NCBI RefSeq assembly: GCF_023336755.1 | Contig: NZ_JALZWP010000001.1 | Coordinates: 79,959-143,958, forward strand | DNA: 64,000 bases | Direction of reading: 5' to 3' | Source of the DNA: Roseinatronobacter domitianus | GTDB taxonomy: Bacteria > Pseudomonadota > Alphaproteobacteria > Rhodobacterales > Rhodobacteraceae | Part shown: positions 1 to 64,000 of the stretch, in pieces | How the letters are laid out: each line of letters opens with the position of its first letter | How positions within the stretch are numbered: the first letter of the stretch is position 1 | The notes under the pieces: generated by a model | The model's input: the letters and a program-made list of their open reading frames with translations, nothing else | What the model was told of the DNA's origin: nothing | The model's database searches: none | Made by a program: the position numbers and the translations under genes

Positions 1-234
1 CAGCCGTTCGGTATTGTCCGAGGTGACAATGCTGTCCAGCAACATGTCGCCCGCATCCGGCGCAATCCCGCTCTGAGCATGGGTCTTGACCGCATCCAGA
101 ATGCTGGTGCGAAACTGTGCTGCTTCCGGCACTTCGATGCCGGCACGCTGCAACATGTGCCGATTTTGTTCCAGACAGCCGCGCAGCCGTCCATCATCGG
201 TCAGATGAGCACCCAGATGTAAAGCAATGTCCAT
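1..234 (-). CDS. Hypothetical protein, N-terminal part (runs off the left edge)
   Basis: Seventy-eight codons of a leftward gene are visible, from an ATG at 234 to the window edge. The ATG is preceded by a good ribosome binding site (AAGGGA). The protein starts MDIALHLGAHLTDDGRLRG and continues without a stop. It has no signal peptide or membrane segment in this part, and I do not recognise the family. Upstream it is separated from the photosynthesis superoperon by that operon's terminator, so it is probably an independent unit just outside the cluster. Codon use looks like that of its neighbours. Confidence 0.6.
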   Translation of the reverse strand, partial: MDIALHLGAHLTDDGRLRGCLEQNRHMLQRAGIEVPEAAQFRTSILDAVKTHAQSGIAPDAGDMLLDSIVTSDNTERL

Positions 235-333
235 AACGCGAAATCCCTTGTGGCCGGTGCTGTTATCCCAGCGAATTATGACATGTTTTAGATACAATTC
301 GGGCCATTGTCCGACTTTGTCTATTACGGAACG

Positions 334-366
334 AAAAAACCCCCGAACGACTTAGGCGTTCGGGGG
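334..366 (-). terminator. Intrinsic terminator of the photosynthesis superoperon
   Basis: A perfect 10-bp stem (340-349 with 357-366, 7-nt loop) is followed on the minus strand by six T residues (334-339). It lies 29 bp past the cycA stop codon. A T-run also flanks the other side, so it may stop transcription from both directions. Confidence 0.9.
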
Positions 367-394
367 TTTTGTTTGCAACAGTCGCGTGGCGGGA

Positions 395-859
395 TCAGCC
401 TGCGGGGGCTTCTTCTGCCTCGGGGGCGCCGAAGGTGGCCAAATAGGCTGCCACGTCGGCTGCATCGCTTTCCGAGCGCACTTGGAACGCCATCTGGCTG
501 CGCGCGCGGTTGTTGTCGAGTTTCTCACGCAGGTAGCCGCGCGGGTCCTGAAGGTAGGCGATCAGTTCTTCTTCCGACCAGACAAGCCCGGCCTCGGCGC
601 CAGCGGAAACAAGGTCATCGCCATAACGGAACCCGTCGATAATCCCAGCCTGACGCCCAACCACGCCATACAGGTTCGGGCCTGTGCGCATGTTCGGGCG
701 TCCGGCAAGAACCTCGCCCGAGTCGTCTACGATGTTGTGACAGTTCTGGCACTGGCGCTGGAACACGGTCGCACCATCTTCAGCACTCTGTGCAAAGGCG
801 GGCAGGCCGGACAGGGTCAGCGCGAAAGCACCGATGGCGGCTTTGGTTACAAATTTCAT
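395..859 (-). CDS. cycA: Cytochrome c2-type periplasmic electron carrier
   Basis: This 154-aa class I cytochrome c has a Sec signal peptide (residues about 1-23, ending AFA). The haem site is CQNCH at 37-41 and the likely axial methionine is Met123 in SQMAF. The GPNLYGVVGR loop and the closing helix fit the cytochrome c2 family, which carries electrons from the bc1 complex to the photosynthetic reaction centre. It is the last gene of the superoperon, 68 bp after hemA and just before the terminator, as in related photosynthesis clusters. A role in respiration as well is likely. The exact subclass (c2 against c550/c551) cannot be settled by eye. Confidence 0.85.
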   Translation of the reverse strand: MKFVTKAAIGAFALTLSGLPAFAQSAEDGATVFQRQCQNCHNIVDDSGEVLAGRPNMRTGPNLYGVVGRQAGIIDGFRYGDDLVSAGAEAGLVWSEEELIAYLQDPRGYLREKLDNNRARSQMAFQVRSESDAADVAAYLATFGAPEAEEAPAG

Positions 860-927
860 GGCAAGTTACTCCCTTTATACTTCCCAGTGCCATACATGAC
901 CCGCAGCCTGTGCGAGTCAAGCCACGA

Positions 928-2139
928 TTAGGCGACAGCGTGGGCAATCGCGCATTGTTTCCAAAGCGATGCGAGGGCTTCGACCAGGTGCTCGATATCT
1001 GCATCCGAATGTAACGGGCCGGGCGTGATGCGCAGCCGTTCGGTTCCTTTGGGCACGGTGGGGTAATTGATGGGCTGCACATACACGCCCCAATCCTGCA
1101 TCAGGATATCGGACAGCATTTTGCATTTGACCGGATCGCCAATCATGACCGGAATGATATGGCTGTCACTGGCCATATGCGGAATGCCGCGCGCATCCAG
1201 TCGCGCGCGCAGTTTTGCCACCCGGTCGCGCTGTGCCAGCCGTTCCACGTCCGACTGTTTCAGATGCTTGATAGAGGCTGTCGCGGCCGCTGCCACGGCC
1301 GGGGGCAGGGCGGTGGTAAAGATGAACCCCGACGCGAAGGACCGCACGAAATCGCACATCGCCGCCGTGCCGGTGATGTAGCCGCCGACCACGCCGAATG
1401 CCTTGCCAAGCGTGCCTTCGATCAGGTCGATGCGGTGCGCCAGACCGCGTTCCTCTGAGATGCCGCCACCGCGCGGGCCATACATGCCGACCGCGTGGAC
1501 CTCGTCCAGATAGGTCAGCGCGCCATGCGCCTCGGCCACTTCGACGATCTCGCGCATGGGGCAAATGTCGCCATCCATGGAATAGACGCTCTCAAAGGCC
1601 ACGATCTTTGGACGGTCGCCCACGGCCTTCAACTTGCGGTCCAGATCGCGCCAGTCATTGTGCTTCCAGATCACCTTGTCGGCGCGTGAATGGCGGATTC
1701 CTTCGATCATGCTGGCATGGTTGCCTTCGTCCGACAGGATCACCGCATTGGGAATTTTCGCGCCAAGCGTGCTGAGCGCGGCCCAGTTCGACACATAGCC
1801 CGATGTGAACAGCGTTGCCGCTTCCTTGCCGTGCAGGTCGGCGAGTTCTTCTTCCAGCAGGCGGTGGTAATTGTTGTTGCCGGAAATGTTGCGCGTGCCG
1901 CCGGCACCCGTGCCGCAATTCTGCACGGTCTTGACCATGGCATCGACCACGTCGGGGTGATGGCCCATGCCAAGGTAATCATTCGAGCACCAGACGGTCA
2001 CTTCATTCACGTCATCGCCGTTGAAATGCCGGACCTTGGGAAAACTGCCGCATTGGCGCTCCACCTCGGCAAAGATGCGGTAATTGCCTTCGTTTTTCAG
2101 CGTGTCCAACGTGGCTTTGAAATGGGCGTTGAAGTCCAT
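928..2139 (-). CDS. hemA: 5-aminolevulinate synthase
   Basis: This 403-aa pyridoxal-phosphate enzyme condenses glycine and succinyl-CoA to 5-aminolevulinate, the first step of haem and bacteriochlorophyll synthesis in alphaproteobacteria (Shemin route). It matches the family along its whole length: the N-terminal MDFNAHF start, [23 protein letters not shown], a [10 protein letters not shown] aspartate motif, and the PLP lysine in EGTLGKAFG. The ATG at 2139 follows a purine-rich site. It is 23 bp after puhE and 68 bp before cycA, which ties precursor supply to the photosynthesis operon. A second ALA synthase (hemT) may exist elsewhere. Confidence 0.97.
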
Positions 2140-2162
2140 CTGGGTATCCCCTCGGTCGTTAT

Positions 2163-2963
2163 TCAGGTTTTTGTTTTGTCATTTGCCGGGGCTGGAATCA
2201 TCCAGCGCCAGAGTTTGTCGTCTTGCACACGCCAGACCATGAACCAATGTTCCAGCAATGCGAGGGCGGCCAGCATCGACAGTAGCGTGAAGCCGATGAT
2301 GTCGCCTTGGTCCCCGGCCTGATGCGCGCGCCACAGACGTTCGAGGAAACAGCCGAACCCCAGCGCCAGAAGCGTGACAGAGGCCGGGAAGAAGCCGCTG
2401 ACCGGGCCGGGCCGGAAGTAGCTGGCCAGATGGACAAGCGGTGAAGGCAGGAAGGCAGTGTTGATGAACGGCACGCCCAGATACAGGTTCAGCTTGGCCG
2501 AGACCCGCGCGAAGAACAACAGCGCGAAGGTCCAGAGTGCGAACGGGTTGGCCGCGCCCCATGCCGCATAGGCCAGTGACACCAGCACCACGACCAGCAC
2601 GGTTTCGTGCCAGGCCACGGTGCGGAACGCGGCCAGAAACCGCGCGCGCGCATCCAGCCCCGGCGGGCAGACCCGCGTGTTCGGGCCGGTGATGATCCCC
2701 GACAAGAACGCCAGTTCCACCCAGCCCCAGATTGCCAGTGCCGACAGGAACGCAAACCACGCGCCTTGCGCGCTGGGGTCAGTGAGCGTGGCATTCACCC
2801 CCAACACACCCACCGCGAACAAAGGCAGCGACAGGATGACCGACCAGACATGGCTGTCAGGCCCGCCCCGGTCCGCCGCGTGCACACGCCACAGCAATAT
2901 GCCCGTGGCGAACCACCACAGGAACAGCGCAGCCAGTGCAGCGATCCAAGGGGTTTCGAACAT
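2163..2963 (-). CDS. puhE: Photosynthetic complex assembly protein PuhE
   Basis: This is an integral membrane protein of about 266 aa with roughly seven hydrophobic segments, matching PuhE (photosynthetic complex assembly protein 2). In Rhodobacter it influences reaction-centre assembly and bacteriochlorophyll output. I chose the ATG at 2963 ([10 protein letters not shown]) because it has an AGGAG site seven bases upstream. An in-frame TTG at 2993 would add ten residues but lacks such a site. It lies between acsF and hemA, the conserved place for this gene. Confidence 0.88.
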
Positions 2964-3013
2964 GCGCGCTCCTGTCAGGGGTGGGGTGCGCAACCATCAC
3001 GCACCCAACAGTT

Positions 3014-4108
3014 TCAATATGCCGGTTCCAGACGGACCGAGGCGGGCGGGGTCGATTTCTTCACCGGCATCACATACAGCCGTGCAAAGCCCATACCTGC
3101 GCTGGCCATGGCGGACCATTTCGCCAGTTTGCCGCCCATGCCGCCGCGCTTTTCGGCCGCTTCCATCTTGCGGAAGGCCCGCTCGATCTTTTTCAGCGTC
3201 GGCATCCATGCCGGGTGGTCAATGTCCAGCTCCATCGGGAAGACCTGCTTCGCGATTTCACCGGTCTTGCGGAACACTTCCTGGTCATACCAGTCGATAT
3301 TGACGCCCAGCGCCTTGTGGAATTCGGGCCGCGCATGGTCGCGCACATACATGGTGGCGAACACAGCCGTCAGGAAGAACCGGATCCACAGCTTGTTGGC
3401 AAAGCTGGTCGTCAGTTTGGGATCGGTGCGCATCAGTAGGGCGAAGGCCTCGCCATGGCTGAACTCATCGTTGCACCATTCCTTGAACCACTTGAAGATC
3501 GGGTGGAAGCGCTGTTCGGGGTGCTGCTCCAGGTGGCGATAGATGGTGATATAGCGCGCATAGCCGATCTTTTCCGACAGGTAGGTCGCGTAATAGATGA
3601 ATTTGGGCCGGAAATAGGTGTATTTCTTGGCTTTGGTCAGAAAGCCCAGATTAACGGCCACACCGGCTTCGCGCAGCGCGTCGTTGATGAAGCCTGCGTG
3701 CCGCGCTTCGTCGCGGGCCATGTAGTTGAACAGCTCGCAGATATCGGGGTTGTTGCCGCGCCGTTTCATTTCCTTATACAGCACGCAGCCAGAGAATTCG
3801 GCGGTGCAGCTGGACACCAGAAAGTCGATGAATTCGCGCTTGAGCTTTGGCTCCATCCCGTCCCAGTCGACCTCATCCCAATCGGCGTTTTTCTTGAAAT
3901 GGCCCTTGTTGGGGTCCGCTTTCATCTGCGCGATCAAAATGTCCCATTCCTTGCGAACAGGCGTCACGTCAATGCGGTCCAGCTCGTCGAAATCGGTGGT
4001 GTAGAAACGCGGGTTCAGCAGGGTCGATTCCTGCGCCATCGCGTCGGTGTCGAACCGGTCGCCCATTTCGGCGGCAAGTTCGTCATGGGTGGTGGCGTGC
4101 ATGTTCAT
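3014..4108 (-). CDS. acsF: Mg-protoporphyrin IX monomethyl ester oxidative cyclase (aerobic)
   Basis: This 364-aa diiron enzyme forms the fifth (isocyclic) ring of bacteriochlorophyll using O2. Ferritin-like iron ligands are visible: Glu104 (AEFSG), the DEARH motif at 133-137 and a second DEFSHGE motif near residue 226. The start has a strong GAGGAG site. Its first four bases overlap the stop of the upstream bciE-like gene (ATGA), suggesting translational coupling. The cluster also encodes the oxygen-independent BchE, so ring closure should be possible with or without oxygen. Confidence 0.96.
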   Translation of the reverse strand: MNMHATTHDELAAEMGDRFDTDAMAQESTLLNPRFYTTDFDELDRIDVTPVRKEWDILIAQMKADPNKGHFKKNADWDEVDWDGMEPKLKREFIDFLVSSCTAEFSGCVLYKEMKRRGNNPDICELFNYMARDEARHAGFINDALREAGVAVNLGFLTKAKKYTYFRPKFIYYATYLSEKIGYARYITIYRHLEQHPEQRFHPIFKWFKEWCNDEFSHGEAFALLMRTDPKLTTSFANKLWIRFFLTAVFATMYVRDHARPEFHKALGVNIDWYDQEVFRKTGEIAKQVFPMELDIDHPAWMPTLKKIERAFRKMEAAEKRGGMGGKLAKWSAMASAGMGFARLYVMPVKKSTPPASVRLEPAY

Positions 4109-4401
4109 AGCGTGATCTCCTCGGAAAATGAGAACTCGCAGAGTTCCATCACTTCAAAATCGCCTGTCAGGCGGGTCCATAGCCGTTCCAGCGCAGTGGC
4201 GCGGGTAATGACGGCGGTGCGGTCCTCGACGATAACCTCGCCCCATGCGGCCAGCACGGGCGGGCCTTGAACCAGCACCTCGTCGCCGGGGTTGATGGTC
4301 GATCCGTCATTGAACCGCACATGGGCATGCAGCGCCTCGAACCGGTGGCTGACCTCTACGGTGCAGGGGACGTGTTCGACTTTCCGAGTGAAGAGTGACA
4401 T
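4105..4401 (-). CDS. bciE: Small protein next to acsF, probable BciE cyclase subunit
   Basis: This is a 98-aa soluble protein with no signal peptide and no membrane helix. It sits between puhC and acsF and overlaps the acsF start by four bases. In alphaproteobacteria a small protein encoded beside acsF (BciE) is required for activity of the oxidative cyclase; that position and size match here. I assign BciE mainly from context, since I cannot align it. It could otherwise be described only as a conserved hypothetical protein of acsF-containing photosynthesis clusters. Confidence 0.68.
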   Translation of the reverse strand: MSLFTRKVEHVPCTVEVSHRFEALHAHVRFNDGSTINPGDEVLVQGPPVLAAWGEVIVEDRTAVITRATALERLWTRLTGDFEVMELCEFSFSEEITL

Positions 4402-4442
4402 TTGAGGGTTCCCTTAGTTTTTTTATGGGTCGTCTTGTCGTC

Positions 4443-4919
4443 TTAGTATTTTTGGAGCATCGCTTCAAAAGCTGCGTAGTTTTCCGGGCCGAACACTGTC
4501 AGCTCCACCCGGTAATCGGTGAGCGGGTCGATCGCGGCCAGACGGCCATTCTCGAACCGGATAATATCGATGGGCAGGGTCGGGTCTATCCCGTGGCGGC
4601 GGCGCATGGTCATCAGACCATTCTGGATAACCGTGACAAAGCCGCCATGATCCATGTCAGCCAAGACGCTGCCATCGGCGCGCAAGACAGTGACGGCCTG
4701 CGCATCGTGGCCAAGCATTTGGATCGACCATTGCTCGACAATCGGGGCGGTGGCGGGGATCGCGGCCTTTTCGCGGCCCGTGACGGACGCGTAGGTGACA
4801 AGCGCCAAGGTCACTGCAACCAGCGCGAACATTGCGCGGATCAGCCCGACCGGGATCATGTCATTGTTGTCGTCGCGCTTGAAGCCGGGTTTGAAACCGC
4901 CGTTATCGGTGCTGGACAT
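4443..4919 (-). CDS. puhC: Photosynthetic complex assembly protein PuhC
   Basis: This 158-aa protein has one N-terminal membrane segment (about residues 22-46, GLIRAMFALVAVTLALVTYA) and a periplasmic domain, as in PuhC of Rhodobacter, which helps organise reaction centre and LH1. It follows puhB by 12 bp and precedes the bciE-like gene by 41 bp. It contains no cysteine or obvious catalytic motif. Identification rests on topology, size and the conserved puhA-B-C order. Confidence 0.9.
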   Translation of the reverse strand: MSSTDNGGFKPGFKRDDNNDMIPVGLIRAMFALVAVTLALVTYASVTGREKAAIPATAPIVEQWSIQMLGHDAQAVTVLRADGSVLADMDHGGFVTVIQNGLMTMRRRHGIDPTLPIDIIRFENGRLAAIDPLTDYRVELTVFGPENYAAFEAMLQKY

Positions 4920-4931
4920 GAGGCGCGCTCC

Positions 4932-5579
4932 TTATTCGGCGGCGACCAGACCGCCTTGCGGCGCGGCCTTGGTGGGTTTGCGTTCGACAACGGGCTGGCT
5001 GACGCGCGCTTCGGCGGCCTCTGCCAGAATACCCGCGACCTTTTGGGCATCGGGGATGCAGCGCAATGCGGGTTTGGTGACTTTCACATGGCCGGGCCGC
5101 AGATGTGGCCAGAGGATAAGGTAAGAAAACTGCGTTTCGCCCAAGGTTTCCAGCGAAATGCTGCCCACGCCCGATTTGCGCAGTTTCAGATCAGCATTGG
5201 CGATCTGGCGGAAGGGCAGGTTGAGCGTGACGGTCAGCGCCGCGCCAATCCGCATGGCAACCCGTGCGGTGGTGATGGTGTAGACGGTGCTGCGCGCCTG
5301 AACCCATGCCATCAGCAGCAGAACTGCCATGCCAAGCGCCCAGAGAATGGTGTAGGGCAGGCCGAAGGCGAAAGCGCCCGCAGCGCCGCCTTCAACAGCG
5401 CCAACGCTGGCCCGCCAGCCGATGACCACGGCAAAATAAGCGGTGATCCAGTTGATCTTATAGGCTTCGTTCGCCAGCGCCCAAGTATCGGGCCGGCCCT
5501 GCCACAGGATGTGTTCGTGTTCAGGCGGCCTTTCTGGCAAGCCTTTAACAGGTTCGAATGCGAAATCATCATGTGACAT
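4932..5579 (-). CDS. puhB: Photosynthetic complex assembly protein PuhB
   Basis: This 215-aa membrane protein has an N-terminal LPERPPEHEHILWQGRP segment typical of PuhB and PH-like membrane proteins, followed by about three hydrophobic helices and a PH-like domain. PuhB acts as a dimeric reaction-centre assembly factor. It lies 36 bp downstream of puhA and 12 bp upstream of puhC in the same operon. The C-terminal tail (EGGLVAAE region) is short and not conserved. Confidence 0.92.
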   Translation of the reverse strand: MSHDDFAFEPVKGLPERPPEHEHILWQGRPDTWALANEAYKINWITAYFAVVIGWRASVGAVEGGAAGAFAFGLPYTILWALGMAVLLLMAWVQARSTVYTITTARVAMRIGAALTVTLNLPFRQIANADLKLRKSGVGSISLETLGETQFSYLILWPHLRPGHVKVTKPALRCIPDAQKVAGILAEAAEARVSQPVVERKPTKAAPQGGLVAAE

Positions 5580-5615
5580 GGGCCGGTTCCTTATTTTTTT
5601 ATAGGTCGTATCGGA

Positions 5616-6410
5616 TCAGGCCGGAGAGGCCATGATCTGCTTGATCGCGCTGACTTGGCTGACGCGCTTGTCGCCGGTATACATGTAGCCACCCGCGACA
5701 TAGGCAGAGACCTTCTCTTCCTCGAGCTTGGTGATCTGCGCGTCCGATGCGATAGTCGGAATGCCCTTGAAGCTTTCGCTGTCCAGCGCATTGACGACAA
5801 CGCGGTCGGCCTTGATCTTGGCCAATGTCATCGGCACCAGCCGTTTGCCGCCATCATCCAGCGTCACTTCCAGATAGCGGACCATCTGCTCGGGCACGTC
5901 GACCCACATGTCGCTCACTTTGCCCGGCGATTTGCGGTCGTGGCACATCACCATCAACCCGCGCGGGTCACGACCGGCGGACACGGCGAATTCACCAACC
6001 TTTGCCATGGGCTGAATTTTGGCGTGGCCGTGGCCATCCAGTTCGGCCTCGTCGCGGCGCGCGGCCCAAGCGGCCGGGCCAACACCGTCTTTCAGCGGGT
6101 CGCCCGTGGGCGCAAACGGAAAGCCGCCAGATTGCGAGGTGCGCGCCATGGCCAGATCGCGGGCCTCACGCTCTGCATTGGGGGCTTTGTATTCGCCGCG
6201 ACCATGCGGCAGCAAAAAGGTCTTGGGTTCGGGCACCGACAGGTTCGACCCGGCCAAGCTGCCATCGTCGTTTTCCAGCGGGTAGCCCTCGCGCTGGTTT
6301 TCGCGCTGGATGTAGTAGATCAACCCCGCGAAAAACAGCCAGAAGGCATAAAGCGAAATTAGCGCCAGATCGAAATTGCCAAAGAATATCCAGCCATATG
6401 GGGTATCCAT
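5616..6410 (-). CDS. puhA: Photosynthetic reaction centre H subunit
   Basis: This 264-aa protein is the H subunit of the type II reaction centre. One transmembrane helix spans about residues 12-33 and is followed by QRENQREGYPLE, the family signature. The remainder is a cytoplasmic PRC-barrel domain (PDPRGLMVMCHDRK-like stretch, then VDVPEQMVRYLEV). It caps the L and M subunits and helps proton transfer to QB. A GGAGGA ribosome binding site precedes the ATG. The pufLM genes for its partners are not in this window. Confidence 0.97.
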   Translation of the reverse strand: MDTPYGWIFFGNFDLALISLYAFWLFFAGLIYYIQRENQREGYPLENDDGSLAGSNLSVPEPKTFLLPHGRGEYKAPNAEREARDLAMARTSQSGGFPFAPTGDPLKDGVGPAAWAARRDEAELDGHGHAKIQPMAKVGEFAVSAGRDPRGLMVMCHDRKSPGKVSDMWVDVPEQMVRYLEVTLDDGGKRLVPMTLAKIKADRVVVNALDSESFKGIPTIASDAQITKLEEEKVSAYVAGGYMYTGDKRVSQVSAIKQIMASPA

Positions 6411-6430
6411 GGGTAGTCCTCCGTTTCAGG

Positions 6431-7864
6431 TCAGGTCGGAAAATCGGCAAGGCCGATCCGTTGGTTACGAGGTTCAGTGGTCAGTATACGGGTCCGCACC
6501 AGCGGCCCGAGGATGATAAGGGTCAGGAACAACAGCCCGATCTCCAGGTGGTAGACGACGGAATAGCCGATATCGGGGGTCATCAGCCCTGCGCCCAGAT
6601 GCCCGGCATCGGCCAGCGTTTGCACCGTGTCGCGCAAGCCCCCGCCGATGATGGTGGCCAGCCCGGCAGCGGTTGCTTGCGCAGCCCCCCAGGCGCCAAG
6701 CGCCAGTCCGCCCCCAACCACACCCCGGCGCGGCATTTCCATGGCGGCGGTCAATGTGGTGACGGCGAATAACCCAAGGCCCAGCCCGATCCCGAAAGCG
6801 CCCGCATAGAACAAGGGCGCGAACTGCAAAGGCCCGGCGAAGATGACAGCGGAAAAGGCCAGAATCCCGAACAGCAGGCCCCGGCCGGCCAGCCGGAACG
6901 GGTCGGCGTCTTGTCCTAAACCCTTCGCGGCCCAAAGAAACCCGATCAGCGCGCCCACGGCCCAGACGGCCGTTAGCGTGGTCGTGGCCGCGACCGACAG
7001 GCCCAGCACATCGCCGCCGTAAGGTTCCAGCAGCACGTCTTGCATGTTGAAGGCCAACCCGCCCACGAACACCACCGCCAGCAAGCGGCCCGCTTGCCCG
7101 CCCTTGATGTAATCGTTCCACGCTTCGCTAAAGGACGGGCGCGGTGCCTCGCGTTCGGCGCGGGTCATGGGGCGGACACGTTCTTGCTTCCAGAGTGCCA
7201 GAATGTTCAGCGCCAGCGTGACCACGGCACAGCCCTGCACCACGCGGATCAGCGTTAATTCGGAAAAATCGCGCAGCAAATAGCCTACGATCAGCGCGGA
7301 AATCGCCATGCCAGCAAGGAAAGTCACATATAGCAAAGCGACCACGCGGGGGCGGGTTTCATCGGTCGCGCGATCCGCGGCCAAGGCCACGCCTGCCGTT
7401 TGCGTCATATGCAGGCCAAGGCCGGTCATCAGGAAGGCCAGCGCCGCCAGAACCTCGCCCGCGAAGGGCACATCATAGACATTGTCGCCATTCAGCACGA
7501 TCAGCGCAAAGGGCATGATGGCCAAGCCGCCGAACTGCCAGAGCGACCCGAACCACAGGTAGGGGATGCGCTTCCAGCCAATGGCCGAGCGGTGGTTGTC
7601 CGACCGGAACCCCAGAAACGCGCGGAACGGCGCGATCAGCACCGGCAGCGCGATCATGATCGCGACAAGGCTTGCGGCCAGCGACAATTCCACGATCATC
7701 ACCCGGTTCAGCGTGCCCAGCAGCAGCACCGTGGCCATGCCGACACTGACCTGAAACAGGCTCATTCGCCAGATCTGGCGCAGCGTCAGCCCTTCGCTGG
7801 CCGCATCCGCAAAGGGCAGCCAATTGCCGCTCAGACCCTTGATCGTGCTTTTGCCGATAATCAT
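6431..7864 (-). CDS. lhaA: Light-harvesting 1 assembly protein LhaA (PucC family, MFS fold)
   Basis: This is a membrane protein of about 477 aa with some twelve hydrophobic helices, of the PucC/LhaA/BCH family. It carries the family segments GFRSDNHRSAIGWKRIPY and GLGLGLFAVTTLTAAMEMP. LhaA assists assembly of the LH1 antenna around the reaction centre. The ATG at 7864 overlaps the bchM stop (ATGA). An upstream GTG/TTG-type extension of six codons would lie inside bchM and is less likely. It sits immediately before puhA, whose promoter in Rhodobacter lies inside this gene. A second family member is encoded at 22446-23717. Confidence 0.92.
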   Translation of the reverse strand: MIIGKSTIKGLSGNWLPFADAASEGLTLRQIWRMSLFQVSVGMATVLLLGTLNRVMIVELSLAASLVAIMIALPVLIAPFRAFLGFRSDNHRSAIGWKRIPYLWFGSLWQFGGLAIMPFALIVLNGDNVYDVPFAGEVLAALAFLMTGLGLHMTQTAGVALAADRATDETRPRVVALLYVTFLAGMAISALIVGYLLRDFSELTLIRVVQGCAVVTLALNILALWKQERVRPMTRAEREAPRPSFSEAWNDYIKGGQAGRLLAVVFVGGLAFNMQDVLLEPYGGDVLGLSVAATTTLTAVWAVGALIGFLWAAKGLGQDADPFRLAGRGLLFGILAFSAVIFAGPLQFAPLFYAGAFGIGLGLGLFAVTTLTAAMEMPRRGVVGGGLALGAWGAAQATAAGLATIIGGGLRDTVQTLADAGHLGAGLMTPDIGYSVVYHLEIGLLFLTLIILGPLVRTRILTTEPRNQRIGLADFPT

Positions 7865-8537
7865 GGCTGCACCTTCAGACATTCCGAAATGTAAAACCCG
7901 CGAGAGACACGCCCTACGCGGCCCAGGCCCGTGACGTTCATGCGCCGCCAGTCATGCGGGATCATGGTGGGCGAGCGATCCGAACGCGGGAAGATTTTGC
8001 CCGCGTTCCACATCGCCATCAGCAGCGGCGTGCGCGGCGCGACCGTGAACACCACTTGGCTTGCGCGGGACGACAGCCCCTCCAGCGCGGCTTCCAGATC
8101 GGGGCGGGTGTAGTAGATCAGGCTGTCCATCGCGATCACATGGTCGAACCGGCCCAAGCCGGCGGCCAGCATGTCGCCCGCCCGAAACTCCACGGCTCCC
8201 GCCAGCCCTTCGGGCAGACGAGACGCCGCGATTTCGACCAGCTTGGGCGAAATATCAATCGCCACCACATCTGCGCCGCGCGCGGCCAATTCCGCACTTG
8301 CCGCCCCTGTGCCGCACCCGGCATCCAGCACGCGCGCGCCGCGCAAATCCTCCGGCAGTTGCGCCAGCATCAACGCGCGCATCGTATCGCGCCCCTCGCG
8401 CACCGTCTGGCGCACGCGGCTGACCGGCGCATCCGAGGTCAGACGTTCCCACACCCGCGTCGCCGTGCCATCGAAATAGCTGGCGACCCGGTGGCGCGTG
8501 GCGTCATAGCTGGCGCTGGACGGGGCAAGATCGCGCA

Positions 8538-8538
<1 letters not shown>
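7861..8538 (-). CDS. bchM: Mg-protoporphyrin IX O-methyltransferase
   Basis: This SAM-dependent methyltransferase of 225 aa converts Mg-protoporphyrin IX to its monomethyl ester, the substrate of AcsF and BchE. The SAM-binding motif is VLDAGCGTGAASAELAARG, followed by DVVAIDIS. The C-terminal half contains FPRSDRSP, seen in BchM. The start is the ATG at 8538, which shares a base with the bchL stop (TGATG); a TTG one codon earlier is less likely. The stop overlaps the lhaA start. Confidence 0.95.
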
Positions 8539-13069
<4,531 letters not shown>

Positions 13070-13080
<11 letters not shown>

Positions 13081-14647
13081 AATGCGCCTTCGCCTCATAG
13101 AGGGTGTCGACCGAAATTTCGCGCAGACCTTTTTCGGTAGCATAGCTTTCGGTGTTGCGACGTGCCTTGCCGCGCACGAAGAACGGGATTTTTTTCAACT
13201 CGCGCTCTGCGCATGACAGCCAGACCACGTTGTCTTGTGCCGCGGCGACCGCTTCAGGGGGGGCGTCTGCCGCGGGCATCGAGCCCGCGACCGCCGCTGC
13301 CGCAGGGGCGGCGGGTGCGCTGACCTCGGCGCGGGGCGCGTGTCCGCCATGATGCGAGGGGCCGGCATCGTCGTGGAACTCAAAATCGTCGCGGAACATG
13401 TGCAGCAGGTGTTCTTCCAGCCCCATGACCAGCGGATGGACCCATGTGTCGAACAGCACATTCGCGCCTTCAAACCCCATCTGGGGTGAATAGCGGGCGG
13501 GGAAATCCTGCACATGGACGGGCGCGGAAATGACGGCGCAGGGAATGCCCAGACGCTTGCCGATATGGCGCTCCATCTGGGTGCCGAGGATCATCTCTGG
13601 CGCTGCGGCCTCGATGGCGGTTTCGACATCGAGGTAATCGTCGGTAATCAAGGCCTCGAGGCCGAATTCCTTCGCCAAGGCGCGCAAGGGCCGGGCCTGT
13701 TCGCGGTTGTAGCAGCCCATGCCGCAAACCTCGAAGCCCATCTCGTCGCGGGCCACTTTCGCGGCCGCCATCACATGCGTGCCGTCACCGAACAGGAACA
13801 CGCGTTTTCCGGTCAGATAGGTGCTGTCCACGCTGGCGGCCCACCACGGCTGGCGCAGCCGCGATTCGTCCACGGGCAGGGCGCTACCCGCGAGCGTGCG
13901 GACCTCATTGATGAAAGCGCGGGTGGCGTTGGCACCGATGGGGATTGTTTTGGTGAAGGGTTGCCCATGTTCCTTTTCCAGCCAACGCGCGGCGGATTCG
14001 GCGGTTTCGGGGTAAAGGAGCACGTTGAAATGCGCCGCCCCCATGCGTTTGATGTCGGACGGGCTGGCCCCCATGGGGGCGGCCACGTTGACCTCTATCC
14101 CCATTTCGGACAGCAGGCCGGTGATTTCGGCCAGATCGTCGCGGTGACGGAAGCCCAAGGCGGTCGGCCCAAGGATGTTGCAGGTCACACGCTCGCTGCG
14201 GGTCATGGGTTTGGCGAGCGTGCGGCAGATCTGCAAGAACGCTTCGTCGCAGCCGAAATTCTCCTTGCGCTGGTAGCTGGGCAATTCCAGCGCAATGGCA
14301 GGCACGGGCAGCCCCATGGTTTCGGCCAGACCGCCGGGATCATCCTGAATAAGTTCAGCCGTGCAAGATGCCGCCACGATCATCGCCTCGGGTTTGAACC
14401 GGTCATAGGCGTCTTGGCAGGCATTCTTGAACAGGCCAGCGGTATCGGCGCCCAGATCACGCGCCTGAAAGGTGGTGTAGCTGACGGGCGGGCGGTGGTT
14501 GCGCCGCTCAATCATGGTGAAGAGAAGGTCGGCATAGGTGTCGCCTTGCGGCGCGTGCAACACCATATGCATGTCGCGCATGCCTGTGGCGACGCGCATT
14601 GCACCCACATGGGGCGGGCCTTCATATGTCCAGACGGCGAGCTTCAT
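13070..14647 (-). CDS. bchB: Light-independent protochlorophyllide reductase subunit B
   Basis: This 525-aa subunit pairs with BchN to reduce protochlorophyllide ring D. Asp36 ([10 protein letters not shown]) is present and is the unusual aspartate ligand of the NB iron-sulfur cluster. [14 protein letters not shown] and the C-terminal PCP-reductase-like domain ([23 protein letters not shown] region) are seen. Between them is a low-complexity Ala/Pro linker (about residues 430-465). The start at 14647 follows CAGGAAT, whose AG belongs to the hairpin of an intergenic repeat. Confidence 0.97.
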
Positions 14648-14654
14648 GGCTGAT

Positions 14655-14702
14655 TCCTGGGGCGCTGCCCCAGACCCAGGGATATTTGTGCAAGGATGAA
14701 AG
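14655..14702. repeat. Intergenic repeat, family A, copy 2 (between bchN and bchB)
   Basis: On the minus strand this reads TTCATCCTTGCACAAATATC then a perfect 7-bp stem CTGGGGC/GCCCCAG (14657-14673). It is the same family as 9448-9495 but in the opposite orientation relative to the downstream gene. The stem abuts the bchB ribosome binding site. Confidence 0.7.
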
Positions 14703-14708
14703 AGGCGG

Positions 14709-16552
<1,844 letters not shown>

Positions 16553-16678
16553 ATCACTCATGTCGGGCTAACAGTGCTGGAAAATCTGGCATATTGAACG
16601 AAAATGCGCCGAAAACCCCTTTTTACTAGAGGCATGTAGCGGGATAATCTGATCGTTTCGGAATGCTGCTGGAATTGG

Positions 16679-16696
16679 TGTAAGTTTCTTTTGACA
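16679..16696. promoter_or_regulatory. PpsR/CrtJ operator upstream of aerR
   Basis: TGTAAGTTTCTTTTGACA is an exact TGT-N12-ACA match, 52 bp before the proposed aerR start and 126 bp from the bchF operator. Its reverse complement closely resembles the bchF site. It suggests control of the regulator pair by PpsR itself. Confidence 0.75.
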
Positions 16697-16747
16697 TTCT
16701 TTTGGTCAACTGCGAGACTTGAAGTTGACAATGCTCTGCGCTCTTCG

Positions 16748-17584
16748 ATGATCGAACCGACGCCTGGAGCGAACTGTGAGGACGATGTGGATCATCACGG
16801 CCAGACAGATCGGCGGGACGATGGCGGCTCTGGTGGCGCGCTGACGCAATTCGCGCTTCGCGTCGTTTCGGAGCTGCGGCGCAACACCCCAATTGAAACC
16901 GGTGTTCCGCAGGATGATGTGCTAAGCTTGCTGCTGCGCCATGCCTTGAACGGCAATACCGAACCGCTGGGCTCTCTGTATAATGAGATGAAGCGCCGCG
17001 GTATCGCTGCCGAAGAAATTATCGATACATATTTCCCTGCCGCCATTAGCCGGATCGGCAATGAGTGGCACGAGGGTGATCTGGATATTCTGCAAGCCAC
17101 GCTGCGTATGTCGCGTTTGCAGGCCTTGTTGCGCGAACTTGGGCGAGCCTGGGTGTCGGATAGCGTTGGTGGCCCCGGCGGCCCGCGCGTTCTGTTGGCC
17201 TTGCCCGGTGGCGAGCAGCACACGCTCGGGGCGATGGTCGCGGCCAATCAGATGCGCCGGATCGGTGTATCTGTTTGTGTCTGTCTTGTCCCCAACTCGT
17301 CACTGCTGGAGCAGAAACTGCTGAACAATCGCTTCGATGCCGTTTTTGTCTCTGCCTCAAACCGTTCTTGCCTTGCGTCTTGCGTTGAATTGGTGAAGAA
17401 AATTCGTCGGTTGCCGCTCGGCGATCTACCGGTTGTTTTGGGTGGCGGCATATTGAAAGAATTGCAGGATGACATGGATCTCAAGGCCTTGGCCAACCAT
17501 GTCGGTGCCGACATGGCGACTTCTGATGTGACCAAGGCACTTGCAGTATGTGGCTTTAGCAATAAGGCGCAGGCTGCAGAGTAG
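16748..17584 (+). CDS. aerR: Cobalamin-binding antirepressor of PpsR (AerR/PpaA family)
   Basis: This protein of about 278 aa has a C-terminal B12-binding domain. The key histidine is His158 in GGEQHTLGAM (E-x-H-T-x-G replaces the classical D-x-H-x-x-G), as in AerR/PpaA. The N-terminal helical region (FPAAISRIGNEWHEGDLDILQ) belongs to B12-binding regulators such as MerR-type photoreceptors. The protein counteracts PpsR in a light- and redox-dependent manner, fitting its place directly upstream of ppsR. The start is uncertain: I chose the ATG at 16748, but a TTG at 16691 inside the PpsR operator is in frame, and Rhodobacter AerR is made in long and short forms. Confidence 0.88.
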   Translation: MIEPTPGANCEDDVDHHGQTDRRDDGGSGGALTQFALRVVSELRRNTPIETGVPQDDVLSLLLRHALNGNTEPLGSLYNEMKRRGIAAEEIIDTYFPAAISRIGNEWHEGDLDILQATLRMSRLQALLRELGRAWVSDSVGGPGGPRVLLALPGGEQHTLGAMVAANQMRRIGVSVCVCLVPNSSLLEQKLLNNRFDAVFVSASNRSCLASCVELVKKIRRLPLGDLPVVLGGGILKELQDDMDLKALANHVGADMATSDVTKALAVCGFSNKAQAAE

Positions 17585-17641
17585 TCAGGACGTCAAACTA
17601 CGGTTTGCCTTGGGTAGACCCAGTATGGGAGCAAGTCGCAC

Positions 17642-19069
17642 GTGTCGAATGATGGTGCCAATTTTCAGTCGGACGGCGCGGTCCCCATTCTAAGGGACCC
17701 TGTCGTTACATCTGTGGTGGCAACGCTGTCCGATGTGTCGCTTGTTATCGGGCAGGATGGTCGGGTGCGTGCCGCCGTGGCAAAGCCGGACTCTGGTTTT
17801 GCCGGTGTGGTGAAGTCATGGATCGGCCAGGCATTCGCCGCGTCGCTGGACGGCGATTCCGCCGACAGATTCCGGGCGCGCTGCGAGGATCTGTCCGCTC
17901 GTGCCCAATCTGGAGAGGCATCGCCGTTCCGCTGGGTTGAACTTGTGCACAAGGGCGTTGGCAGCGGCGGGGTTCCGGTGCGCTACGCCATGCATTGGGT
18001 CAGCCAAAGCGATGAGGTCTTGCTTCTGGGGCAGGATCAACGCCCGGTCATGGAGATGCAGCAGCAGCTCATGAATGCGCAGATCGCACTGGAGCAGGAT
18101 TACGAATCTCAACGCGAGCTTGATACGCGCTACCGGCTGTTGATGGATTTCACGTCGGACGCTGTGGCGCTTGTGTCTGCCACGACTGGTGCAATCGTTG
18201 ACCTGAACCATAATGCAGCGTCGTTGTTCGGCACATCGCGGGCCGAACTGCTTGATACGCCATTTGCCGAACGGTTCAACGGGCGTCGACGCGGCGAGTT
18301 GATGTCGGCGCTGACCTCGCCATTGGCAATGGACACGCCCGGCCCGATAGAGGTGGAGCTGAAGGTTTCGCAACGGCAGTTGCTGTTGTCGTCCAAACTG
18401 TTCCGCGCGGCCGGGGAGCAACTGGTCTTTGTGCGGCTGAGCGATCCGGAACTGGGATCGGTCGCAGATGGCAAGCTGGTCGCGAATCTGCGCCAGTTGT
18501 TCTATCGTGGTCCCGATGCGATGGTCTTTACCGACCGCGATGGGAATATTCTGTCTGCGAACGAAACTTTCCTGAACCTGACAGATGTGTCCAACCCATC
18601 GGCGGTGCAGGGGCGGTCCGTTGCCGACTTCCTGGCGCGCGGCGTGGTAGACCTGAAGGTGCTGTTGGAAAACGCGCAGCGCGCGGGCCAGTTGCGCATG
18701 TATTCCACCAAGCTGAAAACCGATTTCGACGCGACTGTTGCCGCCGAAATTTCTGCGACATGGCTGGATGACCGCCTGTCGCCGGTTCTGGCGCTGGTGA
18801 TCCGGAATGCCTCTAGCGCCGTGGCGCGGCGCAATGAAGCGGGCGCGCAAGATGCAGATATGCGCGGTGTGATGGAACTGGTCGGATCAAGCACTTTGAA
18901 AGACATCGTGGCCGAAACCACCAATGTCATTGAAAAGATCTGCATCGAAACCGCAATCGAGCTGACGCGCAACAATCGCGTTGCCGCCGCAGAGATGCTG
19001 GGCCTGTCGCGCCAGTCGCTCTATGTGAAGCTGCGCAAATACGACATGCTGTCGCGCGACGAGGATTGA
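17642..19069 (+). CDS. ppsR: Transcriptional repressor of photosynthesis genes PpsR/CrtJ
   Basis: This 475-aa protein has an N-terminal PAS region (about 20-130), a glutamine-rich helix (about 133-165), two further PAS domains (about 165-270 and 285-390) and a C-terminal Fis-type helix-turn-helix (about 430-475, RVAAAEMLGLSRQSLYVKL). It represses bch, crt and puc genes under oxygen by binding TGT-N12-ACA, several copies of which occur here. The start is GTG with GGGAGC upstream. Only two cysteines exist, Cys81 and Cys434. Cys434 corresponds to the conserved HTH cysteine, but no cysteine is found where R. sphaeroides has Cys251. Confidence 0.95.
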   Translation: MSNDGANFQSDGAVPILRDPVVTSVVATLSDVSLVIGQDGRVRAAVAKPDSGFAGVVKSWIGQAFAASLDGDSADRFRARCEDLSARAQSGEASPFRWVELVHKGVGSGGVPVRYAMHWVSQSDEVLLLGQDQRPVMEMQQQLMNAQIALEQDYESQRELDTRYRLLMDFTSDAVALVSATTGAIVDLNHNAASLFGTSRAELLDTPFAERFNGRRRGELMSALTSPLAMDTPGPIEVELKVSQRQLLLSSKLFRAAGEQLVFVRLSDPELGSVADGKLVANLRQLFYRGPDAMVFTDRDGNILSANETFLNLTDVSNPSAVQGRSVADFLARGVVDLKVLLENAQRAGQLRMYSTKLKTDFDATVAAEISATWLDDRLSPVLALVIRNASSAVARRNEAGAQDADMRGVMELVGSSTLKDIVAETTNVIEKICIETAIELTRNNRVAAAEMLGLSRQSLYVKLRKYDMLSRDED

Positions 19070-19109
19070 CGCGGGGTTTCGCGGTCTTTTTTGTAAAACT
19101 GCGTCAGAG

Positions 19110-19123
19110 TTGATCTGTGTCAA
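19110..19123. promoter_or_regulatory. FNR-type (FnrL) site upstream of bchE
   Basis: TTGAT-CTGT-GTCAA differs from the FNR consensus TTGAT-N4-ATCAA at one position. Its right half overlaps the first PpsR-like palindrome (19118-19135). Activation by FnrL would suit bchE, whose product works without oxygen. Confidence 0.55.
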
Positions 19124-19160
19124 TTAATATTGTCACTCCATGTGTAAACTTCTACTTACA
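19118..19160. promoter_or_regulatory. Tandem PpsR operators upstream of bchE
   Basis: A degenerate palindrome TGTCAATTAATATTGTCA (19118-19135) and an exact one TGTAAACTTCTACTTACA (19143-19160) are separated by 7 bp, the spacing at which PpsR/CrtJ binds cooperatively. The second site ends 17 bp before the bchE ATG. A weak TTGTCA-N17-TACTTA promoter lies within them. Confidence 0.75.
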
Positions 19161-19177
19161 CACAGGGGAGTCGCCAC

Positions 19178-20869
19178 ATGCGGATCGTTTTCATTCACCC
19201 GAACTATCATTCCGGCGGCGCCGAGATTGCCGGGAACTGGCCGCCAGCATGGGTTGCCTATCTGACCGGGGCGTTGAAAAACAATGGCTTTGACGACATC
19301 CATTTCATCGACGCGATGACCAACCATGTCGGCCCCGATGAGTTGCGCGCAAAACTGGCGGAATTGCAGCCCGATGTGGTCGGCGCCACCGCAATCACCC
19401 CGTCGATCTATGAAGCCGAGGAATGCCTGCGCATTGCCAAAGATGTCTGCCCGGACGCCCACACCGTTCTGGGCGGTATCCATGCAACTTTCATGTTCCG
19501 TCAAGTGCTGTCCGAAGCACCGTGGATTGATGTGATCGTGCGCGGCGAGGGCGAAGAGATCATCGTCAACCTGATGAACGCGATGGCAGAGGGGCGCTGG
19601 CCCGCAGATCGCCACAAGATCAAGGGCTTGGCCTTTGCAAATGAAGGCGAGATCACCGCGACCGAAGCCGCCCCCACGGTCAAGGATCTGGACGGGATCA
19701 AACCCGATTGGTCCATTCTTGAGTGGGACAAATACATCTACATCCCGCTGAACCGCAAAGTGGCCATCCCCAACATGGCGCGGGGCTGTCCGTTCACCTG
19801 TTCCTTCTGTAGCCAGTGGAAATTCTGGCGCGATTACCGCGTGCGCGACCCCAAAAAGGTCGTCGATGAGATCGAAGATCTGGTCAATAACCACGGCGTC
19901 GGCTTCTTCATTCTGGCCGATGAGGAACCGTCGATCAACAAGAAGAAATTCATTGAGTTCTGCGAAGAGTTGATCGCCCGCGGCCTGCCGGAGCGCATTC
20001 AATGGGGCATCAATACCCGTGTGACCGACATCATGCGCGACAAGGATTTGCTGGGCTTTTACCGCAAGGCCGGGCTGGTACATGTGTCGCTTGGCACAGA
20101 AGCTGCCGCGCAGATGAAGCTGGATGTGTTCAACAAGGAAACCACGGTTGCCGAGAACAAGGAAGCCATCCGCCTGTTGCGCGAGGCCGATATTTTCGTC
20201 GAGGCGCAATTCATCGTGGGCTTGGACAACGAGACCCCCGAAACGCTGGAAGAAACCTATCAGATGGCGTGGGACTGGCAGCCGGATCTGGCCAACTGGG
20301 CGATGTATACGCCGTGGCCCTTCACGCCGTTGTTTCAAGAATTGCGCGATCAGGTCGAGGTGTTCGACTATTCCAAGTATAACTTCGTGACCCCCATCAT
20401 GAAGCCTGCCGCCATGACACGCGGGGCGCTCTTGGAAGGTGTGCTAAAGAACTATCGCCGTTTCTACATGAAAAAGGCGCTGTTCCATTACCCGTGGCGC
20501 GGCACCGGCTACCGGCGCAAGTATTTGCTGGGCTGTCTGAAAGCGTTCCTGAAGGCCGGGGTTCAGCGGCAGTTCTACGATCTGGGCAAGACCGATTATT
20601 TCAGCATGAAATCGCGCGATGACGTGACCTTCGGCTTCGACATGACCCGCACCATTGCCGATGCGCAAATGGCCGATTGGGAAGACCACGCCGACAAGAA
20701 GCGCAAGGCGCAGGAACGCCGCGACGCGTTGCGCGCCCAAGGCAAGGCGCGGGCGGTGGAACGCAACGCGGCGAAGGCCTGCGGTGGCGGCAGTCAGCAA
20801 ATGGATGAAGCGCGAAGTTTCAAAATGCCCAACGGCGCGAGCGCGACCCGCACAGAACCGGCGGAGTGA
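19178..20869 (+). CDS. bchE: Mg-protoporphyrin IX monomethyl ester anaerobic cyclase (radical SAM)
   Basis: This 563-aa enzyme forms ring E without oxygen, taking the oxo oxygen from water. An N-terminal B12-binding domain (about 1-140; [21 protein letters not shown]) is followed by the radical SAM core with Cys204, Cys208 and Cys211 (CPFTCSFC). The C-terminal region is typical of BchE ([20 protein letters not shown]). The ATG has AGGGGAG upstream. PpsR sites and an FNR-like site control it. It begins the bchE-bchJ-bchG-(PucC family)-bchP-idi run. Confidence 0.97.
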
Positions 20870-20875
20870 GTGGCC

Positions 20876-21469
20876 ATGGCTGCCCTAACTCAAGACAGGG
20901 CACGGATCGGGCCAAACGCGATCCTGCAACATTTGCCGGTGCTGGATGATGCCATCGGTGAACGCCTGCGTAGCGCGCTTTTGCACCGCGCGGGCGTGGC
21001 AGAGCCCCCGCCAGATGCCGGTATGTTACCCGAGGACGAGGTCGCGCGTCTGCATCACGCCGTGCGCCTGTTCCTGCCCGACCGCGCGCCGGATATTCAG
21101 CGCGCGGCGGGGTTGGCAACGGGGGATTACATTCTGGCGCACCGCATCCCGCGGCTTGCGAAATGGTTAATTCGGGTCCTGCCTGCGCCCTTGGGTGCGC
21201 GACTTCTGGCACTGGCCATCACCAAGCACGCTTGGACCTTTGCCGGGTCCGGCGCGTTTCGGGTGCTGGGCTATGGCCCTTTGCGCGTGGAAATCCGCGA
21301 CAACCCTTTGGCGCAGCATGCCGCCGAAGCGCCCATCTGCCATTGGCACGCCGCCGTGTTCGAACGCCTGTTCGACGCATTGGTCTGGCCTGATGTCCAT
21401 GTCGTGGAAGAGCATTGCACCGCCATGGGCGCACCCGCCTGCATCTTTCGCATCGCGCCCCGCACCTGA
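20876..21469 (+). CDS. bchJ: Bacteriochlorophyll biosynthesis protein BchJ (4VR domain)
   Basis: This protein of about 197 aa has a C-terminal 4-vinyl-reductase (V4R) small-molecule-binding domain (about 110-195) with the PICHWHAAVFERLF and EEHCTAMGAPACIFRI segments. BchJ was first taken for the 8-vinyl reductase and is now regarded as a substrate-carrier or accessory protein. The ATG at 20876 has GGAG nine bases upstream; a GTG at 20870 is possible. It follows bchE by 6 bp. Confidence 0.88.
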   Translation: MAALTQDRARIGPNAILQHLPVLDDAIGERLRSALLHRAGVAEPPPDAGMLPEDEVARLHHAVRLFLPDRAPDIQRAAGLATGDYILAHRIPRLAKWLIRVLPAPLGARLLALAITKHAWTFAGSGAFRVLGYGPLRVEIRDNPLAQHAAEAPICHWHAAVFERLFDALVWPDVHVVEEHCTAMGAPACIFRIAPRT

Positions 21470-21497
21470 TGCGGGGCCTCTGAGCGGACTTTCGGTG

Positions 21498-21515
21498 TGT
21501 CAATTCAACTTTACA
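21498..21515. promoter_or_regulatory. PpsR/CrtJ operator upstream of bchG
   Basis: TGTCAATTCAACTTTACA is an exact TGT-N12-ACA palindrome, 38 bp before bchG. A degenerate second element (TGACAGGCAAGATTTACA, 21533-21550) ends two bases before the start codon. This suggests bchG has its own regulated promoter inside the bchE run. Confidence 0.7.
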
Positions 21516-21552
21516 CTTGCGCGACTCAAGGTTGACAGGCAAGATTTACACC

Positions 21553-22449
21553 ATGACTGTAAGCGATAGTATACCAGCGCGCCTGCCGCATCCCGCCGCC
21601 ATGTTGGAGCTGATAAAGCCCATCACATGGTTCCCGCCCATGTGGGCGTATTTGTGCGGCATCATCTCCGTGGGTGTCTGGCCTGAAAGCTGGGCGCTTG
21701 TCGTCTTGGGCGTTCTGCTGGCCGGTCCCATTGTCTGCGGCATGTCGCAGGCCGCCAATGACTGGTGCGACCGGCATGTGGATGCCATCAACGAACCCAA
21801 CCGCCCGATCCCGTCGGGCCGTATTCCGGGGCGCTGGGGCCTCTATATTGCGCTGGCGATGAGCGTGCTCTCGCTGGGCGTCGGCTGGTTGCTTGGCCCT
21901 TGGGGCTTTGGCGCAACCGTTATTGGCGTGCTGGCCGCTTGGGCCTATTCGGTGGAACCGATCCGCGCCAAACGCTCGGGCTGGTGGGGGCCGGGGCTTG
22001 TGGGCCTCAGCTATGAGGCGTTGCCATGGTTCACCGGCGCTGCCGTCATCGCCGCAGGAGCACCAAGGTTCGAGATTGTCGCGGTGGCCGTCCTTTACGG
22101 CCTTGGCGCGCATGGCATCATGACGATCAATGATTTCAAAGCCATCGAGGGCGACCGCCAGATGGGCCTGCGTTCGCTTCCGGTTACGCTTGGCCCGGTC
22201 AATGCGGCGACCGTCGCGGGCACTGTCATGGTGCTGGCGCAACTGGTCGTGGTTTGTCTGCTGGTGATTTGGGGCAAACCCATCCATGCCGCCGTGATTG
22301 CGCTTGGCGTTGGCGTGCAAATCTGGGCGTTGGGCCGCTGGCGCACCGACCCGGCAAAACTGGCCCCATGGTTTAACGGCACCGGCGTTGGCCCCTATGT
22401 TCTGGGCATGATGGTGGCCGCTTTCGCACTTCAAGGACTGCCCGCATGA
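21553..22449 (+). CDS. bchG: Bacteriochlorophyll synthase (prenyltransferase)
   Basis: This 298-aa UbiA-family membrane enzyme attaches the geranylgeranyl or phytyl chain to bacteriochlorophyllide a. The substrate and Mg2+ motifs are NDWCDRHVDAINEPNRPIPS (about residues 72-91) and NDFKAIEGDRQMG. About eight membrane helices are seen. The ATG at 21553 follows directly on a PpsR-like element. The stop overlaps the start of the next gene by four bases. Confidence 0.95.
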   Translation: MTVSDSIPARLPHPAAMLELIKPITWFPPMWAYLCGIISVGVWPESWALVVLGVLLAGPIVCGMSQAANDWCDRHVDAINEPNRPIPSGRIPGRWGLYIALAMSVLSLGVGWLLGPWGFGATVIGVLAAWAYSVEPIRAKRSGWWGPGLVGLSYEALPWFTGAAVIAAGAPRFEIVAVAVLYGLGAHGIMTINDFKAIEGDRQMGLRSLPVTLGPVNAATVAGTVMVLAQLVVVCLLVIWGKPIHAAVIALGVGVQIWALGRWRTDPAKLAPWFNGTGVGPYVLGMMVAAFALQGLPA

Positions 22450-23717
22450 CATTGTCTTGGCTGCAAATTTTCCGCCTTGGGCTGGTGCAGGCCGCGCTTG
22501 GCGCGATTGTCGTTCTGATGACCTCGACCCTCAACCGCCTGATGGTGGTGGAACTGGCGCTGCCCGTGGTTCTGCCCGGTGCGCTGGTTGCCCTGCATTA
22601 CGGCGTGCAGATCACCCGCCCGCAATGGGGCCATTTGGCCGATCAGGGCGGCAACCGCACACGCTGGATCATCGCGGGCATGGTGGTGCTGGCGCTGGGT
22701 GGCGTGGGTGCCACGCTGGCCATTCCGCTTTTGGAAAGCAACTTGGCGCTGGGTCTGGCCGTATCGGTCGTGGCCTATGCCGTCATCGGGCTTGGCGTCG
22801 GCGCATCCGGCACGTCGCTTTTGGCGTTGTTGGCCACCGCGACCGCCGAACACCGTCGTCCGGCCGCAGCCACCATCACATGGCTGATGATGATCGCGGG
22901 CATTGCGCTGACGGCGATCACGGCGGGTAAATTTCTGGACCCCTACAGCCACGCGCGTCTGTTGGCGGTCGTGGCTGTCATTTGTGCTGGCGCGGTCGCG
23001 CTGACCATTCTGGCGGTCTGGGGCATAGAGCGGCGCGTCATCGCACGCCCAGCCCCGCCCGCACAAAGCTTTCGCGATGGCATCCGCGACATCTGGGCCG
23101 ATACCCGCGCGCGGCATTTCACCTTTTTCGTGTTCCTGTCCATGACCGCCTATTTCATGCAGGAACTGATCCTGGAGCCCTATGCAGGGCTGGTTTTTGG
23201 CTTCACGCCCGGTCAATCCACCTCCATGTCGGGCGCGCAGAATGGCGGCGTGTTCTTAGGCATGGTGCTGGTCGGCGTGGCGGCAACGGGCTTTCGCTTG
23301 GGCAGTCTGCGTGTTTGGGTCATGGCAGGTTGCACCGGGTCGGCGCTGATGCTGATCGCCATTGCCGGGGCCAGTTTTTGGGCGCTGCCCTTGGTGCCGC
23401 TGGTTGTGGCGCTTGGCTTCTTCAACGGCATGTTCGCGGTCGCGGCCATCGGGTCGATGATGCAGCTTGCAGGCGAGGGCGCGGACAAGCGCGAAGGTGC
23501 GCGCGTGGGGCTGTGGGGCGCGTCGCAAGCTATCGCGGCGGGCTTTGGCGGGCTGACGGGGGCGGCGCTTGTCGATGTTGCGCGCAGCCTGATGCCCGTG
23601 GCCGATGCGTTTGGTGCGGTGTTTTTGTTCCAGGCCACTCTTTTCATCGCGTCCGCCTATCTGGCCGCACGTATCATGACACCGCGCGCCACGGCGCTGC
23701 TGGTTCCGGGGGAATAA
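22446..23717 (+). CDS. PucC-family (BCH/MFS) membrane protein between bchG and bchP
   Basis: This 423-aa protein with about twelve hydrophobic helices belongs to the PucC/LhaA family (RLMVVELALP near the start, GFFNGMFAVAAIGSMMQL, GLWGASQAIAAG). The same position in Rhodobacter holds the bch2/orf428 gene, a light-harvesting assembly or pigment-handling factor of unproven function. It overlaps bchG by four bases and is followed by bchP after 3 bp, so it is co-transcribed with pigment-finishing enzymes. It is clearly paralogous to lhaA at 6431-7864. Confidence 0.88.
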   Translation: MTLSWLQIFRLGLVQAALGAIVVLMTSTLNRLMVVELALPVVLPGALVALHYGVQITRPQWGHLADQGGNRTRWIIAGMVVLALGGVGATLAIPLLESNLALGLAVSVVAYAVIGLGVGASGTSLLALLATATAEHRRPAAATITWLMMIAGIALTAITAGKFLDPYSHARLLAVVAVICAGAVALTILAVWGIERRVIARPAPPAQSFRDGIRDIWADTRARHFTFFVFLSMTAYFMQELILEPYAGLVFGFTPGQSTSMSGAQNGGVFLGMVLVGVAATGFRLGSLRVWVMAGCTGSALMLIAIAGASFWALPLVPLVVALGFFNGMFAVAAIGSMMQLAGEGADKREGARVGLWGASQAIAAGFGGLTGAALVDVARSLMPVADAFGAVFLFQATLFIASAYLAARIMTPRATALLVPGE

Positions 23718-23720
23718 ACC

Positions 23721-24902
23721 ATGACATATGATGTCTTTATCGTGGGCGGTGGCCCTTCGGGCGCAACGGCAGCCGATGATCTTGCGCGCGCTGGCCACAA
23801 GGTGGCCCTGTTGGACCGGGCTGGGCGCATCAAGCCATGTGGTGGGGCGATCCCGCCGCGCGCGATTGCCGATTTCGACATTCCCATGTCCCAAGTGGTC
23901 GCGCAGATCACCACGGCGCGGATGATTTCGCCTACCGGGCGCGCGGTGGATATTCCGATTGAGAACGGCTTTGTCGGCATGGTTGACCGCGAGCATTTCG
24001 ACGAATTCCTGCGCGAACGCGCCGCCGCGCACGGGGCCGAGCGTCTGACCGGCACTTTCCTGCGCATCGAGCGGGACGCGGACGGCACCCATGTCGTTTG
24101 GCGGGACAAGGCGTCGAAAGACGAACGGCGCAGCCCGGCCAAGCTGGTGATCGGGGCCGATGGCGCGCGCTCGAACGTGGCCCGCGCCGAAGTGCCGGGC
24201 GGCGATAAAATTCCCTATGTGATTGCCTATCATGAGATCATCAAGGCGCCGCCTGCGAATGACCAATACAACCCCGACCGCTGTGATGTGATCTATGATG
24301 GTCGCATCTCGCCCGACTTTTACGGTTGGGTGTTTCCGCATGGCAAAAGCTGTTCGGTTGGCATGGGCACGGAAAAGCCAGAGGCCGACCTGAAAGCCGC
24401 CACCGCCGATCTGCGCGCAATGTCTGGCCTGAGCGGATGCGAGACGATCCGCCGCGAAGGCGCGCCCATTCCGCTGCACCCGATGGACCGTTGGGACAAT
24501 GGCCGCGACGTGGTGCTGGCTGGCGACGCGGCGGGCGTGGTCGCTCCAAGCTCTGGCGAGGGGATTTATTACGCGATGGTCGGGGGCCGAGTGGCGGCCA
24601 CGGCGGCGCAAGCGGCTCTGGCCTCTGGCAAGCCCAAGGATCTGGCACTGGCGCGCAAGCTGTTCATGCGCGAGCATAAAACCGTGTTCAAGGTGTTGCG
24701 CTCGATGCAGGATGCCTATTACAAATCCGATGACCGGCGCGAGCGGTTCGTGAGCCTATGCCACGATATCGACGTGCAGCGCCTGACATTCGAGGCGTAT
24801 ATGAACAAGAAACTGGTCGCCGCACGCCCCATGGCGCATCTGCGCATTGGTGTGAAGAACCTGTTGCATCTAAGCGGGCTTGTGCGCCCGAATTTCACAT
24901 GA
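23721..24902 (+). CDS. bchP: Geranylgeranyl reductase (bacteriochlorophyll)
   Basis: This 393-aa flavoprotein reduces the geranylgeranyl tail to phytyl. An N-terminal FAD-binding motif VGGGPSGATAADDLARAG (about 7-24), a middle GADGARSNVAR motif and a GDAAGVVAPSSGEG motif define the family. Its stop overlaps the idi start (ATGA). It works after or on the product of the adjacent bchG. Confidence 0.95.
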   Translation: MTYDVFIVGGGPSGATAADDLARAGHKVALLDRAGRIKPCGGAIPPRAIADFDIPMSQVVAQITTARMISPTGRAVDIPIENGFVGMVDREHFDEFLRERAAAHGAERLTGTFLRIERDADGTHVVWRDKASKDERRSPAKLVIGADGARSNVARAEVPGGDKIPYVIAYHEIIKAPPANDQYNPDRCDVIYDGRISPDFYGWVFPHGKSCSVGMGTEKPEADLKAATADLRAMSGLSGCETIRREGAPIPLHPMDRWDNGRDVVLAGDAAGVVAPSSGEGIYYAMVGGRVAATAAQAALASGKPKDLALARKLFMREHKTVFKVLRSMQDAYYKSDDRRERFVSLCHDIDVQRLTFEAYMNKKLVAARPMAHLRIGVKNLLHLSGLVRPNFT

Positions 24903-25456
24903 GCTGTCTGATCCCCGCATGGGAAGACGGCGAATTGCGCGCGCTGGACAAGCTGGACGTGCATAGGCGCGGGCTGAAGCACAAGGCGATCTCGGTTTTT
25001 GTGACGGAGGGCGACCGCGTGTTGCTGCAACGCCGGGCCGATCATAAATATCATACACCGGGCTTGTGGACGAATACCTGCTGCACGCATCCGCATTGGG
25101 GCGAATCCGATCTCGATTGCGCCAACCGGCGGCTGAACGAAGAAATGGGCATTACAGGGTTGCATCTGCGCCATGTGGCAGAGATCGAATATCGCGCAGA
25201 TGTCGGCGGCGATATGATCGAGCATGAGTTGGTGCAGGTCTACACGGCACGTGCGATGCGCGAGCTGAGCATCTCGCCGGACCCCAATGAAGTGTCCGAT
25301 ACCGACTGGATCAACCTGTCATCCCTGAACGCGGTGATCGAACGCTTCCCGGAACGCTTCACGCCGTGGCTGCGGATCTACCTGCGCGACCACGCGGCGC
25401 AGATTTTCGGGGCCGAGCGCGCGAGCGCGCTGGCCGAAGCATCGCTCAATCACTAG
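24899..25456 (+). CDS. idi: Isopentenyl-diphosphate delta-isomerase, type I
   Basis: This 185-aa Nudix-fold enzyme interconverts IPP and DMAPP, feeding carotenoid and phytol synthesis. The active-site motifs are TNTCCTHPHWGES and the Nudix-like NRRLNEEMGI. The ATG at 24899 overlaps the bchP stop; a longer open frame starting inside bchP is not needed. It ends the rightward bch run, facing tspO. Confidence 0.94.
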   Translation: MSCLIPAWEDGELRALDKLDVHRRGLKHKAISVFVTEGDRVLLQRRADHKYHTPGLWTNTCCTHPHWGESDLDCANRRLNEEMGITGLHLRHVAEIEYRADVGGDMIEHELVQVYTARAMRELSISPDPNEVSDTDWINLSSLNAVIERFPERFTPWLRIYLRDHAAQIFGAERASALAEASLNH

Positions 25457-25506
25457 CGCGTGTCGCTTTCACTGGCATTCACGCGACCACTCGAACCTTA
25501 TGTAAT

Positions 25507-25547
25507 GCATATCGCGCGAAACCGGGAACCCGTTTTGCGCGATATGC
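25507..25547. repeat. Palindromic intergenic element, family B, copy 1
   Basis: A perfect 11-bp inverted repeat, GCATATCGCGC (25507-25517) with GCGCGATATGC (25537-25547), encloses AAACCGGGAACCCGTTTT. It lies between the convergent idi and tspO genes. The copy at 62141-62187 lies between convergent proA and hisA and has a similar core, so it may be a bidirectional terminator or a mobile palindrome. Confidence 0.65.
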
Positions 25548-25556
25548 TTTAGCGCG

Positions 25557-26015
25557 CTAGGCGAATTGTGGATTGCGCTTCCAGACTGAGAAATTCAGCG
25601 CCCCGGCAATCGTGACCCAGAGCAGATAGGGTGCGATCAGCGCGCCGGCCAGCGGATCGAGCAGGTAAAAGCTGACCACTGTGAGCGCGACGGACACCCA
25701 AAGACAGCACAGGATGACCATTGCCGCGCGCATGCGACGCAGCCCGAAAAACACCGGCGACCAGAGCGTGTTAAAGGCGATCTGCATGGCCCAGAAGGCA
25801 AGCGCCTGCTGCGAGCCGTCGATCAGTGCCACACGCATCGCAGCATAGGACATGGCGATATAGAGCGTGATCCAGACCAGCGGGAACATGAAGCCCGGCG
25901 GCGTCCAGACGGGTTTGTCCAGATTGTCATACCATGTGCCCGGCTCGAACATGGCCCCGGTCGCTCCGGCCGCGCCGCAGGCGGCGAGGAAGGTCAAAAA
26001 CAGCATCCAGTCCAT
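25557..26015 (-). CDS. tspO: Tryptophan-rich sensory protein TspO
   Basis: This 152-aa outer-membrane/membrane translocator-family protein has five predicted helices and the typical KPVWTPPGFMFPLVW and FNTLWSPVFFGL motifs. In Rhodobacter it binds tetrapyrroles and modulates photosynthesis gene expression. The start at 26015 (MDWMLFL) has AAAAGG upstream. It lies downstream of crtB, separated by a hairpin-rich 119-bp spacer, so it may have its own promoter. Confidence 0.93.
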   Translation of the reverse strand: MDWMLFLTFLAACGAAGATGAMFEPGTWYDNLDKPVWTPPGFMFPLVWITLYIAMSYAAMRVALIDGSQQALAFWAMQIAFNTLWSPVFFGLRRMRAAMVILCCLWVSVALTVVSFYLLDPLAGALIAPYLLWVTIAGALNFSVWKRNPQFA

Positions 26016-26037
26016 ACGCGCACCTTTTCTGATCAAG

Positions 26038-26133
26038 TGGTCTTGACCTAATAGCGCCCCCTTGCGGGGGCAAGCCTTTACTGGAGCGCCCTTGCGGGCG
26101 CAGTTGGTCTGCTTGGTATTTGGTCAGACCTAA
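26038..26133. repeat. Twin GC hairpins flanked by a direct GGTC/GACCTAA repeat
   Basis: Two perfect 6-bp stems with the same TTGC loop (26056-26071 and 26086-26101) lie between TGGTCTTGACCTAA (26038-26051) and TGGTCAGACCTAA (26121-26133). The block fills the crtB-tspO spacer. It could attenuate transcription into tspO or be an inserted palindromic element. Confidence 0.5.
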
Positions 26134-26134
26134 G

Positions 26135-27169
26135 TCATGCGCTGCGCTGGTCTAGGCCGATTTGCGCATTGCGGCGTGCAATATCATGCGCCCGCAGCCG
26201 GGTAAGCGCGTTTATCAGCGTGTCGGAGCGGCCGGTCGGGGCGTGGCCGGCGGCTGCATCGACCAAAAAGCTGACTTCGGGCGCAGCGCTTGCATAAAGC
26301 GTGGCCATGCGCGGTTGGATGGTGCTGAGGCCCGCGCGAAGGCCCGACAATGCCAGCCATCCAAGTTTGCGGGTTTTGCCGGTATGGGCGCGGCCCGTTA
26401 CGCTGTCATATCCGCGCGCGCGCACCGCCCCGCCGATACCTGCGTAAATGTGCCGTGCGGCGAAAATGCCAGGGCGACAGGCCAGCGGCAGGTCGGCAAT
26501 GCCGGGTTCCGAGCGCAGATAGAGGCGGTTGGCCTCTCGCAGCAGGCGGTCGGTCATGGTGCGGATTTCGGGCGTCGCGGCCGGGCGGCGCAAGAACGCC
26601 TGCGGGTCGACCCCGGCATCCGCAAACCAGTCGCGCGGCAGGTAGATCCGCCCAAGACCGGCATCTGCGCCAACATCGCGGGCAATATTGGTCAATTGCA
26701 TCGCCAGCCCCAGATCACAGGCGCGCGCCAGCCGGTGGCGGTCGCGCACGCCCATCAGCACGCACATCATAACGCCCACCACGGCGGCGACGCGGGCGGA
26801 ATAGTCCAGCACATGCGACAAGCTGTCATAGGTGCGGTCTTCGGCATCCCATGCCAGCCCTTCCAGCAGCGCATCTGGCAAGGCGCGGGGCAGGGCGTGC
26901 GCCTCTATCATGCGGGCAAAGCAGCGGTCTATCGGGGCGTTGAAGGGGTGGCCCGCATAGGCGCGGTCAAGCCGGTCTTGCAAATGCAACACCGCTTGCA
27001 CGGGGGCTGCGCCTTCGTCCACGGCGTCATCGGCCAGACGGCAGAACGCGTAGAGCACCAGTGACGGGTCGCGCACGCGCGCAGGCAGCAGTCTGGACGC
27101 TGCGTGAAAGGACAGTGACCCGGTTCGGATCGCCGCGCGGCATTCGGCCAGATCGCTTTCGGCGCTCAT
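26135..27169 (-). CDS. crtB: Phytoene synthase
   Basis: This 344-aa enzyme joins two geranylgeranyl diphosphates to phytoene. Aspartate-rich motifs CRLADDAVDE (about 43-52) and LTNIARDVGADAGLGRIYLP are present. The start overlaps the crtI stop by four bases. The C-terminal tail is longer than the catalytic core and not conserved. Confidence 0.95.
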   Translation of the reverse strand: MSAESDLAECRAAIRTGSLSFHAASRLLPARVRDPSLVLYAFCRLADDAVDEGAAPVQAVLHLQDRLDRAYAGHPFNAPIDRCFARMIEAHALPRALPDALLEGLAWDAEDRTYDSLSHVLDYSARVAAVVGVMMCVLMGVRDRHRLARACDLGLAMQLTNIARDVGADAGLGRIYLPRDWFADAGVDPQAFLRRPAATPEIRTMTDRLLREANRLYLRSEPGIADLPLACRPGIFAARHIYAGIGGAVRARGYDSVTGRAHTGKTRKLGWLALSGLRAGLSTIQPRMATLYASAAPEVSFLVDAAAGHAPTGRSDTLINALTRLRAHDIARRNAQIGLDQRSA

Positions 27170-28707
27170 TCCGCAGCCATGGGCAAAGGCGGCGCCATGG
27201 GGCGGGGTGCGTCGGGCACAAGCTGGCCCATCACCTCTGCGGTGCCGATCACGCCGGGCACGCCCGCGCCCGGATGGGTGCCTGCGCCCGCCAGATACAG
27301 GCCTGGCAGTTCCTCTGACACGTTATGCGGCCGGAAATAGGCGCTTTGCAGAATGCGCGGCTCTATCGAGAAGCCCGCGCCAAGCGGCGACAGATACCGG
27401 TCGCGGAAGGTTTCGGGCGTGAAAACAAGGCTTTCCGTCAGGTGCTGTGACAGGCCCGGCAGCAGGCGGTCTTCCAGCATTTTGAGCATCTTGAGGCGGT
27501 AGGGCTCTTCCTCGACCGCCCAATCCACCCCGTTATCATGCCCCAGATGTGGCACAGGGCTGAGAACATAAAAGGTGTCATCGCCATCGGGGGCAACCGA
27601 TGGGTCGGTGATGGATGGACGGTGAACATAGAGGCTCATATCCTCCGCCAGCTTGCCGCGGATGAATATATCTTTGATATGCTCGCGGTAGCGCGGGCCG
27701 ACAACGATGGTGTGATGGCCCACATCGGCCCACATGTCCCGCGTGCCGCGCGTGCCGAAATACCACACGAACAGCCCCATCGACCAACGCTGACGCTTGA
27801 CCTTGGCATCGGTCCAGCGGCGGCGCGACCGGTTCCGCAGCAGGCGAGTATAGGTGTGCCCGGCATCGGCGTTCGAGATGGTGACATCGGCGCGAAGCTG
27901 CGTGCCGTCGGCCAGCTGCACGCCAGATGCGCGACCATTTTCCACTGTTATTTCATCGACTTCCGTGGACATCTTCAACTGCCCGCCTTGGTCGCGGATA
28001 ACCTGCGCCATGGCATCCGCAATCGCCTGCACGCCGCCCATGGCATAATGCACGCCGAATTGGCTCTCTAGGTGGCTGACAAGGATATACATGGATGTCA
28101 CGCGGAACGGGTCGCCACCAATGAACAGCGGATGAAACGACAGCGCGAACCGCAAGCGCGGGTCACGCACGCGCCGCGCAGCATGGGCATAGACCGAGCG
28201 ATCTGCGCGCAGCCAGACAAAGCGCGGCAGCACTTTTATCAGCTCCCACAGTTCGTTCATCGGGCGGCGGCCAAGGTCCTCAAAGCCGAACCAATAGCGA
28301 TCCTCGGCATCTGACAGGAACTTGCGAAAGCCATTCAGATCGCTGGGAGAGAGCGCCTCGACCTCTGCTTCAGTCGCGGCTTTGTCGGCGTGCAACCGGA
28401 ATGACGACCCATCGTCCCAGCGGATTTCATAAAAGGGTTTCATGGGCTTAAGCGTAACGTCGCGGTCAAAATCGCGCCCGCAGGCCGCCCACAGATCGCG
28501 TAGCCCTTGCGGCACGGTCACGATGGTTGGGCCAAGGTCAAAGCGGTGGCCACCTTGTGTGATGGACGACCCGCGCCCGCCAACGCGGTCCAACTTGTCG
28601 ATAACCGTGACCTGATAGCCCTTGGCACCAAGCCGCATGGCGCTGGCCAATCCGCCAAGCCCCGCCCCGATCACGATGGCCCGTGAGGGCGTAGAAGAAT
28701 CAGTCAT
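27166..28707 (-). CDS. crtI: Phytoene desaturase
   Basis: This 513-aa FAD enzyme desaturates phytoene (to neurosporene in spheroidene-pathway bacteria). The N-terminal dinucleotide motif is VIGAGLGGLASAMRLG and the C-terminal bacterial phytoene dehydrogenase signature is LYLAGAGTHPGAGVPGV. It forms an operon with crtB and, probably, tspO. It is divergent from crtA across two PpsR palindromes. Confidence 0.96.
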   Translation of the reverse strand: MTDSSTPSRAIVIGAGLGGLASAMRLGAKGYQVTVIDKLDRVGGRGSSITQGGHRFDLGPTIVTVPQGLRDLWAACGRDFDRDVTLKPMKPFYEIRWDDGSSFRLHADKAATEAEVEALSPSDLNGFRKFLSDAEDRYWFGFEDLGRRPMNELWELIKVLPRFVWLRADRSVYAHAARRVRDPRLRFALSFHPLFIGGDPFRVTSMYILVSHLESQFGVHYAMGGVQAIADAMAQVIRDQGGQLKMSTEVDEITVENGRASGVQLADGTQLRADVTISNADAGHTYTRLLRNRSRRRWTDAKVKRQRWSMGLFVWYFGTRGTRDMWADVGHHTIVVGPRYREHIKDIFIRGKLAEDMSLYVHRPSITDPSVAPDGDDTFYVLSPVPHLGHDNGVDWAVEEEPYRLKMLKMLEDRLLPGLSQHLTESLVFTPETFRDRYLSPLGAGFSIEPRILQSAYFRPHNVSEELPGLYLAGAGTHPGAGVPGVIGTAEVMGQLVPDAPRPMAPPLPMAAE

Positions 28708-28756
28708 GGTCGGTTCCCGTGCCTTTTCATTGACCTCAGCCTACACTGCCCAGAAG

Positions 28757-28774
28757 TGTCAATCAAGGTTTACA
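28757..28774. promoter_or_regulatory. PpsR/CrtJ operator 1 between crtI and crtA
   Basis: TGTCAATCAAGGTTTACA is an exact TGT-N12-ACA site, 50 bp from the crtI start. The minus strand contains TTGACA that could be a -35 element for crtI. Confidence 0.75.
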
Positions 28775-28789
28775 TTTGTTGCTTTACTC

Positions 28790-28807
28790 TGTCTAACATG
28801 TGTGACA
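28790..28807. promoter_or_regulatory. PpsR/CrtJ operator 2 between crtI and crtA
   Basis: TGTCTAACATGTGTGACA is an exact TGT-N12-ACA site, 15 bp from the first operator and 33 bp before crtA. The pair could repress both divergent genes. Confidence 0.7.
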
Positions 28808-28840
28808 GACTTTTTCAGAAGTCTTAGGATGGAATCGACC

Positions 28841-29545
28841 ATGCAGACGGTCACACTCAGCTTGTTCCGGTTTGACAGCCCGCTCTCGCGCCTTTGGGTG
28901 CTGGGGCAAATGGGGGCTGCGCGGCTGGTTTTGCCGCGTGTGCCGGGTCTGGCATTCTGGAAGCTGTGTGGCTCCGGCACGGGCGAAGGGTTCACGCCAC
29001 GCCCCAATTGGGGTGTCTGGGCAATTCTGTCAGCTTGGGAAGATATGGGGGCCGCGCGCGCAGGGCTTGCGATGAACCCTTACGCCAAGTGGCAAGCGCG
29101 TGCAGATGAACAATACACACTCTACATGGAGCCTGCATCCGTTCGGGGCCATTGGGGCGGGCAGCGTCCCTTCCAACCCGCAGGAGAGGTGACAGGTCCA
29201 GTCGCGGCGATGACCCGCGCCACCGTCAAACCCGCGCGCGCCTTGCGCTTTTGGGGTCGGGTGCCGGATATCTCGGCCAAGGTGGGGTCTGACCCGAACG
29301 TGATGTTCAAGATCGGCATCGGAGAGGTGCCGCTGTTGCATCAGGTCACGTTTTCTGTCTGGCCCGATATCGCCAGCATGGCCGCTTTCGCGCGCCGTGG
29401 CCCACATGCAGAGGCCATCCGTGCTGTCCGCGATGAGGGTTGGTTCAACGAAGAACTTTACGCCCGGTTCCGGCTGATCGGCACGGCGGGCACATGGCAG
29501 GGACATGACCCCCTTGCGCAGACCATTCAACAGGAGGCCGCATGA
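28841..29545 (+). CDS. crtA: Spheroidene monooxygenase
   Basis: This protein of about 234 aa oxidises spheroidene to spheroidenone with O2, the red carotenoid of aerobically grown cells. The family is supported by GSGTGEGFTPRPNWGVWAIL and RFRLIGTAGTWQG. The ATG at 28841 is preferred; an ATG at 28829 four codons earlier is possible. The stop overlaps the bchI start (ATGA). The desaturation and methoxylation genes crtC, crtD and crtF that make its substrate are outside this window. Confidence 0.92.
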   Translation: MQTVTLSLFRFDSPLSRLWVLGQMGAARLVLPRVPGLAFWKLCGSGTGEGFTPRPNWGVWAILSAWEDMGAARAGLAMNPYAKWQARADEQYTLYMEPASVRGHWGGQRPFQPAGEVTGPVAAMTRATVKPARALRFWGRVPDISAKVGSDPNVMFKIGIGEVPLLHQVTFSVWPDIASMAAFARRGPHAEAIRAVRDEGWFNEELYARFRLIGTAGTWQGHDPLAQTIQQEAA

Positions 29546-30543
29546 CGCCTTTTCCCTTTGCCGCCATCGTCGGCCAGGATGAGATGAAAACCGCGATGGT
29601 GCTGACTGCCATTGACCCGAAAATCGGCGGTGTGCTGGTGTTTGGCGACCGTGGCACCGGCAAATCCACCGCTGTGCGGGCCTTGGCCGCGCTTTTGCCG
29701 CCGATCCGCGCGGTTGCGGGCTGCCCTTGCAATTCTGCCACGCCAGAGGATTGCCCCGATTGGGCGCAGGTCACTGACACGTCCATGGTCGACCGCCCCA
29801 CGCCGGTCGTGGACCTGCCGCTGGGCGTATCAGAGGACCGCGTGACGGGCGCTCTCGACATCGAACGCGCGCTGACCCGTGGCGAAAAGGCGTTCGAGGC
29901 CGGGTTGTTGGCGCGCGCCAATCGCGGCTACCTTTATATTGACGAGGTCAACCTGCTGGAGGACCACATCGTCGATCTGCTGCTCGACGTGGCGCAATCG
30001 GGCGAGAACGTGGTCGAACGCGAAGGGCTGTCCATCCGTCACCCCGCGCGCTTTGTGCTGGTCGGGTCCGGCAACCCCGAAGAAGGCGAGTTGCGCCCGC
30101 AGCTTCTGGACCGGTTCGGTTTGTCAGTGGAGGTGAAAAGCCCCAACGACATCGACACGCGGATCGAAGTTATCCGCCGCCGCGACGCTTATGAAAACGA
30201 TCACGCCACCTTCATGGACCAGTGGCAGCCTGAAGATGCCGCCTTGCGCGACCGCATCCTGACTGCGCGCGCTGCTTTGCCCGAATTGAAAACCAGCAAT
30301 GTCGTGCTGCATGACGTGGCCTCGGTCTGTCTTGCACTTGGCTCTGACGGGTTGCGCGGTGAACTGACGCTTCTGCGCGCCGCCCGCGCGCTTGCCGCCT
30401 ATGAGGGCGCGCCCGATGTGACCCGCGACCATATCCGCGCCGCAGCCCCCATGGCGCTGCGTCATCGCTTGCGCCGCGACCCGCTTGATGATGCAGGGTC
30501 GACCGCGCGTGTTGCCCGGCAATTGGCCGAAGTGCTGCCATGA
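29542..30543 (+). CDS. bchI: Magnesium chelatase ATPase subunit I
   Basis: This 333-aa AAA+ ATPase forms the ring with BchD that drives Mg insertion by BchH. The Walker A motif is GDRGTGKS (35-42), Walker B is YLYIDEVNLL, and sensor GSGNPEEGELRPQLLDRFG is complete. It is coupled to crtA by a four-base overlap. A 73-bp spacer containing a family A repeat separates it from bchD. Confidence 0.97.
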   Translation: MTPFPFAAIVGQDEMKTAMVLTAIDPKIGGVLVFGDRGTGKSTAVRALAALLPPIRAVAGCPCNSATPEDCPDWAQVTDTSMVDRPTPVVDLPLGVSEDRVTGALDIERALTRGEKAFEAGLLARANRGYLYIDEVNLLEDHIVDLLLDVAQSGENVVEREGLSIRHPARFVLVGSGNPEEGELRPQLLDRFGLSVEVKSPNDIDTRIEVIRRRDAYENDHATFMDQWQPEDAALRDRILTARAALPELKTSNVVLHDVASVCLALGSDGLRGELTLLRAARALAAYEGAPDVTRDHIRAAAPMALRHRLRRDPLDDAGSTARVARQLAEVLP

Positions 30544-30551
30544 CCTTTGGC

Positions 30552-30602
30552 GTCATCTTGCCAAAAATACTCCGGGGGGTGCAGGGGGGCAGCGCCCCCC
30601 GC
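30552..30602. repeat. Intergenic repeat, family A, copy 3 (between bchI and bchD)
   Basis: GTCATCTTGCCAAAAATACT followed by CCGGGGGG and a perfect 7-bp stem (30584-30590 with 30594-30600) matches the copies at 9448 and 14655. It nearly fills the bchI-bchD spacer. Confidence 0.7.
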
Positions 30603-30616
30603 ATGTCGCCCTGCAT

Positions 30617-32338
30617 ATGACACCCTTCGACGACACCAGCGGGTCGCACCGACCGCCGCCCCCTCCTGACCCTTGGGCGCAGGTGGGTCTTGCGCTAAAC
30701 CTGCTGGCGATTGACCCCAAGGGCTTGCGTGGGCTGTGGCTGCGCGGGCGTGCCGGGCCGGTGCGCGACTGCGTGCTGGGCGCGCTGGCGCCCTTGGCCC
30801 CGCGCAAGCTGCATCCCTTCATGCCAGAGGATGCGCTGTCGGGCGGGCTGGACCTGTCGGCCACGCTGGCGCTGAACAGTTTGCAACGCCATGTGGGGCT
30901 GTTGTCCCGCGACGGGTTTCTGACGCTCACGATGGCAGAGCGATGCCCGGCAGGGCTTGCGGTGCGGCTGGGGCAGGCGCTCGATGCGCGGCCCGGTCTG
31001 GCGCTGATCGCGCTTGATGAGGCCGCTGAGGACGGCGAGGGGCTGCCGCAACCTCTTGCGGATCGTTTGGCGCTGTTCTTGGATATTGACGGGTTTGGAT
31101 GGTCAGATAGCGCCGATCTACAGCTTGACGCGCCGCGCATTGCCGCCGCGAAAGCGCGGCTTGCCGCGATCCCCCTTAGCCCCGATGCGTTGGAACAATT
31201 AACCCGCGTGGCGCATGGCCTTGCCATTGACAGCCTGCGCGCGCCCTGGTTGGCGTTGATGGCCGCGCGCGCGCATGCTGCGTGGCGCGGCGGGCAAGCG
31301 CTGGCAGAAGGTGACTTGCGCGTGGGGGTGGAGCTTGTGCTGGCGCAACGCGCGCGCGCGCTTCCGCATGATGCGCCGCCCGACGAAACGCCGCCCCCGC
31401 CGGAGCCACCCGAAAACGACCCCGAGGAGGGGCGCGACCGTGACAGCACGGAACCGCAAATCCCGGATGATCTGCTGATTGATGCGGCTTTTGCCGCGCT
31501 GCCGCCCGGCCTGCTGGCGCGGTTGCAAGCGGCGAAAGCCGCGCGCGCAGCCGCAGGCAATAGCGGCGCGGGGGCGGTGCGCAAATCCATCTCGCGGGGC
31601 CGGCCCATTCCGTCACGCCCCGGCAAGCCGGGGTCCGGTGCGCGTGTCGATGTGATCGCCACCCTCCGCCAAGCAGCACCTTGGCAACCCATGCGCCGCG
31701 CCGCGCGGCCCGATGCGCCCGACGGGCGCTTGTTGTTGATGCCGGATGATATCCGCATCAAACGCTACCGCGACCGCACTGACCGGGTGCTGATCTTCGT
31801 GGTCGATGCTTCCGGCTCTGCCGCAGTTGCCCGTCTGGCCGAAGCCAAGGGCGCGGTCGAGATCATGCTGGCCGAAGCCTATTCCGCCCGCGATCATGTG
31901 GCACTGGTGACCTTTCGCGGCGACACGGCAGAACTGGCGCTGCCGCCCACGCGATCCTTGGTGCAGGCCAAGCGGCGGCTGGCGGGCTTGCCCGGTGGCG
32001 GGGCGACCCCCTTGGCGGGCGCAATGCAGGTTGCATTCGACGCTGCGCTTCAGGCGCGCGGGCGCGGCATGTCGCCGACGCTGGCTTTTCTGACCGACGG
32101 GCGCGGCAATATCGCGCTGGATGGCACCGCCAACCGCGCGCAGGCCGGAGAGGACGCGATGACGCTGGCCCGCGCGATCGCGGCCCGCGCGATCCCGGCG
32201 CTGGTTATCGACACCAGCCTGCGCCCCAAGCCGCAATTGTCAGAGTTGGCCGCGACGATGAATGCCACGCGGATCGTGTTGCCCCGCGCCGATGCGCGCG
32301 CGATGGCCGCGACGCTTGGCGCGGCTTTGGGAAGTTAG
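30617..32338 (+). CDS. bchD: Magnesium chelatase subunit D
   Basis: This 573-aa subunit has an N-terminal degenerate AAA+ region lacking a P-loop, an acidic proline-rich linker (PPDETPPPPEPPENDPEE, about 270-290) and a C-terminal integrin I/von Willebrand A domain with the MIDAS motif DASGS (VLIFVVDASGSAAVAR). It forms the I-D ring that docks on BchH. The ATG at 30617 (MTPFDDTSG) lies just after the repeat; an in-frame extension through the repeat is discounted. Confidence 0.96.
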   Translation: MTPFDDTSGSHRPPPPPDPWAQVGLALNLLAIDPKGLRGLWLRGRAGPVRDCVLGALAPLAPRKLHPFMPEDALSGGLDLSATLALNSLQRHVGLLSRDGFLTLTMAERCPAGLAVRLGQALDARPGLALIALDEAAEDGEGLPQPLADRLALFLDIDGFGWSDSADLQLDAPRIAAAKARLAAIPLSPDALEQLTRVAHGLAIDSLRAPWLALMAARAHAAWRGGQALAEGDLRVGVELVLAQRARALPHDAPPDETPPPPEPPENDPEEGRDRDSTEPQIPDDLLIDAAFAALPPGLLARLQAAKAARAAAGNSGAGAVRKSISRGRPIPSRPGKPGSGARVDVIATLRQAAPWQPMRRAARPDAPDGRLLLMPDDIRIKRYRDRTDRVLIFVVDASGSAAVARLAEAKGAVEIMLAEAYSARDHVALVTFRGDTAELALPPTRSLVQAKRRLAGLPGGGATPLAGAMQVAFDAALQARGRGMSPTLAFLTDGRGNIALDGTANRAQAGEDAMTLARAIAARAIPALVIDTSLRPKPQLSELAATMNATRIVLPRADARAMAATLGAALGS

Positions 32339-32341
32339 GCG

Positions 32342-33235
32342 ATGATGAACGAGCTTCCTGCCGACTGGCCCTTACGCGAACGCTCCCGGATGATCCGGTG
32401 TCGGCCGCATGTCTGGCATGTGCAGACCGTGGGGCAGGGGCCGGATGTGTTGCTGTTGCACGGGGCTGCGGCGTCCGGGCACAGCTTTCATCGGCTATTA
32501 CCCTATTTGCCGGGCTATCGGCTTATCCTGCCCGACCTGCCCGGTCAGGGCTATACGCGGGCGGGCGGGCATATGCGGCTGGGATTGGATGCCATGGCCG
32601 ATGATCTGGGCAGTTTATGCGAGGATCAGGATTGGCGGCCCGTGGCCATTATCGGGCATTCGGCGGGTGCGGCGGTGGCGTTGCGCATGGCCGAAATCAT
32701 GCCGCGCCCGCCCCGCGCCGTGGTGGGGATAAATGCCGCGCTTGGTCCGTTTGACGGTTTTGCGGGCTGGCTGTTCCCCAAGCTGGCGCGGGCCATGGCG
32801 ACCGGGCCTTTTGCCGCGGCGGTGGTTACGAAACTGTCCTCGTCGCGTCCGCAAGTGGCGCGGTTGCTCGCGGGTATGGGCTCGCCGCTCGACGCCGAGG
32901 GGGTCGACATGTATCGCAGGCTTGTCAGCCGCACCCGTCACATCGAAGGCACGCTTGGCATGATGGCGCAGTGGCAGTTGGAACCGCTATTGGAGCGATT
33001 GCCACAAATCGCGGTGCAGACACTGCTGATGACGGCGGCAGGCGACAAGGCGGTTCCAACGCGCGTCTCTGCCGAGGCCGCAGCCCGAATGCCGCGCGCC
33101 ACGCATCTGGCGCTACCGCATTGGGGGCATCTGGTGCATGAAGAGGCGCCCGAAGCGGTGGCGCCCCATATTGTGCAATTCCTGCATGACAATCAGGACG
33201 CGGTCAGCGCGGTCAAGGCGCGGCGGCCGAGTTAG
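32342..33235 (+). CDS. bchO: Alpha/beta hydrolase BchO
   Basis: This 297-aa alpha/beta hydrolase has the nucleophile elbow GHSAGAA, an oxyanion HGAAASGHSFH region and a C-terminal catalytic histidine in PHWGHLVHEEAP. BchO accompanies bchI-bchD in photosynthesis clusters; it is linked to Mg chelation but its reaction is not proven. ATG codons at 32342 and 32345 are adjacent. Its stop codon overlaps the stop of the convergent cytochrome gene. Confidence 0.92.
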   Translation: MMNELPADWPLRERSRMIRCRPHVWHVQTVGQGPDVLLLHGAAASGHSFHRLLPYLPGYRLILPDLPGQGYTRAGGHMRLGLDAMADDLGSLCEDQDWRPVAIIGHSAGAAVALRMAEIMPRPPRAVVGINAALGPFDGFAGWLFPKLARAMATGPFAAAVVTKLSSSRPQVARLLAGMGSPLDAEGVDMYRRLVSRTRHIEGTLGMMAQWQLEPLLERLPQIAVQTLLMTAAGDKAVPTRVSAEAAARMPRATHLALPHWGHLVHEEAPEAVAPHIVQFLHDNQDAVSAVKARRPS

Positions 33236-33630
33236 AATATCCCGTTCGCGCGCTGCAATGCGCGAATATAGGCTACGATTTTCGCCACGTCTTCATCCGT
33301 GATCTGCGGCTGTGCGGGCATGTTTCCGAAAGACCAATGATGCGCGCGCACGCCCATGCGGGCGGCAACGTAGAAAGACCCGTCGCCATGGTGGCTGGGT
33401 TCGTAGATGATATGCACCAAGGGCGGGCCGACGCCGTCCTTGCCGGCTGCATTTTCCCCGTGACAGGTTGCGCAGTTTTGCGCAAAGAGCGCTGCGCCCT
33501 TTTGTTCCGGCGCGCTCAGCTCTGGCACCGTCACATCGACCATGACGCTTTGCGCCTGCTGTCCGCTCATGGCCCAGAACCCTGCACCGACCAGAATAGC
33601 AAGGCCCAGTATGCCCAGTTTCAGTTTCAT
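33232..33630 (-). CDS. Membrane-anchored class I cytochrome c
   Basis: This 132-aa protein has an uncleaved N-terminal helix (about 4-21, LGILGLAILVGAGFWAM) and one haem site CATCH (53-57). A likely axial Met is in SFGNMPAQP. It could pass electrons between quinol-oxidising complexes and oxidases or a reaction centre, like membrane-bound cytochromes of the cy type. Its ATG overlaps the stop of the upstream amidotransferase gene (33627-33630), and its TAA overlaps the bchO TAG. The exact role is unknown. Confidence 0.82.
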   Translation of the reverse strand: MKLKLGILGLAILVGAGFWAMSGQQAQSVMVDVTVPELSAPEQKGAALFAQNCATCHGENAAGKDGVGPPLVHIIYEPSHHGDGSFYVAARMGVRAHHWSFGNMPAQPQITDEDVAKIVAYIRALQRANGIF

Positions 33631-34400
33631 GCACTCAGCCGCCATTCCCGCGCGCCGCTGGCCCAAGCGCGGGCGGCTTGACCGAATGCCTCGAACAAGG
33701 GGCGCGACACCGGGTCGTCGCCCGCGCGCCATTCCGGGTGCCATTGCACCGACAGGGTAAAGCCCGGCGCGCCGTCCACATACATCGCTTCGGGTGTGCC
33801 ATCAGGCGCGTGCCCGTCGATCACAATGCGCGCGCCTGCACGTTTTACCCCTTGGCCGTGCAGCGTGTTGGTCATCACCTCTGGCGCGCCCATCAGACGG
33901 TGGAACACGCCGCCTTGGGTAAAGCGCACGATATGGCGCAGGGCGAATTTTTCTTCCAGCGTGCCATCGGGGGGCATGCGGTGGTTCATGCGGCCCGGCA
34001 GATCGCGGATTTCGGGATAAAGCGTGCCGCCCATAGCGACATTGACCTCTTGAAACCCACGGCAGACCCCAAGAAACGGTTGCCCGCGTTCCACGCAAGC
34101 GCGCACCAGCGGCAGGGTGATCGCATCGCGGGCGCGGTCGAATGCACCATGGGCGGGGGTCTCATCCTCGCCATATTCCTCCGGGTGGACATTGGGGCGG
34201 CCGCCCGTCAGCAAGAAACCGTCACAGACCTCCAGCAACTCCTCTACCGACACCAAAGCCGGGTCAGCGGGCACCAGAAGCGGAATGCCGTCCGATACCT
34301 GCGCCACGGCTTCGGAATTCATCGCCCCGCCCGCATGCGCCGGGTATTCGTCGTTGATAAGATGAGAATTGCCGATTATGCCGATGACGGGCCTGCGCAT
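33627..34400 (-). CDS. Class I glutamine amidotransferase-like gamma-glutamyl hydrolase (PuuD type)
   Basis: This 257-aa protein of the peptidase C26 family has the nucleophile motif FLGVCRGFQEVNV and the His-Glu pair in SVQWHPEW. Relatives hydrolyse gamma-glutamyl-gamma-aminobutyrate in putrescine breakdown. The ATG at 34400 has GAAGGA upstream. It is coupled to the downstream cytochrome gene by a 4-bp overlap, an unusual pairing. No other putrescine genes are nearby, so the substrate is open. Confidence 0.82.
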   Translation of the reverse strand: MRRPVIGIIGNSHLINDEYPAHAGGAMNSEAVAQVSDGIPLLVPADPALVSVEELLEVCDGFLLTGGRPNVHPEEYGEDETPAHGAFDRARDAITLPLVRACVERGQPFLGVCRGFQEVNVAMGGTLYPEIRDLPGRMNHRMPPDGTLEEKFALRHIVRFTQGGVFHRLMGAPEVMTNTLHGQGVKRAGARIVIDGHAPDGTPEAMYVDGAPGFTLSVQWHPEWRAGDDPVSRPLFEAFGQAARAWASGAREWRLSA

Positions 34401-34655
34401 GTCAAATCCTTCTGCCTGTACACCCAACCTAACAAATCGCGCGGAAAGGTCGAGAGGCTGCGCAAGAGCCTGCCTGATTATGCGCCGCTGTGCCCTGCCT
34501 TTGGGCGCACAACTGCTTGTCCGGCAAGCGCCATGGCGGGTTGGCCGGGGGATATTCCCGCAGCACGGTCCAGCCCAATGCGCATTGGCCCGCCATAGGC
34601 GCTGCGAAGATACCCCAGCAGGCCAAAATCCAGCGGTCTGGACTATGCGCCGTGG

Positions 34656-35510
34656 TCAGGCCGCGCCATTTGTCATGGCGGGCAGATCCACCGGGGCAGG
34701 GCCGGACGCGGCCAGCCGCCCGCCCGCGCGCACCATCTCGGTGCGGGTGGCGCGGCCCGTGGCATCGTCTGTTTCGACATAGAGCCCGCAGAGCGTGGGA
34801 ACGCCCATGGCCGGCTCGAACCGGGCGCGTGCCATGCCGGTGATGAAGCGCCGCATGGGTTCGTCTTTCTTCATGCCGATTACCGAATCGTAATCGCCGC
34901 ACATGCCCGCGTCCGACTGGTAGGCGGTGCCGCCGGGCAGGATCTGCGCATCGCTGGTGGGAATATGGGTATGGGTGCCCACGACCACGCTGGCGCGCGC
35001 GTCGCACCAATGGCCCATTGCGGTTTTCTCGGATGTGGCTTCGCAGTGGATGTCGATCAGGCTGGCCTGCACTCTGCCACCGGGTGGGTGCGCTCGCAGC
35101 ACGGGCTCTACCGCTGAAAACGGATCGGAATAGGGCTGTTTCATAAACACTTGGCCCAGTGCCTGCGCCACCAGAACACGCCGCCCGCGCCCGTCGGTGA
35201 ACACATGCGCACCATGGCCCGGCGCGCCCGATTTCGCGATATTCAGGGGCCGGATAATGCGCGGTTCCTGCGCGCAGAACTCGCGCATGGCGCGTTGGTC
35301 GAAAGCATGATCGCCCAGCGTCAGGCAATCTGCGCCCGCCGCCAGAAGCGCTTTGGCATGATCCGGTGACAGGCCCGCGCCGCCGGTTGCGTTCTCGCCA
35401 TTGACCACAACGAAATCCAGCGCCCAAGCCTTGCGCAGCACCGGCAACCAGCCGGTGATCGCGTTGCGGCCCGCGCGGCCCATCACATCGCCAAGAAAAA
35501 GCAGTTTCAT
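34656..35510 (-). CDS. YmdB-family metallophosphoesterase (2',3'-cyclic nucleotide phosphodiesterase type)
   Basis: This 284-aa protein has the calcineurin-like metal-binding motifs LLFLGDVMGRAGR, VVNGENATGG, GDHAFDQ, and GTHTHIPTSDAQ. It fits the TIGR00282/YmdB family. The ATG at 35510 (MKLLFLGD) begins the first motif as in relatives. A 255-bp spacer without a convincing gene separates it from the downstream amidotransferase gene, so the two are probably separate units. Confidence 0.88.
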   Translation of the reverse strand: MKLLFLGDVMGRAGRNAITGWLPVLRKAWALDFVVVNGENATGGAGLSPDHAKALLAAGADCLTLGDHAFDQRAMREFCAQEPRIIRPLNIAKSGAPGHGAHVFTDGRGRRVLVAQALGQVFMKQPYSDPFSAVEPVLRAHPPGGRVQASLIDIHCEATSEKTAMGHWCDARASVVVGTHTHIPTSDAQILPGGTAYQSDAGMCGDYDSVIGMKKDEPMRRFITGMARARFEPAMGVPTLCGLYVETDDATGRATRTEMVRAGGRLAASGPAPVDLPAMTNGAA

Positions 35511-35626
35511 GTCGCAAGGCTTAGGGCTGATCTGGGCGCAGGGCAAGAGCGAAGCCGTGCCCGGGTGGCCCGTGGCCTGTGTTTGGATCGCTCAACTGCG
35601 CGGTGGTTCCACGCGGGCGGGTTGCG

Positions 35627-36094
35627 TTATTCCGCAAAGACCCGAAGCTTCACAAGCTGGGTCAGAGGGGCATCGAGCGCCCGAAATGCCGCCAGTGATA
35701 GTTGGCTGCCCGCGCTTGGGGCCGCGCCAGAGGGACGCAGTTCCACGCGGATCGTGCCGTTGCCATCGGCGCGCGCGACCCGGCCTTGCTGCACGCGTGT
35801 GACCAGCCCCGTGCGCAGCCATAGTCCCGGTTCCGTCGGGCTGCCAAGGTTAGCCAGCGTTTCGCCCAGCCCTGCAACGCTTTGGCCTGCACTTGAGTTG
35901 GCAGCGAGGTCCGAAGAGCCCTCTGTATCGGCACCCCGGTCGGGGCGCGCTTGCGGGCGCGGGGTCTCAGAATCGGGACGCGCCACCACAATGTCGGCTG
36001 TGCCCGGTGTGTTCGGGTTCCACCTGTCCAACGGCGCCAGCGCGCAGCCCGCCAGAATACCGATCCCACAAAAAAGCATGATGCTAGATTTCAT
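35627..36094 (-). CDS. Putative lipoprotein
   Basis: This 155-aa protein has a lipobox LAGC at about residues 13-16, after a hydrophobic signal, so it should be a lipid-anchored envelope protein. The mature part starts with a Pro/Asp-rich disordered stretch (about 30-60) and ends in a small domain with RVARADGNGTIRVEL. The gene lies 84 bp from the divergent moaA. I do not recognise a function. Confidence 0.72.
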   Translation of the reverse strand: MKSSIMLFCGIGILAGCALAPLDRWNPNTPGTADIVVARPDSETPRPQARPDRGADTEGSSDLAANSSAGQSVAGLGETLANLGSPTEPGLWLRTGLVTRVQQGRVARADGNGTIRVELRPSGAAPSAGSQLSLAAFRALDAPLTQLVKLRVFAE

Positions 36095-36177
36095 GCTGGG
36101 TAGGTTAATACCTATGCTGTCGCGCGGCAATCACATATCCTCTTGTCGGTGGCCGGGGCAGTGGCTACCTTGCCGGT

Positions 36178-37182
36178 ATGACAGCCCCCTTGATCGACCC
36201 TTTCGCCCGCCCGATTTCTTATCTGCGCGTCTCTGTTACGGACCGCTGCGATTTTCGCTGCGTCTATTGCATGTCGGAAAACATGACCTTCTTGCCCAAG
36301 AAGGAACTTCTGACGCTGGAAGAACTGGATCGCATGTGTTCGACCTTCATTCGGTTGGGGGTGGAAAAGCTGCGCATTACCGGGGGCGAACCCTTGGTGC
36401 GCAAGGGGATCATGACGTTCTTTCAGAACATGCGCCGCCACTTGGACAGTGGCGCTTTGAAAGAGCTGACGCTGACCACCAATGGCAGCCAGTTGCGCAA
36501 ATTCGCGGGTGAATTGGCCGAATGCGGGGTGCGGCGTATCAATGTGTCGCTGGACACGCTGGATGACCAGAAATTCGCCGATGTCACGCGCTGGGGCAAG
36601 CTGGCCCAAGTGCTGGACGGGATTGACGCCGCACAAGCAGCGGGCCTGCGGGTCAAGCTGAACGCGGTGGCGCTGAAAGGCTTCAACGAGGACGAACTTT
36701 TTACGCTGACCGAATTCTGCGCCGCGCGCGACATGGACCTGACCTGGATAGAGGTCATGCCGATGGGCGATCTGGGCAATGAGGACCGGCTGGACCAGTA
36801 TTGGCCGCTCTCGGACCTGCGCAAGCGGTTGGCGGAACGCTACACGCTGACCGACCTGGCAGAGCGTTCTGGTGGCCCGGCGCGCTATGTGCGGCTGGAG
36901 GAGACGGGGCAGAAAATTGGCTTCATCACGCCGCTGACGCATAATTTCTGCGAAAGCTGCAACCGCGTTCGGCTGACCTGCACAGGGGAGCTTTACATGT
37001 GCCTTGGCCAAGAGGATATGGCCGATCTGCGCGCGCCATTGCGGTCGTCGGACAGTGACGCACCGTTGGAAGGTGCCATCCGCGCCGCAATCGGGCGCAA
37101 ACCCAAGGGCCATGATTTCGACTATTCGCGCCAGGCCGTGGACGGACAGATGACCCGCCACATGAGCCATACGGGCGGTTAA
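36178..37182 (+). CDS. moaA: GTP 3',8-cyclase (molybdenum cofactor synthesis)
   Basis: This 334-aa radical SAM enzyme performs the first step of molybdopterin synthesis. The N-terminal cluster cysteines are Cys24, Cys28 and Cys31 (CDFRCVYC). The C-terminal cluster motif [18 protein letters not shown] and the terminal GG are intact. It is monocistronic here, and other moa genes are not adjacent. XdhC and a MoeA-like protein elsewhere in the window concern the same cofactor. Confidence 0.97.
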
Positions 37183-37249
37183 AGTCGGAACTCTCTTGGG
37201 CGTGCCGCCTCAGCCAGAGCGTCTGTGGCGTTTCGGATTGCAAAATAGG

Positions 37250-38194
37250 TCAGGCAAGACAGCTTTGCAGCCGAGAGATAACATCAGACATGCTGATGTT
37301 TTGGCGTGCCACGTAATCTGCGTTCGGAATGAAATGCACAGCCTGCCTGAACCCCTTGGCGCGCGCAATCGTGACATAATTTTGGTTCATCCGGGCCTCT
37401 GTGCCAAATGGCTCGGGCACGAAGAGATCTACTTGCAACCCATCGGCGTCTTTCAGAAGAATCAAGCTGTGAAGGGCAGAGCCAATAGGTCCAGCGATTC
37501 TTTCGGAGCGTGCAAGAACCTCCAGTTGTTTGGGAACGGAGAGCGTTTCTGGCGCGATGATCGTCCAACCCTCGGCGCGCAATGTGTCTTCAAACTCTGA
37601 CATTCCGGGAACGGGGCGCCGCGTTTGGTTTCGGCGAGATAGCCAAGTCTTTTTGCCGCGTTCTGGACGCCAGGGCACCTTTGCGAGAAAGCTCTGCTGT
37701 GCTTGAGTGAACTCATGCTGAATAACGTAGCCGCTTGGCGCGATCATAAGCCTGGAAACGCTGCACGGTTCAGTCACCAAAATATGTGGGCCTTTGACGC
37801 CAAGTAAATCGAGCAACTGAGACTGCCAGATTTGGAAGCCCTGCTGCGCAACATCGCAGCGTGCGGACCAGACGACCGGATAATCGGGAAAGTCATCCCG
37901 GCAATAAAGTCGGCCTAAGCTTTCAAGCAGGAAATGACCATATCGGTGGTCCAGCATTCCAGCAAAAAAGCCCTTTTCAATGGCGTGTTTTGTGTCTGCC
38001 GCCAGTGCGGGACGCTGGGCTTCGTAGCGGTTTCCGGTCTGATCCAGGCGCGTCAGGTTTGCTGATGTCAAGAACTGTCCGTCACGCGTCTGAACGCCCG
38101 TGCTCATATTTTCGGGCGCCCAGTCGATGAGTTTTGTCGGGTGAACGATTGCATCCGATATGCATTCGATCCCCAAGCTCGAAGTTGCTGGCAT
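37250..38194 (-). CDS. Glycosyltransferase family 61-like protein
   Basis: This 314-aa protein carries the DUF563/GT61 pattern: HRYGHFLLESLGRLY (about 83-97) in the N-terminal half and ERIAGPIGSALHSLILLKDAD in the C-terminal half. Such enzymes act on surface polysaccharides. It has no membrane helix or signal peptide. Its base composition is visibly less GC-rich than that of moaA and cmk on either side, and it is read opposite to both, so it is probably a transferred single gene. The substrate is unknown. Confidence 0.7.
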   Translation of the reverse strand: MPATSSLGIECISDAIVHPTKLIDWAPENMSTGVQTRDGQFLTSANLTRLDQTGNRYEAQRPALAADTKHAIEKGFFAGMLDHRYGHFLLESLGRLYCRDDFPDYPVVWSARCDVAQQGFQIWQSQLLDLLGVKGPHILVTEPCSVSRLMIAPSGYVIQHEFTQAQQSFLAKVPWRPERGKKTWLSRRNQTRRPVPGMSEFEDTLRAEGWTIIAPETLSVPKQLEVLARSERIAGPIGSALHSLILLKDADGLQVDLFVPEPFGTEARMNQNYVTIARAKGFRQAVHFIPNADYVARQNISMSDVISRLQSCLA

Positions 38195-38352
38195 TTTTCA
38201 CTCTGCTACGGTGTGCGTCTTGCCATTGACCAAAGCGTAAAAGCCGCGCTACTGCAATCTGCATATCCATGCACACCATATTCCAGAACCAGCGGTTTCT
38301 GCCGCTTTGACCGCTGGAAATTGCAAATGCCTAGGGGAAAGTTGGTATCGAA

Positions 38353-38952
38353 ATGTCATTCACGGTTGCAATAGATGGCCCCGCCGCAGCTGGCAAAGGC
38401 ACGATCAGCCGCGCCATTGCGCGCGAGTTCGGGTTTGCGCATCTGGATACCGGGTTGCTGTATCGGGCCGTCGGCATGAAGGGCGGCGATCCGATTATTG
38501 CGGCGCGGAACCTGTCCTCGGATGATCTGGCGCGCGATGGGTTGCGCAGCTTGGCAGCGGGCGAGGCCGCAAGCCGTGTTGCCGTGCTGCCAGAGGTGCG
38601 CGCGGCGCTGGTGGCGTTTCAGCGCGATTTCGCGCAGCGCGCGGGCGGTGCGGTTCTGGATGGGCGCGATATCGGCACGATCATCTGCCCCGAGGCCGAG
38701 GTGAAACTGTTTGTCACCGCCAGTGCCGAAACCCGTGCCCGCCGCCGCTGGCTGGAAGCGGGAGAGCAAGGCGGCTACGAAGAGGTTTTGGCGCAGGTCC
38801 GCGCCCGTGATGCGCGCGATATTGGCCGGGCCGACGCACCTTTGCTGGCCGCGCCGGACGCGATCTTGCTCGACACGACAGAAATGACCGTGGCACAGGC
38901 TATTGAGGCCGCAAAAGAGGTCATTGCCGAACGCTTGGAGACGCGCGCGTGA
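38353..38952 (+). CDS. cmk: Cytidylate kinase
   Basis: This 199-aa kinase phosphorylates CMP and dCMP. The P-loop GPAAAGKGT is at 9-17, [11 protein letters not shown] follows, and [22 protein letters not shown] is the NMP-binding region. It is a little shorter than the usual 210-230 residues, lacking some of the CMP-domain insert. The next gene starts in its stop codon (TGATG). cmk upstream of rpsA, with two genes between, is a loosened form of a common arrangement. Confidence 0.95.
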
Positions 38953-39647
38953 TGTGGCGGTTTGTTGTTTGCCTGCTGGTTTTCGCGGCCCCGGCGTCTG
39001 CGCAAGAGATCATCACCGGGGCACGTTATGTCACCCCAAGCGCTGAATATGGCCATGGGGCATTGCCCGATGGCGAATTCGCCGGGCTGGAGGTGACGAC
39101 AGCACAAGGCAGCTATCGCGTGCGGCTGGAAGGTCAGGTTTTTGAGGATACCGCGCCGCGCCTTGCTGATCTGGATGGCGATGGCGCGCCAGAGGTGGTG
39201 ACGGTTGTTTCGATCTTCGACCAAGGCGCGCAGGTCATGGTCTGGGGATTGCGCGACGGGGCGTTGGCGCCCTTGGTCTGGAATACCCCCATCGGCACCC
39301 GCCACCGCTGGTTGGCGATTGCGGGTATTGCCGATCTGGACGGCGACGGGCGCATGGAAATCGCCTATGTCGACCGCCCGCATCTGGCGCGGGTGTTGCG
39401 GGTGATCCGTGTCTGGCGAGCGGGTGAGTCTTGGCGGGTTGAACCTGTAGCCAGTGCCGATGGACACACCAACCATCGCTACGGCGCGCCCAACATTGAA
39501 GGCGGCGTGTTCGACTGCGGTCAAGGGCTGGAAATCGTGACGGCCGACCGCGAGTGGCGGCGCGTGCTGGCGACACGCTTGGTGGCCGGGCGTTTGCAAA
39601 CCCGCGACATTGGGGCCTATACCGGCCCCGATAGCCTGCGCTGTTAG
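38952..39647 (+). CDS. Secreted VCBS/FG-GAP-repeat-like protein
   Basis: This 231-aa protein has a signal peptide (about 1-17, VVCLLVFAAPASAQ). Two LDGDG calcium-binding loops (ADLDGDGAPEVV and ADLDGDGRMEIAYVD) are typical of FG-GAP/VCBS beta-propeller blades. It should be periplasmic or exported. It is translationally coupled to cmk (TGATG) and precedes rlmJ by one base. The pairing with cmk has no obvious functional logic; the role is unknown. Confidence 0.8.
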   Translation: MWRFVVCLLVFAAPASAQEIITGARYVTPSAEYGHGALPDGEFAGLEVTTAQGSYRVRLEGQVFEDTAPRLADLDGDGAPEVVTVVSIFDQGAQVMVWGLRDGALAPLVWNTPIGTRHRWLAIAGIADLDGDGRMEIAYVDRPHLARVLRVIRVWRAGESWRVEPVASADGHTNHRYGAPNIEGGVFDCGQGLEIVTADREWRRVLATRLVAGRLQTRDIGAYTGPDSLRC

Positions 39648-39648
39648 C

Positions 39649-40428
39649 ATGCTGTCCTATCAACACGGGTTTCACGCGGGCAATCTGGCCGATGTCCATA
39701 AACACGCTTTGCTGGCGTGGTTGCTGGATTACCTGACCGCCAAGGACAAGCCGCTGTCCTATATCGAAACGCATGCCGGGCGCGGGCTGTATGACCTTGG
39801 CGCGCCGGAAGCGTTGAAGACCGGCGAAGCGGCGGCGGGCATTTCCTGCGCCGAAAGCCTATTCGCCCTCGACCATCCTTATATGCGTGCGCTGGCCGCG
39901 ACGCGCGCTGCGCATGGGCCAAATGCCTATCCCGGTTCACCCCTGATTGCCGCGCATTGCTTGCGCGCAGGGTTTGATCGGATCACGCTGGCAGAGCTGC
40001 ACCCCGCCGAGCATGACGCGCTGGGCCGCGCCATGGCCGGGCAGGGCGCGCGGGTTTATAAACGCGACGGGCTGGACATGGCGCAGGCCATGTGCCCACC
40101 CACGCCCCGGCGCGGGGTGCTGATGGTGGACCCGTCCTACGAGGTGAAGGCCGATTACGTTACGCTGCCCCGCGCGCTGGGCCAGATCGCGCGCAAATGG
40201 AATGTGGGCGTGCTGGTGCTGTGGTTTCCCATCCTGCGCGATGGCCCGCATGCCAGCCTGACCGCCGCTTTGCGTGCCGAGATGCCCGAAATCGCCTGTT
40301 TTGAGGCGCGCTTCAAACCCGCGCGCCCCGGCCACCGGATGATTGGGTCCGGCATGGCAGTGCTGCGCGCGCCCTGGGGCATGGCGGCAGAGGCCGCGCG
40401 GATTGCCGAAATGCTGGAAAACCTGTAG
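39649..40428 (+). CDS. rlmJ: 23S rRNA (adenine-2030-N6)-methyltransferase
   Basis: This 259-aa SAM methyltransferase matches RlmJ: the N-terminal MLSYQHGFHAGNLADVHKHA is diagnostic, THAGRGLYDL follows, and the catalytic DPSY motif is in LMVDPSYEVKADY. It methylates A2030 of 23S rRNA. The ATG at 39649 lies one base after the upstream stop. A 251-bp spacer to rpsA follows. Confidence 0.94.
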   Translation: MLSYQHGFHAGNLADVHKHALLAWLLDYLTAKDKPLSYIETHAGRGLYDLGAPEALKTGEAAAGISCAESLFALDHPYMRALAATRAAHGPNAYPGSPLIAAHCLRAGFDRITLAELHPAEHDALGRAMAGQGARVYKRDGLDMAQAMCPPTPRRGVLMVDPSYEVKADYVTLPRALGQIARKWNVGVLVLWFPILRDGPHASLTAALRAEMPEIACFEARFKPARPGHRMIGSGMAVLRAPWGMAAEAARIAEMLENL

Positions 40429-40679
40429 TCCACGCTCGCTCGTTGCGCCGAATTCGCGCTCGAACCCTTGCCATAGCGGCTCTGACCCCTTATGGACACG
40501 CGCAATCAGGGGGCTTGTCATGCCTTTTGCGCAACTGGAACAGGGTCGGGCCAATGCCCAGACCCGCATTTGTGTTTTTTGTTCCCCGCGCGGCGTGTCG
40601 GCACGCCCTTCTGGTGCCAACCCAAGACCGGCGGAGTCAACCGTCTGGCCAGAAACATGAACAAAGGAACCTGATCTGA
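40429..40679 (+). other. rpsA upstream region (promoter/leader)
   Basis: This 251-bp spacer has no credible gene. TTGCCA-N18-TATGGA near 40477 could be a promoter, leaving a leader of about 180 nt rich in GC pairs. A strong AAGGAAC site precedes the rpsA ATG. S1 controls its own translation in other bacteria, so a structured leader is plausible but unproven. Confidence 0.35.
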
Positions 40680-42359
40680 ATGTGCGCTAAAGCAACCATG
40701 GAAGACTTCGAGGCAATGCTCAACGAGAGCCTCGAAATGGACACGCCCTCTGAGGGCAGTGTCGTGACCGGCAAGGTCATCGCAATCGAGGCTGGACAAG
40801 CCATCATCGACGTCGGCTACAAAATGGAAGGCCGTGTCGATCTGAAAGAATTCGCAAATCCGGGTGAAGCCCCCTCTGTCGCCGTGGGCGATGAGGTCGA
40901 GGTCTTCCTGGAGCGCGTCGAAAACTCGCGCGGGGAAGCCGTTGTCAGCCGTGACAAGGCCCGCCGCGAAGCCGCATGGGACAAGCTGGAAAAAGCCTAT
41001 GCCGACGAAGCCCGCGTCGAAGGCGCGATCTTTGGCCGCGTCAAGGGTGGCTTTACCGTCGATCTGGGCGGTGCCGTGGCGTTCCTGCCCGGCTCTCAGG
41101 TCGATGTGCGCCCCGTGCGCGATGCTGGCCCGCTGATGGGTCTGAAGCAGCCTTTCCAGATTTTGAAAATGGACCGTCGCCGCGGCAATATCGTCGTATC
41201 GCGCCGCGCCATTCTGGAAGAAAGCCGCGCCGAACAGCGCGCCGAAGTCATCGCCAAACTGGCCGAAGGTCAGACCGTCGATGGTGTGGTCAAGAACATC
41301 ACCGAATACGGTGCGTTTGTGGACCTTGGCGGCGTCGATGGCCTGCTGCACGTCACCGACATGGCATGGCGCCGGGTCAACCACCCGTCCGAAGTTGTCA
41401 CCATCGGTGAAACGATCAAGGTGCAGGTCATCAAGATCAACAAGGAAACCCACCGCATTTCGCTTGGTATCAAGCAACTGCAAGCCGATCCGTGGGATTC
41501 GGTCGAGCGTGACTACCCGCTGGACAGCGTCCATAAAGGCCGCGTGACCAACATCACCGATTACGGCGCGTTCGTCGAACTGGAAGCCGGTGTCGAAGGT
41601 CTTGTTCATGTCTCGGAAATGAGCTGGACCAAGAAGAACGTGCACCCCGGCAAGATCGTCTCCACCTCGCAGGAAGTGGAAGTCATGGTGCTGGAGATCG
41701 ACAGCGCCAAGCGCCGTGTTTCGCTGGGCCTGAAACAGACTCTGCGCAACCCGTGGGAGCAGTTCGCCGAAAGCTACCCGACCGGCACCCAGATCGAGGG
41801 CGAGGTCAAGAACATCACCGAATTCGGTCTGTTCGTGGGTCTGGACGGCGATATCGACGGCATGGTGCACCTGTCCGACCTAAGCTGGGATCAGCGCGGC
41901 GAGGATGCCATTCAGGAATACCGCAAGGGCGATATCGTTCAGGCGGTTGTCTCTGAAGTGGATGTCGAGAAAGAGCGGATTTCGCTGTCGATCAAGGCAC
42001 TGGCCAATGACAACTTCTCGGAAGCTGTCGAAGGCGTGAAGCGTGGTTCGATCGTGACCTGCGAAGTCACCTCGATCGAAGATGGCGGCATCGAGGTCAT
42101 CTACAACGACATGAAAGCCTTCATCCGCCGCTCGGATCTGGCACGCGACCGGGCTGACCAGCGCCCAGAGCGTTTCCAGGTTGGTGACAAGGTCGATGCG
42201 CGTGTCACCTCGGTGGACGCAAAGACCCGCCGCCTTGGCCTGTCGATCAAGGCCCGCGAGATCGCGGAAGAGAAAGAAGCCGTGGAACAGTTCGGATCGT
42301 CGGATGCAGGCGCAAGCCTGGGCGACATTCTGGGCGCCGCGCTCAAAGACCGCGACTGA
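40680..42359 (+). CDS. rpsA: 30S ribosomal protein S1
   Basis: This 559-aa protein has six S1 RNA-binding domains in tandem, recognisable from repeats of the [19 protein letters not shown] and HRISLGIKQ kind. It binds mRNA on the 30S subunit and starts translation of structured messages. The N-terminus ([14 protein letters not shown]) and the C-terminus ([19 protein letters not shown]) are complete. The last 45 codons and the terminator are duplicated at 45336-45526. Confidence 0.97.
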
Positions 42360-42416
42360 TCCTTCGCGGATTGGTTTGGGAAAGAGAAAGGCCGCAGCGA
42401 AAGCTGCGGCCTTTTT
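42226..42416 (+). repeat. Direct repeat, left copy: rpsA 3' end plus terminator
   Basis: This 191-bp segment matches 45336-45526 at an exact offset of 3110 bp with no gaps and 12 mismatches. After the first codons, all coding differences are silent. It is the functional rpsA end. Confidence 0.93.
42387..42416 (+). terminator. Intrinsic terminator of rpsA
   Basis: A 12-bp stem (42387-42398 with 42403-42414) with a GAAA tetraloop ends in a run of T residues, 28 bp past the rpsA stop. Confidence 0.92.
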
Positions 42417-42566
42417 CGGTTCGATAACCGATACCGGGACAGCAGTCAGCCCAAACTTCCCAACTTTCTGTTTTGCCGCGAATGTCGGGGGTGGTGGCGA
42501 ACGCAATGTCGGCATCAATCTGATGCAAAGGGCCGGTTCACTTTTTGTGCCTATAGCTCTGCGTGC

Positions 42567-43448
42567 CTACAGCAACCCGTCAGGCATCTTCTGTTCCGCT
42601 GCCGTATTGGCGCGCCGAAAATAGAGGGTGGTGAGCGTCGCGATGATCACAATGAACAGTGAATAAAGGACGGGCACGGCGTTGATCGCCTGCTGCTCGG
42701 CGCCCGAAAAGGTGAAGGCGATGATGGCGATGGCCAATGGACCGTTCTGGATCCCCGTCTCTAGGCCCACGGTGCGCGCATTGCGAGGGTGCAGTTTCAG
42801 AACCTTTGCGAACAGATAGCCAACCGCAATCCCGATGGCGCCGATCGCGATGGTGGCCACATATGTCGCCCAGTTGGTTTCCAGCAAAAAGCTGAAGTTG
42901 CGTGGAATCCAGGACACCACCAAGAACACGATGAAGAAGACACCCAACATGGACCCCATAAACTCGATGACTGCGCCAATGTTGGCATTGAATTTGCGCA
43001 GGACCATGCCGATACCCACAGGCACCAGCAGCAGAATCAACGTAATGATGATGTTCTCGCGCGGGATATCCACGTCCAATGCGCCTGCATAAAGGATCAA
43101 AACGATAGGGATCATCACCACGCCTGCGACGGTCGATGTCACAGTCATCAATACCGAAAGCGCCAGATTACCCTTTGAAAAATAGGTAAAAATATTGGAC
43201 GTTGTGCCGCCGGGCATACAGGACATTATCAGGATGCCGATTTTGATCGGGTCCGATACGGGCAGCAACAGCGCCAGTAGAAATCCGATCAATGGCATAA
43301 ACCCGTATTGCGACACCACGCCAATAATCAGCCCGTAAGGGCGTTTAAGAGCCAGCATGAAATCGCGCGGTGTAAGGGACGCGCCCATGCCCAGCATGAT
43401 CACAAAGATCATGAGCGCGAGGATTGCCTGTTCGAGTGGTCCGACCAT
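42567..43448 (-). CDS. Bile acid:sodium symporter (BASS) family transporter
   Basis: This 293-aa membrane protein has about nine hydrophobic helices, the GASLTPRDF start and the sodium-site segments MSCMPGGTTSNIFTYFSKGN and GLETGIQNGPLAIAI typical of BASS proteins. These carry organic anions such as bile acids, pyruvate or pantoate with Na+. It is 28 bp downstream of an acyl-CoA ligase and probably co-transcribed, suggesting uptake of a carboxylic acid that is then activated. Both lie between the direct repeats of the rpsA end. Confidence 0.88.
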   Translation of the reverse strand: MVGPLEQAILALMIFVIMLGMGASLTPRDFMLALKRPYGLIIGVVSQYGFMPLIGFLLALLLPVSDPIKIGILIMSCMPGGTTSNIFTYFSKGNLALSVLMTVTSTVAGVVMIPIVLILYAGALDVDIPRENIIITLILLLVPVGIGMVLRKFNANIGAVIEFMGSMLGVFFIVFLVVSWIPRNFSFLLETNWATYVATIAIGAIGIAVGYLFAKVLKLHPRNARTVGLETGIQNGPLAIAIIAFTFSGAEQQAINAVPVLYSLFIVIIATLTTLYFRRANTAAEQKMPDGLL

Positions 43449-43476
43449 TTTGAAAATCTACCTGTAATCAGTGACC

Positions 43477-45201
43477 TTAGGACGCATCGCGCAAGGCGGT
43501 TTCTTCGGCGCGCAAATCTTTGCGCAGGATCTTACCGACATTCGATTTCGGCAGATCGGCACGCAATTCGACCGTCTTCGGGACTTTGTACGCGGCAAGA
43601 TGTTCCTTGCAGAAGGCACGAATGTCCGCCCCGGTCAGCGTCTGATCGCGCAGCACGACAAAGGCCTTCACTGCCTCGCCCGATGTGCCATCGGGCACGC
43701 CGATCACCGCCGCCTCAAGGATACCGGGGTGGCGCGCAAGGCAGTCTTCAATCTCATTGGGGTAGACGTTAAAGCCGGATACCAGCACCATGTCTTTCTT
43801 ACGATCCACAATGGAAAAATAACCGTCCCCGTCCATTACCCCGATGTCGCCCGTCAGCAGCCAGTCACCGCGCATGGTCTTGGCCGTTTCCTCGGGTTTG
43901 TTCCAATACCCCTTCATGATCTGCGGCCCACGCGCGGCCAGCTCTCCGGCCTCGCCGCGCGGCACCTCTTTGCCGTCCTGATCCAGACATGACAATTCGG
44001 TCGACGGCACAGGGATACCGATGGAATTCGGGCGGGTTTTGCCAAGTGGGTTAAAGGTGATCACAGGCGAGGTTTCCGTCAGCCCATACCCTTCCAACAC
44101 AGGCTTTCCAGTGACCTCTTTCCAACACTCTGCCACAGAACTTTGCAGCGCCATACCGCCGGCAGAGGCAAATTTGAGGTGTTTTGGGGGGGTGTCCAGA
44201 AACCAGGTTTCATTGCTGAGCCCGTTGAACAGCGTATTCACACCGCTCATCCACGTGATCGGATAATTTTCGAATGCGCGTTTGAGGTTGGATAATGGCC
44301 GGGGATTGGGGATCAGGACGTTGCGTGCGCCAAGGTAATAGAACCCCAGCAGATTCACGGTGAACGCAAAGATATGATACATCGGCAGGGCCGTCAGCGC
44401 GACCTCTCGACCTTTTTCAACGCCATCACTAATCATCTCCATGGTTTGTTCCATGTTTATCATCAGGTTGCCATGGGACAGCATTGCACCCTTCGCGACG
44501 CCCGTGGTGCCACCGGTATATTGCAGGCAGGCGATGTCATCGGGCGACAGAACGCTGCTATATCCTTCAACGGTAATGCTCTTGCGCTGGCTTATCTGAC
44601 GTCCCGCCTCGATCGCCTCGGGCAGCCGGATATGCGGCAAGGTGATCGGGGCCAGCGTGCGGTCCCAGTGTTTTTGCACAAGCCGCACAATGCCGCGTGG
44701 AATGGCGGGGAAAAACTCTGCCACTTGAGTGACGATAATATTGGGGATCTGATGCCCCTTGAGGGCTTGGGTCAGCTTGTCGGCAAAAATGTCCACGACA
44801 ATCAGGGCTTGTGGTTGGGAATCCGCAAACTGATGCGCCATTTCCTCGGCCGTATAAAGCGGGTTGACGTTCACGATGACGCAGCCCGCTTTCAGGACTG
44901 CAAAGGCTGCCACTGGAAAAGACAGACCGTTGGGCATCTGTATGGCAACGCGGTCGCCTTGCGTGAGGCCAACGGCTTCACGCAGATAGACTGCAAGGCC
45001 GTCGGACATCTCGTCGACTTGCTTGAAGGTAAGGGAGCCGTTTATGCCGTTGGGCAAGCAGGCCGTAAACGCTGTTTTATCACTATACAGGTGCGATACT
45101 GCGCGGACCATGTCGCCTATGGTGCGGAACTGTGCGGCCTCTATCCTGGAGCGCATGGACGGGCCGTAATACGCGGTCCACGGACGGTCTGAATGGCTCA
45201 T
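43477..45201 (-). CDS. AMP-dependent long-chain acyl-CoA ligase
   Basis: This 574-aa ANL-superfamily enzyme activates a fatty or related carboxylic acid to its CoA thioester. The AMP motif YTGGTTGVAKGA is near residue 220, GYGLTETSPVI in the middle, and the hinge DRKKDMVLVSGFNVYPNEIE with the catalytic lysine region near the C-terminus (SNVGKILRKDLR). The start is the ATG at 45201, with GGGAGGG just upstream; an ATG at 45219 is weaker. The nearest relatives are FadD-type ligases. Its substrate could be the cargo of the adjacent BASS transporter. Confidence 0.9.
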   Translation of the reverse strand: MSHSDRPWTAYYGPSMRSRIEAAQFRTIGDMVRAVSHLYSDKTAFTACLPNGINGSLTFKQVDEMSDGLAVYLREAVGLTQGDRVAIQMPNGLSFPVAAFAVLKAGCVIVNVNPLYTAEEMAHQFADSQPQALIVVDIFADKLTQALKGHQIPNIIVTQVAEFFPAIPRGIVRLVQKHWDRTLAPITLPHIRLPEAIEAGRQISQRKSITVEGYSSVLSPDDIACLQYTGGTTGVAKGAMLSHGNLMINMEQTMEMISDGVEKGREVALTALPMYHIFAFTVNLLGFYYLGARNVLIPNPRPLSNLKRAFENYPITWMSGVNTLFNGLSNETWFLDTPPKHLKFASAGGMALQSSVAECWKEVTGKPVLEGYGLTETSPVITFNPLGKTRPNSIGIPVPSTELSCLDQDGKEVPRGEAGELAARGPQIMKGYWNKPEETAKTMRGDWLLTGDIGVMDGDGYFSIVDRKKDMVLVSGFNVYPNEIEDCLARHPGILEAAVIGVPDGTSGEAVKAFVVLRDQTLTGADIRAFCKEHLAAYKVPKTVELRADLPKSNVGKILRKDLRAEETALRDAS

Positions 45202-45212
45202 AATCCCTCCCA

Positions 45213-45260
45213 AGATCATCGAGCCGCCCTCAAGGCTCGATAGGACTATACATATGATCT
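45213..45260. promoter_or_regulatory. Nested inverted repeats upstream of the acyl-CoA ligase
   Basis: An inner perfect palindrome ATCGAGCC/GGCTCGAT (45218-45225, 45234-45241) lies inside outer arms AGATCAT/ATGATCT (45213-45219, 45254-45260). It lies in the ligase promoter zone and looks like an operator, possibly for a TetR- or GntR-type acyl-CoA regulator; no regulator gene is adjacent. Confidence 0.45.
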
Positions 45261-45335
45261 TTTGTGATGCGACTCTGAATCGACGGCAAATTTGCGATGG
45301 CAGAAAGACTGGCAGGCCCGAATTTCAGCACCCAG

Positions 45336-45469
45336 CCCGCCGCCTTGATCTGTCGATCAAGGCGCGCGAGATCGCGGAGGAGAAAGAAGCCGTGGAACAG
45401 TTCGGATCGTCGGACGCAGGCGCAAGCCTGGGCGACATCCTGGGCGCCGCGCTCAAGGACCGCGACTGA
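45336..45469 (+). pseudogene. rpsA 3'-end fragment
   Basis: The last 44 codons of an S1 gene, encoding [19 protein letters not shown] through the terminal ALKDRD, are intact and end in TGA. Nothing upstream is homologous to rpsA, and the in-frame upstream sequence is unrelated, so this is a fragment and not a gene. Protein identity with the true C-terminus is complete over the last 40 residues while several third codon positions differ. That pattern is expected if one copy came from a related strain. Confidence 0.9.
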
Positions 45470-45526
45470 TCCTTCGCGGATCGGTTCGGGAAAGAGAGAG
45501 GCCGCAGCGGATGCTGCGGCCTTTTT
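45336..45526 (+). repeat. Direct repeat, right copy: rpsA 3' relic plus terminator
   Basis: This segment is about 94% identical to 42226-42416 in the same orientation. The two copies bracket the BASS transporter and the acyl-CoA ligase, 3110 bp apart. Confidence 0.93.
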
Positions 45527-45527
45527 T
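45499..45527 (+). terminator. Terminator of the rpsA fragment copy
   Basis: A 10-bp stem (45499-45508 with 45513-45522), loop GGAT, precedes six T residues. It is the copy of the rpsA terminator with a changed loop and an intact stem. Confidence 0.85.
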
Positions 45528-45612
45528 GCTAAAGACCCTGCCAGCTACGATTAAGAAAACTCAGATATTGTATTTTTTGGTTCCCATTTTAAGCTTTTAA
45601 GCTCGCTCACCA

Positions 45613-46557
45613 TTATCTCTTATATGAACCCATCCAAAAATAGTTTCCGCCAGGCGGTGGGGCTATTTCAGCCCAATGCTCCTCGCCGGCTACTCTCCAA
45701 AGCAAAGTTCTCAATGGTGCTCCTGTTACAGCTATCGGCCCTTTCACTGACGTTGGAGAAATAAAAAGTGGTGTGAAAGCGGGAGTTGCGGCGCCTAAAA
45801 TTCTTGCTATTGGATCCACTTTTTTGGTAGAATATTTTTCTGAATAAGTTACTTGTGTTTTCCTCTCAGATATTCTGGTGATTGTCGCAACTGCATTGCC
45901 GCCGATTGTTGGAGTTTTCTCTGAAAAAGCCTGTAGAGTGGCAACTAGAACATCTACAATTCTTAGCGAACTCAAACCTGCCTCGCGAATTTCCCGTATT
46001 TGACAGCAAGCTTTCTTCCATAATTCTGGATATTTTATATCCCATCCGCCTGATGCGTTAAGAACATACCCATTTGGAGGCGCCCGCTTTGGCCTTAGCC
46101 TCTTATTAAACACGAATTCACCTTGCTTGTTGGTCTTAATGATCAGAAAATCTGGTTTTAGAGACCCCCGGAAAAGTGTAAGTCCAGAGGTAATAATCTC
46201 GACGCCATGTTCTCTTAAAATTCTGTTTTTTGATGCTTCATGCATGATTGCTCTCACAATCGCGTTCCGCACTTGATTTGGTGATTGTAACAGCGAGATT
46301 TGTTCTTGTCTCTGGGTTGATAGCACAACTCTTGGATCCAAGCGCCTACGCAAAATCTTTGACGCAAGCCAAAAGTCGGTTTGAATGCCTTTGATTTCAG
46401 CAAGTCCAGTGAATGAAATATGTAAGAATCCAGATCGCGTCGTGCAAAAAATTGACTTGTTAAATAGTTCGCTGTGGACTCTATATTGTGATGTTACTCT
46501 CCTATCACTTACAGAAATAACTGTATCGTGGTCTATGTAGTCAAAAATAATTGTCAA
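45613..46557 (-). CDS. Orphan AT-rich gene, possible Ntn-hydrolase (proteasome/HslV-like) protein
   Basis: This 314-aa soluble protein starts MTIIFDYIDHDTVISVSDRR. A threonine directly after the initiator Met, followed by a D-x-x-V-T turn and then LHISFTGLAEIKG, resembles the start of HslV/Anbu/20S proteasome subunits, where Thr1 is the nucleophile. The C-terminal half (about 180-314) matches nothing I recognise. The start is TTG with AAGGA nine bases upstream. The gene is far richer in A and T than its neighbours, with a different codon use, so it was probably acquired. It lies just beyond the rpsA relic. The Ntn call is an inference from a short stretch. Confidence 0.6.
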   Translation of the reverse strand: MTIIFDYIDHDTVISVSDRRVTSQYRVHSELFNKSIFCTTRSGFLHISFTGLAEIKGIQTDFWLASKILRRRLDPRVVLSTQRQEQISLLQSPNQVRNAIVRAIMHEASKNRILREHGVEIITSGLTLFRGSLKPDFLIIKTNKQGEFVFNKRLRPKRAPPNGYVLNASGGWDIKYPELWKKACCQIREIREAGLSSLRIVDVLVATLQAFSEKTPTIGGNAVATITRISERKTQVTYSEKYSTKKVDPIARILGAATPAFTPLFISPTSVKGPIAVTGAPLRTLLWRVAGEEHWAEIAPPPGGNYFWMGSYKR

Positions 46558-46622
46558 GAAAGGTAATCCTTATCGATTACTACAGCGACCTTTGCGTTTT
46601 TGAATGCGGTGCTGACCGCTTG

Positions 46623-47087
46623 TCACGCCGCCTTCGTCGCGGCTTCGCTTGACAAGATCTCGATGAATTTCGCAGGCTCGTCATTAGCGCGCAATTTCTC
46701 GCAGATCGCGGGGTTGCGCAGGGTGCGCGACACAAATGCCAGTGCTTTCAGGTGGTTCACCCCGGCATCGCGCGGGGCAAACAGCGCGAAGACCAGATCG
46801 ACCGGGCTTTTGTCGACCGACCCGTAATCGAGCGGGCGGTCCAGTTTCAGGAACACACCCAGCACCCGGTCCACCCCGTCCAGTCGGGCATGCGGCAGGG
46901 CCACGCCGTGGCCCACACCGGTTGGCCCAAGGCTCTCGCGTTCCTGCAAGGCTTCGACCACGGCGCTGCCAGACAGGCCGTAAACCGATTGCGCCATATC
47001 GCCCAATGTCTGGAACAGGCGTTTCTTGCTGGTCGCCGATCCGATGACACGTAGGGCATCTGCATCCAGAAGCTCTGACATCTGCAT
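46623..47087 (-). CDS. ptsN: PTS IIA-like nitrogen regulatory protein
   Basis: This 154-aa EIIA-Ntr protein has its phosphorylated histidine at His66 (GHGVALPHARL). It takes phosphate from NPr and links carbon, nitrogen and potassium status. A GGAGA site precedes the ATG at 47087. It is followed downstream by the AT-rich orphan gene and preceded by hpf in the usual lpt-hpf-ptsN order of alphaproteobacteria. Confidence 0.94.
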   Translation of the reverse strand: MQMSELLDADALRVIGSATSKKRLFQTLGDMAQSVYGLSGSAVVEALQERESLGPTGVGHGVALPHARLDGVDRVLGVFLKLDRPLDYGSVDKSPVDLVFALFAPRDAGVNHLKALAFVSRTLRNPAICEKLRANDEPAKFIEILSSEAATKAA

Positions 47088-47168
47088 AGGCTGTCTCCGA
47101 TCGGGTATAATGAAATGCCGCGCCGGGGCGCAAGGCCCATGGCGCGGCGGGTCATTCAGGGTGGGGTG

Positions 47169-47738
47169 TTATTGCTGTGGGTCGATCCAGCCGACATTGC
47201 CATCCTCGCGGCGATACACCACGTTCAGGCCGCCATGGCGTTCGTTGCGAAACACCAGCACGGGCGCATGGGCAAGTTCCATCTGCATCACGGCTTCCCC
47301 GGCAGAGAAGGAGGGGATCTTGGTCTCCATCTCGGCAATAATCATTGGTTGCAACGTGTCGGGTTCTTCCGCCGACTCGTCATCGCTTGAGGCCAGCACG
47401 TACGATGATCCACCGCCGAACTCAACCGGGGTCGTGCGGTCGCGGTGATGGTCTTTCAAGCGGCGCTTGTAGCGGCGCAACTGCTTGTCCAGCTTTTCAC
47501 GGCATGATTCGAAGGCGGCGTAGATGTCATGTGCCTGCCCGCGTGCCTGTGCCGTCAGCCCGGTGGTCAGGTGCAGCGTGGCTTCGCAAACCATGTTATG
47601 CGCATCGCGGGAAAACACCACCAGGGCCTCTGTCGGGCGCTGCTGATATTTTTCGACCAGCTCGCCAAACTCGGCCTTCACATGGGTTTGCAGTGCATCA
47701 CCAATGTCGATTTGTTTGCCGCTGATCTGATAGCGCAT
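47169..47738 (-). CDS. hpf: Ribosome hibernation promoting factor, long form
   Basis: This 189-aa protein has an N-terminal S30AE domain (MRYQISGKQIDIGDALQTHV to about 105) and a C-terminal dimerisation domain (about 130-189, GEAVMQMELAHAPVLVFRNE). Long HPF joins two 70S ribosomes into inactive 100S dimers. The ATG at 47738 has AAGGAATGG upstream. The gene sits 81 bp before ptsN. Confidence 0.94.
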   Translation of the reverse strand: MRYQISGKQIDIGDALQTHVKAEFGELVEKYQQRPTEALVVFSRDAHNMVCEATLHLTTGLTAQARGQAHDIYAAFESCREKLDKQLRRYKRRLKDHHRDRTTPVEFGGGSSYVLASSDDESAEEPDTLQPMIIAEMETKIPSFSAGEAVMQMELAHAPVLVFRNERHGGLNVVYRREDGNVGWIDPQQ

Positions 47739-47912
47739 GGGCCATTCCTTCCTGATTATCGGGGTGCGCGGAGGCCGCCCCGCTTGGGTCATACTGCTCT
47801 GTCGCGGCGCGCGGTGCGGCGAGGGGTGCCGTAAGCGCGTCGCATCAGTTCAGGTATTTGGCGACAGATCGGGGGGCTTTGTCAACGGATCGCTGAGGGC
47901 AGGGTGAAAAAC

Positions 47913-48674
47913 TCAATCAGAGGTATCAAAGCTGTCCAGCCGGAAATCGCGCCCAAGATAGACCCGGCGCACATCCTCATCGGCGACCACTTCGGCGGGG
48001 GTGCCCGCACGCAGCACGCAGCCATCATGCAGAATATAAGCGCGGTCTACGATGGCGAGGGTTTCGCGCACATTGTGATCGGTAATCAGCACGCCCAGCC
48101 CGCGTGTCTTCAGATCGGCCACAAGCGTTCGGATTTCGCCCACTGCGATCGGGTCCACCCCGGCGAAAGGTTCGTCCAGCAGCACGTAGCGCGGATTGGC
48201 GGCAAGGGCGCGGGCAATCTCTACCCGGCGACGTTCGCCGCCCGACAGCGCCAGCGCGGGCGCGTCGCGCAGATGCGTGATAGAGAATTCGGCCAGCAAC
48301 TGGTCCAGCGCGGTCAGCCGTTCCGCCTTGTCTTTCAGGCGGATTTCGAGCACCGACAGGATGTTCTGCGCCACGCTCAGGCCGCGAAAGATGCTCATTT
48401 CCTGCGGCAAATAACCAAGACCCATCAGCGCACGCCGAAATAGCGGCAGCCCGGTGGCATTCTCTCCGTTCAGGTGGACGGTGCCGCCTTCGTGTTTCAC
48501 GATACCGGCAATGCAATAAAAACAGGTGGTCTTGCCACAACCATTTGGTCCCAGCAGCGCCACCACCTCGCCCGGAGAGACATGCAGCGAGATGTCGCGC
48601 AGGATCATCCGTTTGCCATAGCTTTTCTGAAGCTGCGACACGTCCAGCGCGTCTTGGCCGTTTTGCGTTGTCAT
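47913..48674 (-). CDS. lptB: LPS export ABC transporter ATP-binding protein
   Basis: This 253-aa ABC ATPase has Walker A GPNGCGKTT, signature LSGGERRRVEIARAL and Walker B VLLDEPFAGVDP. LptB powers extraction of lipopolysaccharide with LptF and LptG and delivers it to the LptC-LptA bridge encoded immediately upstream. It starts 6 bp after lptA. The 174 bp to hpf contain no clear terminator. Confidence 0.95.
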   Translation of the reverse strand: MTTQNGQDALDVSQLQKSYGKRMILRDISLHVSPGEVVALLGPNGCGKTTCFYCIAGIVKHEGGTVHLNGENATGLPLFRRALMGLGYLPQEMSIFRGLSVAQNILSVLEIRLKDKAERLTALDQLLAEFSITHLRDAPALALSGGERRRVEIARALAANPRYVLLDEPFAGVDPIAVGEIRTLVADLKTRGLGVLITDHNVRETLAIVDRAYILHDGCVLRAGTPAEVVADEDVRRVYLGRDFRLDSFDTSD

Positions 48675-48680
48675 AGGCGA

Positions 48681-49175
48681 TTAACGGTCGGTTTGGATGA
48701 TGGTTCGCACCCGGCCTTCAAGGCGGCCCTGTCCGCTGCGCAGATTTACCGTAAGCCGGTCGCCTGACAGCACATTTGGCCCTTGTGTCAGGATCACCGA
48801 TCCGTTCATCTGCACGGTGCCCGCATCAATGTCGTAGGCCGCGTTCGCGGCTTCGGCCGCTTCGACGGCGGTCACAAGCGTCACACCGCCAGAGGCTTCC
48901 AGCCGCGAAATCCGCGTGGTGTCGCCCTGCGTATAGACCACCGTGATGGTCTGCGCGGCGAGCCGCATGTCGCCCTGTCCCAGCACGGCATTGCCTGAAA
49001 ACGTCGTCTGGCCTGTGGTGTTGTTGACCGTCAACGTGTCCGAGCGCACTTCGACCGGCTGGCCGCGCACGGCGTTCAGCCCAGAGAAAGATAGGCTGGT
49101 GCCTTGCGCGAACGCCGCCGGGGCAGTCGTCGCGAGGCAGGCTGCCACGAGGGTGATATGTGCGAATTTGCGCAA
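48681..49175 (-). CDS. lptA: LPS transport periplasmic protein LptA
   Basis: This protein of about 164 aa has a signal peptide ending TTAPAAFAQ and an OstA/LptA beta-jellyroll (PVEVRSDTLTVNNTTGQTTF, SGDRLTVNLRSGQGRLEG). It bridges inner and outer membranes for LPS. Two starts compete: a TTG at 49175 with an excellent GGAGGAGC site, and an ATG at 49193 that overlaps the lptC stop and lacks a site. I chose the TTG. Confidence 0.88.
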   Translation of the reverse strand: MRKFAHITLVAACLATTAPAAFAQGTSLSFSGLNAVRGQPVEVRSDTLTVNNTTGQTTFSGNAVLGQGDMRLAAQTITVVYTQGDTTRISRLEASGGVTLVTAVEAAEAANAAYDIDAGTVQMNGSVILTQGPNVLSGDRLTVNLRSGQGRLEGRVRTIIQTDR

Positions 49176-49189
49176 GTCTGCTCCTCCGG

Positions 49190-49801
49190 TCATTCTGGCG
49201 TGTATAACAGCCTGACATTGCCGGTAAAGGCAAGCCTATATCCGCCCTGTGGCCCACCGCTGCGGGTGAGTTCCAAGGCGTCGGCACGTATGGTGCCTGC
49301 CGGGGCCAGACCATCTACGCCGCCTGTGCCGGTCAGCCGGGTCTGGTCAAGCATGGCTGTCAGCGCGCCCAACTCCAGCACATAACCGTCGGAATTTTCC
49401 AGCATGACCGGCCCTTGGGCGGTCAGCACGCCTGCGGTCTCGTCCAGAATGGCAGTTGCGGCATCGAAACTTGCGCTGCTGGCATCGGGAAACCGCAGCA
49501 GTCCTTCGGGGTCGGTGAAATTCAGTTGTAGCGGGCCGGTGCCAACGGCTGCGGATTGCGAGCGGACGGATCCTGCGGAAATGGTCAGTGCGGTGCCGTC
49601 ATCCGTGACGCTCGCAAAGCGTGCGGTGGCAATGCGGGGTTCGCGCGTCATTTGTTCGGGGTCCAGACCCGCCACACCCGGCGCGCGGGTGGGGTCCACC
49701 GAGCGCGAGACAAGAAACACGGTCATTAGCAAGACCAGCGCACTTAACGGCAAGCCAAGCCGCAGCACGCGTGTCAGTGTCTCGCGCAGGGCCGCGTTCA
49801 T
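49190..49801 (-). CDS. lptC: LPS export system protein LptC
   Basis: This 203-aa protein has one N-terminal membrane helix (about 13-33, LGLPLSALVLLMTVFLVS) and a periplasmic LptC domain with a late beta-strand SRSGGPQGGYRLAFTG-like stretch. LptC passes LPS from LptBFG to LptA. The ATG at 49801 shares a base with the rnd stop (TGATG). Sequence conservation in this family is low, so the call leans on topology and order. Confidence 0.88.
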   Translation of the reverse strand: MNAALRETLTRVLRLGLPLSALVLLMTVFLVSRSVDPTRAPGVAGLDPEQMTREPRIATARFASVTDDGTALTISAGSVRSQSAAVGTGPLQLNFTDPEGLLRFPDASSASFDAATAILDETAGVLTAQGPVMLENSDGYVLELGALTAMLDQTRLTGTGGVDGLAPAGTIRADALELTRSGGPQGGYRLAFTGNVRLLYTPE

Positions 49802-50412
49802 CAATGCGCGAAGATGTCGGTGTCGGGCCAGCCCGCAATATCGAGCGTGGCGCGGGTTGGCAGGAAGTCGAAACAGGCCTGCGCCAGATCGCGGCGGCCC
49901 TCGCGTTCCAGCATCGCATCCAGCGCGTCGCGCAGCCGGTGCAGATGCAACACATCAGAGGCGGCATAGGTTTGCTGTGCATCCGTCAGCGTGACAGCCC
50001 CCCAATCCGAGCTTTGCTGCTGCTTGGAGATGTCCACGCCCAGCAATTCCGACAGCAGGTATTTCAGCCCATGCCGGTCGGTATAGGTGCGCACCAGTTT
50101 CGAGGCGATCTTGGTGCAATAAACCGGCGCGCAGGTCACGCCGTAGCTATGCGCCATAAGCGCAATGTCGAAGCGCCCGAAATGGAACAGTTTCAGCACA
50201 TCGGGATCGGCCAGCAAGCGGCACAGGTTCGGCGCCGGTTTTATCGGCAATGACACCTGCACCAGATGCGCGTTGCCATCCCCGCCTGACAATTGCACCA
50301 CGCATAGTCGGTCGCGATGCGGATGCAGCCCCATCGCCTCGCAATCAATGGCCACGACCGCGCCCATGTCCAGCCCGTCGGGCAGATCGTCCTTGTAAAG
50401 ATGTATCGTCAT
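49801..50412 (-). CDS. rnd: Ribonuclease D-like 3'-5' exonuclease
   Basis: This 203-aa protein is the DEDD exonuclease domain alone: Exo I VVAIDCEAMGLHP, Exo II LFHFGRFDIALM and Exo III TYAASDVLHLHRL. It lacks the HRDC domains of full RNase D (about 375 residues), as is usual for the short form next to lptC in alphaproteobacteria. It opens the rnd-lptC-lptA-lptB run. Confidence 0.88.
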   Translation of the reverse strand: MTIHLYKDDLPDGLDMGAVVAIDCEAMGLHPHRDRLCVVQLSGGDGNAHLVQVSLPIKPAPNLCRLLADPDVLKLFHFGRFDIALMAHSYGVTCAPVYCTKIASKLVRTYTDRHGLKYLLSELLGVDISKQQQSSDWGAVTLTDAQQTYAASDVLHLHRLRDALDAMLEREGRRDLAQACFDFLPTRATLDIAGWPDTDIFAH

Positions 50413-50549
50413 TGACCCTGCGTATCCTTTGCGTGCGCTCGCTTTACGGGGCTATGGCGAATTGTGGGCAAAATCAAGCCGGGTGCGCAAGCGGCTTGTC
50501 ATGGTCAGGCCATGTTTGAGGGTTAGACTATTACAGGAAAGGACCGCGC

Positions 50550-51230
50550 ATGGCTTGGATACTTGACCACCGCGACAGCTATTCGCCTGCTGAAACCCGG
50601 CTGGATGCTGGTATTCATGTCGCGGGCTTGGTGCTGGTAGGCTTTGGCGTGCCCCTGTTGCTGGTCATCGCGGTCATGGTCGCGTTGCAGGGCGGCGAGA
50701 TGCAGCTTCTTTGGACAACCGCAATTTATGGTCTGGCCTTGGCGGCGATGATCGGGGCCTCGGCATTGTTCAACCTGCTGCGCGAGGCACGGCTGTCTTG
50801 GCTTTATCAGCGGTTGGACCACAGCGCGATTTTTCTGAAAATTGCAGGCAGCTACACACCGCTGACGTTGATCCCCGGTCAGGGGGGTGGTTTTGTTGCT
50901 CTGCTATGGCTGACGGCCTGTGCGGGGGTTGCGCTGAAACTCTATTCCCCGGTGCGGTTTCGCGGGCTTGGAATTGCGCTTTATCTGGGCATGGGCTGGG
51001 CGGGCGTCGCGATCCTGCCGCAGCTTTGGGGCAATTTGCCGCTGTCCAGTCTGGCGCTGATTCTTGCGGCGGGCGCGGTCTATACTTTGGGCGTGATATT
51101 CTATCTGGCGACACGGCTGCGCTATCACTACGCCATCTGGCATGTCTGTGTTTTGCTGGCCAGCCTGATGATCTACGCCGCCGTCCTTGCGCTTTTGGTC
51201 GCGCGCTGGGGGGAGTTGGCAGAAATTTGA
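50550..51230 (+). CDS. Hemolysin III family membrane protein
   Basis: This 226-aa protein has seven hydrophobic helices and the family motifs YSPAETRLDAGIHVAG, LRLDHSAIFLKIAGSYTPLTL-type and a final helix. The metal-binding residues of the PAQR/HlyIII fold (Asp-His pair in RLDHSAIF) are present. Cytolytic activity is not implied; the family is mostly of unknown function. AGGAAAGGA precedes the ATG. Confidence 0.88.
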   Translation: MAWILDHRDSYSPAETRLDAGIHVAGLVLVGFGVPLLLVIAVMVALQGGEMQLLWTTAIYGLALAAMIGASALFNLLREARLSWLYQRLDHSAIFLKIAGSYTPLTLIPGQGGGFVALLWLTACAGVALKLYSPVRFRGLGIALYLGMGWAGVAILPQLWGNLPLSSLALILAAGAVYTLGVIFYLATRLRYHYAIWHVCVLLASLMIYAAVLALLVARWGELAEI

Positions 51231-51299
51231 TTCAGATCAGTCACAAAGCGTGATTCTCGTGTTAGGGTCAGCGGCAGGTTCTCGAAGAGAGGGCGAACC

Positions 51300-51500
51300 A
51301 TGTTCGACGATACAACCCTGGAGACACTTTACGGAGACCCTGTGCTCGCCCATAATGCGGTGGTTGCAGCCTTGGCCTGCAAGGCGCTGGAGAAGATCTG
51401 CAAGGACAGTTCCGACGAATGCGAATCCCGGCGTGTCGCCTGCTCTGCCGCGCGCAAAGCCGAACGCATCTTGCAGCGCAGCAAAATGGCGCGCTTTTAA
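51300..51500 (+). CDS. Small cysteine-containing hypothetical protein
   Basis: This 66-aa frame starts at an ATG with GAGAGGG upstream and is followed 62 bp later by xdhC. The product is helical, with four cysteines (ALACKALEKICKDSSDECES and VACSAARKAERI) and a basic end. It has no signal peptide. Position and site suggest it is real; I do not recognise the family. Confidence 0.55.
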   Translation: MFDDTTLETLYGDPVLAHNAVVAALACKALEKICKDSSDECESRRVACSAARKAERILQRSKMARF

Positions 51501-51562
51501 GGCCATTGTCCAACTGGCGCTGCGGGCCGTAATCAGCCAATCTGCACCAAAGCGGAGGGGCT

Positions 51563-52552
51563 ATGACAGTAACAGATCACGACACCATCCCTGAAATTGC
51601 TCTGGATTGGGTGCAATCCGGCGCGCGGGTTGCGCTGGCGACCGTGGTGCAGACATGGGGCTCTGCGCCGCGCCAGCCCGGCGCGCAACTGGCTATCCGC
51701 GACGATGGCACGATGATGGGTTCCGTCTCCGGTGGCTGTGTTGAGGGCGCGGTGGTCTTTGAGGCGATGGAGGCTTTGCAAGACGGAAAGCCCCGCCTGC
51801 TGACCTATGGCGTGGCCGATGAAACCGCCTTCGAGGTCGGGTTGGCCTGCGGCGGCACGATTCGCATTCTGGTCGAACCCATCGGGCCGGATGCCCCGGC
51901 ACTGCACCCTGACATGCTGGCCGATCTGGTGACAGCACGCGCGGCGCGACGCCCGGTTGCGTTACTGACCGATCTTGACAGTTTTACCCGCCATCTTGTT
52001 GGGCCGGACGCGCCGGGGCTGACCGACCGCTTCCGCGCCGACCGATCCGGCCCGGACGAGGCCGGGCAGATGATAACCATCCACAACCCGCCTTTGCGTC
52101 TGGTGATCGTGGGCGCAGTGCATATCGCGCAGGCGCTGGTGCCGATGGCGCGGCTGGCAGGCTATGACCCGGTGGTGGTAGACCCGCGCGATGCGTTTGC
52201 ATCCGACGCGCGCTTTCCGGGTGTCACGATCTCGCGCGACTGGCCGGATGAGGCTTTGGACGCGATCGGCCTTGATGCCCGCACCGCGGTCGTGACACTG
52301 ACGCATGACAGCAAGCTGGATGACCCGGCGATTATCGCGGCCTTGCGCTCTGAGGTGTTCTACTTGGGCTGCCTTGGCTCGACCCGCACGCATGCCAAGC
52401 GGTTGGAGCGATTGCGCGATGCCAGGCTGGATGACCGCGATGTGGCCCGTATTCACGCGCCGGTGGGCCTGAATATCGGCGCGCGCACACCGTCAGAGAT
52501 TGCCGTGTCCACTTTGGCGCAGATCACCCTAGCGCTGCGGGGCGCGAAGTGA
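51563..52552 (+). CDS. XdhC/CoxI family molybdenum cofactor insertion protein
   Basis: This 329-aa protein has an N-terminal XdhC/CoxI domain (TVVQTWGSAPRQPGAQLAI, GSVSGGCVEGAV) and a C-terminal Rossmann domain (LVIVGAVHIAQALVPMARL, TLTHDSKLDDPAI, YLGCLGSTRTHAKR). XdhC binds Mo cofactor, has it sulfurated and gives it to xanthine-dehydrogenase-like enzymes. Its target enzyme is not here. GGAGGGG precedes the ATG; the stop overlaps the next gene (GTGA). Confidence 0.92.
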   Translation: MTVTDHDTIPEIALDWVQSGARVALATVVQTWGSAPRQPGAQLAIRDDGTMMGSVSGGCVEGAVVFEAMEALQDGKPRLLTYGVADETAFEVGLACGGTIRILVEPIGPDAPALHPDMLADLVTARAARRPVALLTDLDSFTRHLVGPDAPGLTDRFRADRSGPDEAGQMITIHNPPLRLVIVGAVHIAQALVPMARLAGYDPVVVDPRDAFASDARFPGVTISRDWPDEALDAIGLDARTAVVTLTHDSKLDDPAIIAALRSEVFYLGCLGSTRTHAKRLERLRDARLDDRDVARIHAPVGLNIGARTPSEIAVSTLAQITLALRGAK

Positions 52553-53553
52553 GGTTCGGACCGGTTCCCTTGGCTTTGGCACACGGCGCGGTGCTGGCGC
52601 ATTCTCGGGCGCTGCCCGATGGGCGTTTGCGCAAGGGCTGCACGCTTGGACCTTCGGAGATTGCGCGCCTGCGCGCCGCCGGAGTGGCCGAGGTGGTCGT
52701 GGCCCAGCCAGACCCTGCCGACATGCCGGAAGATGACGCAGCGCTTGCCGTGGCACGCGCCCTTGTGCCCGCAGACGCTGGGCTAAGTTTGCGCGCGGTT
52801 GGCACCGGGCGCGTGAACATTGTGGCCGATGGGCCGGGGCTTGTCGCGCTGGATGCGCCGGCAGTTCATGCGGTAAATGCCGTGGACCCGGCGATCACGC
52901 TGGCCACATTGCCGCCGCTGATGCGTGTCGAGCGCGGCACAATGGTCGCCACGGTCAAGATTATTCCCTATGCGGTGGCGGGGAAGGCCGTTCAACAGGC
53001 GGCACAGGCGGCGACCGATGCGTTGCGCCTGCGCCGCCCAGTTATCGCCCGCGCGGCGCTGATCCTGACCCGCGCTGGCGGGGCTGATCCCGGTGAAAAG
53101 GGCGCGCGCGTAACGCAAGACCGTTTGGCGCGGCTGGGCGTTGCGATGGACCGCGCGCGCCTGGTCGATCACAAGACCGATGCTCTGGCCGATGCCCTGC
53201 GCGCAACCGATGCGCCGCTGGTTCTGATCCTGACCGGCTCTGCCACATCCGACATGCATGACACCGCGCCCGAAGCCTTGCGCCGGGCCGGGGGGCAGGT
53301 GGCGCATTTCGGTATGCCCGTGGACCCCGGCAACCTGCTGTTTCTGGGCGATCTGAATGGCCGCCCTGTCATTGGCCTGCCCGGATGCGCCAAAAGCCCC
53401 GCACTGAACGGGGCCGATTGGGTGATGGAGCGGATCATTTGCGGGCTGACCGTCACGGCAGCCGATATCATGGCCATGGGCGTCGGTGGCTTGCTGGCTG
53501 AAATCCCCTCGCGGCCGCGCCCGCGCAGGCAGGGGGAGGGGGGCGCGCAGTAA
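52549..53553 (+). CDS. Molybdopterin-binding (MoeA-like) protein
   Basis: This 334-aa protein has a MoaB/MogA-like molybdopterin-binding fold in its C-terminal half (LVLILTGSATSDMHDTAPEAL, LPGCAKSPALNGADWVMERI). The start is GTG overlapping the xdhC-like stop, so the two are translationally coupled. Such pairs, often with a NTP transferase, mature CO-dehydrogenase/xanthine-dehydrogenase enzymes. The C-terminus is arginine-rich. No NTP transferase gene follows here. Confidence 0.85.
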   Translation: MRFGPVPLALAHGAVLAHSRALPDGRLRKGCTLGPSEIARLRAAGVAEVVVAQPDPADMPEDDAALAVARALVPADAGLSLRAVGTGRVNIVADGPGLVALDAPAVHAVNAVDPAITLATLPPLMRVERGTMVATVKIIPYAVAGKAVQQAAQAATDALRLRRPVIARAALILTRAGGADPGEKGARVTQDRLARLGVAMDRARLVDHKTDALADALRATDAPLVLILTGSATSDMHDTAPEALRRAGGQVAHFGMPVDPGNLLFLGDLNGRPVIGLPGCAKSPALNGADWVMERIICGLTVTAADIMAMGVGGLLAEIPSRPRPRRQGEGGAQ

Positions 53554-53576
53554 CCCGCACGCCCCGATGATTGGCC

Positions 53577-54818
53577 TTAAAGGCCCATGCAATTCGCGTA
53601 ATAGGTCGTCGTGGCAGGCCAGTCGCTGAACACACCCACAACGCCCGCTTCCTCGCGCAGCGCGTGCAGGATTGTGAAATAATCGCCATCGGTGTCGGTC
53701 GCCGCTGTCACGCTCTGGAAATACCAACCGCCGCCAGCGGTCAGCGGGCCGGAGCGTTCCAGCGTCCAGGTGATGATCCCCAGATCAGCTTCTTGCGCGG
53801 CCTTGGCGTATGCGCTGGCGACCATGTTGCCGCTGTCGTCCAGCGTCAGAAGCATCCACATGGGCGGGGCAATATACTGCACGCCCATATCGGCCAGTTC
53901 CTGCATCGTGGGTTTGAATGTGGCGGGGTCGTTGGGGTCTATCAGCCCCTCGTCATCGTCCGATGCCTCATAGCGGTCATCCAGATAGACGGCCTGAGCG
54001 CCGAATTCGGGCGTGTTTTCGACCCAATACTTAACGTCATCCAGGTTGAAGCTTTGCAACCAGACGCGGGCAGGGTCGATCCCGGCGGCGACATATTCAT
54101 CGACCAGCTTCTGCGCGTAATCAGCTTGTGAAAACCCGTTGAACGGCATTTCGACCGACGCCGATTTCAGCTCTGGCGTGAAATCCGCACCCAGCGCGTC
54201 GAACAGCGCGATCGATTCGGCATGGGTCATCAACTGGCCATCCTGAACCGAATACAGATCGGTGCGCCACTTGGCGGTGCCATCCATGTAACCCTCAACC
54301 GTGGTGGCGCGATTGTTGGCAGCATCCATCTTGCCCGTCAGCGTGCGGAACTCGGCCAGCGTGATATCGCTGGTGCGGCATTCGGCGCTTGCGTTGGTGT
54401 CACCATTCGCGGGGCTGAAAGTGCTTGTGCACCTCTCTGCCAGATCGCTTGCCAGAATATCGGTGGTTGTGTGCAGGTCGTTCTGCGCATGACGACAGAC
54501 CAGTTCCAGATCGGCGGTGAAAGTTACATCGCATTCCAGAATGCCCGCGCCCATCCGCGCGGCAGCAATATTCGATTCGCGCGTGTGCTCGGGGAATTGC
54601 AGGGGCGCGCCACGGTGGCCGATGGAAAATTTGGATGCGGCTGGGGTTTGCGCCATGCACGAGGCCAGCTTGTCCTTTAGCGGGCCATCTTCCATGCGGT
54701 CGATCAGGTAGAAGGGGCGCGGGCCATAGGTCAGGCCGCCGACCATGTCCTGCGCAAGCGCGCCGGTTGCGGTGCTGGCCGCCAGACCAGCAACGATAAG
54801 GGTGGTTTTCAGGGTCAT
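53577..54818 (-). CDS. Periplasmic glycerophosphodiester phosphodiesterase
   Basis: This 413-aa GDPD-family enzyme splits glycerophosphodiesters into glycerol 3-phosphate and alcohol. A signal peptide ends at about residue 23 (STATGALAQ). The catalytic start [20 protein letters not shown], then ILECDVTF and the metal-binding Glu/Asp are visible. The ATG at 54818 has GGGAG seven bases upstream; a TTG at 54824 is discounted. It resembles GlpQ. It is convergent with the MoeA-like gene, 23 bp apart. Confidence 0.9.
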
Positions 54819-54979
54819 ATCCAAACTCCCGTATTGTGGATGTCATTCGGATAGATGCGTTCGGTAACAGCGACGTGACGAGCGGGCGACATCTTGCCGC
54901 AAACCGCTGCGGAAGGGTGGCGGTCCTTGCTTTTATGGGTGAAAGGCGTATCTGAAGGAATAGCGAAGGAGGCGCGACA

Positions 54980-55294
54980 ATGCCTAAGCTAGTGAAAGTC
55001 TATCTCCAGCAAATCGCCATCGGGTTCGGCCTGTCAGCGGTGTTTACCGCTATTCTGCTCTATATGAATGTGGGCAATCTGGGCCATCTGGTGTTCAATT
55101 CCAGCGACGGGCTTTTGGGCCTGTTCCTGATCTTCTTCTTCAACGGGCTTGTCTTTGCCGGTGTGCAATTCGCCATACGCATCATGCGCATGGGCTACGA
55201 AGATGATGATGACGATGATGATGATCGCGGCACGCCCATCCGCAGTTTTGACCCGGTGCCGATCCGTATTTCTTCCCAAGAGGGGCGGCGGTAA
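54980..55294 (+). CDS. Small membrane protein with acidic tail
   Basis: This 104-aa protein has two hydrophobic helices (about 12-28 and 45-67). A run of eight aspartates (EDDDDDDDDRG, about 73-83), encoded by a GAT/GAC repeat, and a basic C-terminus follow. GAAGGAGG gives a strong ribosome binding site. It lies between a divergent phosphodiesterase and a structured RNA candidate whose closing stem begins three bases after its stop codon. Function unknown. Confidence 0.75.
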   Translation: MPKLVKVYLQQIAIGFGLSAVFTAILLYMNVGNLGHLVFNSSDGLLGLFLIFFFNGLVFAGVQFAIRIMRMGYEDDDDDDDDRGTPIRSFDPVPIRISSQEGRR

Positions 55295-55296
55295 AC

Positions 55297-55467
55297 GTGG
55301 CAGGCCCGCAGCGACCGTGGCGGCGTGAGTTTCCGAGAACCTGAAGTTCAGGTGGGCGCCAGATAACACGGCCAGGACCGTGTCAGAGCCAGCCCCCTCG
55401 GACATGCGTATAGGCCACTGGAAAAGGGCCACTCACGAGAAGAGCAGAACCTGCCACCACAACAGGT
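55297..55467 (+). ncRNA. Candidate structured RNA (family not recognised)
   Basis: The 247-bp spacer holds nested perfect stems: GTGGCAGG/CCTGCCAC (55297-55304, 55450-55457), GTGAGT/ACTCAC (55325-55330, 55431-55436) and CCGAG/CTCGG (55333-55337, 55397-55401). Inside are hairpins ACCTGAA/TTCAGGT (55339-55353), ACACGG/CCGTGT (55366-55383) and GGCC/GGCC (55413-55430). ACCTG at 55449 can instead pair with CAGGT (55463-55467), giving a switch-like alternative. I could not match it to tmRNA, SRP RNA, 6S RNA or RNase P. Strand is inferred from flanking genes. Confidence 0.45.
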
Positions 55468-55541
55468 AATGTGCGTTTGCCCGGCATTCAAGCGCCATTC
55501 CGGCCTTGACCAAAGTTCTTGTTTTGTTCATCGTGCCGGAT

Positions 55542-55982
55542 ATGGCGGAATTTGGCGCAGCACCGGGGGTTTTGTTGGCGCGTGGCGTATGCCGCGCGCT
55601 TGATGGACTGGGCTTTGTCCCGATCTGCGAATACCCGGTCACACGCGGGTTGCGCGTAGATGTGCTGGGTTTGGGGCCAAAGGGCGAAGTTTGGATTGTA
55701 GAGTGCAAATCCAGCCTTGCGGATTTTCGGGCAGATCAGAAATGGCAGGGCTACTTGCCGTGGTGCGACCGTTTCTTCTGGGCGGTCGGGCCGGATTTCC
55801 CGCGCGAGGTGTTGCCAAACGGGCATGGCCTGTTCCTTGCCGATGCCTATGGCGGCGAATTGCTGCAAACCGGACCGGAAACACGGCTGCCTGCGGCGCG
55901 TCGCAAATCAGTGACGCTGGGGGTGGCGCAGGCGGCGGGACGACGCCTGCACCGGTTGACCGATCCGCAGGGGCACCCGTAG
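55542..55982 (+). CDS. mmcB: MmcB family DNA repair protein
   Basis: This 146-aa protein matches MmcB (DUF1052), a mitomycin C-resistance nuclease-fold protein of alphaproteobacteria: LLARGVCRALDGLGF, LRVDVLGLGPKGEVWIVECK (the E-x-K of a PD-(D/E)XK site) and WCDRFFWAVGPDFP are characteristic. The ATG at 55542 fits relatives; a TTG at 55506 would add twelve residues. It may be expressed with the preceding structured RNA region. Confidence 0.88.
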   Translation: MAEFGAAPGVLLARGVCRALDGLGFVPICEYPVTRGLRVDVLGLGPKGEVWIVECKSSLADFRADQKWQGYLPWCDRFFWAVGPDFPREVLPNGHGLFLADAYGGELLQTGPETRLPAARRKSVTLGVAQAAGRRLHRLTDPQGHP

Positions 55983-56001
55983 CGCCACTGCATGTTGCGG
56001 T

Positions 56002-56595
56002 TTATTGCAGGGCTTCGGAAAGTTCGTTGAATGCGGCGGTAAAGCCGATCAGCGACATGTTCAGATCCACGGTCTGGTCAGGTGCCGCTACGGGCACAAG
56101 CTGCCATGTGGCCCTGGCCCCGCCGCGGAACGCGTCTACCTCTGCGGCCGTGAAGCCGACGCGCGCGATACAGCCAATGGCCGTGCAGAAGGTGAATGGA
56201 TACCGCTTTGCCGCACCCTGATCGACCTGCATGACAAGCTGCGCGGTCAAAAGTGTCTCCAGCGGTGTCAGGATGGTGGCACCGGCCACGGCTTCCTGCC
56301 CCGGTGGAAGCGGGAACATGGTAATTTCAGCGGTGGCATTGCCATCGGCATCCCGCAGAAGCTGATACATCTGGCAGGGGTCTTCGCCCTCTTCGGCGCG
56401 CATGCAGACCAGCTCCCAATCGCCATGGGTCGCACCGGTGTAGCTTTCCTCGCCACCGGCCGCGCCGATTACCTCTCCCGTTGACAGCTCTAGCCCCGGC
56501 GTTTGTGCGGTATCCTGCGCCATGACGGGCAGGCCCAGCATCAATGTGATCGCCATGGCGGCGGACCCCAGGGCACCAGCAGACTTGTTGTTCAT
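56002..56595 (-). CDS. Invasion-associated locus B (IalB) family protein
   Basis: This 197-aa secreted protein has a signal peptide (about 1-28, ending PVMAQ) and an IalB domain: GDWELVCMRAEEGEDPCQMYQ, then GCIARVGFTAAEVDAFRGG. Four cysteines in the mature part could form the two disulfides of the family. It is an envelope protein; a virulence role is not implied in a free-living phototroph. The ATG at 56595 has GAGG upstream. It is convergent with mmcB. Confidence 0.88.
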   Translation of the reverse strand: MNNKSAGALGSAAMAITLMLGLPVMAQDTAQTPGLELSTGEVIGAAGGEESYTGATHGDWELVCMRAEEGEDPCQMYQLLRDADGNATAEITMFPLPPGQEAVAGATILTPLETLLTAQLVMQVDQGAAKRYPFTFCTAIGCIARVGFTAAEVDAFRGGARATWQLVPVAAPDQTVDLNMSLIGFTAAFNELSEALQ

Positions 56596-56753
56596 GGTCA
56601 TCCTCGAATTCCAGCGAATTTGCAGGCGGGATAGCATGGGGCAGGGCTCATGTCAGGCAAAAAAACCGTGCGTTCCGGATGCTCGATCGTGATGCGGCGG
56701 TTGCTTGCCATCGTTCTGACATGCCGCGTGCAGCCCCCAAGGCACAAAATGCA

Positions 56754-56792
56754 AATAAGGGCCCAAAAGGCCCTTATTCGTCTTGTTTTTTT
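56754..56792 (+). terminator. Plus-strand intrinsic terminator without an upstream gene
   Basis: A perfect 10-bp stem AATAAGGGCC/GGCCCTTATT (56754-56763, 56769-56778) is followed seven bases later by seven T residues. No plus-strand gene lies upstream after mmcB ends at 55982, because the IalB gene runs the other way. Confidence 0.65.
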
Positions 56793-56932
56793 ATTCTCTC
56801 CCTGTCGGACCGGCCGACAATTGACGCGCAGCCTATGGCGAAAAAATTGACCCGTCAACACCTAAGATTGCGCTTTTTTTCAAGGCCCGCATCGGGTTTT
56901 GACCGGATTTTACGAAGGTCACGGCGGGCTGG

Positions 56933-56963
56933 AAAAAAGGCCGCACCCCCCCAGGGCGCGGCC
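56933..56963 (-). terminator. Minus-strand intrinsic terminator without an upstream gene
   Basis: Stem GGCCGC/GCGGCC (56939-56944, 56958-56963) is followed on the minus strand by six T residues (56938-56933). Only intergenic sequence lies upstream on that strand before the divergent HerA-like gene. Confidence 0.55.
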
Positions 56964-57127
56964 AGTCTGACAGGGAGGAAAACACGCGCCCCGTGATGCT
57001 GTCACGCCGGACAGGGCAGGGCGCGTGTCGTCACTCTGGCATGAAAAGGTAAAGAAGCCCTTTCCAAGATCGACCGCGCTGTCCATACTTTCGATGGTTT
57101 TGAGTATCGGCGACAGGGGTTGGCAGA

Positions 57128-58648
57128 ATGAATGAGCAAATTCAGGGGGTTTTGGTGGGTGGCGGAGGGCCGGACCAACGCGCCCCGCAAGACCTGGCTT
57201 TCAAATTCGGCAACCGTCATGGCCTGATCACGGGCGCGACCGGCACCGGCAAGACCATCACCATGCAAATCCTCGCCGAAGAATTTGCGCGCGTAGGCGT
57301 TCCGGTCTTTTTGACCGACATTAAAGGCGACGTCAGTGGCATTGCAGTTGCGGGTGAGCCGAAGGATTTCTTGTTCAAACGCGCCGACCAGATCGGGTTG
57401 GAGGGTTATCACTTTGCCGGCAACCCGACGATCCTGTGGGATTTCTTTGGCGAACATGGCCATCCCGTGCGCGCGACAATCTCTGAACTTGGCCCGCTTT
57501 TGCTGTCGCGCATGCTGGAATTGACCGAAGCGCAGGAAGGCGTCCTCAACGTGGGTTTCCGCATTGCCGATGATGAAGGACTGCCGATTCTGGATCTGGA
57601 CGATCTGCGCGCGCTGCTGGTGCATCTGGGCGAACATCGGGCCGAGGTGTCGGCGCGGTATGGCAATGTGACCACCGCCAGCATTGGCGCGATCCAGCGC
57701 AAACTTCTGGTGCTGGAAAATCAGGGGGCCGCGAATTTCTTTTCCGAACCGGCGCTGGAATTATCGGACCTCATGCGCACCACACAAGATGGGCGCGGGG
57801 TTATCAGCATTTTGCATGCCGAACGGCTCATGCGCAGCCCGCGGCTTTATGCGACCTTCTTGCTGTGGCTGCTGTCAGAGTTGTTCGAGGAACTGCCAGA
57901 GGTGGGCAACCCCGACAAACCCAAGCTGGTTTTCTTCTTTGATGAGGCGCATCTGCTGTTCGACGGCGCACCCAAGGCGCTGATCGACAAGGTCGAACAG
58001 GTCGCAAGGTTGATCCGCTCCAAAGGGGTAGGGGTGTATTTCGTGACACAAAACCCCGATGATGTTCCCGATGACGTGCTGGGCCAGTTGGGCAACCGCG
58101 TGCAGCACGCGCTGCGGGCATTTACAGCGCGCGACCAGCAGGCGTTGAAACGGGCGTCGCAAACTTACCGCCCGAACCCGCGCTTCGATATTGCCGATGC
58201 AATCCGCGATGTCGGCGTGGGCGAGGCGGTGACGTCGTTTCTGGAAGGCAAAGGCGTGCCCGGCGTGGCAGAACGCACACTGATCCGACCGCCCAGCAGC
58301 CAGATGGGGCCAGTCGATGCGGCAACCCGTGCGCGGCTGATGGCGTCTTCGCCCGTGGCCGGGAAATACGACCGCGCGATCAACCGTGACAGTGCGCATG
58401 AAATGCTGGCGCGGCGCGCAGAGCTGGCGGCGGTCGCGGCCGAAGGGCCCGCGCGCGCCGACGACGACCGCGAGTTCACCTCTGCCCGACGCTATGAGCC
58501 GAACATGCCCAAGCCCCGCGCCAAGCGCGTCTCGCAGCGCGACACGCCGGTGGATGCTTTCGCCAAGTCGCTGGCGCGCCAGCTTGGCACGCGCACGGGC
58601 AAAGCCATCATGCGGGGTGTCTTGGGCGGGTTGTTCAAAGGCCGGTAA
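57128..58648 (+). CDS. HerA-like helicase/ATPase (DUF853, YjgR type)
   Basis: This 506-aa P-loop ATPase has Walker A GATGTGKT (about 36-43), Walker B LVFFFDEAHLLFDGAPKAL and the family segment FVTQNPDDVPDDVLGQLGNRVQHALRAFT. It belongs to the DUF853/YjgR HerA-like group, encoded as a single gene in many proteobacteria, with no known pathway. No NurA-like nuclease gene is adjacent, so it is unlikely to be a classical HerA-NurA pair. Confidence 0.9.
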   Translation: MNEQIQGVLVGGGGPDQRAPQDLAFKFGNRHGLITGATGTGKTITMQILAEEFARVGVPVFLTDIKGDVSGIAVAGEPKDFLFKRADQIGLEGYHFAGNPTILWDFFGEHGHPVRATISELGPLLLSRMLELTEAQEGVLNVGFRIADDEGLPILDLDDLRALLVHLGEHRAEVSARYGNVTTASIGAIQRKLLVLENQGAANFFSEPALELSDLMRTTQDGRGVISILHAERLMRSPRLYATFLLWLLSELFEELPEVGNPDKPKLVFFFDEAHLLFDGAPKALIDKVEQVARLIRSKGVGVYFVTQNPDDVPDDVLGQLGNRVQHALRAFTARDQQALKRASQTYRPNPRFDIADAIRDVGVGEAVTSFLEGKGVPGVAERTLIRPPSSQMGPVDAATRARLMASSPVAGKYDRAINRDSAHEMLARRAELAAVAAEGPARADDDREFTSARRYEPNMPKPRAKRVSQRDTPVDAFAKSLARQLGTRTGKAIMRGVLGGLFKGR

Positions 58649-58724
58649 GGCGGAGCCGCGCGCGCGGCACGTACGGCACGCCCCGCGCGCGCAGCCCCTT
58701 TCGCTTGCGTTGATCCTGCGTTAA

Positions 58725-60882
<2,158 letters not shown>

Positions 60883-60886
<4 letters not shown>

Positions 60887-62139
60887 CCGAGATCAGCCAA
60901 GATATGCTAGATATGGGCACGCGTGCCCGCGCCGCCGCAAACCTGTTGGCCAGTGCGACGCCAAAGGCCAAGACGCAGGCGCTGATGGCCGCCGCCGATG
61001 CGCTGGATGCGACGCGCGCCGATGTGCTGGCCGCCAATGCGCAGGACATGGTCGCCGGGCGCGAAAAAGGCCTGTCCTCCGCCATGCTGGATCGCTTGTT
61101 GTTGGACGACGCGCGGATTGACGGGATCTGCGCCGCGCTGCGCGCGATTGCCGCGCAGGATGACCCTGTGGGCGCGGTCATGGCCGAATGGGACCGGCCC
61201 TCTGGCCTGCATATTCAGCGGGTGCGCACGCCTTTGGGGGTGATCGGCGTGATCTTTGAGTCGCGCCCCAATGTGACCGCCGATGCGGGGGCTTTGTGTC
61301 TGAAAGCCGGGAATGCCGTTATCCTGCGCGGCGGTTCGGAAAGCGTGCACTCTTCGCGCGCTATTCATGCGGCACTTGTGGCGGGCCTGCGGGCGGCGGG
61401 TCTGCCCGAAGACGCGATCCAGCTTGTCCAGACCACCGACCGCGCCGCCGTGGCTGACATGCTGCGCATGGTCGAACATATCGACGTGATCGTCCCGCGC
61501 GGTGGCAAAGGGTTGGTGGGGCTGGTGCAGCGCGAAGCCCGCGTGCCTGTCTTCGCGCATCTGGAGGGTATCTGCCATGTCTATGTTGATGTGGCCGCAG
61601 ACCCTGCGAAAGCCCGCGCCGTTGTGGTGAACGCGAAAACCCGGCGCACCGGGATTTGTGGCGCGGCGGAATGCCTGCTGTTGCATCGTGATATCGTCAA
61701 CACGCTGGGGGCCGAGATTATTGCCGACCTTGCCGCCGCAGGCGTGGAATTGCGCGTGGGCGAGGGCTTGCAGCATTTGCCGGGCACGACCCCCGCAAGT
61801 CCCGATGATTTCGGGCGCGAATTCCTCGACATGATCCTTGCCGTCGCCGTGGTCGACGATGTGGCGGGCGCGATTGCGCATATCCAGCGCTTTGGGTCCA
61901 GCCATACCGAAGCGATTATCACCGAGGATGACAGCGCCGCCGCCGAATTCTTCGCGCGTCTGGATAGCGCGATCCTGATGCGCAACGCCTCGACTCAATT
62001 CGCGGATGGGGGCGAGTTTGGCTTGGGCGGTGAGATCGGCATTGCCACCGGCAAGATGCATGCACGCGGGCCGGTGGGGGCAGAGCAGTTGACCAGTTTC
62101 AAATATCTGGTCACGGGCAACGGGACGGTGCGGGCTTAA
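60883..62139 (+). CDS. proA: Gamma-glutamyl phosphate reductase
   Basis: This 418-aa NADPH enzyme makes glutamate 5-semialdehyde from the ProB product. The family is shown by [24 protein letters not shown] and the catalytic cysteine in [13 protein letters not shown] (Ala-Ala replaces the more common Asn-Ala). [18 protein letters not shown] is the conserved end. The start overlaps the proB stop. Confidence 0.96.
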
Positions 62140-62140
62140 A

Positions 62141-62187
62141 GCATGTTGCTCAAACGTGGGAACCGGTTTTGAGCTTCTCGAACATGC
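62141..62187. repeat. Palindromic intergenic element, family B, copy 2
   Basis: Arms GCATGTT/AACATGC (62141-62147, 62181-62187) and GCTCAAA/TTTGAGC (62148-62154, 62168-62174) enclose GTGGGAACCGG. It fills the convergent proA-hisA spacer and resembles 25507-25547 in core and placement. Confidence 0.65.
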
Positions 62188-62199
62188 GACAGGAAAAGC

Positions 62200-62922
62200 T
62201 TAGCCCCGCAGCACCGCCATCGCCTCGGCCAGATCCAGCTTGCCATCATACAAAGCGCGGCCCGAAATAGCGCCGTCAAGCGCCGCGCCGCAATCGCGCA
62301 GCGCGATCAGGTCGTCCAACCGTGACACGCCGCCCGATGCGATAACCGGGATCGACACGGCCCGCGCCAGCGCCGCCGTGGCCTCTACATTCGGGCCTTG
62401 CATCGCGCCGTCGCGGTTAATGTCGGTATAAATGATCGCCGCCACGCCCGCGTCCTCGAACTGGCGGGCAAGCTCCGTCACCTCGACATTGGTTTCCTCG
62501 GCCCAGCCCTTGGTGGCGACCCTGCCATTGCGCGCATCAATCCCAACCGCCACTTGGCCCGGAAACGCGCGCGCGGCCTCGCGCACCAGATCGGGGTTTT
62601 CCACTGCCACCGTGCCAAGGATGACCCGCGCCAAGCCCTTTGTCAGCCAGCCCTCGATCGTTGCCATGTCGCGAATGCCGCCGCCCAGTTGCGCGGGCAC
62701 ATCCACCGCCGCCAGAATTGCGTCTACCGCGCCGCCATTCACCGGAGTGCCTGCAAATGCGCCGTTCAGGTCCACCAAATGCAGCCATTCCGCGCCTTGA
62801 TCCACGAACGCGCGCGCTTGCGCTGCCGGGTCGTCACCAAAGACCGTGGCCTTTTCCATATCGCCTTTATACAGGCGCACGCATTGCCCGTCCTTCAGGT
62901 CAATCGCGGGATAAAGAATCAT
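62200..62922 (-). CDS. hisA: Phosphoribosylformimino-5-aminoimidazole carboxamide ribotide isomerase
   Basis: This 240-aa TIM-barrel isomerase of histidine synthesis starts [20 protein letters not shown] with the catalytic Asp8. [14 protein letters not shown] and the phosphate loop VIASGGVS are present. The ATG at 62922 has CAGGAGG upstream. The longer open frame upstream is not supported. No hisF or hisH is adjacent on the visible side. Confidence 0.95.
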
Positions 62923-62994
62923 GGCGCGGGCCTCCTGTCTGTCTACCCCGCTGCGTTTAGCGCGCGGGCGGGCAGGGGAAAACCGCCAATCCAC

Positions 62995-63015
62995 TTCATC
63001 TTGCCGCAAATACTC
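62995..63015. repeat. Intergenic repeat, family A, partial copy 4
   Basis: TTCATCTTGCCGCAAATACT is close to the conserved left part of the family A repeats at 9448, 14655 and 30552 but lacks the GC stem. It lies between holC and hisA. Confidence 0.5.
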
Positions 63016-63039
63016 ACGACGCAACGCAGGCCACAGGCG

Positions 63040-63507
63040 CTAGCCCTCGCCGGATTGCGCTTTCTTTGCCCAAGCGCCGCCGTCCTGCGACCAGTATTCC
63101 GCCTGCACGCCGGCCGCTGCCATTGCCTTCCATTGCGTGCGGGCATGGACGACCGCCGCCTCATCCTGCCCATCGAACAAAATCCACAGCCGTTCCAAGC
63201 CTGCAACATCTGCGGGGTCCACCTCCGCGCGATCCACGGCCATCGCGCAGACGGGATTATTCGGCGCGTCGTGCGCGGTGGTCAATAAAATGGGCTGGTC
63301 GGCGTCGTGCGGGCCACCGGCCAGCCCATGCGGCAAGAAGCTGTCCTTTGCGCCCAGCCACAAGGCGGCATCCAGCCGTTCCAGACCGGCCATGTCCCCC
63401 CCGCGCACGACCACGCGCCAGCCCGCGCCAAATGCGCGGGTCAGCAGCGTCGAAGCCGTCACCTCTACGGGATCGCGCGTCAGGTGGTAGAACATGGCCT
63501 TGCCCAT
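63040..63507 (-). CDS. holC: DNA polymerase III subunit chi
   Basis: This 155-aa protein matches the chi family: MFYHLTRDPVEVTASTLLTRAFGAGWRVVVR at the start and ERLWILFDGQDEAAVVHAR near residue 105. Chi links the clamp loader to SSB. It follows pepA by three bases, a pairing seen widely in proteobacteria. Confidence 0.92.
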   Translation of the reverse strand: MGKAMFYHLTRDPVEVTASTLLTRAFGAGWRVVVRGGDMAGLERLDAALWLGAKDSFLPHGLAGGPHDADQPILLTTAHDAPNNPVCAMAVDRAEVDPADVAGLERLWILFDGQDEAAVVHARTQWKAMAAAGVQAEYWSQDGGAWAKKAQSGEG

Positions 63508-63510
63508 GTG

Positions 63511-64000
63511 TCAGTCCTCGAACCGTGTGCGGATCAGCGCGTCCAGCGTCAACACGCCCCAGCCAGAGGCTCCTTTTGGCGCATGGGCGCTGTCACCTTT
63601 CGTCAGCGCCACGCCAGCAATGTCCAGATGCGCCCATGGCACCCCTTCGGGCACGAAGCGTTCCAGGAACGAGGCGGCGGTGCAGGACCCGGCGGGCCGT
63701 CCGCCCGTGTTCTTCACATCGCCCAGTCGCGAATCGATCTGGCGTTGGTATTCCGCGCCCAAGGGCATCCGCCATGCGCCTTCGCCCGCGTCGCGCGCAG
63801 CCCCAAGAATACCGTCGGCCAGCGTGTCGTCATTGCAGAACACCCCCGCGCGATCATGCCCAAGGGCGATGATGATCGCGCCTGTCAGGGTCGCAAGGTC
63901 GATCATGGCGCGCGGCTCAAATCGTTCGGCGGCGTAATGCAGCATGTCGCACAGCACCAAGCGCCCTTCGGCATCGGTGTTGATGACCTCGATCATGTCG
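63511..64000 (-). CDS. pepA: Leucyl aminopeptidase, C-terminal part (runs off the right edge)
   Basis: The last 162 or so residues of an M17 aminopeptidase are present. The family signature [10 protein letters not shown] lies at the window edge, followed by [15 protein letters not shown] and a conserved end [10 protein letters not shown]. These regions carry metal-binding Asp/Glu and the catalytic Arg of the signature. The start lies beyond 64000. Confidence 0.94.

Follow-up and report, generated by a model that had tools for sequence, protein, structure and literature searches.

Genes and Features Downstream of rpsA

The window, that is, the whole 64,000-nt stretch of Roseinatronobacter domitianus DNA that was analysed, contains an intact rpsA gene followed on the opposite strand by genes of a sodium symporter and an acyl-CoA ligase. 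Beyond these lie a second, truncated rpsA end with its own terminator, an AT-rich orphan ORF and a ptsN-like gene (Table 1). The transporter and ligase genes fill the interval between the two rpsA ends, and no integrase, transposase or other mobile gene was recognised there. Note that the score of the symporter against TIGR00841 was below the cut-off, and all 25 NCBIfam matches of the ligase among those listed also fall below their cut-offs.

Table 1. Features of the rpsA locus (positions are those of the window).
Feature	Position	Strand	Evidence or remark
rpsA, 30S ribosomal protein S1, intact, 559 aa	40680..42359	+	ORF; S1 domains by Pfam (E 3.7e-99)
Copy 1 of the repeat	42226..42416	+	last codons of rpsA (44 whole codons including stop) and terminator 1
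Terminator 1	42390..42416	+	9-bp GC stem, GAAA loop, T-run; read from the sequence, folded
Left spacer (150 bp)	42417..42566		matches only this genome within the genus
BASS/SBF-family sodium symporter, 293 aa	42567..43448	-	Pfam SBF, E 6.1e-36
AMP-binding acyl-CoA ligase, 580 aa, FadD/PRK07059-like	43477..45219	-	Pfam
Right spacer (97 bp)	45239..45335		homology to the best outside module stops at 45238
Copy 2 of the repeat	45336..45526	+	truncated rpsA end and terminator 2; does not form a gene
Perfect 10-bp palindrome, 4-nt loop	45341..45364		in copy 2; imperfect counterpart in copy 1
Terminator 2	45500..45527	+	stem as in terminator 1, GGAT loop
AT-rich orphan ORF, 314 aa	45613..46557	-	no match in other genomes of the genus
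ptsN-like gene (PTS EIIA-2)	46623..47087	-	Pfam, E 3.8e-27; synteny; right edge of the conserved flank

Among 37 genomes of the genus, a query of positions 42,411–42,566 matched only the genome under study (G000), and the same was true of the stretch 45,527–46,622. The orphan ORF in the latter had no Pfam or NCBIfam match and no match to phages and plasmids at E 1e-3. Past ptsN, ORFs resembling hpf and lpt genes were seen, as judged by eye from the ORF list. An Rfam scan of positions 40,000–48,000 gave no match at the gathering score, and an RNA element in the spacers or terminators was rejected on this basis.

The hairpin of terminator 1 folds on both strands (fragment energies of -29.7 and -25.0 kcal/mol), as does that of terminator 2, whose minus-strand form was picked up by a consensus terminator scan and faces transcripts arriving from the ptsN side. 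The site is thus convergent: terminator 1 faces rpsA and the symporter gene, and terminator 2 faces ptsN and the orphan ORF. On the plus strand, the T-runs of both pair with bases preceding the stem. The consensus scan found 6 sites against 5.8 in shuffled sequences, which is no excess over chance, and did not list the plus-strand hairpins of either terminator; the function of both is therefore inferred from their position.

Properties of the Direct Repeat

A gap-free direct repeat of 191 bp with 12 mismatches and a spacing of 3110 bp had been reported in the first-pass annotation, and a repeat search recovered exactly the same two copies (94% identity). By script, 7 of the 12 mismatches were assigned to the coding part and 5 to the part past the stop codon. 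The second copy within the genome was found with E 1.6e-79, which excludes a chance origin of the repeat. The terminator stem is intact in both copies and only the loop is changed, as had been described. The last 40 residues of rpsA had been taken as identical in the two copies; this holds for the 39 residues before the stop codon (521–559), while codon 520 is GGC (Gly) in copy 1 and GAT (Asp) in copy 2. It is through this GAT, together with the G at position 45,364, that the palindrome of copy 2 is perfect. The inverted pairs I2 and I13 fall in the two copies and arise from the palindrome that each of them contains. A transposon insertion was rejected, as there is no transposase among the two genes and these inverted pairs derive from palindromes within the copies.

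The coding differences over the identical residues had been described as silent. When only the five silent differences are counted (5/5), P is 0.001–0.003; it becomes 0.005–0.012 with codon 520 as one event and 0.014–0.031 with codon 520 as two. If the bases are polarised by the related genomes G028, G036 and G024, three of the five silent differences lie on the live copy 1. As evidence, these differences are thus weaker than they seem, because part of them may have arisen on copy 1, where silence is expected anyway, and it is moderate at most for divergence under coding constraint.

On the plus strand of 82 stretches (1.08 Mb), only three direct repeats had a length of at least 100 bp together with at least 85% identity. 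Two of them are rpsA ends (in the genome under study and in G325, a genome that entered the set on account of its repeat) and the third (L048) lies outside rpsA.

Comparison with Other Genomes of the Genus

All comparison sets contained one genome per species. The 191-bp query had matches in 28 of the 36 congeners, mostly over the coding part; the remaining 8 had no match and are uninformative. A second match longer than 34 bp was absent from all 28 matched congeners. In G036 and G024, ptsN comes 0.3–0.9 kb after rpsA and its terminator, and neither the symporter nor the ligase gene was found in the stretch examined. These two genomes therefore present the empty site, with one rpsA end and without the gene pair, that had been anticipated in the first-pass annotation, and both outer flanks of the locus are syntenic with theirs. 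In G028, ptsN was not found within 10 kb past rpsA. The identity of the right flank to the window was 80–85% for G036, 81–85% for G024 and 79–80% for G028; on this basis, G036 and G024 were considered nearer relatives than G028.

Origin of the Gene Pair and of the rpsA Ends

For the gene pair, 251 relatives were found, of which the best 80 were examined. The nearest ligases in this set belong to an Octadecabacter metagenome-assembled genome (90% identity), two Tateyamaria (84%) and Sulfitobacter (82%). A tree of 109 ligases, built by a quick method without bootstrap and including 28 congener rows (the congener L055 was left out by a stop-codon filter), joined the ligase of the window with that of Octadecabacter (SH-aLRT 96) and with those of Tateyamaria (SH-aLRT 99). 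In the same tree, 27 congeners form a distant clade and G028 is placed elsewhere; the G028 ligase locus corresponds to the record of Roseibaca sp. Y0-43. Judging from these relationships of sequence, the transporter–ligase pair is foreign and of roseobacter ancestry.

The symporter gene lies directly downstream of the ligase gene on the same strand in 77 of the 80 loci, and among the other three, two matches run to about 100 bp from the end of the available stretch. The two genes therefore move as a unit. At the DNA level, the similarity to the best outside locus stops at the gene edges (42,568–45,238). The rpsA gene was found in none of the 80 module loci within the flanks examined, and the symporter was found in none of the 81 rpsA loci, some of which are short; 3 of these 81 hold distant ligases (28–34% identity) located away from rpsA. 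The donor order rpsA–transporter–ligase was thus found in no genome (81 rpsA loci and 80 module loci, one genome per species). If recircularisation created the junction of rpsA with the module, this junction would not have to be present in any genome.

Several other sources of the module were considered and rejected. For a plasmid origin, all 69 matching plasmid records showed less than 60% identity (E limit 1e-100). Direct repeats (at least 50 bp and 80% identity) in the 80 module loci, some of them shortened by contig ends, do not flank the module, which speaks against a module with flanking repeats of its own. A former module site elsewhere in the genome under study was also rejected: the flanks of the G028 module map to contigs C9, C6 and C19 and not to one site.

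A phylogeny of the two rpsA ends had been expected to reveal the native one. When a tree of 31 rows was built from the last 134 coding bases, the two copies were placed within the genus, but as sisters (98/85; the bootstrap is rough), and past the stop codon they are, by eye, most alike each other and G028. The rpsA end is therefore not from the group that the gene pair resembles. Thus, of the earlier proposal that foreign DNA had brought its own rpsA end, the foreign gene pair is upheld by the ligase tree, but an rpsA end from the same foreign group is not.

The two copies were also compared at single positions. At 42,305, 42,329 and 42,347, copy 2 agrees with G028, G036 and G024 and copy 1 differs; at 42,269, copy 1 agrees with these genomes and copy 2 differs, and position 42,254 is mixed. 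This pattern fits what a crossover between 42,269 and 42,305 would leave, as read from 4–5 third-position sites only. However, G018 and G020 carry the base of copy 1 at 42,305, 42,329 and 42,347, which makes the polarity unsure, and the terminator loop points the other way: the GAAA of copy 1 is that of G036 and G024, whereas the GGAT of copy 2 is that of the more distant G028. Private changes of the genome under study were denser in the last 420 bp of rpsA (16/375 compared with 22/1139; P 0.013 in a one-sided test, which was one of 8). The import of a long rpsA tract, for which this density would speak, was not relied on.

A Second Case in the Family

The last 56 residues of rpsA were searched in 395 genomes of the family, 390 of which matched. 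Two rpsA-end matches were found in four genomes: the one under study, G172, G325 and G369. In G172, the second match is a contig-edge overlap of 99 identical bases, and in G369 it belongs to a 1471-bp stretch that is 100% identical on two contigs near a masked or N run (a duplication or the assembly); neither was accepted as a third case. Convincing cases thus number 2 among the 395 genomes.

The second case, G325 (locus L211), belongs to another genus. Its gene order is rpsA, terminator, a DUF2817 gene on the minus strand, a decayed rpsA end, terminator and ihfB. The displaced rpsA end is 118 bp long with 89% identity, a 1-nt gap and an in-frame TAG, and no integrase or other mobile gene was recognised in the insert. 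A congener of G325, G474, has the empty site, with rpsA leading directly to ihfB. From copy 2 through ihfB, G325 is collinear with G474, terminator included. Its intact gene is identical to that of G474 for 161 bp (-225 to -65), in genes that elsewhere show 92 differences over 1375 positions, and then shows 9 differences in the last 64 bases and carries a terminator other than that of G474. Since copy 2 and its flank match G474 and the intact end differs, the intact gene of G325 has the imported end and the displaced copy is the resident one. At its left edge, the displaced copy reads GCCTG before TCGATCAAGG, which is close to rpsA of other species (e.g., L279), whereas the resident gene has GGCGTC at this position. 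Such an edge suits a crossover that would have occurred just to its right, although only a few bases are concerned.

Counted back from the end of rpsA, the displaced copies have their left edges at 134 nt in one genus and at ~122 nt in the other, a difference of ~12 nt. A search of 81 rpsA loci with the last 160 bp of the rpsA gene of each (E 0.01) revealed no decayed second rpsA end beyond that of G325; 7 of these loci reach only 0.6–6.6 kb beyond rpsA. The other matches were short and weak, and many of them fell on further S1 domains of the gene itself.

Possible Mechanism and Alternatives

As the most likely mechanism, we consider that DNA was added at the 3' end of rpsA through a single homologous crossover, and we give this about an even chance of being correct. 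The incoming molecule would probably have been a recircularised fragment of ~3.1 kb that carried the rpsA end and terminator of a close relative joined to the transporter–ligase pair of roseobacter ancestry. One crossover inside the common end would have inserted the whole molecule. The rpsA gene would have stayed intact because the incoming end completed it, the resident end would have been pushed 3110 bp downstream as copy 2, and each of the two convergent neighbours would have been left with a terminator hairpin. The implied circles would measure 3110 bp for this locus and 1305 bp for that of G325. The anchor sequence is directly repeated on both sides of the insert, as single-crossover insertion requires, and a single crossover is the simplest account of both loci. 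Integration by recombination, as suggested in the first-pass annotation, is supported, and G325, whose intact gene has an imported end, offers a parallel.

A comparable outcome is known from an experiment with lacZ of E. coli (PMC3240628). In that study, 56 of 60 clones were the duplication product, with duplications of 109–950 bp in 14 sequenced clones, and were read as a single crossover with a circle lacking part of the homologous end; the circle probably arose by linearisation, partial degradation and recircularisation. In both systems the insert is accompanied by the duplication of part of the homologous end (191 bp here), but an experimental plasmid was used there, whereas the present insert is natural and its copies are diverged alleles.

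The DNA may have arrived in a gene transfer agent (GTA) particle or by transformation or conjugation; neither a circle nor its vehicle could be traced. The genome contains two loci with GTA_TIM proteins (GTA-type tail), each with further phage-tail genes, and GTA transfer is a possible vehicle, by inference only. Rhodobacter GTA particles carry ~4.5 kb of DNA, which is described as integrated by allelic replacement (PMC9690577); addition would therefore be an unusual outcome of GTA transfer.

Homology-facilitated illegitimate recombination (HFIR) of a linear fragment could also account for such a locus. Here the rpsA end of the fragment would have paired with the resident gene, and its other end would have been attached by a non-homologous joint, near 45,335/45,336, at an upstream point of the resident rpsA end, so that this end was duplicated and copy 2 would be wholly resident. 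This requires no circle, is known in transformable bacteria (PMC3240628) and has been invoked for displaced effector genes in T6SS clusters of Vibrio cholerae (PMC5361080). However, HFIR generally leads to deletion (the remaining 4 lacZ clones were HFIR with deletions; PMC3240628), whereas the locus shows a duplication, and copy 2 of G325 has a left edge that departs from the resident type, by a few bases only. We consider this explanation rather unlikely. The first-pass annotation had offered a duplication old enough to drift as its second option. In this case the rpsA end would have been duplicated locally and the gene pair inserted between the copies, with silent changes on copy 1 and free drift of the dead copy 2. 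The sister position of the copies agrees with it, and so do the three silent differences that the polarity by G028, G036 and G024 assigns to copy 1, as a live copy predicts. Were copy 2 a dead copy of equal age, though, more changes would be expected than it shows (~2 events over 132 bp, compared with 3–4 over ~37 silent sites of copy 1; a hand estimate gives P of roughly 0.02–0.1, dependent on the unsure polarity). Moreover, at least 5 of the 7 coding changes are silent (P 0.01–0.03 under no constraint), and G325, where copy 1 is the foreign one, is left unexplained. Local duplication thus appears improbable.

Some genomic islands integrate into the 3' ends of genes and restore them. A site-specific island whose integrase was lost or acted in trans would suit the architecture, in which an intact target with an imported end is accompanied by the displaced original end at the far side, and also the left edges of the displaced copies, which differ by only ~12 nt between the two genera. 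Unlike such islands, the present insert consists of two cargo genes only, no integrase or other mobile gene was recognised in either insert, and there are only two convincing cases in 395 genomes, so that we see little likelihood of site-specific integration. Finally, the joining of two loci by the assembler, which had been named as a possible refutation, would be conceivable in a draft genome of 55 contigs, but the copies differ at 12 sites and the longest exact run common to both is only 35 bp, which makes a false join unlikely. In addition, both outer flanks follow the order of G036 and G024, and an artefact is therefore very improbable.

Significance of the Locus

The single-crossover insertion proposed here would be an event of a kind already known. 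In the model published for the V. cholerae T6SS clusters, a module is likewise anchored on a conserved stretch and older gene parts are shifted downstream, but effector–immunity genes are exchanged there (PMC5361080); here the anchor is a housekeeping gene whose last 39 residues were restored unchanged. The closest parallel is L211 of G325, with the same order of rpsA, terminator, minus-strand cargo, displaced rpsA end, terminator and resident next gene; it differs in a more decayed copy 2, in terminators clearly of two origins and in an unrelated cargo.

In a literature search, rpsA was not found described as an integration site of genomic islands. It is a speculative idea, with a small chance of being right, that small integrase-free circles recurrently use the 3' end of rpsA for docking in the family. 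If it were true, circles bearing one or two cargo genes together with the end of rpsA and its terminator would have been inserted repeatedly, and the tail of rpsA would be a safe landing pad, because the crossover always leaves a working rpsA and two terminators. The locus can be read as a natural record of how a small foreign gene pair entered the chromosome without a recognisable mobile-element gene, in which homology to the tail of an essential gene would anchor the DNA and the incoming tail would repair the gene. The parallel in G325 makes this idea testable across displaced ends of housekeeping genes.

Distribution of the ligase and symporter

A search at a threshold of E 1e-150 showed that a ligase of the module kind is present in 29 of the 36 congeners of R. 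domitianus, at other loci. The identity of these proteins to the window ligase was 53–56%, and that of the G028 ligase was 71%. Neither the ligase nor the symporter was found in the congeners G036 and G024 at the thresholds used. At locus L121, a gene resembling by eye the glycosyltransferase gene upstream of rpsA lies close to the module.

Displaced gene ends and neighboring features

Two neighboring base differences complete a perfect palindrome in the dead rpsA copy, the kind of pattern expected from template switching at a quasi-palindrome. No match to the AT-rich ORF beyond this copy was found among the congeners, nor in phage or plasmid records; its start is, in our impression, reminiscent of Ntn-hydrolase-like proteins.

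A second case of a displaced rpsA end, flanking a DUF2817 gene, was observed in G325, a genome of another genus. Pairwise comparison of its rpsA with that of G474 revealed 161 bp without a difference, the remainder being ~7% divergent. Two contigs of genome G369 share a stretch of 1471 bp at 100% identity, which includes an rpsA end and a LysE-like gene; a run of unread bases and an IS110-like transposase are located nearby (gene names assigned by eye). In a Nereida genome, a direct repeat of 179 bp (82%, spacing 2757 bp) could be another displaced gene end.

GTA-like clusters

The R. domitianus genome carries two predicted GTA-like clusters, at separate loci.

Table. Positions of the features discussed.
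Feature	Location	Position	Remarks
Glycosyltransferase-61 family gene	window	37250-38194	~2.5 kb upstream of rpsA
Palindrome	window	45341-45364	
ORF, 314 aa	window	45613-46557	AT-rich
Displaced rpsA end and DUF2817 gene, G325	L211	3262-4683	
Identical stretch, G369	L212	1666-3136	
Identical stretch, G369	L213	6466-7936	
Nereida repeat	L135	16895-17072	
Nereida repeat	L135	19652-19830	
GTA-like cluster (GTA_TIM tail protein plus other phage-tail genes)	L311	4232-8248	contig C18
GTA-like cluster (GTA_TIM tail protein plus other phage-tail genes)	L312	4288-8217	contig C10
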